NCBI GenBank assembly: GCA_946545475.1
Contig: CAMNNO010000007.1
Location: forward strand, 1 to 37,930
From: an uncultured Blautia sp.
Lineage (GTDB): Bacteria > Bacillota > Clostridia > Lachnospirales > Lachnospiraceae
DNA: 37,930 bases
Direction of reading: 5' to 3'
The notes below the pieces were generated by a model. That model was not told the origin of the DNA and made no database searches. It saw nothing but the letters and a program-made list of their open reading frames with translations. Of this stretch, positions 1 through 37,930 are shown piece after piece (the first letter of the stretch is position 1; every line of letters begins with the position of its first letter). Position numbers and translations under genes: made by a program.

Positions 1-150
1 AGGAAAATAAAGCGCAATAAGAGACATAGCGCACGCTAATACCCTACCGGCAGGTGAGAGGAAAATAAAGCGCAATAAGAGACATAGCGCACGCTAATAC
101 CCTACCGGCAGGTAAGAGGAAAATAAAGCGCAATAAGAGACATAGCGCAC
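1..150. repeat. 58-bp tandem repeat, 2 full copies (1-58, 59-116) plus a partial third (117-150); may continue beyond the left window edge
   Basis: AGGAAAATAAAGCGCAATAAGAGACATAGCGCACGCTAATACCCTACCGGCAGGT(G/A)AG repeated head to tail; copies 1 and 2 differ by one base. Confidence 0.95.
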
Positions 151-191
151 CCCAAACCAACTGTCAGGCAATTGTAAAATAAAAGGGGATT

Positions 192-221
192 AACAGGGAA
201 AATGTCCCTGTTTTTCTTTTT
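192..221 (+). terminator. Rho-independent terminator
   Basis: AACAGGGA-aaatg-TCCCTGTT followed by TTTCTTTTT. Confidence 0.8.
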
Positions 222-253
222 GAAAAAAAAATAAAAAAAATTTAAAAAAGTAC

Positions 254-282
254 TTGCATTTTTTTTGAATCTGTTATATACT
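254..282 (+). promoter_or_regulatory. Sigma-A-type promoter of the tRNA gene
   Basis: TTGCAT (254-259), 17-bp spacer, TATACT (277-282), just upstream of the tRNA. Confidence 0.7.
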
Positions 283-302
283 GGCAAAGTCGAAAGAGAC
301 AA

Positions 303-374
303 GGCCAGTTGGTCAAGGGGTTAAGACGCCGCCCTCTCACGGCGGAAACACGGGTTCGATTCCCGTACTGGCTA
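303..374 (+). tRNA. tRNA-Glu (anticodon CTC)
   Basis: GGCCAGT/ACTGGCT acceptor arm, CCGCC-CTCTCAC-GGCGG anticodon arm, GGGTTCGATTCCC T arm; CCA not encoded. Confidence 0.93.
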
Positions 375-385
375 TTAGACAAGTT

Positions 386-423
386 AAGCCCAGATACTAA
401 AGATAGTATCCGGGCTTTTTTGT
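386..423 (+). terminator. Rho-independent terminator of the tRNA gene
   Basis: AAGCCC(a)GATACT-aaag-AT-AGTATC(c)GGGCTT followed by T tract. Confidence 0.85.
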
Positions 424-482
424 TGTATAGCCGGCCTGCGCATGCGGAGGTTAGCAATACTTATGATAGAAAGGAAAGTATT

Positions 483-530
483 TTTAAAGAAAGTGTTCTT
501 TAAAGAAAGCATTCTTTAAAGAAAGCATTC
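483..530. repeat. 16-bp tandem repeat x3 upstream of the topoisomerase B gene
   Basis: TTTAAAGAAAG(TG/CA)TTC at 483-498, 499-514, 515-530. Confidence 0.9.
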
Positions 531-550
531 TATAGAAAGGGAAGCATTCT

Positions 551-2476
551 ATGGCAGGAAATACAAATTATGATGCGGCCAGCATATCCGTCCTGGAGGG
601 CCTTGAGGCTGTTCGGAAGCGGCCGGGGATGTATATTGGTAGCACATCGCAGAAAGGACTGAATCACCTGATCTATGAGATCGTTGACAATTCTGTTGAC
701 GAGCATCTGGCAGGTTTTTGTACGCATATCCGTGTTACTCTGGAGAGTGACGGCTCCTGTACTGTGGAGGATGACGGGCGAGGGATTCCTGTAGACATGC
801 ACGAGAAGGGCATGCCCGCGGAGCGCCTGGTGTTTACCACGCTCCACGCCGGCGGCAAATTCGACCAGTCTGTTTATAAGACCAGCGGCGGCCTTCACGG
901 TGTCGGCTCGTCGGTCGTCAATGCCCTTTCGGTCTACATGGATGTCTATATCAGCCGCGACGGCTTTATCCACCATGATCGCTACGAGCGGGGAGTTCCC
1001 TCGCTGGAGCTTGAAAACGGCCTCCTTCCCAAGGTGGGGAAGACGAGAAAAACGGGAACGCGGGTCAATTTCCTCCCGGATCCCGAAATCTTTGAGCGGA
1101 CCCGCTTCTCGGCAACGGAGATCAAAAGTCGCCTCCATGAGACGGCTTATCTTAACCCCGCCCTGACCATCCAATTCCAGGACCTGCGGGGAGAGGAGCC
1201 GGCGGAGGAAGTCTATCACGAGCCGGAGGGGCTGGTGGGATACATCCGCGACCTCAATCAGAACAGCCAGGCCCTGTGCGATCCCATCTACCTGAAAGGC
1301 GAGGCCGAGGGCATCCAGGTGGAGGTGGCCTTCCAGTATGTGGATGAGTTCCGGGAGAATGTCCTGGGCTTCTGCAACAATATCTTCAACGCCGAGGGCG
1401 GCACCCATCTGACCGGCTTTAAGGGCACCTTTACGACCGTCATGAATACCTATGCCCGGGAGATCGGCATTCTTAAGGATAAGGACGCCAACTTTACCGG
1501 GGCGGATATCCGCAACGGCATGACCGCCGTCGTTTCCATCAAGCATCCAGACCCCCGGTTTGAGGGCCAGACAAAGACCAAGCTTGATAACCCGGATGCC
1601 TCCCGGGCCGTGGGCAAGGTTGTCGGCGAGCAGATGGTCCTCTACTTTGACCGGAACCTTGAGACCCTAAAGGCCATCCTGGGGTGTGCCGAGAAGGCGG
1701 CCAAGATCCGAAAAGCCGAGGAAAAGGCCAGGACCAACCTTCTGACCAAACAGAAGTATTCCTTTGACTCCAACGGAAAGCTTGCCAACTGCGAAAAGAA
1801 GGACCCCTCCCAGTGCGAGATCTTCATTGTGGAGGGCGATTCCGCCGGCGGCTCGGCAAAGATGGCCAGAAACCGCAATTATCAGGCTATCATGCCCATC
1901 CGCGGCAAGATCCTGAACGTGGAGAAAGCCACCATAGACAAGATCCTGGCCAACGCGGAGATCAAAACCATGATCAATGCCTTTGGCTGCGGCTTTTCGG
2001 AAGGCTACGGGAACGATTTTGACATCAGCAAGCTCCGCTACGACAAGATCGTCATCATGGCGGATGCGGATGTGGACGGCGCCCACATATCGACGCTACT
2101 TCTGACACTCTTCTACCGCTTTATGCCGGAGCTTATCTATAAAGGGCATGTCTATATCGCCATGCCGCCCCTTTACAAGGTCATGCCCAAAAAGGGCAAG
2201 GAGGAATACCTCTACGACGACCGCGCCCTGGAGCAGTACCGAAAAAGCCACAAAAGCGGTTCCTTCACCCTGCAGCGCTATAAGGGCCTGGGTGAGATGG
2301 ACGCGGAGCAGCTGTGGGAGACGACCCTGAACCCCGAGACACGCCGCATGAAAAAAGTGGAGATCGAGGACGCACGCCTGGCCTCCAATGTCACGGAGAT
2401 CCTCATGGGAAGCGACGTGCCCCCGCGCCGCGCCTTCATCTATGAGCATGCCAGGGATGCGGAGCTGGATATTTAA
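551..2476 (+). CDS. Type IIA DNA topoisomerase subunit B (GyrB/ParE family)
   Basis: 641 aa; [33 protein letters not shown] and DADVDGAHI motifs; C-terminal [21 protein letters not shown]. Confidence 0.95.
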
Positions 2477-2521
2477 CCCAACAAAGATAGGAGCAAGCGA
2501 CAGACTTTCGCTATGGCACTT

Positions 2522-2654
2522 TATAGTATGCACACGGATTTTCAGCGGAATAATGCCGCTAAAGCGGCGAAAATTCGGCGCAGGAAACGAATGAAAACGC
2601 AAGCGTTTTATCCGTTTCCTATATATCCCGCGTTTTGTGTGTTCGTGAGCATAG
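2522..2654 (+). repeat. Type II intergenic palindromic element (copy A)
   Basis: TATAGTATGCACACGGATTTTCAGCGGAATAATGCCGCT...GGAAACGAATGAAAACGCAAGCGTTTTATCCGTTTCCTATA...GTTCGTGAGCATAG; close match to the reverse complement of 36077-36209. Confidence 0.88.
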
Positions 2655-2694
2655 AGAAGGGGCTGTGGCTTTTGAGAAGGATAAAGACGATACT

Positions 2695-4941
2695 ATGGAG
2701 ACGAAACAGGAAAATCTGATAACCACGGACTATTCCGAGGTTATGCAAAAATCTTATATTGACTACGCCATGAGCGTGATCATCGCCCGCGCCCTGCCGG
2801 ATGTGCGGGACGGGCTTAAGCCGGTGCAGCGGCGCACACTATACGACATGTATGAGCTGGGCATCCGCTATGACAGCCCCTACCGGAAATGCGCCCGCAT
2901 TGTCGGCGATACCATGGGCAAGTACCATCCCCACGGGGACAGCTCCATCTATGAAGCCCTGGTGGTCCTGGCCCAGGATTTCAAAAAAGGCCAGACCCTT
3001 GTGGACGGCCACGGCAACTTCGGCTCCATCGAGGGAGACGGGGCCGCCGCCATGCGTTATACCGAAGCGAGGCTTCAAAAGATCACCCAGGAGGTCTTTC
3101 TGCAGGATCTGGATAAGGACGTGGTGGATTTCGTCCCCAACTTTGATGAAACGGAAAAAGAGCCCACGGTCCTTCCGGTCCGGATACCAAACCTCCTGGT
3201 CAACGGGTCCGAGGGCATAGCCGTAGGCATGGCCACCAGCATTCCCACCCATAACCTGGGGGAAGTGGTGGACGCGGTCAAGGCCTACATAAAGAACAAT
3301 GACATCACCATAAAGGGCCTTATGCGGTACTTAAAGGGCCCGGATTTCCCCACAGGCGGGATCGTGGTCAATCAGGACGACCTCTTAAACATCTATGAGA
3401 CCGGCACCGGCAAGATCCGCCTCCGGGGCAAGGTGGAGGTGGAAGCCTTGAAGGGCGGGCGCTCCCAGCTTGTGGTGACCGAGATCCCCTATACCATGCT
3501 GGGCCTTAACATAGGAAAATTCCTGAATGACGTGGCGGGCCTTGTGGAGAGCAAAAAGACCAATGACATTCTGGACATCTCCAACCAGTCCTCAAAGGAA
3601 GGCATCCGCATCGTCCTGGAGCTCCGAAAGGGCGCGGATATCGAAAACCTGAAAAACCTTCTCTACAAAAAGACAAAGCTTGAGGATACCTTCGGCGTCA
3701 ATATGCTGGCGGTATCCGGGGGAAGGCCCGAGACGCTTAACTTAAAACAGATCATCGAGAGCCATGTGGACTTTGTTTTCGAGGTGACCACCCGTAAGTA
3801 CCAGACGCTTCTTTTGCGGGAGCAGGAGAAGAAGGAGATACAGGAGGGCCTTATCAAGGCCTGTGATGTGATCGACCTCATTATTGAGATCCTCCGGGGC
3901 AGCAAAAGCCGCGAGCAGGTGAAAAAATGCCTGACAGAGGGCGTTACGGAGGGCATTCATTTTAAGACAAAGACCAGCGAAAAAGCGGCCTCACGCCTGT
4001 CCTTCACCGAGCGCCAGGCGGACGCCATCCTGGATATGCGCCTCCACCGCCTCATCGGCCTGGAGATCATGGCCCTCCAGCAGGAATACGCGGAGACCCT
4101 GGAAAGGATCCGCACCTATGAGGATATCCTGGAAAACTACGATTCCATGGCGGCCGTCATTATCAAGGATCTTGACGCGATCAAAAAGGCCTATGCCGTT
4201 CCCCGCCGGACAGCCCTCGAAAACGCCGAAGAAGCCGTCTTTGAGGAGAAGAAGCCCGAGGAGATGCCGGTAACTTTCCTCATGGACCGCTTTGGGTACA
4301 TGAAGCTTATGGACCCGGCGGCGGCCGAGCGCGCGAGAGAGACCATCTATGCCGAAAACCGCTATGTGTTCACGCTGATGAATACGGATAAGGTCTGCCT
4401 GTTTACCGATACCGGCCGCATGCATGCCATCAAGGCGGCGGATATCCCCCTGGTGCGCCTCAGAGATAAGGGAACCCCGGCGGATAATATCAGCAATTAC
4501 GACAGCCAGACCGAGCGCATCCTCTATGCCGCACCCCTCTCCCGGGTGCTGGAGGAAACATACCTTTTTGTGACCCGGACCGGCATGTGCAAGCTGGTGG
4601 CCGGGAGCGAGCTAAATTCCTCAAAGCGGACGATGGCCTCCACAAAGCTTATGCCGGATGACGCCCTGGTCTTTGTCGGCGAAGCCGGGGAGATGGAGCA
4701 GGTGGTTCTGGAAACGGAGAAGGGCCTGTTCCTGCGCTTCCCCTTGAAGGAGATCCCCGAAGCCAAAAAAGTCGCCGTAGGCGCCCGCGGCATGAAGCTC
4801 AAAGAGAGCGATGGCATCAAAGCCGTATATCTGACCGATGCCCTGGCAGCCTTTACCATCGAGGTTAACGGAAAACCCTTCACCCTTTCCCAGGTGCGCC
4901 TCTCCAAGACCAGAGGAGGCGCCGGAACACGGCTGCATTAA
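2695..4941 (+). CDS. Type IIA DNA topoisomerase subunit A, ParC-like (GyrA/ParC family)
   Basis: [42 protein letters not shown] and active-site region [10 protein letters not shown]; start set at METKQENL within ORF 2635-4941. Confidence 0.93.
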
Positions 4942-4987
4942 AGGAGAGGAAAAGGGAGGGTTCTTTTCCTCAAATTAAAAAAAAGCC

Positions 4988-5016
4988 TTGCAATTAAAGG
5001 ATTTTAGTGATAAAAT
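4988..5016 (+). promoter_or_regulatory. Promoter of the rimP-nusA operon
   Basis: TTGCAA (4988-4993), 17-bp spacer, TAAAAT (5011-5016). Confidence 0.7.
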
Positions 5017-5047
5017 CCCAATTGAATACAAAAGACAGACGCAAAAG

Positions 5048-5080
5048 GGAGTGGGTGAAAGCCCACTCCTATTTGTTGTA
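5048..5080 (+). promoter_or_regulatory. 5'-UTR terminator-like hairpin of the rimP-nusA operon
   Basis: GGAGTGGGTGAAAGCCCACTCC followed by an interrupted T tract (TATTTGTTGTA), between promoter and rimP. Confidence 0.6.
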
Positions 5081-5136
5081 TGGCCGGGGCGCGTGTGCGG
5101 CGCTGCCTGGCTGATGGGAAAGGCAGATTCTGATTT

Positions 5137-5601
5137 ATGTCAAGACGCGAAACCTATGAAAAACGTTCCGAGGAGCTCCTTCTTCCTATTGTAGAAGCGC
5201 AGGGCTTTGAGCTGGTGGATGTGGAGTATGTGAAAGAGGGCGGCACCTGGTACCTTCGCGGGTACATAGACAAGCCCGGCGGCATTACTGTCAACGACTG
5301 CGAGGCGGTCAGCCGCATTTTCAGCGACAGGCTGGACGAGACGGACTTTATCGAGGACAGCTACATTATGGAGATCAGCTCTCCGGGCCTGGACAGGCCG
5401 CTGAAAAAGGAAAAGGACTTTAAGCGTAGCCTTGGGAAGTCCATAGATGTGCGCACCTACAAGAGTGTGGACGGGCAAAAAGAATTCACAGGAGTCCTGG
5501 CCTCCTATGATGATAAGACTGTTACTATTGAAGAAAATGGCATAGCGCATACTTTCGACCGAAAAGATATTGCCCTGGCCCGGCTGTCTATTGATTTTTA
5601 A
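5137..5601 (+). CDS. rimP: Ribosome maturation factor RimP
   Basis: 154 aa; GFELVDVEYVKEGGTWYLRGYIDKPGGITVNDCEAVSR; located before nusA. Confidence 0.95.
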   Translation: MSRRETYEKRSEELLLPIVEAQGFELVDVEYVKEGGTWYLRGYIDKPGGITVNDCEAVSRIFSDRLDETDFIEDSYIMEISSPGLDRPLKKEKDFKRSLGKSIDVRTYKSVDGQKEFTGVLASYDDKTVTIEENGIAHTFDRKDIALARLSIDF

Positions 5602-5637
5602 TCACAGCCATCCGATACTAGGAGGAAATGAAAAAAA

Positions 5638-6876
5638 ATGAACAGAGAGTTAATAGAGGCGATGGATGTTCTGGAAAAGGAGAAGAGCATCAGCAAAAAG
5701 ACTCTGTTGGAAGCCATTCAACAATCTCTGATCCAGGCCTGCAAAAATCATTTTGGCAAGGCCGACAACATTGAAGTCAACATTAATGAGGAAACCGGCG
5801 ATTTTAAGGTCTTTGCCGACCGGACGGTGGTGGAGATGGTGGAAGATCCGGCTCTCCAGGTTTCCCTTGAGGACGCTCAGAAGATCAACACAAACGCGAA
5901 CATCGGCGACATCGTCAAGGTAGAGATAAAGTCCCGGGAATTTGGCCGCATCGCCACCCAGAATGCCAAAAACGTCATCCTGCAGAAGATAAGGGAAGAG
6001 GAGAGAAAAGCCCTCTTTGAGCAGTATTACAGCATCGAAAAGCAGGTGGTGACAGGCATCGTCCAGCGCGTGGTGGGCAAGACCATCAGCATAGACCTGG
6101 GCAATGTGGACGCCGTCCTCAACGAAAACGAGCAGGTCAAGGGCGAAGTCTTCAAGCCCACGGACCGCATCAAGATCTACATCCTGGAAGTCAAGGATAC
6201 GCCCAAAGGCCCCCGCATCCAGGTTTCCCGTACCCATCCCGGCCTTGTCAAGCGCCTGTTTGAATCGGAGGTCGCCGAGGTGCGGGACGGGACCGTGGAG
6301 ATCAAATGTATCGCCAGGGAGGCCGGTTCCCGGACCAAGATCGCCGTTTACAGCAACGACCCGAATGTCGACGCGGTCGGCGCCTGCGTAGGCGTTAACG
6401 GCATCCGCGTCAACACCATCGTCAACGAGCTGAAAGGCGAGAAAATCGACATCATCAACTGGGACGAGAACCCCGCCCTGCTCATCGAAAATGCCTTAAG
6501 CCCGGCCAAGGTCATTGCTGTCCTGGCCGATCCGGATGAAAAAACGGCCCTTGTGGTCGTGCCGGATTATCAGCTGTCTCTGGCTATCGGCAAGGAAGGA
6601 CAGAACGCCCGTCTGGCTGCCAGGCTGACCGGCTTCAAGATCGATATCAAGAGCGAGAGCCAGGCCAAGGCCGCCGGCGATGATTACGATTACTACGACG
6701 ACGAATACGACGAGGAGGACGAGTTCGCCGGGGCCGGCGAAAACGATCCGGAAAGCTCTTCGCAAGGTGAGCCTGCGGAAGAGCCCTCAGAGCCTTTAGA
6801 TCAGGAAGAGCCTTTAGATCAGGAAGAGCCTTTAGATCAGGAAGAAGTTTCGGAACAGGAAGAACCTTTGGAATGA
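5638..6876 (+). CDS. nusA: Transcription termination/antitermination factor NusA with acidic C-terminal tail
   Basis: S1/KH regions ([49 protein letters not shown]); tail [15 protein letters not shown]...PLDQEE. Confidence 0.97.
6790..6843 (+). repeat. 18-bp coding tandem repeat x3 (EPLDQE)
   Basis: GAGCCTTTAGATCAGGAA three perfect copies in the nusA 3' end. Confidence 0.93.
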
Positions 6877-7172
6877 GTACGAACATAAATGCCGTTAAAA
6901 AAAATAAGGTTCCTCTCCGCCAATGCGTCGGCTGCAAGGAGATGCGCAGCAAGAAAGAGCTCCTTCGCATTGTCCGGACCGAGGAGGGACATGTCATGCT
7001 GGACCCCACCGGAAGGAAAAACGGAAGGGGCGCCTACATCTGCCCTTCCAGGGACTGCCTGAAGCTGGCCATAAAAAACCATGGCCTTAACCGGACGCTG
7101 AAATGCGAGGTGGGCGAGAGCGTGTACGAGGAACTGGAAAAGGAGCTGGAAGCACTTGAAAAACCAGAATAA
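6873..7172 (+). CDS. rnpM: YlxR/RnpM family nucleic acid-binding protein
   Basis: PLRQCVGCKEMRSKKELLRIVRT...GRGAYICPSRDCLKLA. Confidence 0.93.
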   Translation: MSTNINAVKKNKVPLRQCVGCKEMRSKKELLRIVRTEEGHVMLDPTGRKNGRGAYICPSRDCLKLAIKNHGLNRTLKCEVGESVYEELEKELEALEKPE

Positions 7173-7491
7173 GGTCCTGTCATATCTTGGACTGGCGGCC
7201 AGGGCCGGAAAAGTCCAGAGCGGCAACTTTTCTACGGAAAAAGCGGTTAAAGCCGGCAAAGCCTTTGTCGTGATCGCCTCCGGCGACGCTTCGGATAACA
7301 CCAAAAAACAGTTCCGGAACATGTCCGCCTTTTATGAGGTCCCGTTTTTTACCTGCGGCGACAAGGAAAGCCTGGGAAAGGCTATCGGAAAGGAACTGCG
7401 CTCAAGCCTGGCCGTTACCGATGAAAACCTTGCCGCGGCCATAATCCGGGAGCTGGAAAAAGACGGGGAACCTGCATGCGAGAGAACGTAA
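7156..7491 (+). CDS. ylxQ: L7Ae-family protein YlxQ
   Basis: LSYLGLAARAGKVQSGNFSTEKAVKAGKAFVVIASGDASDNTKKQF; TTG start. Confidence 0.88.
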   Translation: MKNQNKVLSYLGLAARAGKVQSGNFSTEKAVKAGKAFVVIASGDASDNTKKQFRNMSAFYEVPFFTCGDKESLGKAIGKELRSSLAVTDENLAAAIIRELEKDGEPACERT

Positions 7492-7500
7492 GTATAGATA

Positions 7501-7604
7501 TATACTAAAAGTACTTGAAAATTACCACCGGTAATTTTCTTAGTACTTCTGCATATACCGCGGCACAGAATTAAAAAGTGTATTTTATTGTGTTCGCGAG
7601 TATA
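7501..7604 (+). repeat. Type I intergenic palindromic element (copy B), 104 bp
   Basis: TATACTAAAAGTACTTGAAAATTACCACCGGTAATTTTCTTAGTACTTCTGCATATACCGCGGCACAGAATT...GTGTTCGCGAGTATA. Confidence 0.88.
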
Positions 7605-7637
7605 GAAAATGGCAAATGAAAGGAGAAGAGGGATATT

Positions 7638-10600
7638 TTGGATACTCCAAACAATGAAATAAATACATCAGCCGCGTCCGAAAACAAGGACGATTCCCAG
7701 AAGAAAAAGAAGAATATCATCCGCATCTATCACGCCCAGAATGCCAGCGACACCGGCCGCGGCAGGGGAAACGCGGATAGCCAGAGGTCCAGGCGCCAGC
7801 GCCCGGCCGCAGCGGCAAAGCCCGCGGCGGAAGCCGAAAAGAAAGCGCCGGCCGAAGACGCGGCAGCGGCCCCTGCGCCCAAGGCAGCGCCGGCCGCCGA
7901 GGAGAAGAAAGAGACGGCAGCAGCTGCCGCAAAGAAAACCGCAGCGGTAACGGAAAAGAAACCGGCCGCCTCCGAGACGGAAAAGAAGGCTTCTCCTGCC
8001 GAAACCGAAAAGAAAGCCGCTGCCCCTGAGACCGAAAAGAAAGCCGCTGCCTCTGAAATAGAAAAGAAAGCCGCTGCCCCTGAGATAGAAAAGAAAGCCG
8101 CTGCCCCTGAGATAGAAAAGAAAGTCGCTGCCCCTGAGATAGAAAAGAAAGTCGCTGCCCCTGAGATGGAAAAGAAAGCTGCTGCCCACGAGATAGAAAA
8201 GAAAGCTGCTGCTCATGAGATAGAAAAGAAAGCTGTTGCCCATGAGATAGAAAAGAAACCGGCCGCCTCCGAGGCGGAAAAGAAACCGGCTCCTGCCGAG
8301 ACCGAGAAGAAAGCCGCGGCAGCAGAAAAGAAAGCGGCTGCCCCCGAGACGGAAAAGAAACCGGCTCCTGCGGAAACCGAAAAGAAGCCCGCTGCTGCCG
8401 AGAAAAAGCCCGCTGCCGCGGAGCCCGAGAAAAAGGCAGCGCCCGCGGAAGAGGTGAAGCCCTCAGCCGCTCCCGAAGGGGAAAAGAAGGCCTCCGAGGC
8501 TAAGGGCGCTCCCCGCAGGGATGACCGCCGCCCGCAGGGCGACAGGCGCGAAAACAAGCCCGCCGCCGGCGGCCGGGATGACAGAGCCGGAAGGCCATAT
8601 GACGCCCGCGCCCAGAGAACGGACGGAGCGGCCGGAAGGCGCGATGGCAGTACCAGAACCGATGGCCGCACCGGCACAAGGAGCGACGGCTCCCAGGGAA
8701 ATCGCGCCGGCGTAAGGAGCGACGGCTCCCAGCAGGGCCGCCAGGGCAGGACCGACGGGGGTGAGCGCCGGGGCGACATGGGCGGACGCCGCGACGGCCA
8801 GGGCCAGGGAAGGCCCGCCTCCCAGACACGCCCGCCCCGCGATGGCGCCGGCATGTCCGCGCGTCCGTATGGCGATGGCACCGGCGCCCAGAGAGGCACC
8901 GGCCGTCCCGGCGGCAGTACAGGCAGTCCCCGCTTTGGGCAGGGCGGCCGTCCCACGGGAGGCCAGGGCAGCTTTGGAGGCGATGGCGCTGGCAGGTCCT
9001 TCGGCCAGGGACAGGGCCGTCCCTCCGGCCAGGGAAGAGGTGGCCAGGGCGGCCGCCGTCAGGATGCCGGCGCAGCCTTCGCGCCCGAGATGTCCAAGAA
9101 CCAGAAGGACAGCAAGCGCGAGCGCGACAGGGAAAACAAGAACAAAAACAACCGCAAGGATTACGACCAGGCTCCGGCAAACCAGGGCAAGAGGCCGGGC
9201 CAGGGCGGAGTGAAGGGCGGTCCGAAAACAACCGTCAAGCCGGTGACCGCACCCAAGATCGAGGAAAAGAAGCCCGAGGTCAAGGAGATCACCCTTCCCG
9301 AGAAGCTGACCATAAGGGAGCTGGCCGAAGCCATGAAGGTGCAGCCCTCCGTTATCGTGAAGAAGCTCTTCCTCCAGGGCGTCATGGTGACCGTCAACCA
9401 GGAGATCGACTTTGAAAAAGCCCAGGAGATTGCCCTGGAATACGATATCATCGCCGAAAAGGAAGAGAAGGTCAACGTCATCGAAGAGCTCCTCAAGGAA
9501 GCCGACGAGGACGAGGCGACCATGGTGAGCCGTCCGCCCGTCGTGTGCGTCATGGGCCATGTTGACCACGGCAAGACATCCCTCCTGGATGCCATCCGGA
9601 ACACCAATGTCACCCGCGGCGAGGCCGGCGGCATCACCCAGCACATCGGCGCTTATGTTGTGGAGATCAACGGCCAGAAGATCACCTTCCTGGATACGCC
9701 GGGACATGAAGCCTTTACCGCCATGCGTATGCGCGGGGCGAATGCCACGGATATCGCGGTGCTCGTGGTCGCCGCCGACGACGGTGTCATGCCTCAGACC
9801 ATAGAGGCCATCAGCCATGCCAAGGCGGCTGGCGTCACCATCATCGTGGCTATCAACAAGATCGACAAGCCCGGCGCCAACATCGACAGGGTCAAGCAGG
9901 GCCTGGCCGAGCAGGGCCTGGTTCCCGAGGACTGGGGCGGCGACACGGTATTCGCCGAGGTTTCCGCCAAGACCGGCGAGGGCATCGATAACCTCCTGGA
10001 GATGATCCTGCTCACCGCCGAAATGGCCGAGCTCAAGGCCAATCCCAACCGGGATGCCAGGGGCCTTGTCATCGAGGCCGAGCTGGATAAGGGCAAGGGC
10101 CCCGTGGCCACCATCCTGGTCCAGAAGGGCACCCTGCATGTGGGCGATTTCATCGCCGCCGGTGCCTGCAGCGGCAAGGTCCGCGCCATGATGGACGATA
10201 AGGGACGCCGGGTTAAGGAAGCCGGTCCCTCCACGCCTGTGGAGATCCTGGGCCTTAACGACGTGCCCAACGCCGGCGAGGTGCTCATGGCCTTCGACAG
10301 CGACAAGGAAGCCAAGAACTTTGCGGGCGCCTTTGTCTCGGAAAACAAGAACCGCCTGCTGGAGGAGACCAAGGGCAAGCTCTCCCTGGATAACCTCTTT
10401 GACCAGATGCATGTCAACGATCTCAAGGAGCTGCCCATCATCGTCAAGGCCGATGTGCAGGGCTCCGTGGAGGCTGTGCGCCAGAGCCTTGTCAAGCTCT
10501 CCAACGATGAAGTCATCGTCAAGGTCATCCACGGCGGCGTCGGCGCCATCAACGAGTCCGATGTCAGCCTGGCGGCCACCTCAAACGCCATCATCATCGG

Positions 10601-11030
10601 CTTTAACGTGCGCCCGGATGCCACGGCCAAGTCGCTCGCCGAACAGGAGAAGGTGGACATGCGCCTCTACAAGGTCATCTACCAGGCCATCGAGGATGTG
10701 GAAAATGCCATGAAGGGCATGCTGGATCCCATCTTTGAGGAGAAGATCATCGGCCATGCCGAGATCCGCCAGATCTTCAAGGCCTCCGGCATCGGCAATA
10801 TCGCCGGCAGCTATGTGCTGGACGGCGTCTTCCAGAGAAACTGCAAGGTCCGCATCACCCGCGAGGGCGACAAGATCTTCGAGGGCGACCTCGCCTCCTT
10901 AAAGCGCTTCAAGGACGATGTTAAGGAAGTCAGGGCCGGCTACGAGTGCGGCCTGGTGTTTGACGGCTTCAACGATATCAAGGAAGAGGATAAGGTCGAA
11001 GCCTACATTATGGTGGAAGTGCCCAGATGA
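7638..11030 (+). CDS. infB: Translation initiation factor IF-2 with long low-complexity N-terminus
   Basis: 1130 aa; [39 protein letters not shown] start after AGGAGAAGAGGG. Confidence 0.97.
7960..8460 (+). repeat. Coding tandem repeats, mainly 27-bp/9-aa EKKAAAPE(I/T) units
   Basis: Repeated GAAAAGAAAGCCGCTGCCCCTGAGATA in infB. Confidence 0.9.
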
Positions 11031-11485
11031 GAAAAAACAGCAAGAAAAATTCACGCATCAATTCCGAGGTGATGCGGGAGCTTTCCCGCATCATCCGAAA
11101 TGAGATAAAGGACCCCAGGATCAGCCCGATGGTGTCCGTCACGGACGCCGTCGTGGCCCCGGACCTCAAGACCTGCAAGGCCTACATCAGCGTCCTGGGA
11201 ACCGACGAGGAGAAGAAAAAGACGCTGGAAGGCCTTAAGGCCGCCGGGGGATTTATCCGCCGGGAGCTGGCAAACGGCGTGAACCTCAGGAACACGCCGG
11301 AGATCCGCTTTATCCTGGACGAATCCATTGAGATCGGCGTGCATATGTCGAAGATCATCGACGATGTGGCCGAGCAGGACCAGAGGAGCCGGGATGTGCG
11401 CGCGGATGAGGAGCCAGAAAGCGGCGACTTTGAAGACGATGATGTTGACGATGACGATTTCGGCGACGACGGTTCCGACATGTGA
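11027..11485 (+). CDS. rbfA: Ribosome-binding factor A
   Basis: [49 protein letters not shown]; overlaps infB stop. Confidence 0.95.
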
Positions 11486-11486
11486 G

Positions 11487-11639
11487 ATGCGCACGGATTT
11501 TCGAAGCAAAAGTGGCGAAAATCCGGCGCAGGAAATATACCAGTTACACTTAATAGTTGCTGAAAGTAACTATTCTAGTGTAACTGCATATACCGCGGCA
11601 CGGAATTTAAAACGGCAGTCAGATTCGTTCGCGAGTATA
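11487..11639 (+). repeat. Composite intergenic element (copy C): partial type II module plus complete 104-bp type I unit (11536-11639)
   Basis: ATGCGCACGGATTTTCG...GGCGAAAATCCGGCGCAGGAAATATA, then TATACCAGTTACACT...GCATATACCGCGGCACGGAATT...GTTCGCGAGTATA. Confidence 0.85.
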
Positions 11640-11681
11640 AAACAGTGACCGCGGGGCTTGCTCCCGCGACAGGAGACAAGG

Positions 11682-12644
11682 ATGAATACTATCGCCACGA
11701 TCATAGGAGATGCCAGGAGCATAGGGATCGGCGGCCATGTCCGGCCCGACGGGGATGCCGTCGGGTCCTGCATGGGGCTGTACCTCTATCTCAAAACCTG
11801 GTATCCGGACCGGGACGTGCAGGTGTACCTGGAAAGCCCCGGCGAGATCTTCTCCTATATATCCCGCTTTGACGAGATCCGGACAGCGCCCCTTGCGGAT
11901 AAGGTATATGACCTTTTCATCACCCTGGACGTGAGTTCCAGGGACCGCCTTGGCGTAGCCGGGCCGTGTTACGATAAGGCCCTCAGGACAGCCTGCATCG
12001 ATCACCACATCAGCAATCCCCTCTTCGCGGATATCAACGTCGTCGAGGGGGAGGCAAGCTCGGCCTGCGAGGTTCTCTATACCCTCCTGGAGCCGGAAAA
12101 GGTGACGAGGGAGATCGCCATCCCCCTCTATACCGGCATTGTCCACGACACGGGCGTTTTCATGTACACCTCGACATCCCCCAGGACCATGCGCATAGCG
12201 GCGGCCCTTATGGAGACCGGCTTCAACTTTAACAGGATCATCGACGAGTCCTTCTACCAGAAGACCTATGTGCAGAACCAGATCATAGGCCGGGTGCTGA
12301 CCGAGAGCATCCTCCTCATGAACGAGAAGGTGATCGTGGGGACACTGCGCTATAAGGACTTCGACTTTTACGGCATCACCCCCGGGGATCTTGACGGCGT
12401 GGTCAGCCAGCTTAGGCAGACGGCCGGGACGGAAGTGGCCGTTTTCGCCTATGAGATTTCGCCCATGTATTATAAGGTGTCGCTCCGCTGCAACGGGGAT
12501 GTGGACGCCGCCAGGGCAGCCGTCTTTTTCGGGGGAGGCGGCCATAAAAAAGCCGCGGGCTTTGAAATGCCCGGAACCTTCCACGATGTCATCAACAACC
12601 TGACCGCTCAGCTGGAGATCCAGTTTAACGAGCTGGGATTGTGA
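11682..12644 (+). CDS. nrnA: DHH/DHHA1 bifunctional oligoribonuclease/PAP phosphatase NrnA
   Basis: GGHVRPDGDAVGSCMGLY, CIDHHISN, GGGGHKKAAGF; start after AGGAGACAAGG. Confidence 0.93.
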   Translation: MNTIATIIGDARSIGIGGHVRPDGDAVGSCMGLYLYLKTWYPDRDVQVYLESPGEIFSYISRFDEIRTAPLADKVYDLFITLDVSSRDRLGVAGPCYDKALRTACIDHHISNPLFADINVVEGEASSACEVLYTLLEPEKVTREIAIPLYTGIVHDTGVFMYTSTSPRTMRIAAALMETGFNFNRIIDESFYQKTYVQNQIIGRVLTESILLMNEKVIVGTLRYKDFDFYGITPGDLDGVVSQLRQTAGTEVAVFAYEISPMYYKVSLRCNGDVDAARAAVFFGGGGHKKAAGFEMPGTFHDVINNLTAQLEIQFNELGL

Positions 12645-13600
12645 GTGCCATGGCAAAAAAGAAAGACGAAAATCTGTATTCCGGAATCCTGGTCATCGAC
12701 AAGGAGCCCGGCTTTACCTCCCACGATGTGGTCGGGGTGCTGCGCCGCATCCTCGGCATGAAGCGGATCGGCCACACGGGAACGCTGGACCCCAATGCCA
12801 CGGGCGTGCTGCCCGTGGCGCTGGGGCATGCCACCCGCCTGTCGGAGTACCTGACCGACAAGAAAAAAACCTATGAAGCCGTCCTGCGGCTTGGCGTCAC
12901 AACGGATACCCAGGACCGGTGGGGAAATGTTATAGAAGAACAGGAAGTTCTCTGCACCGAGGAAGAGGTGCGGCGCGCCGCAGCCTCCTTCGTGGGAGAG
13001 AAGATGCAGGTGCCGCCCATGTACTCGGCCCTTAAGGTGTCCGGCCAGCGCCTTTATGACCTGGCCCGCCAGGGAATAAGCCTCGAGCGCGCGGCCCGGC
13101 CGGTGACCTTTTACGAGATCGGCATCCGGTCGGTTTCCCTTCCGGATGTCGCCCTGACCGTCACCTGCAGCAAGGGCACCTACATCCGCACCCTCTGCCA
13201 CGATATCGGGCAGGCCTTAGGGTGCGGGGCGGCCATGCAGGAGCTTCGCCGGACCGCTTCCGGGGATTTTACGATAGAGAAGAGCTATACGCTCTCCCAG
13301 GTGGAGCAGGCGGCAGCAGAAGGCCGGGCTTCATCCCTCATCATTCCCCTGGAAGACGTGCTTGCCAGGTATCCGAGGGTGAGCTGCCGTCCGGAAGGGG
13401 ACAGGCTGCTGCTGAACGGAAACCCGATGGATGTGTGCCTCCTGGACGAGGACGCATTTTCGGGTGACGGCTCCGCTTTTCCGGCAGAAGGCCGAATCCG
13501 CCTGTGTACCAGCGATGGCGTGTTTATCGGCCTATACCGCTACCGGGAGGATAGGGGACAGTTCTTCCCCGAAAAAATGTTTTACAGCAGAGACCTCTAA
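12641..13600 (+). CDS. truB: tRNA pseudouridine(55) synthase TruB (start GTG 12641 or ATG 12650)
   Basis: GILVIDKEPGFTSHDVV, GHTGTLDPNATGVLPVALG, CSKGTYIRTLCHDIG. Confidence 0.96.
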   Translation: MSAMAKKKDENLYSGILVIDKEPGFTSHDVVGVLRRILGMKRIGHTGTLDPNATGVLPVALGHATRLSEYLTDKKKTYEAVLRLGVTTDTQDRWGNVIEEQEVLCTEEEVRRAAASFVGEKMQVPPMYSALKVSGQRLYDLARQGISLERAARPVTFYEIGIRSVSLPDVALTVTCSKGTYIRTLCHDIGQALGCGAAMQELRRTASGDFTIEKSYTLSQVEQAAAEGRASSLIIPLEDVLARYPRVSCRPEGDRLLLNGNPMDVCLLDEDAFSGDGSAFPAEGRIRLCTSDGVFIGLYRYREDRGQFFPEKMFYSRDL

Positions 13601-13604
13601 CCGC

Positions 13605-13630
13605 GCCGCCCTTATGGCGGCTGCTTTTTT
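13605..13630 (+). terminator. Terminator-like hairpin between truB and ribF
   Basis: GCCGCC-cttat-GGCGGC then TGCTTTTTT. Confidence 0.7.
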
Positions 13631-13649
13631 GCAAAGACCGAGGAAATAT

Positions 13650-14543
13650 ATGGAGCATATCCTGATCAGCGGAGATTTTCCGCGCCTGGAACAAAGCGCA
13701 GTGGCCCTTGGAAAGTTTGACGGCCTCCACAGGGGACACCGGAAACTTATGGAGGCTGCCATACGGGGCAAAGAGGAGGGAGAGCCTTTTGTCCTCCTTT
13801 CCTTTATCATGTCGGGAAACATGATATTTTCGCGGGAAGAGCGCGCGCATCTGGCTGAAAGCCTGGGCGTGGACATCCTGATCGAATGCCCCCTGGAAGA
13901 GACCATCCGCCTTATGGAGCCGGAGACCTTTGTCAGCCGGATATTAAAGGACGCCCTTAACGCCAGCCTGGTCGTTGTGGGCGCGGATTACCGCTTTGGC
14001 CGGAACCGGAAAGGCGACACGGACCTCCTTACGGCCCTGGGCCGGGAGAAGGGCTTTCGGACAGTCATTGTCCCAAAGGAGACAGACCGCGGCATAAAGA
14101 TCAGCAGCACGGGCATCCGCAAGGCCCTGTTTGAAGGCGACATGGAGCGCGTATCCTTTCTTCTCGGCACGCCCTATTTTATAGAAGGGACCGTTGTGCA
14201 CGGACGCGGCCTCGGCCACAAGGCCCTGCTGCCCACCATAAATATCATTCCCGGGCCCAATAAGTATCTTCCCCCGGCCGGCGTCTATGCCTCGCGGGTC
14301 TTTGCCGGAGAGCGCGTCTACCGGGCTATGACAAACATCGGCACGAATCCCACGGTCCATGGCGATCACATAACCGTCGAGACCCACATCCTGGATTTTT
14401 CGGGAGACCTTTACGGCGCCTTCTGCCGGATAGAGCTCCTCTCCCACCTGCGCCCCGAAAAGGCGTTTCCCGGCCTGGAAGAGCTGAAACGGCAGCTTGC
14501 GAAAGACAGAGAGGCTGTAGAAAATTATTTTGAGAAGAAATGA
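13650..14543 (+). CDS. ribF: Bifunctional riboflavin kinase/FAD synthetase
   Basis: ALGKFDGLHRGHRKLM, VVGADYRFGRNRKGD, GRGLGHKALLPTINI, TNIGTNPTV; start at MEHILISGDF after AGGAAA. Confidence 0.95.
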   Translation: MEHILISGDFPRLEQSAVALGKFDGLHRGHRKLMEAAIRGKEEGEPFVLLSFIMSGNMIFSREERAHLAESLGVDILIECPLEETIRLMEPETFVSRILKDALNASLVVVGADYRFGRNRKGDTDLLTALGREKGFRTVIVPKETDRGIKISSTGIRKALFEGDMERVSFLLGTPYFIEGTVVHGRGLGHKALLPTINIIPGPNKYLPPAGVYASRVFAGERVYRAMTNIGTNPTVHGDHITVETHILDFSGDLYGAFCRIELLSHLRPEKAFPGLEELKRQLAKDREAVENYFEKK

Positions 14544-14566
14544 AGAAAAAGGGGACGGTTTTCTTC
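14542..14566 (+). repeat. GGGGACGG-containing small hairpin (REP-like)
   Basis: GAAGAAAA-aGGGGACGG-TTTTCTTC overlapping the ribF stop. Confidence 0.6.
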
Positions 14567-14600
14567 CGAAAAAAAATATTTATCTAAGATAAAAAAGCTG

Positions 14601-14629
14601 TTTACATCACTTAACCGGTATGCTATACT
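14601..14629 (+). promoter_or_regulatory. rpsO promoter
   Basis: TTTACA (14601-14606), 17-bp spacer, TATACT (14624-14629). Confidence 0.75.
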
Positions 14630-14635
14630 ACTACT

Positions 14636-14720
14636 CGTTGTGAAAGCCCTTATTCAGAGCCAGGAAACTCCGACCAGCTCCTAATAAGCGGCGATAGTAA
14701 AATAGAGGAGGAACATATCC
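14636..14720 (+). promoter_or_regulatory. Candidate S15 (rpsO) leader RNA
   Basis: CTTATT (14649-14654)/AATAAG (14683-14688) enclosing GAGC/GCTC, ahead of AGAGGAGG. Confidence 0.5.
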
Positions 14721-14987
14721 ATGATCACCAAAGAGAAAAAAGCAGCCATTATGCAGGAATACGCCCGCAGCGAGGGCGACACCGGTTCACCCGAGGTTCA
14801 GATCGCAGTCCTTACCGCCAGGATCCAGGAGCTTACCGAGCACCTTAAGACCCATCACAAAGACCATCATTCCCGCCGCGGCCTTCTGAAAATGGTCGGC
14901 CAGAGGCGTGGCCTCCTGGCATATCTCCGCAAGACCGACATCGAGAGATATCGTGCCCTGATCGAAAAGCTTGGCCTCAGAAAATAA
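14721..14987 (+). CDS. rpsO: 30S ribosomal protein S15
   Basis: [39 protein letters not shown]. Confidence 0.98.
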
Positions 14988-15010
14988 CATATATATTATA
15001 TCTGCAATGC

Positions 15011-15044
15011 AAAGGAAGGGCGGATTTACCTCCGCCCTTCCTTT
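15011..15044 (+). terminator. Hairpin downstream of rpsO
   Basis: AAAGGAAGGGCGGA-tttacc-TCCGCCCTTCCTTT. Confidence 0.7.
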
Positions 15045-15061
15045 GTATCGCTTATATCGCA

Positions 15062-15144
15062 GGGGCTGCGTAAAGAAATTATCGCCTTACGGCGAACACA
15101 GCCCCGCGGTAGGGTAGAGGGAGAATACGACTCCCTCTACCCTA
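15062..15144 (+). promoter_or_regulatory. pnp leader with two strong stem-loops
   Basis: GGGGCTG (15062-15068)/CAGCCCC (15099-15105), and TAGGGTAGAGGGAG (15110-15123)/CTCCCTCTACCCTA (15131-15144). Confidence 0.6.
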
Positions 15145-15303
15145 TTTAGTAGATAACCTACGCATCCGGAAACCGTGATACTTTTGGGTGCGCAGCCCCC
15201 GGCCGTTTTTTCGGCAGACAGTGGGGCGAAGAAGAAGAGAGGAGGCAGCAGGCATTCTGCCTTCTCGATAGAAGTGAAGAGAGAAATAAAAGGAGAGCCA
15301 GAT

Positions 15304-17400
15304 ATGTACAAAAGTTATTCCATAGAACTTGCCGGAAGGACACTGACCGTAGATGTGGACCGCGTGGCAAAGCAGGCTAACGGCGCGGCACTGATGCACT
15401 ACGGGGATACCACCGTCCTTTCCACGGCTACGGCTTCCAAGGAGCCGAGGGAGGGAGTTGATTTCTTCCCGCTCAGTGTGGAATATGAAGAAAAAATGTA
15501 TGCCGTAGGAAAGATCCCCGGCGGTTTCAATAAAAGGGAAGGCAAGGCCAGCGAGCATGCCATACTGACATCCCGCGTCATCGACAGGCCCATGCGCCCC
15601 CTCTTCCCCAAGGATTACCGGAACGACGTGACCCTGGTCAACATGGTCATGTCCGTGGATCCCGAGTGCAACCCGGAAGTGGTAGCTATGCTGGGCTCCT
15701 CCATCGCCACCTGTATTTCCGACATTCCCTTTGACGGCCCCTGCGCCATGACCCAGGTGGGTATGATCAACGGGGAATTTATCATCAACCCCACTCTTGC
15801 CCAGAAGGATGTCTCCGACCTCGCCCTGACGGTCGCCTCCACCAGGGAAAAAGTCATCATGATCGAAGCCGGCGCCAACGAGCTGCCGGAGGACAAGATG
15901 GTGGAAGCCATCTACCTGGCCCACGATGTCAACCAGGAGCTTATCCGCTTCATTGACAGGATCGTGGCCGAGTGCGGCAAGGAAAAGCATTCCTATGCTT
16001 CCTGCGCGGTTCCGCAGGAGCTGTTTGACGCGATCAAAGAAATCGTTCCCCCCGAAGAGATGGAAGACGCCGTCTTCACCGACGACAAGCAGACCCGCGA
16101 GGAAAACATCCGCCAGATCACGCAGCGCCTCACCGAAGCCTTTGAGGGCAAGGACGAGTGGCTTGCTATCCTGGGCGAGGCTGTTTACCAGTACCAGAAG
16201 AAGACTGTCCGCAAGATGATCCTGAAGGACCACAAGCGTCCCGACGGCCGCGCCATCACCCAGATCCGCCCGCTTGCCGCCGAGGTGGACATCATCCCCA
16301 GGGTTCACGGCTCCGCCATGTTCACCAGAGGCCAGACCCAGATCTGCACCATCACGACCCTGGCGCCGCTGGCCGATGCCCAGAAGCTGGACGGCCTGGA
16401 TGAGTTCGAGACATCCAAGCGCTATATGCACCACTATAACTTCCCGTCCTACTCGGTAGGCGAGACCAAGCCCTCCAGAGGCCCGGGACGCCGCGAAATC
16501 GGCCATGGCGCCCTGGCTGAGCGCGCCCTCATCCCGGTCCTTCCCTCCGAGGAAGAGTTCCCCTATGCCATCCGCACGGTGTCCGAGACCTTCGAGTCCA
16601 ACGGCTCCACCTCCCAGGCCAGCGTCTGCGCCTCCACCATGTCCCTCATGGCTGCGGGCGTTCCCATCAAAAAGGCTGTGGCCGGTATCTCCTGCGGCCT
16701 GGTGACCGGGGAAACGGATGACGATTACATTGTGCTCACCGATATCCAGGGCCTTGAGGACTTCTTCGGCGATATGGACTTTAAGGTGGCCGGCACTCAT
16801 GACGGCATCACCGCCATCCAGATGGATATCAAGATCCACGGCCTGACCCGCTCGATCGTTGAGGAGGCCATCCGCCGCACCAAGGAAGCCCGCGAGTATA
16901 TCCTCAACGAGGTTATGGAGAAGTGCATCCCGGCTCCGCGTCCCGAGGTGGGCAAGTATGCGCCGAAGATCATCCAGATCACCATCGATCCCCAGAAGAT
17001 CGGCGATGTGGTCGGCCAGAGAGGCAAGACCATCAACACCATCATTGAGCGCACCGGCGTGAAGATCGATATCACCGACGACGGCAACGTGTCCATCTGC
17101 GGCACTGACCTCAGAAACATGGAAGAAGCCCGCCGCATGGTGGAGATCATCGCCACCGATTTTGAAAAGGACCAGATCCTGACCGGCCGCGTGGTCAGCA
17201 TTAAGGAGTTCGGCGCCTTTATCGAGTTTGCCCCCGGCAAGGAGGGCATGGTCCATATCTCCAAGATCGCCAAAGAGCGGATCAACCGCGTGGAGGATGT
17301 CCTGACCCTTGGCGACAAGGTGACGGTCATCTGCCTTGGCAAGGATAAGATGGGCCGCATCAGCTTCAGCATCAAGGATGTGCCGAAGAATATAAGATAA
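15304..17400 (+). CDS. pnp: Polyribonucleotide nucleotidyltransferase
   Basis: ELAGRTLTVDVDRVAKQANGAALMHYGDTTVL; KH/S1 C-terminus GRVVSIKEFGAFIEFAPGKEGMVHISKIA; start after AAAGGAGAG. Confidence 0.97.
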   Translation: MYKSYSIELAGRTLTVDVDRVAKQANGAALMHYGDTTVLSTATASKEPREGVDFFPLSVEYEEKMYAVGKIPGGFNKREGKASEHAILTSRVIDRPMRPLFPKDYRNDVTLVNMVMSVDPECNPEVVAMLGSSIATCISDIPFDGPCAMTQVGMINGEFIINPTLAQKDVSDLALTVASTREKVIMIEAGANELPEDKMVEAIYLAHDVNQELIRFIDRIVAECGKEKHSYASCAVPQELFDAIKEIVPPEEMEDAVFTDDKQTREENIRQITQRLTEAFEGKDEWLAILGEAVYQYQKKTVRKMILKDHKRPDGRAITQIRPLAAEVDIIPRVHGSAMFTRGQTQICTITTLAPLADAQKLDGLDEFETSKRYMHHYNFPSYSVGETKPSRGPGRREIGHGALAERALIPVLPSEEEFPYAIRTVSETFESNGSTSQASVCASTMSLMAAGVPIKKAVAGISCGLVTGETDDDYIVLTDIQGLEDFFGDMDFKVAGTHDGITAIQMDIKIHGLTRSIVEEAIRRTKEAREYILNEVMEKCIPAPRPEVGKYAPKIIQITIDPQKIGDVVGQRGKTINTIIERTGVKIDITDDGNVSICGTDLRNMEEARRMVEIIATDFEKDQILTGRVVSIKEFGAFIEFAPGKEGMVHISKIAKERINRVEDVLTLGDKVTVICLGKDKMGRISFSIKDVPKNIR

Positions 17401-17410
17401 TATACACCAG

Positions 17411-17475
17411 GAAGAAATGGGGACGGTTCTTTTTTCTTACGAATCACAAGAAAAAAGAACCGTCCCCATTTCTTC
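17411..17475. repeat. Perfect 28-bp inverted repeat, GGGGACGG REP-like hairpin
   Basis: GAAGAAATGGGGACGGTTCTTTTTTCTT-acgaatcac-AAGAAAAAAGAACCGTCCCCATTTCTTC. Confidence 0.95.
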
Positions 17476-17502
17476 CCCGCAGCGAAGGATGAAAGGCAAA
17501 GC

Positions 17503-18015
17503 ATGGAAAGAATAGCAAAGTTTTTCAAGGTCAGCGAGAAAAGGTTCCTGGAAGATTATCTGACGCACTTCCCGGAGGAAGGCGAAGAGAGGGCAAGGGA
17601 GATCTATGCGTCCCTTATCCTGCCAAGGCGCGCCACGTCCGGCAGCGCGGGGTATGACTTTTTCATCCCCAAAAGCCTTACGCTGGCGCCGCATGAGACG
17701 GTCATGATCCCGACGGGGATGTCGGTCCGCATGAGCGAGGGCTGGGTGCTCTTCCTCTATCCCCGGAGCGGCCTCGGGTTTAAATACCGCTTCCAGCTCA
17801 ATAATACTGTGGGCGTCATAGACAGCGACTACTTTTACTCGGACAACGAAGGCCACATTTTTGCCAGGATGACGAACGATTCCAACGAAGGGAAAACCCT
17901 CTGCCTGGAGGCGGGAACCGCATTTATGCAGGGCGTGTTTGTCCCCTATGGCATCACAGAGGACGATACCTGCGCGGCCGTCCGGAATGGCGGGTTGGGG
18001 AGCACAAGCTTGTGA
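17503..18015 (+). CDS. dut: dUTP diphosphatase (dUTPase)
   Basis: ATSGSAGYDFFIPKSLTL, YPRSGLGFKYRFQLNNTVGVIDSDYFYSDNEGHI, C-terminal NGGLGSTSL. Confidence 0.92.
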   Translation: MERIAKFFKVSEKRFLEDYLTHFPEEGEERAREIYASLILPRRATSGSAGYDFFIPKSLTLAPHETVMIPTGMSVRMSEGWVLFLYPRSGLGFKYRFQLNNTVGVIDSDYFYSDNEGHIFARMTNDSNEGKTLCLEAGTAFMQGVFVPYGITEDDTCAAVRNGGLGSTSL

Positions 18016-18046
18016 AGGATGGGCTGAGGCGCTGTCATAAGCATGA

Positions 18047-18085
18047 AAAAGATCGAGCAGGAGGGGATCCTCCCCTCCTACTCGA
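18047..18085. terminator. Bidirectional hairpin between convergent genes
   Basis: ATCGAG(c)AGGAGGGG-atc-CTCCCCTCCT(a)CTCGAT. Confidence 0.7.
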
Positions 18086-19081
18086 TTACCAGGGGTTGAC
18101 GATGCGCTTGGGGACGCGGCCTTCGGCAGCGGCTTTTATATCCTCCCAGATCATGGCGTAGCTGCGGCGGAAGCTGGAGGCTGTGATGCCGCCGATGTGG
18201 GGGCTCAGGATGAGCTTTTGCGAGAGCTCTTCCGGCAGGAGCAGGAGAGGATGGTCCTTTTTAACGGGCTCGTTATCCAGGGTATCCAGCCCGGCCATGG
18301 CAAGCTTTCCGGTTTTCAGGGCATCGATAAGGGCGCTGTCATCCACCAGCTCGCCCCGGGAGGTATTGACAAAGTAGCTGCCATCCTTCATAAGGGAGAA
18401 GAAGCGGGCGTTTGCCATGCCCTTTGTCGAAGCGTTGACCGGCAGGTGCAGGCTTACGATATCCGAATTTTTCAGAAGCTCCTCCAGGGGAAGGTACTGG
18501 ACATGATAAGAGGCTTCTTCTTCCGCGGTGAGGCGGTTCCTCTTATTATAGTAGATCGTTTCCACGCCGTAAGCGGCAAGGAGACGCGCAACGGCCCTGG
18601 CGATGTCGCCGAAGCCCACCAGGCCTATGCGGCAGTCCGCAAGCTCCTTAAGGTCGCCCCGCTTCATATAGCCTTCCTTGACTTGGATCTGTGCCCCCGT
18701 CCGGACGGCCAGGTCGTTCTGGATGACATTTTTAAGCATCCCGCTCATCAAAAGGATGGTCTGCTCCGCCACGGCGGAAGCATTCATGCCCTGGCTGTTG
18801 CAGACATAAACCTTTCTTTCCCGGGCAGCCTCGATGTCGAAGCAATTGAAGGCGACGCCCTCCGAGTGGATGAGCTTAAGCTTATCCATTCCCCGGATGA
18901 GCTCCCCGGGGACAGAGGCAATGGCATCCGCGACGATAAAGTCCGCATCGCCTGCCTTTGCGAGATATTCCGAAACCGGAAGGCCTTTCGGCATATCGAC
19001 GCGTTCGAGCTCGTACAGAAAGCTGTCAGGCGCCGAGTAGGTTTCCATGTTTCCTTCTTTTCCGATGTGAAGAACCTTCAT
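18086..19081 (-). CDS. D-isomer-specific 2-hydroxyacid dehydrogenase family protein
   Basis: IGLVGFGDIARAVARLLAAYG, SLHLPVNASTKGM, FVNTSRGELVDDSAL, LSPHIGG. Confidence 0.92.
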   Translation of the reverse strand: MKVLHIGKEGNMETYSAPDSFLYELERVDMPKGLPVSEYLAKAGDADFIVADAIASVPGELIRGMDKLKLIHSEGVAFNCFDIEAARERKVYVCNSQGMNASAVAEQTILLMSGMLKNVIQNDLAVRTGAQIQVKEGYMKRGDLKELADCRIGLVGFGDIARAVARLLAAYGVETIYYNKRNRLTAEEEASYHVQYLPLEELLKNSDIVSLHLPVNASTKGMANARFFSLMKDGSYFVNTSRGELVDDSALIDALKTGKLAMAGLDTLDNEPVKKDHPLLLLPEELSQKLILSPHIGGITASSFRRSYAMIWEDIKAAAEGRVPKRIVNPW

Positions 19082-19082
19082 A

Positions 19083-19110
19083 TATATTCTGTCTCCTATA
19101 TTCTGTCTCC
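19083..19110 (-). repeat. 14-bp tandem duplication duplicating the Shine-Dalgarno-like GGAG
   Basis: TATATTCTGTCTCC x2 (minus strand GGAGACAGAATATA x2). Confidence 0.9.
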
Positions 19111-19130
19111 TCTACACACGTAGTTTCCTG

Positions 19131-19511
19131 TCAGCCCTCTGCGTTCTCGGGGTCAGCCGCGGCCGCAAGGGAAGAGCTCCGCAGCATATCGCGGAAGGTA
19201 TCCGCGCAGGCTTCGTACTCCACTTCGTCCTCGATATTGGAAAGAAGCGGATCTCCGTTTTCGGTCAGGGCAAAAATGAAAAGGTAAATGTCGTCCTTGG
19301 CCTCGCCATTCTCGCCCAGGGGCAGAAGGGCGATGTACTGCTTGCCGGCATAGGCCGGGTCGTCAAGAGAGAAAACCGTCAGCACATCACAGGTAACGGT
19401 GGAATCGTCCTGGAGAGTCAGCTCGATCTGGTTGTGAAGGATAGAAGGAGAAGGCCCGCACCCGCTGCACCCGTCACAGGAGCCGCTGCAATTCGTTGCA
19501 TTATTAGACAT
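19131..19511 (-). CDS. DUF1292-type protein with Cys-rich N-terminus
   Basis: MSNNATNCSGSCDGCSGCGPSP, then IELTLQDDSTVTCDVLTVFSLDDPAYAGKQYIALLPL. Confidence 0.75.
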   Translation of the reverse strand: MSNNATNCSGSCDGCSGCGPSPSILHNQIELTLQDDSTVTCDVLTVFSLDDPAYAGKQYIALLPLGENGEAKDDIYLFIFALTENGDPLLSNIEDEVEYEACADTFRDMLRSSSLAAAADPENAEG

Positions 19512-19693
19512 AAGATAATCCTTTCATATATAGTAGCGTTTCTTAATAATAGCGTTTCTGTCGCACTCAGATTATAATTATTTGTCATCAATCTGTCAAC
19601 TCCGGGGCTATAGGTATCTTTTTCCCTCCGGTGACGTGAGCCTTGTATTGTCATATTTCACAAAATAAAATACAAAATCCCTTAAAAATATAC

Positions 19694-19722
19694 TTGCCAA
19701 AATAAAAAAATAAGGTTATACT
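19694..19722 (+). promoter_or_regulatory. Promoter of the S10 operon
   Basis: TTGCCA (19694-19699), 17-bp spacer, TATACT (19717-19722). Confidence 0.75.
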
Positions 19723-19728
19723 ACCTAT

Positions 19729-20030
19729 TGCTGTGACATTGATAGCTGTGAAGCGCGAGGTTGCTGCCCTTTGGGGTACATTCCATTGAGGCAGGTTTTT
19801 CCGTGGAGCGAATGTCAAGTTAGAAAAACTGACGACAAGTCACTGTACAAAGTTCAATAAACCATCATGAGGGATGGCGTGCATGGTTCCTGAAAAAAGC
19901 CCCCGCATCCGGCTGAGAATGGCCGGACAGATCATTGCGGCCTTTGGGCAGATAAGTGTTGGGACACGCACGGTGATGTGTACAGTCGCCGCTTGTCGTA
20001 CTGCTTAAAAGAGTACGAATAGGAGGAGAC
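19729..20030 (+). promoter_or_regulatory. ~300-nt structured leader of the S10 operon
   Basis: Non-coding between promoter and rpsJ; CCGCA-TCCGGC-tgagaat-GGCCGGA-...-TGCGG nested hairpin; ends in AGGAGGAG. Confidence 0.6.
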
Positions 20031-20037
20031 TTTTTTT

Positions 20038-20355
20038 ATGGCAAATCAGATACTCAGAATTACCCTTAAAGCCTATGATCATCAGCTTGTAGACGCGTCC
20101 GCCGCCAAGATCGTGGATACCGTCAAGAAGAACGGCTCCGCCGTCAGCGGTCCGGTTCCGCTTCCCACCAAGAAGGAAGTTGTGACCATTCTCCGCGCCG
20201 TCCACAAATATAAAGATTCCCGTGAGCAGTTCGAGCAGAGGACCCACAAGAGGCTCATCGACATTCTTGAGCCCACCGACAAGCTCCTCGAGGCCCTTTC
20301 CCGCCTGGAAATGCCTGCCGGCGTCAACATTGAGATCAAGACCAAGGCCCGCTAA
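20038..20355 (+). CDS. rpsJ: 30S ribosomal protein S10
   Basis: [30 protein letters not shown]. Confidence 0.98.
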
Positions 20356-20367
20356 ATCCGGCTTCGG

Positions 20368-20600
20368 GCATTTGCCGAAAAGCAAATGCTTCTATATAAA
20401 TAAGTAGAGAACGGAAGGATAGCAGCAAGCCATATCCCTCCCTCTTCTGAAGCAAAAGGGACGAATCGTCCCCGTCAAAGTTATATGATTGCTCAAAAAG
20501 GGCAGTCCGCTGTAAATCCATATGACCGCCTGCCGGTGAAGATGAATGCAGCCTTCACCAAAAAACAGACAGGCGATCCGCTGTAAGGAGGAAACAAACC
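20368..20600 (+). promoter_or_regulatory. Structured rpsJ-rplC intercistronic region
   Basis: GCATTTGC/GCAAATGC; GGGACG-aat-CGTCCC; CGCCTG...CAGGCG enclosing GGTGAAG/CTTCACC; repeated TCCGCTGTAA. Confidence 0.55.
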
Positions 20601-21233
20601 ATGCAAAAAGCAATTCTCGCCACAAAGATCGGCATGACCCAGATCTTCAACGATGATGGCGTCCTTGTGCCGGTTACCGTCATGCAGGCTGGTCCCTGCA
20701 CCGTGACCCAGGTCAAGACGGTTGAAAACGACGGCTACGCAGCCGTACAGGTAGGCTTCGGCGACATCCGCGAAAAGCTTGTCAACAAGCCCAAGACCGG
20801 CCACTTCAAAAAAGCCGGTGTGACCATCAAGAGATTCCTGCGTGAGTTCCGTCTGGACAACGCAGCCGAATATACAGTAGGACAGGAAATCAAGGCAGAC
20901 GTCTTCGCCGCAGGTGATCACGTAGACGCGACAGCTATTTCCAAGGGCAAGGGATTCCAGGGTGCCATCAAGAGGCACAACCAGTCCCGCGGACCCATGG
21001 CCCACGGCTCCAAATATCACCGCCACGCCGGTTCCAACGGTTCTTCTTCCGATCCCAGCCGCGTATATCCCGGCAAGAGGATGGCCGGACAGATGGGCCA
21101 CGTACAGGTCACTGTACAGAACCTCGAGATCGTGCGTGTAGATGCTGAAAACAATTTACTGCTGATCAAAGGCGCCGTTCCCGGACCCAAGAAGTCCCTG
21201 GTGACCATCAAGTCTTCAGTAAAGTCCTTATAA
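20601..21233 (+). CDS. rplC: 50S ribosomal protein L3
   Basis: [29 protein letters not shown]. Confidence 0.98.
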
Positions 21234-21257
21234 TTCGAGAAAGGAGGAGCTAAGGAG

Positions 21258-21878
21258 ATGGCAAACGTAAAAGTCTTTAATATGGAAGGAAATGAAGTTG
21301 GCACGATGGAGCTTTCCGATGCCGTGTTTGGCGTTACAGTGAACGAAAATCTGGTTCACTTCGCAGTCGTCCGCCAGCTTGCCAATAAACGCCAGGGAAC
21401 CCAGAAGGCCAAGGGCCGCTCGGAAGTCAGCGGCGGCGGCCGCAAGCCGTGGAGGCAGAAGGGAACCGGCCATGCCCGCCAGGGTTCCATCCGCGCCGCA
21501 CAGTGGAAGGGCGGCGGTATGATCTGGGCCCCCGTTCCCAGGGATTACAGCTTCAAGATGAACAAGAAAGAGCGCAGGGCTGCCCTGAAGAGCGCCCTCA
21601 CCCTTAAGGCTCAGGATGAGAAGCTCATCGTTGTCGATAACCTTGCTCTTAACGAGATCAAGACAAAAGAAATGGCCCGCGTGCTGAAGAACCTGAAAGC
21701 TGACAAGGCCCTGGTCGTCACCGCCGGCGAAAACAAGAACGTCTATCTTTCCGCCAGGAACATTGAAGGCGTGCAGACCGCACCCGCCAATGGCATCAAT
21801 GTCTACGACATCATGAGGCATCAGACCCTGGTGCTGACCAAGGATGCGGTGGCATCCATCGAGGAGGTGTACGCATAA
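21258..21878 (+). CDS. rplD: 50S ribosomal protein L4
   Basis: KGRSEVSGGGRKPWRQKGTGHARQGS. Confidence 0.98.
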   Translation: MANVKVFNMEGNEVGTMELSDAVFGVTVNENLVHFAVVRQLANKRQGTQKAKGRSEVSGGGRKPWRQKGTGHARQGSIRAAQWKGGGMIWAPVPRDYSFKMNKKERRAALKSALTLKAQDEKLIVVDNLALNEIKTKEMARVLKNLKADKALVVTAGENKNVYLSARNIEGVQTAPANGINVYDIMRHQTLVLTKDAVASIEEVYA

Positions 21879-22177
21879 TGGCAGATATCAAATATTACGA
21901 CGTTATTCTGAAACCGGTCATCAGCGAGAAGTCCATGAACATCATGGGCGACAAGAAGTATACATTCCTGGTACATCCGGATGCCAACAAGTCCATGATC
22001 AAGGAAGCCGTCGAGAAGATGTTTACCGGCACGAAGGTCAAGAAGGTCAACACCATGAACCTTCCCGGCAAGAAAAGGCGCCGCGGCATGACGATCGGCT
22101 ACACCGCGAAATCCAAAAAAGCCATTGTCTCCCTTACCGAAGACAGCAAAGAGATCGAGATCTTCCAGGGACTTTAA
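21878..22177 (+). CDS. rplW: 50S ribosomal protein L23
   Basis: YYDVILKPVISEKSMNIMGDKKYTFLVHPDANK. Confidence 0.97.
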   Translation: MADIKYYDVILKPVISEKSMNIMGDKKYTFLVHPDANKSMIKEAVEKMFTGTKVKKVNTMNLPGKKRRRGMTIGYTAKSKKAIVSLTEDSKEIEIFQGL

Positions 22178-22198
22178 TTAAAAGACTTTAATTAAAAG
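22171..22198 (+). repeat. 14-bp tandem duplication over the rplW stop codon
   Basis: ACTTTAATTAAAAG x2 (22171-22184, 22185-22198). Confidence 0.93.
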
Positions 22199-22307
22199 GC
22201 TGCCTGATGCCGCAGATCGGCATAGCGATTCACGCAGCCGGAGGGGCCTCCCCCTCCCCATATGTGCACGGAAGCACGAGATCAAATTCGAAAGGAGTAC
22301 CCAAGTT

Positions 22308-23156
22308 ATGGGAATTAAAACCTATAAGCCTTATACCCCGTCCAGAAGACATATGACGGGTTCTGACTTTTCAGAGATCACGGCCACAACGCCGGAGAAG
22401 TCCCTGACCGTTTCCCTTAAGAAAAATTCCGGCCGCAACAACCAGGGCAAGATCACGGTCCGCCATCGTGGAGGCGGCAACCGCAGGAAATACAGGATCA
22501 TCGATTTCAAGCGCAACAGCAAGGACGGCATCCCGGCAAAGGTTGCCACCATCGAGTACGATCCGAACCGCACCGCCAACATCGCGCTGATCAACTATGT
22601 GGATGGCGCTAAGGCTTACATCATCGCTCCCGAAGGCCTGAAAGTAGGCCAGACGGTCATGAGCGGCCCCGAAGCTGAGGTTCGCCTTGGCAACTGCCTG
22701 CCGCTGGAGCTTATCCCCGTTGGTACCATGATCCACAACATCGAGCTTCATCCCGGAAAAGGCGGCCAGATGGCCCGTTCCGCCGGCAACGGAGCTCAGA
22801 TGATGGCTAAGGAAGGCAAGTATGCCACCCTCCGCCTTCCCTCCGGTGAAATGAGAATGGTTCCCATCAACTGCCGCGCAACCATCGGCATTGTCGGGAA
22901 CGGCGACCACAACCTGATTAACATCGGTAAAGCTGGACGCAAGCGCAACATGGGCATCCGTCCCACCGTCCGCGGTTCTGTCATGAACCCGAATGACCAT
23001 CCGCACGGCGGCGGCGAGGGCAAGACCGGTATCGGTCGCCCCGGTCCCAGCACTCCCTGGGGCAAGCCCGCTCTCGGCCTGAAGACCAGGAAGAAGAATA
23101 AGGCGTCCAATAAGCTGATCGTGAGAAGACGCGACGGCAAAGCTTTAACGAAATAA
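22308..23156 (+). CDS. rplB: 50S ribosomal protein L2
   Basis: [22 protein letters not shown]...[14 protein letters not shown]. Confidence 0.98.
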
Positions 23157-23171
23157 TAAGGAGGATTACGC

Positions 23172-23453
23172 ATGTCTCGTTCACTGAAAAAAGGCCCCTT
23201 CGCTGATGAGAGCCTTCTGAAGAAAATCGATGCACTGAATGCTGCCAATGACAAGTCGGTTATCAAGACCTGGTCGCGCCGTTCTACTATCTTCCCGTCC
23301 TTCGTGGGGCACACGATTGCCGTACACGATGGCCGGAAGCATGTCCCGGTATATGTGACAGAGGATATGGTCGGACATAAGCTTGGCGAGTTTGTTGTCA
23401 CCAGAACCTATCGCGGACATGGCAAGGACGAAAAGAAGTCCGGCGTCCGCTGA
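23172..23453 (+). CDS. rpsS: 30S ribosomal protein S19
   Basis: [19 protein letters not shown]. Confidence 0.98.
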
Positions 23454-23578
23454 ATATATGAGCAGCCCCGGCGGCGCAGCGCGCGTCCGCCGGCTGCATA
23501 AAGCCGAACACAGGCCGGAGAGAGACACATCTCCTCCGGGGACCAGATATTGATTAAGACGAAAGGAGGCACTTTAAA

Positions 23579-23968
23579 ATGGCAAAGGGACACAGAAGCC
23601 AGATTAAAAGAGCCAGAAATGAGAGTAATAAAGAGACCAGGCCGTATGCCAAGTTATCTTATGCCCGGATTTCCGTTACGAAGGCCTGCTTCGTACTGGA
23701 TGCGATCCGCGGCAAAGATGTTCAGACGGCTCTTGGCATCCTTACCTATAATCCCCGTTACGCGTCCAGCGTCTTTAAGAAGCTCCTTGAATCCGCCATT
23801 GCCAATGCGGAGAACAACAAGGGCCTTAACGCTGCCAACCTTTACATCGCCGCGTGCTATGCCGACAAGGGACCGACGATGAAGAGGATCCAGCCCCGCG
23901 CTCAGGGCCGCGCCTATCGGATCGAGAAGAGGACGAGCCATATTACCATCGTCCTGGATGAAAGATAA
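23579..23968 (+). CDS. rplV: 50S ribosomal protein L22
   Basis: [23 protein letters not shown]...[24 protein letters not shown]. Confidence 0.98.
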
Positions 23969-23979
23969 GGAGGAAAAAT

Positions 23980-24636
23980 ATGGGACAGAAAGTTAATCCG
24001 CATGGCCTTAGGATCGGCGTTATCAAGGATTGGGATTCCAGATGGTATGCGGAGTCTGATTTTGCCGATAACCTGGTTGAAGACTATAACCTCCGCAAGT
24101 TTCTGAAGAAGAAACTCTACAGCGCCGGTGTTTCCAGGATTGAGATCGAGAGAGCATCCGAACGCGTTAAGCTTGTCATTTCCACCGCAAAGCCCGGCAT
24201 CATCATCGGCAAGGGCGGCGCTGAGATCGAGAAGCTGAAAGCCGAACTCTCCCAGTTTACCAATAAGAAAGTTATCCTCGACATCAAAGAGATCAAGAGG
24301 CCGGACAGGGATGCTCAGCTTGTGGCCGAAAACATTGCCCAGCAGCTTGAGAACCGTATTTCCTTCCGCCGCGCCATGAAGTCCACCATGCAGAGGACCA
24401 TGAAGGCTGGCGCCCTTGGCATCAAGACCGCCGTTTCCGGTCGTCTTGGCGGTGCTGATATGGCCCGCAGCGAGTTCTACAGCGAAGGCACCATCCCGCT
24501 GCAGACGCTTCGCGCTGACATTGACTACGGATTCGCTGAAGCAGACACCACCTACGGCAAGGTAGGCGTAAAAGCATGGGTCTACAATGGCGAAGTACTT
24601 CCTGGAAAAGGAAACAAGGAAGGGAGCGATAAATAA
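23980..24636 (+). CDS. rpsC: 30S ribosomal protein S3
   Basis: [23 protein letters not shown]. Confidence 0.98.
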
Positions 24637-25073
24637 TGTTAATGCCCAAGAGAGTAAAACGTCGTAAGCAGTTCCGCGGCACCATGAGGGGCAAAGCCCA
24701 GAGGGGCAACGTCATCAACTATGGTGATTTTGGCCTTGTGGCAACGGAACCCTGCTGGATCAAGTCCAACCAGATCGAGGCGGCCCGTGTTGCCATGACC
24801 CGTTACATCAAGCGTGGTGGTAAGGTCTGGATCAAGATCTTCCCGGATAAGCCCGTTACCGCGAAACCGGCTGAAACCCGTATGGGTTCCGGCAAGGGCA
24901 CCCTGGAATACTGGGTAGCCGTTGTCAAGCCCGGCCGCGTCATGTTCGAGATCGCAGGCGTTACCGATGATATCGCTCACGAAGCATTGCGTCTTGCCAT
25001 GCACAAGTTACCTTGCAAATGTAAAATCGTTTCTCGTGCAGACTTAGAAGGCGGTGATAACAGTGAAGAGTAA
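24636..25073 (+). CDS. rplP: 50S ribosomal protein L16
   Basis: [22 protein letters not shown]. Confidence 0.98.
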
Positions 25074-25272
25074 TAAATTCGTAGAAGAATTGAGAGCCAA
25101 GACGGCGGATGAGCTTAACCAGGATCTGGTGGCTGCCAAGAAAGAACTGTTTAACCTTAGATTCCAGAATGCCACCAATCAGATCGAGAATACCGTGCGC
25201 ATCCGGGAAGTCCGCAGAAATATCGCCAGGATTCAGACAGTGATCACTGAAAAGGCAAGTGCTTCCAGATAA
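25063..25272 (+). CDS. rpmC: 50S ribosomal protein L29 (GTG start at 25063; ORF open from 25054)
   Basis: [34 protein letters not shown]. Confidence 0.95.
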
Positions 25273-25287
25273 TAGGAGGAATTAGTC

Positions 25288-25542
25288 GTGGAAAGAAACC
25301 TTAGAAAGACCCGCGTGGGGAAGGTTGTCAGCAATAAGATGGATAAGACCATCGTTGTTGCCATTGAGGACCATATCAAGCATCCCCTTTATAAAAAGAT
25401 CGTTAAGAGAACCTATAAGCTGAAAGCCCATGACGCTAACAACGAGTGCAGCATCGGCGATACTGTCAAGGTCATGGAGACCAGGCCGCTGTCCAAGGAC
25501 AAGAGATGGAGACTGGTAGAGATCGTCGAAAAAGTGAAATAA
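25288..25542 (+). CDS. rpsQ: 30S ribosomal protein S17
   Basis: [36 protein letters not shown] start. Confidence 0.97.
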
Positions 25543-25555
25543 GGAGGATACCAGT

Positions 25556-25924
25556 ATGATTCAGCAGGAAACAAGACTGAAGGTTGCGGATAACACTGGT
25601 GCAAAAGAAATCCTTTGTATTCGTGTTATGGGCGGCTCCACCAGAAGATATGCCAACATCGGTGATGTGATCGTTGCCACTGTCAAAGACGCAACGCCAG
25701 GCGGCGTTGTCAAGAAGGGCGATGTGGTCAAGGCTGTCGTGGTCCGTTCCGTGAAGGGTGCCCATCGCCATGATGGCTCCTATATCCGCTTTGATGAGAA
25801 CGCAGCAGTTATTATCAAGGATGACCTGACTCCCAGAGGAACCCGTATCTTTGGGCCGGTTGCCAGAGAGCTTCGTGAGAAGAAGTTTATGAAGATCGTT
25901 TCCCTGGCTCCGGAAGTATTATAA
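25556..25924 (+). CDS. rplN: 50S ribosomal protein L14
   Basis: [28 protein letters not shown]. Confidence 0.98.
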
Positions 25925-25937
25925 TGGAGGATGCCCT

Positions 25938-26249
25938 ATGTCGATGATGAAGATTAAAAAAGGCGATACCGTTACGGTCATCGCCGGTAAAGATAAAGGC
26001 AAAGAAGGCAAGGTCCTCTCTGTCGTTAAGAAGGACAACAAAGTCATTGTCCAGAACATCAATATGGTAAACAAGCATTCCAAACCCTCCGCAGCCAATC
26101 CCAACGGCGGTATCGTCAGCATGGAAGCTCCCATTGACATCTCCAATGTCATGATCCTGGACGGCGGCAAGAAGACCCGCGTCGGCTTCCGCGTTGAGAA
26201 CGGCAAGAAGGTTCGCGTGGCCAAGGCTACCGGCCACGTGCTGGACTAA
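25938..26249 (+). CDS. rplX: 50S ribosomal protein L24
   Basis: [23 protein letters not shown]. Confidence 0.97.
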
Positions 26250-26271
26250 AGAGGAAGGGAGGCGTAAATAA

Positions 26272-26814
26272 ATGAGCAGCAGATTAAAAGAACAGTATAA
26301 GAACGAGATCATGGATGCCATGACCAAGAAGTTTGGTTATAAGAACGTCATGCAGATCCCGAAGCTTGAGAAGATCGTTGTCAACATGGGTGTTGGTGAA
26401 GCCAAGGAGAACGCCAAGCTCCTGGATTCCGCCATGGCTGACATGGAGCTGATCACCGGCCAGAAGGCTATTGCCACCAAGGCCAAGAAATCCGTCGCTA
26501 ACTTCAAGATCCGTGAAGGCATGACCATCGGCTGCAAGACCACCCTGCGCGGCGACAAGATGTATGAATTTGCCGATCGCCTGATCAACCTGGCTCTTCC
26601 CCGTGTCCGTGACTTCCGCGGCGTTAACCCCAATGCCTTCGACGGCAGAGGCAACTATGCCCTGGGCATCAAGGAACAGCTGATCTTCCCGGAAGTGGAA
26701 TATGACAAGGTGGACAAGGTCCGCGGCATGGACATCATCTTCGTGACCAGCGCCAAGACCGATGAAGAGGCCCGCGAACTGTTAAGGCTCTTCAATATGC
26801 CCTTTGCTAAATAA
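26272..26814 (+). CDS. rplE: 50S ribosomal protein L5
   Basis: [20 protein letters not shown]...[16 protein letters not shown]. Confidence 0.98.
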
Positions 26815-26829
26815 TAGGAGGAAACATTC

Positions 26830-27015
26830 ATGGCTAAGACAGCAATGAAAATCAAACAGCAGCGCGGCTCCAAGTTCTCCACAAGAGAATATACCCGCTG
26901 CAGGATCTGCGGCCGTCCTCATGCTTATCTGCGCAAATACGGCATCTGCAGGATCTGCTTCCGCGAACTGGCTTACAAGGGCCAGATCCCGGGCGTAAAA
27001 AAAGCTTCCTGGTAA
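26830..27015 (+). CDS. rpsN: 30S ribosomal protein S14, zinc-binding (C+) type
   Basis: 61 aa; [25 protein letters not shown]. Confidence 0.97.
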
Positions 27016-27091
27016 TTTATAGATCAATATACAGATAACAAAACACATATTTTTTATAACTGGCATGTCAAGTCTAAAGGAGGATACTAAC

Positions 27092-27493
27092 ATGACAATG
27101 AGCGATCCCATTGCGGATATGCTGACCCGCATCCGCAACGCAAACACCGCAAAACATGATACTGTTGACGTTCCCGCTTCCAAGATGAAGATCGCTATCG
27201 CGAACATTCTTCTTGATGAAGGCTATATTACCAAGTACGATCTGATTGAAGAGGGCGTTGTGCGCACGATCCGCATCACCCTTAAGTATGGCGAAGACAA
27301 GAACGAGAAGATCATCACCGGCCTTAAGCGCATCAGCAAGCCCGGTCTTCGGCAGTACGCCGGCAAGGATGCCCTTCCCAGGGTTCTGGGCGGTCTTGGC
27401 GTAGCCATCATTTCGACCAACAAGGGCGTTATCACCGACCGCGAAGCCAGGAAGCTTCATGTGGGCGGCGAAGTCCTCGCCTATGTATGGTAA
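27092..27493 (+). CDS. rpsH: 30S ribosomal protein S8
   Basis: [31 protein letters not shown]; start after AAAGGAGG. Confidence 0.97.
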
Positions 27494-27513
27494 TTTTGAG
27501 GATCCGTCCATTT

Positions 27514-27587
27514 TATAGTATGCGCGCGAGCTAAAGATTCGGCGCAGCAGGCGAACAGAACGAGAGATGTTCTGAGCGCTTACTATA
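27514..27587 (+). repeat. Short intergenic element (copy D) with 12-bp terminal inverted repeats
   Basis: TATAGTATGCGC (27514-27525) / GCGCTTACTATA (27576-27587), 11/12 complementary; shared internal ATTCGGCGCAG. Confidence 0.75.
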
Positions 27588-27663
27588 TATACTGCCTGAA
27601 AGGCTGAAAACAGAGGGGCCGCAGGCGCCTCTCCGACAATTTAAGTATTAGGAGGACAAATAA

Positions 27664-28203
27664 ATGTCACGAATTGGCAGACTTCCGGTTCCTGTTCCCG
27701 CTGGCGTAGACGTAAAGATCGCTGAGGGAAATGTGGTGACCGTTAAGGGACCCAAGGGAACTCTGGAAAGGACGCTTCCCACTGAGATGGAAATCAAGCT
27801 CGAAGATGGTCATGTGCTGGTCGCAAGGCCCAATGACCTCAAGAGAATGAAAGCACTCCATGGTCTGACCAGGAGCCTTATCCACAACATGGTGGTCGGT
27901 GTCAGCGAAGGCTACACCAAGACCCTGGAGATTAATGGTGTTGGCTATAGAGCAGCTAAGGCTGGCAACAAGCTTACCCTGAACCTTGGTTATTCTCACC
28001 CGATCGAGATGACGGATCCCGAAGGGATCTCTTCCGCCGTTGACGGAAATAAGATCGTTGTAACCGGAATCGACAAAGAAAAGGTTGGCCAGTATGCCGC
28101 AGACATCCGTGAGAAGAGAGGTCCGGAACCCTACAAGGGCAAGGGCATCAAGTATTCGGATGAGGTTATCCGCCGCAAGGTTGGTAAGACTGGCAAGAAA
28201 TAA
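27664..28203 (+). CDS. rplF: 50S ribosomal protein L6
   Basis: [33 protein letters not shown]. Confidence 0.98.
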
Positions 28204-28222
28204 TTAAAGGGAGAGTGAGAAT

Positions 28223-28591
28223 ATGATTAGCAAAGCATCCAGGGCGGAAATTCGTCAGAATAAGCATAGAAGATTACGTCACCATTTAAATGGGACCGGA
28301 GAGACTCCCCGCCTTGCAGTCTTCCGCTCCAATAAGCATATGTACGCCCAGATTATCGATGATACCGTAGGCCGCACGCTTGTATCTGCCTCTACAGTCC
28401 AGAAGGATGTCCGCGCTGACCTTCAGTATACCGATGACACAAAGGCAGCTGCCCATCTTGGAACCGTTATTGCAAAGAAGGCACTGGAAGCCGGTATTAC
28501 GAGCGTCGTTTTTGACCGTGGCGGCTATATCTACCATGGAAAGGTCAAAGCACTCGCTGAAGCAGCCAGGGAAGCTGGCCTTCTGTTCTAA
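28223..28591 (+). CDS. rplR: 50S ribosomal protein L18
   Basis: [29 protein letters not shown]. Confidence 0.98.
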
Positions 28592-28612
28592 GAGAGGGAG
28601 GAAATTACAAAG

Positions 28613-29119
28613 ATGAAGCGCAATCTTATTGATGCCAGCCAGTTAGAACTGGAAGATAAAGTAGTAGCCATCAAGCGCGTTACGAAGGTCGTTAAGGGCG
28701 GTCGTAACTTCCGCTTTACGGCCCTGGTCGTTGTCGGCGACAAGAACGGCCACGTAGGCGCCGGCCTTGGCAAAGCTGCTGAAATTCCTGAAGCTATCCG
28801 TAAGGGCAAAGAAGATGCCATGAAGAAGATGGTTACGGTAGCCAGGGATGACAACAACTCCATCACCCACGATTTCATCGGCAAGTTCGGCAGCGCCTCC
28901 ATGCTTCTCAAGAGAGCTCCCGAAGGTACCGGTATCATCGCCGGCGGCCCGGCTCGTGCAGTCGTTGAGCTTGCAGGTATCACCAACATCCGTGCCAAGT
29001 GCATGGGTTCCAGGAACAAGCAGAATGTCGTTCTTGCTACCATTCAAGGCCTCAGCCAGCTGAAGACTCCTGAAGAAGTGGCCAGGAAGCGCGGCAAAGC
29101 CGTCGACGAGATCATCTGA
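28613..29119 (+). CDS. rpsE: 30S ribosomal protein S5
   Basis: [30 protein letters not shown]. Confidence 0.98.
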
Positions 29120-29154
29120 TCGTACTCGCGAAGGCAGAAAAACAGCTTCTGGTA

Positions 29155-29187
29155 TAAGAGCTTCTGCCATAAGGCAGACAGCTCTTA
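29155..29187 (+). promoter_or_regulatory. Stacked intercistronic hairpin between rpsE and rpmD
   Basis: TAAGAGCT-TCTGCC-ataa-GGCAGA-c-AGCTCTTA. Confidence 0.7.
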
Positions 29188-29222
29188 CCGTGAGAATATC
29201 TGGTTAATTAAGGAGAAACAAA

Positions 29223-29405
29223 ATGGCAGATAAATTAAAAATTACATTGGTCAAATCTCCGATCGGCGCCGTACCCAAGCACAGGAAGACCTGTGAAGCC
29301 ATGGGACTTACCAAGATGCACAAGACCGTGATCTTACCGGACAACGCATCCACCAGGGGCCAGATTCAGCAGATTTCCTACATGTTAAAGGTTGAGGAAG
29401 CATAA
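29223..29405 (+). CDS. rpmD: 50S ribosomal protein L30
   Basis: LKITLVKSPIGAVPKHRKTCEAMGL. Confidence 0.97.
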   Translation: MADKLKITLVKSPIGAVPKHRKTCEAMGLTKMHKTVILPDNASTRGQIQQISYMLKVEEA

Positions 29406-29425
29406 ATAAATAAGGAGGTGCCAAT

Positions 29426-29860
29426 ATGGATTTATCAAACCTGAGACCTGCCGAAGGGTCCAAGCATAATGATAATTTCAGAAGAGGCCGTGGACATGGT
29501 TCCGGCAATGGCAAGACCGCCGGCAAGGGCCATAAGGGCCAGCTGGCTCGTTCGGGCCACAAGAAAGCCGGTTTCGAAGGCGGCCAGATGCCGTTATACA
29601 GGCGTCTGCCCAAGAGAGGCTTTACCAATATCAACTCTAAAGAGATCATTGCAATTAACGTCGATGTTCTGAATCGTTTTGAGGACGGCGCAGAGATTAC
29701 CGTCGACAGCTTACTTGCCTCCCGCGCTATTTCCAAGGCCGGCGATGGTGTCAAGATCCTTGGGAACGGCGAGCTGAATAAGAAGCTCAACCTCAAAGGC
29801 ATTCTTGTCAGCGGGACAGCAAAAGAAAAGATTGAAGCGGCAGGCGGTACAGTAAATTGA
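29426..29860 (+). CDS. rplO: 50S ribosomal protein L15
   Basis: [35 protein letters not shown]. Confidence 0.98.
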
Positions 29861-29870
29861 GGTGATCCTG

Positions 29871-31187
29871 ATGTTAGAGACTGTTAAAAACCTATTCCGA
29901 GTCAAAGAGATGCGGAGAAAGCTCCTCTATGTCCTTGGGATGATCTTTGTCATCCGCTTGGGCTGCCAGCTTCCGGTCCCGGGCGTTAACCGGGCGGTTT
30001 TGCAGGAGGTCTTCAGCTCCTTCAGCGGCGAGGCCTTCAATTTCTTTGATTCCTTTACCGGTGGTTCGTTTACTCAGATGTCAATATTCGCTCTGAATAT
30101 CACACCGTACATTACATCATCCATTATCATGCAGCTCCTTACCATCGCCATTCCGGCACTGGAAGAGATGCAGAGAGATGGCGAGGAAGGCAGAAAGAAG
30201 ATCACGGCCATCACCCGTTACCTGACGGTCGGCCTGGCTGCCTTCGAGTCCATCGCCATGGCTATCGGTTTTGGCCGCCAGGGCGTTATCCCGAACATGA
30301 ACTTCCTTAAGGGAGTCGTGGTTGTGGTATGCCTGACCGCCGGTTCCGCCATGCTGATGTGGATCGGTGAGCGTATCACGGTCAAAGGCATTGGAAATGG
30401 TATTTCCATCGTCCTTGTTGTCAACATTGTATCCCGTATCCCGGCTGACTTCGTTACGCTGTATTCCCGCTTTATCGCGGGCAAGCCTGTGGCCATCGGC
30501 ATTCTGGCAGCTATCATCATCATTGCCATTATCCTTGTCGTGGTGGTCCTGGTCCTGCTGCTTAACGGCGCCGAGAGAAGGATCCCGGTTCAGTATTCCA
30601 AGAAGATGGCCGGCCGGAAAATGTACGGCGGACAGTCGTCGCATATTCCGCTCAAGGTTAACACCGCCGGTGTTATCCCCGTCATCTTTGCTTCCTCTAT
30701 CATGTCCTTCCCGAGCATTATCGCTCAGCTGCTCGGCAAGGGCAACGGCACAGGCATTGGCAGCGAGATCCTCAGGGGCCTCTCTTCCAACAACTGGTGT
30801 AATCCCGCTCAGCTGAAATACAGCTGGGGACTTATCGTATATATTGTCCTTTGCGTATTCTTCGCATACTTCTATACTTCCATTACCTTCAATCCTCTGG
30901 AAGTTGCGGACAATATTAAGAAGCAGGGCGGCTTCATCCCGGGCATCCGCCCCGGCAAGCCCACCTCCGATTACCTGACAGGCATCCTTAACTACATCAT
31001 TTTCATCGGTGCTGTTGGCCTTATCATTGTAGCGGTAATCCCCTTCTTCTTTAACGGTATCTTCGGGGCTAATGTCTCCTTCGGCGGCACCTCCATCATC
31101 ATTATCGTGGGTGTTATCCTTGAGACCATTAAGCAGATCGAGTCCCAGATGCTTGTGCGTAATTATAAGGGATTCCTTGCAAAATAA
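29871..31187 (+). CDS. secY: Protein translocase subunit SecY
   Basis: RLGCQLPVPGVNR, PYITSSIIMQLL, PVQYSKKMAGRKMYGGQSSHIPLKVN. Confidence 0.98.
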   Translation: MLETVKNLFRVKEMRRKLLYVLGMIFVIRLGCQLPVPGVNRAVLQEVFSSFSGEAFNFFDSFTGGSFTQMSIFALNITPYITSSIIMQLLTIAIPALEEMQRDGEEGRKKITAITRYLTVGLAAFESIAMAIGFGRQGVIPNMNFLKGVVVVVCLTAGSAMLMWIGERITVKGIGNGISIVLVVNIVSRIPADFVTLYSRFIAGKPVAIGILAAIIIIAIILVVVVLVLLLNGAERRIPVQYSKKMAGRKMYGGQSSHIPLKVNTAGVIPVIFASSIMSFPSIIAQLLGKGNGTGIGSEILRGLSSNNWCNPAQLKYSWGLIVYIVLCVFFAYFYTSITFNPLEVADNIKKQGGFIPGIRPGKPTSDYLTGILNYIIFIGAVGLIIVAVIPFFFNGIFGANVSFGGTSIIIIVGVILETIKQIESQMLVRNYKGFLAK

Positions 31188-31232
31188 CAGCAAAAGCGGC
31201 CGCCCCGCAGGGACGCGCTTCTTTTGCGGACA

Positions 31233-31261
31233 GGGCTGCGATTATCTATCGCAGCCCTTTT
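31233..31261 (+). terminator. Terminator downstream of secY
   Basis: GGGCTGCGAT-tatct-ATCGCAGCCC-TTTT. Confidence 0.85.
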
Positions 31262-31292
31262 ACAATCCCAAAAAGATTTGTCAACATAAGCT

Positions 31293-31321
31293 TTTCACCA
31301 TCCGGCGAAATGTGCTATAAT
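31293..31321 (+). promoter_or_regulatory. Candidate adk promoter
   Basis: TATAAT at 31316-31321 with a weak TTTCAC 17 bp upstream, after the secY terminator. Confidence 0.5.
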
Positions 31322-31382
31322 ATCTGTCAGAAAACTGTACACGCTATATTTTTTTCTGAATAAATAAAAGGAGGGCATCATT

Positions 31383-32027
31383 ATGAAGATTATCATGCTT
31401 GGCGCACCGGGAGCAGGCAAAGGCACCCAGGCTAAGAAGATTGCCGAGAAGTATGGCATTCCGCATATTTCCACCGGCGATATCTTCCGCGCGAATATCA
31501 AAAACGGAACCGAGCTGGGCAAAAAAGCCAAAACCTTTATGGATCAGGGCCTCCTGGTTCCGGATGAGCTGACGTGCGACCTCGTGGTCGACCGCATCCA
31601 GCAGCCGGATGCCGCGCGCGGGTACGTGCTGGACGGCTTCCCCCGCACGATCCCCCAGGCCGAATGCCTTAAGGATGCCCTGGATAAGCTGGGCAGCCGG
31701 ATCGACTATGCCATTGATGTCGATGTTCCGGATGAGAACATTGTCAACCGCATGGGCGGCCGCCGGGCCTGCCTTAAGTGCGGCGCCACCTATCATATTG
31801 TCTACGCGGCTCCGAAGCAGGAAGGCATCTGCGATTCCTGCGGGGAAGCCCTTGTCCTCAGAGATGACGACAAGCCCGAGACCGTACAGAAAAGACTGAA
31901 TGTCTATCATGAGCAGACCCAGCCCCTTATCGACTATTACAACGGCCAGAACGTGCTCAGAACCGTAGACGGCACCCAGGATCTGGAGGATGTTTTCAAG
32001 CAGATCGTCCAGATCCTCGGAGAGTAA
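31383..32027 (+). CDS. adk: Adenylate kinase (Zn-binding LID type)
   Basis: [42 protein letters not shown]...CDSCG. Confidence 0.98.
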
Positions 32028-32036
32028 GGAGCCCCC

Positions 32037-32831
32037 ATGTCCGTATCCATTAAAACAGAGCATGAAATTGAGTTAATGCGGGAATCCTGCCATCTGCTGG
32101 AAAAAGTCCACAATGGCCTGATCCCCTATATCAAACCCGGCATCAGCACCAAGGAGCTGGACAGGATCGGCGAAGAGATGATAAGATCCATGGGCTGTGT
32201 GCCGAATTTCCTGAACTATGGCGGGTTTCCAGGCTCCTTTTGCATGAGCCTTAACGACGAGGTGGTCCACGGCATTCCCTCGGAGGAGAAGATCCTTCAG
32301 GAGGGCGACCTTCTCAAGGTCGATGCCGGACTGATCTACAAAGGCTATCACTCCGATGCCGCCAGGACATATGCCGTCGGCGAGGTATCACCGGAAGCCC
32401 AGGCCCTTATCCTGGCCACGCAGAAATGCTTTTTTGAGGGGATAAAGATGGCCAGGGCCGGAAACTTCCTGAATGATATCTGCAAGGCCATAGGCGCGTG
32501 CGCGGCCAAATACCGGCTTGGCATTGTCAGGGATCTTGTGGGCCATGGTATCGGCACTCATCTTCATGAGGACCCGGAGATACCCAACTTCCCGATGAAG
32601 AAAAGGGGCATCCGGCTGCAGCCGGGCATGACCCTGGCGATCGAGCCCATGATGAACCTGGGCCGGGGCGATGTGTGCTGGCTGGACGATGAGTGGACTG
32701 TAGTGACCGACGACGGTTCCCTGTCCGCGCACTATGAGAACACGATCCTCATCACGGAAGGCGACCCGGAGATACTGACGCTGACCACGGACTGGAAAAA
32801 AGAGTTCTGGGAAGACCCGATAAAAGTTTAA
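32037..32831 (+). CDS. map: Type I methionyl aminopeptidase
   Basis: GFPGSFCMSLNDEVVHGIP, GHGIGTHLHEDPEIPNF, EPMMNLG. Confidence 0.96.
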   Translation: MSVSIKTEHEIELMRESCHLLEKVHNGLIPYIKPGISTKELDRIGEEMIRSMGCVPNFLNYGGFPGSFCMSLNDEVVHGIPSEEKILQEGDLLKVDAGLIYKGYHSDAARTYAVGEVSPEAQALILATQKCFFEGIKMARAGNFLNDICKAIGACAAKYRLGIVRDLVGHGIGTHLHEDPEIPNFPMKKRGIRLQPGMTLAIEPMMNLGRGDVCWLDDEWTVVTDDGSLSAHYENTILITEGDPEILTLTTDWKKEFWEDPIKV

Positions 32832-32858
32832 AAAAGGTTTGATAATAAGGAGATCATT

Positions 32859-33077
32859 ATGTCGAAAACAGACGTTATTGAAGTAGAAGGAACGGTTCTC
32901 GAAAAACTGCCCAATGCTATGTTTAAGGTGGAACTGGAAAACAAGCATGTGGTCCTGGCCCATATCAGCGGACGGCTGCGCATGAATTTCATCCGCATCC
33001 TTCCCGGGGATAAGGTGACGCTGGAGCTTTCCCCCTATGACCTGTCCAAGGGCCGGATCATCTGGAGAGATAAGTAA
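32859..33077 (+). CDS. infA: Translation initiation factor IF-1
   Basis: [62 protein letters not shown]. Confidence 0.97.
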
Positions 33078-33106
33078 CCCCCCTCTGCCCCAGAAAAGAG
33101 GACTTT

Positions 33107-33571
33107 ATGAGACAGCTCATCAGTTTTCTTGACAGACTTGCCATTTGGGTGCTGGCTGTGGCCGCCATCCTGCTGTTTGTGCCGCAAAGGCTCGGAATAC
33201 AGCAGGTCGTCATCGACACACCGGACAGCCAGTCGAACCTGCCCTTTGCCAGTGCGACTTACGCTTTGAAGACAGATCCGTATGACGCCTTTGTCGGCGA
33301 TAAGATCCTTGTTCGCGACGGAGACTATTACAGCCGTTTTGTCCTGGTTGACCTGGATGTCTCGAACGGCACGGGGACCGTAAAAAATCCCTATGATGCG
33401 AATGAAACCTACCAGATCTCCGTGTCGGAATATGTGCCCAAGATCCTGGTCACTATCCCCTATATCGGATATCTCGCCATTATCGTTAAGAGCACGCAGG
33501 GGATCTATACGCTGGCCGGCGTGGTCTTTGCTCTTCTGATTCTGTATCTGCTGACCAGAAAGAGAAAATAA
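33107..33571 (+). CDS. Small membrane protein resembling SipW-type signal peptidase I, apparently lacking the SMEPT catalytic-serine motif
   Basis: N-terminal TM, DAFVGDKILVRDGDYYSRFVLVDLD, then IPYIGYLAIIVKSTQGIY + TM + RKRK tail. Confidence 0.55.
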   Translation: MRQLISFLDRLAIWVLAVAAILLFVPQRLGIQQVVIDTPDSQSNLPFASATYALKTDPYDAFVGDKILVRDGDYYSRFVLVDLDVSNGTGTVKNPYDANETYQISVSEYVPKILVTIPYIGYLAIIVKSTQGIYTLAGVVFALLILYLLTRKRK

Positions 33572-33610
33572 GGCGCGCATCGGGCCAGGCATATGCTGTT
33601 ATACAAAAAG

Positions 33611-33641
33611 GTCGGACCTTATATAAAGGTCCGACTTTTTA
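33611..33641 (+). terminator. Rho-independent terminator
   Basis: GTCGGACCTT-atata-AAGGTCCGAC-TTTTT. Confidence 0.88.
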
Positions 33642-33788
33642 TTATGGCAGGGCCACCCATAAGAAATTTGTCACCTGACGGTGACGGGCGGCCCGCCGGG
33701 GAGGTTTTCCTCCTGCCCGATTGTGCGAGATGACGAAACCAGGCGGAACAAAAACGTATAATTTTGTTGCGTATTTTCGAAAAAAAAC

Positions 33789-33817
33789 TTGCAATCGGGC
33801 ATATCCGATGATATTAT
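33789..33817 (+). promoter_or_regulatory. Promoter of rpmJ-rpsM-rpsK-rpsD-rpoA-rplQ
   Basis: TTGCAA (33789-33794), 17-bp spacer, TATTAT (33812-33817). Confidence 0.72.
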
Positions 33818-33825
33818 ATAGGACA

Positions 33826-33866
33826 GGCGCGTTCACTCCCAAAGAGGAGTGTTTTGTTTTTGCGCC
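33826..33866 (+). promoter_or_regulatory. Attenuator-like hairpin in the rpmJ 5' UTR
   Basis: CACTCC-caaaga-GGAGTG-TTTTGTTTTT, enclosed by GGCGC (33826-33830)/GCGCC (33862-33866). Confidence 0.65.
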
Positions 33867-33897
33867 GCAATAACGAAACCGGAAAGGAGGATTCCAG

Positions 33898-34011
33898 GTG
33901 AAAGTAAGATCTTCTGTCAAACCGATCTGCGAAAAGTGCAAGGTCATTAAGAGAAAGGGAGCTATCCGCATTATCTGCGAGAATCCCAAGCACAAACAGC
34001 GTCAGGGGTAA
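33898..34011 (+). CDS. rpmJ: 50S ribosomal protein L36 (C+ type), absent from the supplied ORF track
   Basis: GTG start after AAAGGAGG; 37 aa [37 protein letters not shown]. Confidence 0.96.
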
Positions 34012-34390
34012 TTTTAGCCGTTGCTCCTCGCGATGCGTGTATTGCCTAATACCGACAGGCAAACGGGGGGAGAAGCATAAGATGTCCCCTCTAAGGGCAA
34101 AGCTGGCCCAGTCGGAAAGGCTGCCATATTTCGCCATCCGGCAGCTGGGTGCATACCGAGACACCCCAATTAGGAGCGAAAAGAGATGAGCAGATTCTGA
34201 TGCATCCCATTTCACCTTGCAGGTCCTGCAAGTGATGTACATGAATACCGGCTCGTTTCACACATGATTTAAGAATCCCTACAGAGAGGGAGTATTAAGG
34301 ATCCCCGCAGAGGGATAGTATTAAGGATCCCCGTAGAGGGACAGCATTAAGAATCCCCTGTAGAGGGACAGTAATGGAGGAAAACAGTAC
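34012..34390 (+). promoter_or_regulatory. ~370-nt structured rpmJ-rpsM intercistronic/leader region
   Basis: TTGCCT...AGGCAA, CCCAG...CTGGG, TTGCAG-gtc-CTGCAA, then four 26-bp tandem hairpins. Confidence 0.6.
34269..34373 (+). repeat. 26-bp tandem repeat x4, each with a TCCC...GGGA hairpin, directly upstream of rpsM
   Basis: TTAAG(A/G)ATCCC...AGAGGGA...GTA units at 34269, 34295, 34321, 34347. Confidence 0.93.
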
Positions 34391-34759
34391 ATGGCTCGTA
34401 TTGCAGGTATTGACTTACCGAGAGAAAAACGCATAGAGATCGGTCTTACTTACATTTATGGAATCGGCCGTTCCAGCTCCAACAAGATCCTTGCCCAGGC
34501 AGGCGTAAATCCTGATATCCGCGTCCGCGACCTTTCGGATGATGATGTCCGCAAGATCAGCACCGTCATCGAGGAGACCATGATGGTCGAAGGTGATCTT
34601 CGCCGTGAAGTGGCCCTGAACATCAAGCGCCTTCAGGAAATCGGCTGCTACAGAGGCATCCGTCATCGTAAAGGCCTTCCGGTCCGCGGCCAGAACACCA
34701 AGAACAACGCCAGGACCCGCAAGGGACCGAAGAGGACTGTCGCTAACAAGAAAAAATAA
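34391..34759 (+). CDS. rpsM: 30S ribosomal protein S13
   Basis: [26 protein letters not shown]. Confidence 0.98.
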
Positions 34760-34826
34760 GCTGAAATAAGAGTAAGCTGCGGCAGACTCGTTAATGATAA
34801 AATATAGCGAAATTTTGATATAATAT

Positions 34827-34868
34827 ATATAAGATCAATTATATAAGATCAATTATATAAGATCAATT
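34827..34868 (+). repeat. 14-bp tandem repeat x3 in the rpsK 5' region
   Basis: ATATAAGATCAATT, three perfect copies. Confidence 0.95.
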
Positions 34869-34893
34869 AAGGAAAGTGTAGGTTAGTTTTAAC

Positions 34894-35289
34894 ATGGCAA
34901 AAACGACGAGAAAAGCGACGACAAAGCGTCGTGTCAAGAAAAACGTTGAACACGGGCAGGCACATATCCAGTCTTCCTTCAATAATACTATTGTCACCCT
35001 GACAGATAACGAAGGAAACGCCCTTTCTTGGGCAAGTGCCGGTGGCCTGGGCTTTAGAGGTTCAAGGAAATCTACTCCTTATGCAGCTCAGATGGCAGCC
35101 GAAACCGCTACCAAAGCTGCCCTGATCCATGGTCTTAAAACGGTTGATGTTATGGTTAAAGGTCCGGGAAGCGGCCGTGAAGCTGCTATCCGTGCCCTCC
35201 AGGCCTGCGGCCTCGAAGTGACCAGCATCCGTGACGTGACCCCGGTTCCGCACAATGGATGCCGTCCTCCCAAGCGCAGGAGAGTATGA
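34894..35289 (+). CDS. rpsK: 30S ribosomal protein S11
   Basis: [47 protein letters not shown]. Confidence 0.98.
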
Positions 35290-35302
35290 CCCCTGGTTTT
35301 AC

Positions 35303-35406
35303 TTATAGTATGCGCACGAATTTTTTGTGAAATTATGCCGCTTACGCGGCGAAAATTCGGCGCAGGAAACGAATCAAAACGCAAGCGCTTTATTCGTTTT
35401 CTATAT
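35303..35406 (+). repeat. Type II intergenic palindromic element (copy E), right-end module not evident
   Basis: TATAGTATGCGCACGAATTTT...ATGCCGCTTACGCGGCGAAAATTCGGCGCAGGAAACGAATCAAAACGCAAGCGCTTTATTCGTTTTCTATA. Confidence 0.86.
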
Positions 35407-35456
35407 TCGTTTACCATAACCGATATAGCCGTTTCTTTATAAGGAGAATCTGAAAA

Positions 35457-36050
35457 ATGGCAGTAAATAGAGTACCTGTCCTGAAAAGATGCCGGTCCCT
35501 TGGCCTGGACCCCATCTATCTTGGAATTGATAAAAAATCGACCAGGCAGCTTAAGAGAGCCAACCGCAAGGTTTCTGAATATGGCACCCAGCTTCGCGAA
35601 AAGCAGAAAGCCAAATTCATCTATGGCGTTCTTGAAAAGCCCTTCCGCAACTACTATGAGAAAGCCGACCGCATGCCCGGACAGACCGGTGAAAACATGA
35701 TGGTCATGCTGGAGCGCCGTCTTGACAACGTTATCTTCCGCCTTGGCTTTGCCAGGACCAGAAGAGAAGCCCGCCAGATCGTTGACCATCGCCATGTGCT
35801 GGTCAACGGCAAGATCGTCAACATCCCCTCCTACCTTGTAAAGGCCGGGGATACCGTTGAGATCAAGGAGAGAGCCAAAGGGTCCGAGCGCTACAAACAG
35901 GTCCTGGAGATCACCGGCGGCAGGCTTGTGCCGTCCTGGCTGGATTCCGATCAGGAAAACCTTAAGGGCGCCGTCAAGGAGCTTCCGAGAAGAGAGGAAA
36001 TCGACGTACCCGTCAATGAGATGCTTATCGTCGAGTTGTATTCTAAGTAA
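35457..36050 (+). CDS. rpsD: 30S ribosomal protein S4 (without N-terminal zinc cluster)
   Basis: MAVNRVPVLKRCRSLGLDP...RRLDNVIFRLGFARTRREARQIVDHRHVLVNGK. Confidence 0.97.
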   Translation: MAVNRVPVLKRCRSLGLDPIYLGIDKKSTRQLKRANRKVSEYGTQLREKQKAKFIYGVLEKPFRNYYEKADRMPGQTGENMMVMLERRLDNVIFRLGFARTRREARQIVDHRHVLVNGKIVNIPSYLVKAGDTVEIKERAKGSERYKQVLEITGGRLVPSWLDSDQENLKGAVKELPRREEIDVPVNEMLIVELYSK

Positions 36051-36076
36051 TCCCTGAGACTAAGTCCAAACGCTTT

Positions 36077-36280
36077 TATACTCGCGCACGCAGAAAACGA
36101 CACTTTATAGGAAACGAATAAAACGCTTGCGTTTTCATTCGTTTCCCGCGCACGAATTTTCGCCGCTGTAAGCGGCATCATTCCGCTGAAAATTCGTGCG
36201 CCTACTATAATTCTGTGCCGCGGTATATGCAGAAGGACTAAGAAAATTACCGTTGGTAATTTTCAAGTACTTCTAGTATA
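36077..36280 (-). repeat. Composite intergenic element (copy F): 104-bp type I with a ~100-bp type II hairpin block inside, 204 bp
   Basis: On the minus strand: TATACTAGAAGTACTTG...GCATATACCGCGGCACAGAATT, TATAGTAGGCGCACGAATTTTCAGCGG...TTCGTTTCCTATA, AAGTGT...GCGCGAGTATA. Confidence 0.9.
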
Positions 36281-36302
36281 ACCCGAAGAGGAGGGAATCT
36301 AC

Positions 36303-37262
36303 GTGTTCGATTTCAATAAACCGAAGATTGAAATTACAGAGATATCCGAGGATGGAAAATTTGGGAGATTCGTAGTAGAGCCTCTGGAAAGAGGGTATGG
36401 TACGACACTTGGAAATTCGCTCAGGAGAATTATGCTTTCTTCTCTGCCGGGAGCAGCCGTGAGCCAGGTAAAGATTGAAGGTGTCCTTCATGAATTCAGC
36501 TCCATTCCCGGCGTAAAAGAAGATGTCACCGAGATCATTATGAACCTGAAAAGTCTCGCCATCAAAAACAGCAGCCCTGATAATGAGCCGAAAACCGCTT
36601 ATATCGAGTGTGAGGGCAAAGGCCAGGTGACTGCGGCGGACATTCAGGCAGACCCAGATATTGAGATCATGAATCCGGATCAGGTCATTGCCACCCTGAA
36701 TGGCGGAAATGACTGCCATCTTTCCATGCAGCTGACCATCACCAAGGGCCGCGGCTACATCAGCGCCGATAAGGGCAAGACTGAGGATATGCCGATCGGG
36801 ACCCTGGCGGTGGATGCCATTTATACCCCGGTCGAGCGCGTCAACATGATCGTGGAAAACACACGTGTCGGCCAGGTGACCGATTATGACAAGCTGACAC
36901 TGGATGTCTATACAAATGGGACGCTGAATCCGGATGAGGCTGTCAGCCTGGCAGCCAAGGTTTTAAGCGAACACCTGAGCCTCTTCATTGACCTTTCCGA
37001 GAATGCCAAGACAGCAGAGGTTATGATCGAGAAAGAAGACAATGAGAAGGAGAAGGTCCTGGAGATGAGCATCGATGAGCTCGAACTTTCGGTGCGTTCT
37101 TACAACTGCCTGAAGAGGGCCGGCATCAACACGGTCCAGGAGCTGTGCAGCAAAACTCCGGATGATATGATGAAAGTGCGTAACCTTGGCCGCAAGTCTC
37201 TTGAAGAGGTTCTTGCCAAGCTGAAAGAGCTGGGACTCCAGCTCCAGCAGGTAGACGAATAA
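36303..37262 (+). CDS. rpoA: DNA-directed RNA polymerase subunit alpha
   Basis: [34 protein letters not shown]-terminal [23 protein letters not shown] start after GAGGAGG. Confidence 0.98.
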
Positions 37263-37340
37263 TTACCGTGGGGAGCCAAGCAGCCATACAGTAAGACCGA
37301 ACCAGCATGTATGGCTGTCCCACAGATGGAGGATATGATT

Positions 37341-37877
37341 ATGGCTAAATACAGAAAATTAAGCAGGACTTCTGACCAGAGGAAGGCTCTGCTTCGCAAC
37401 CAGGTTACTATGCTCCTGTATCACGGACGCATCATCACGACCGAAGCCAAGGCCAAGGAAGTGAAGAAGATCGCCGAAGGCCTCATTGCTATGGCCGTTC
37501 GTGAGAAGGACAACTTCGAGACCGTTACCGTGACGGCCAAGGTTCCCCAGAAGGATTCCAACGGCAAGCGCGTGAAACAGGTCGTTGACGGCAAGAAGAA
37601 GACCGTTTACACCGAGACCAAGAAGGAGATCAAGAAGGATTCTCCCACAAGGCTCCATGCCCGTCGCCAGATGCTTAAGGTTTTCTATCCGGTCAAGGAA
37701 GTTCCCCAGGAAGGCACCGGCAGGAAGAAAAACACCAAGCAGATCGATATGGTCGACAAGATGTTCTCCGAGATCGCTCCGAAGTACGTAAACCGCAACG
37801 GCGGTTATACCCGTATCATCAAGATCGGACCTCGCAAGGGCGATGCCGCCATGGAAGTTGTTCTTGAGCTGGTATAG
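37341..37877 (+). CDS. rplQ: 50S ribosomal protein L17, extended form
   Basis: MAKYRKLSRTSDQRKALLRNQVTMLLYHGRIITTEAKAKEVKKIAE...GGYTRIIKIGPRKGDAAMEVVLEL; 178 aa from ATG after GGAGG. Confidence 0.95.
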   Translation: MAKYRKLSRTSDQRKALLRNQVTMLLYHGRIITTEAKAKEVKKIAEGLIAMAVREKDNFETVTVTAKVPQKDSNGKRVKQVVDGKKKTVYTETKKEIKKDSPTRLHARRQMLKVFYPVKEVPQEGTGRKKNTKQIDMVDKMFSEIAPKYVNRNGGYTRIIKIGPRKGDAAMEVVLELV

Positions 37878-37884
37878 TGAACTA

Positions 37885-37907
37885 CCACAGACCATAAAGG
37901 TCTGTGG
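37885..37907 (+). terminator. Terminal hairpin downstream of rplQ
   Basis: CCACAGACC-ataaa-GGTCTGTGG. Confidence 0.6.
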
Positions 37908-37930
37908 CTTCTGTTAAATGGTTCACCAGA

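Follow-up and report, generated by a model that had tools for sequence, protein, structure and literature searches.

The window analysed here, the whole stretch of 37,930 nt at positions 1-37,930 of contig CAMNNO010000007.1 from an uncultured Blautia sp. (GCA_946545475.1), carries two intact copies and one split copy of a palindromic element that we call type I, together with copies of a sister MITE, type II. The features are as follows.

2522..2623, + strand: type II sister MITE (TATAGTATGC...TTTCCTATA), with two hairpins and TATAG ends
7501..7604, + strand: type I unit of subfamily Ia, 104 bp, with a ylxQ-like gene upstream and infB downstream
7506..7551, + strand: hairpin A of this Ia copy, of consensus layout with the outer stem cut to 7 bp
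7554..7604, + strand: hairpin B of this Ia copy, its inner TATACCGCG arm paired with the terminal CGCGAGTATA arm
11536..11639, + strand: type I unit of subfamily Ib (Ib2 stem variant AATAGTTGC/GTAACTATT), 104 bp, preceding an nrnA-like DHH gene
11541..11586, + strand: hairpin A of this Ib copy, with a private two-sided C-G to T-A change in the loop-closing pair
11589..11639, + strand: hairpin B of this Ib copy
35304..35405, + strand: second intact copy of the type II sister MITE
36077..36107, - strand: right 31 nt of the split Ia unit, starting with the second TA copy and ending in CGCGAGTATA
36108..36207, - strand: type II element (TAGTAGGCGC...TTTCCTA) of 100 nt, interrupting the Ia unit at a TA, with TA on both sides
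36208..36280, - strand: left 73 nt of the split Ia unit (TATACTAG... to GAATTA)

Both 104-bp units have the coordinates, ends and core that a preliminary description had assigned to them, and the reverse copy it had seen as split within 36077-36280 is indeed a type I unit, its 73 and 31 nt flanking a 100-nt insert. The first and last two bases of the unit at 7501..7604 are the flanking TA duplicates. Between TATAC and GTATA ends, type I consists of two hairpins, A and B, and its terminal inverted repeats, TATACT(A)G and TATACTCGCG, are short (~6-10 bp). The best pairing of hairpin A, in Ia and Ib alike, is 10 bp, a 1x2 internal loop, a further 10 bp and a 3-nt loop; the 9-bp inner stem and 2x3 internal loop proposed earlier give way to 10 bp and a 1x2 loop. 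Damage at the base of the outer stem leaves 7 bp in the 7501 copy. Hairpin B, which comprises the core and the right end, had been missed altogether. The two intact window copies fold much more stably than dinucleotide shuffles of them, with z scores of -5.3 and -6.1. A role for hairpin A as an intrinsic terminator was considered and rejected, as no T-run follows the hairpin on either strand.

The type I set of this genome falls into two subfamilies. Hairpin A reads TATACTAGAAGTACT-T-GAAAATTACC-ACC-GGTAATTTTC-TT-AGTACTTCTGCATATACCGCGG... in Ia and TATACTAGTTACACT-T-AATAATTGCC-GGA-GGCAATTATT-CT-AGTGTAACTGCATATACCGCGG... in Ib, and the interior of hairpin B differs between them as well. In the copy at L077:6827-6930 an Ia hairpin A is followed by an Ib hairpin B, which indicates that the halves of type I recombine.

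Other repeats also lie in the window. A perfect 29-bp hairpin at 17410-17476 (GGAAGAAATGGGGACGGTTCTTTTTTCTT and its complement) probably represents a third repeat family, since its GAACCGTCCCC stretch is found again beside type I copies on other contigs. A truncated type II hairpin (11487-11528) immediately precedes the type I unit at 11536, the two together forming a mosaic of both families. Three 58-bp tandem repeats occupy 1-174 at the contig edge, upstream of a tRNA at 303, and tandem 16-bp palindromic units (AAAGAAAGTGTTCTTT) follow the tRNA at 470-538. Tandem repeats of 18 bp (6 aa) are found at 6771-6878 in the acidic nusA C-terminus, and a 27-bp repeat array (9 aa, rich in E-K-K-A) spans 7872-8500 in the N-terminal part of infB, whose product IF-2 is unusually long (1130 aa).

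The type I core, GCATATACCGCGGCACNGAATT, has three matches in the window, where 0.13 would be expected. The family proposed in the preliminary description implied further copies genome-wide, and these exist: with up to three mismatches the core matches 138 times in the 3.33-Mb genome, while the reversed control pattern gives 0. In all, 88 full copies were extracted, including 8 from another species; 58 of the 88 are exactly 104 bp long and 14 are 105 bp. Being short (<500 bp), free of any coding gene and present in many copies, type I has the general properties of a MITE, in line with the small non-autonomous element family that had been suggested. The family had not been recognised at that stage, and it is absent from Rfam (no match at gathering score, nothing notable below threshold) and from the literature searched; viral contigs, plasmid and phage records and a literature string search gave no type I match. 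The units are mostly intergenic: 3 of 73 full units overlap ORFs of at least 100 aa, although such ORFs make up 85% of the DNA, the gene-context counts here and below being based on 73 full units in 1.44 Mb (~43% of the genome) and on crude, longest-ORF gene calls.

In an order-wide sample of 395 genomes, more than two core matches were found only in this genome, and the others showed single or double matches at 2-3 mismatches, near control. Within the genus the core matched four times in G036 and once each in G030 and G031. A covariance-model search of related genomes, as the preliminary description had envisaged, proved productive: of 65 genus genomes, 5 carry type I, among them G450 with 51 matches and G031 with 22, whose copies the core pattern largely misses. 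A scan of species genomes revealed one other carrier, CAMOSC01 (G428, from an uncultured Clostridia bacterium), which has roughly a dozen near-identical Ib units (L115-L136). These are ~94-96% identical to units of this genome, whereas outside the units a comparison spanning about one quarter of this genome gave a single 66% match. Since the units are near-identical while other DNA is barely alignable, the sequences suggest that type I may recently have been transferred horizontally between the two, both of which are metagenome bins. A single type-I-like unit in another genus (G494, L293:1501-1604) has the same core and right end, and its hairpin A has unrelated arms, AACGAAAAT...ATTTTCGTT. 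The range of type I is one genus and two other records.

The preliminary description had held, from the window copies, that type I conserves structure over sequence. As the two intact copies belong to Ia and Ib, their covariation amounts to one subfamily split, and many more copies were therefore required for a test. In 30 diverse copies, 10 of the 20 pairs of hairpin A have changed on both sides, 97.3% of cells are paired, and shuffling lowers the covariation score from 0.289 to 0.132, most of the covariation in this set being the Ia/Ib split. The compensatory covariation is thus genuine. Hairpin arms in G450 (AGAGGgTCT-T-AATACGTGGAA...TTCCACGTATT-T-AGAgCCTCT) and in G031 (AGAAGTACT-T-AATATCC...GGATATT-TT-AGTACTTCT) leave the layout unchanged, and across five species there are subfamilies with differing arms and a common bulged hairpin. 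Because the genus matches stemmed from a structure model, we repeated the count in 102 distinct copies, anchored solely on distance from the conserved flanks and with the right arms shuffled as control. Outer-stem pairing was 86.9% against 69.6% shuffled (maximum 74.6% of 1000), and three middle pairs each occur as two or three different Watson-Crick types. Conservation of structure over sequence is thereby confirmed and extended to the subfamilies of other species.

How the arms come to match is a separate question. One explanation is that the fold itself is selected, hairpin A acting either as RNA (for example as a site of RNase III or other RNase processing within co-transcribed operons) or as an extruded DNA form that mobilisation requires, with the covariation reflecting classical compensatory evolution. 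The strong covariation across subfamilies and species speaks for it, as do the strong folding on both strands, the cleavage of Correia-bearing mRNAs by RNase III (reviewed in PMC10969869) and the T / (Y)T internal loop and G450 G-G mismatch, which outlast changes of neighbouring pairs; the G-G mismatch is kept in two G450 subfamilies despite a flipped neighbouring pair. However, private changes are as frequent in the stem (17.0 per 1000 sites) as elsewhere (loop 12.1, right end 14.5, middle 22.7; the 2.4 in the core is partly circular, because the copies were found by their core), and one-sided stem transitions yield G-U (12) no more often than A-C (11), contrary to RNA constraint on settled copies. 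Settled copies are therefore not visibly constrained. Nor is there an orientation preference relative to genes, the neighbour-gene orientation classes matching background, with 24 sense and 15 antisense units in co-directional gaps. Moreover, template switching generates pairs without selection. The step from covariation to selection on a folded RNA or single-stranded DNA, which the preliminary description had taken, is thus unsupported as stated, and selection on the fold is a possible account but not one that we favour.

Template switching can be seen in individual copies. In copy L009 the left arm and loop are the exact reverse complement of the right arm and loop: the loop has changed from ACC to GGT, the internal loop has been perfected, and one extra pair has changed on both sides. 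Such a combination is explicable by a single arm-rewriting event, and in the description of template switching in PMC8794818, compensatory change with loop inversion is its strongest footprint. Copy L045 is perfected in the same direction as L009, copies L059 and L062 in the opposite direction, and the G450 copies L215, L228 and L231 likewise; the longest perfect stem, typically 10 bp (11 in G450), is 15-21 in perfected copies, and perfect palindromes of 19-21 bp are seen for both directions. In addition, 69 copies have 7 restored two-sided pairs beside 58 one-sided changes; had the changes been independent, only ~0.2 restored pairs would be expected by our estimate. These data would fit a process in which arm template switching alone keeps the complementarity and the shape is unselected. 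We nevertheless consider such pure mutation bias rather unlikely, since template switching tends to erase internal loops and the loop should have vanished, yet one is kept in the main forms of all subfamilies and in most Ia, Ib, G450, G031 and G036 copies, while perfected copies are few and mostly private.

The evidence instead suggests that mutation bias creates the arm matches and that some constraint on active copies preserves the bulge. Replication template switching, visible in single copies, rewrites one arm of hairpin A from the other, and a constraint on the copies that multiply would retain the bulged shape. This second half we infer from the persistence of the internal loop across subfamilies, which could also be plain descent of three unpaired bases. 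Because settled copies drift freely, hairpin A would matter, if at all, for spreading and not for the neighbouring host gene. In a bolder version, which we hold to be quite improbable, mobilisation would involve a direct reading of the bulged hairpin A, either in extruded DNA or in RNA, and recognition of this TA-inserting element would depend in part on shape; template switching could then alter the arms freely, provided that the hairpin of 10 bp, bulge and 8-11 bp kept its distance of 5 nt from the left end. Hairpin B may undergo template switching as well, because in the G031 copy L208:131-233 hairpin B is a near-perfect ~24-bp palindrome (TATACTGCGCTGGAACAAATAAAT...ATTTATTTGTTCCAGCGCTAGTATA).

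The mobility of type I is most evident from nested insertions, in which 14 of the 88 full copies sit within another type I copy. The sites used are two TTAA-like places (positions 72 and 85), in both orientations, and excising the inner unit and one TA rebuilds the interrupted consensus, in the best cases at 25/26 or 26/26. TA stands on both sides of nested copies, as in the insertion with target duplication that characterises MITEs, although such a duplication, with ends that contain TA, is formally indistinguishable from a TA-ended element inserting without duplication. The type II insert that splits the Ia unit of the window is the same type of event. Among the target flanks of the 88 copies, T is found at -1 in 56 and A at +1 in 64, with an A/T preference at -3 and +2, both sides being constrained alike. 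TA is also the target site of IS630/Tc1-mariner-derived MITEs. By its insertion behaviour, type I fits a TA-specific cut-and-paste MITE.

A candidate for the mobiliser comes from the sister family. Type II has 158 matches above control in this genome and ~75 in G036, where its ends are TATAGTAAACGAAT, 14 nt that recur identically at an IS630 end of that genome; in G034 a complete IS630 is bounded on either side by TATAGTAAACG. Type II is very probably mobilised by an IS630-type transposase. The preliminary description had proposed looking for a full-length transposon or RAYT with the ends of type I; the sister family shares its ends with an autonomous IS630, whereas no such element was found for type I. 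Several other IS630s of the genus start with CTAG after TA, like the left end of type I, only CTAG being common. IS630-type DDE domains are present in 15 of 60 genus genomes; among the six type I carriers G036 has one, and none was found in the other five (this genome, G450, G441, G031 and G428), all carriers being fragmented draft genomes, in which multi-copy IS elements are often missing. When 13 IS630 proteins were compared by tblastn with 1.44 Mb of this genome, one trivial 26-residue match was the sole result, and the multi-copy ORFs of that DNA included no transposase. Where type I ends were paired around a long ORF, they enclosed only ordinary host genes. Since type II shares IS630 ends, and CTAG starts are shared with type I, an IS630-type mobiliser is our best inference for type I from sequence comparison. 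The hairpins of these MITEs may descend from hairpins beside one IS end.

Taken as a whole, the copies show that type I inserts at TA within T-TA-A-like sites, in both orientations and with TA on each side, nearly always between genes, and that it has multiplied to well over 100 copies. We propose that a TA-specific DDE transposase, presumably of the IS630/Tc1-mariner kind, moves it in trans, and that its arms are rewritten by template switching combined with a constraint on shape. We assign this explanation as a whole a probability of about 0.72.

Alternatively, type I might be a REP/BIME- or IS200/IS605-like single-strand element (HUH, Y1), the imperfect hairpin being read by the transposase. 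Its imperfect hairpin with a bulge near one end would agree with this, and the genome contains three Y1_Tnp matches. However, these three loci are ordinary IS200/IS605 elements with hairpins unlike those of type I and without type I ends, and a RAYT-linked origin was rejected on this basis. In addition, single-strand insertion constrains the 5' side only, whereas the target of type I is constrained equally on both sides, no GTAG-type tag is present, and the sister type II has IS630 ends. The REP/RAYT analogy drawn in the preliminary description thus finds no support, and a single-strand element is very improbable. A host regulatory RNA motif (riboswitch-like or leader) can practically be dismissed, for although both forward window copies lie within operons just upstream of conserved genes and the right end is <60 bp from a start codon in 16 copies, the nested insertions refute it as the primary nature of type I, and the inter-copy identity, the species-specific bursts and the lack of any gene or orientation association or Rfam match speak against it as well.

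Covariation is what normally serves to prove that an RNA fold is functional. In type I, template switching is seen producing covariation, and its hundreds of sister copies reveal covariation arising in young copies without structural constraint. With unrelated-arm subfamilies and a persistent internal loop, the shares of mutation and selection could be separated quantitatively, and type I is of interest mainly as a test case for whether covariation proves a functional fold. If hairpin A were indeed read by shape, type I would be an element recognised by its structure without belonging to the known HUH or attC systems. The unnamed, high-copy type I and the IS630-linked type II are also additions to Clostridia genomes, and both disturb assembly and annotation.

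Among known systems, the template-switch hairpins of PMC8794818 resemble copy L009 in that compensatory changes and loop inversion occur in one event, but those cases are rRNA and microRNA genes, whereas type I is a transposable element with many parallel copies. REP/BIME and REPIN elements are, like type I, high-copy intergenic palindromes with imperfect hairpins; their units measure 20-40 bp, carry tags and depend on Y1 transposases for movement (PMC3733652, PMC2817692). Their unit size and GTAG/CGTC tag do not agree with the 104 bp and TATAC/GTATA ends of type I, whose TA target is symmetric and to which no RAYT is linked. An IS200/IS605-derived palindromic element, with a 5'-flank-only target and no duplication, was rejected because the flanks of type I are constrained alike, and BOX, with its modular boxA-boxB-boxC order, because type I has a fixed two-hairpin 104-bp layout without variable central modules.

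Correia elements insert at TA and have TATAG ends. These MITEs of Neisseria, also known as NEMIS, are 100-155 bp long, and RNase III cleaves their folded transcripts (PMC10969869, PMC2229807). They differ from type I in sequence, and their termini are long inverted repeats, whereas those of type I are ~6-10 bp. The CIR elements of Caulobacter and relatives, ~110 bp with two long inverted repeats that form two arms and a linker (PMC2229807), have only the two-hairpin layout in common with type I; they contain GANTC methylation sites and belong to another phylum.

RUP, which the preliminary description had named as an analogue, is of the right kind. In PMC2229807 and PMC3049150 it is described as 107 bp long with ~108-110 intergenic copies, a TA target and a folded structure, and is attributed to IS630-Spn1, an IS630. 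By that description it resembles type I in size, intergenic copy number, TA target and fold. It differs in sequence and host, and its ends resemble an IS630 of the same genome, whereas those of type I match none found; the portion of PMC3049150 considered contains neither the term covariation nor subfamilies with differing arms. Type I is a new MITE family, and its behaviour is nearest to that of RUP.
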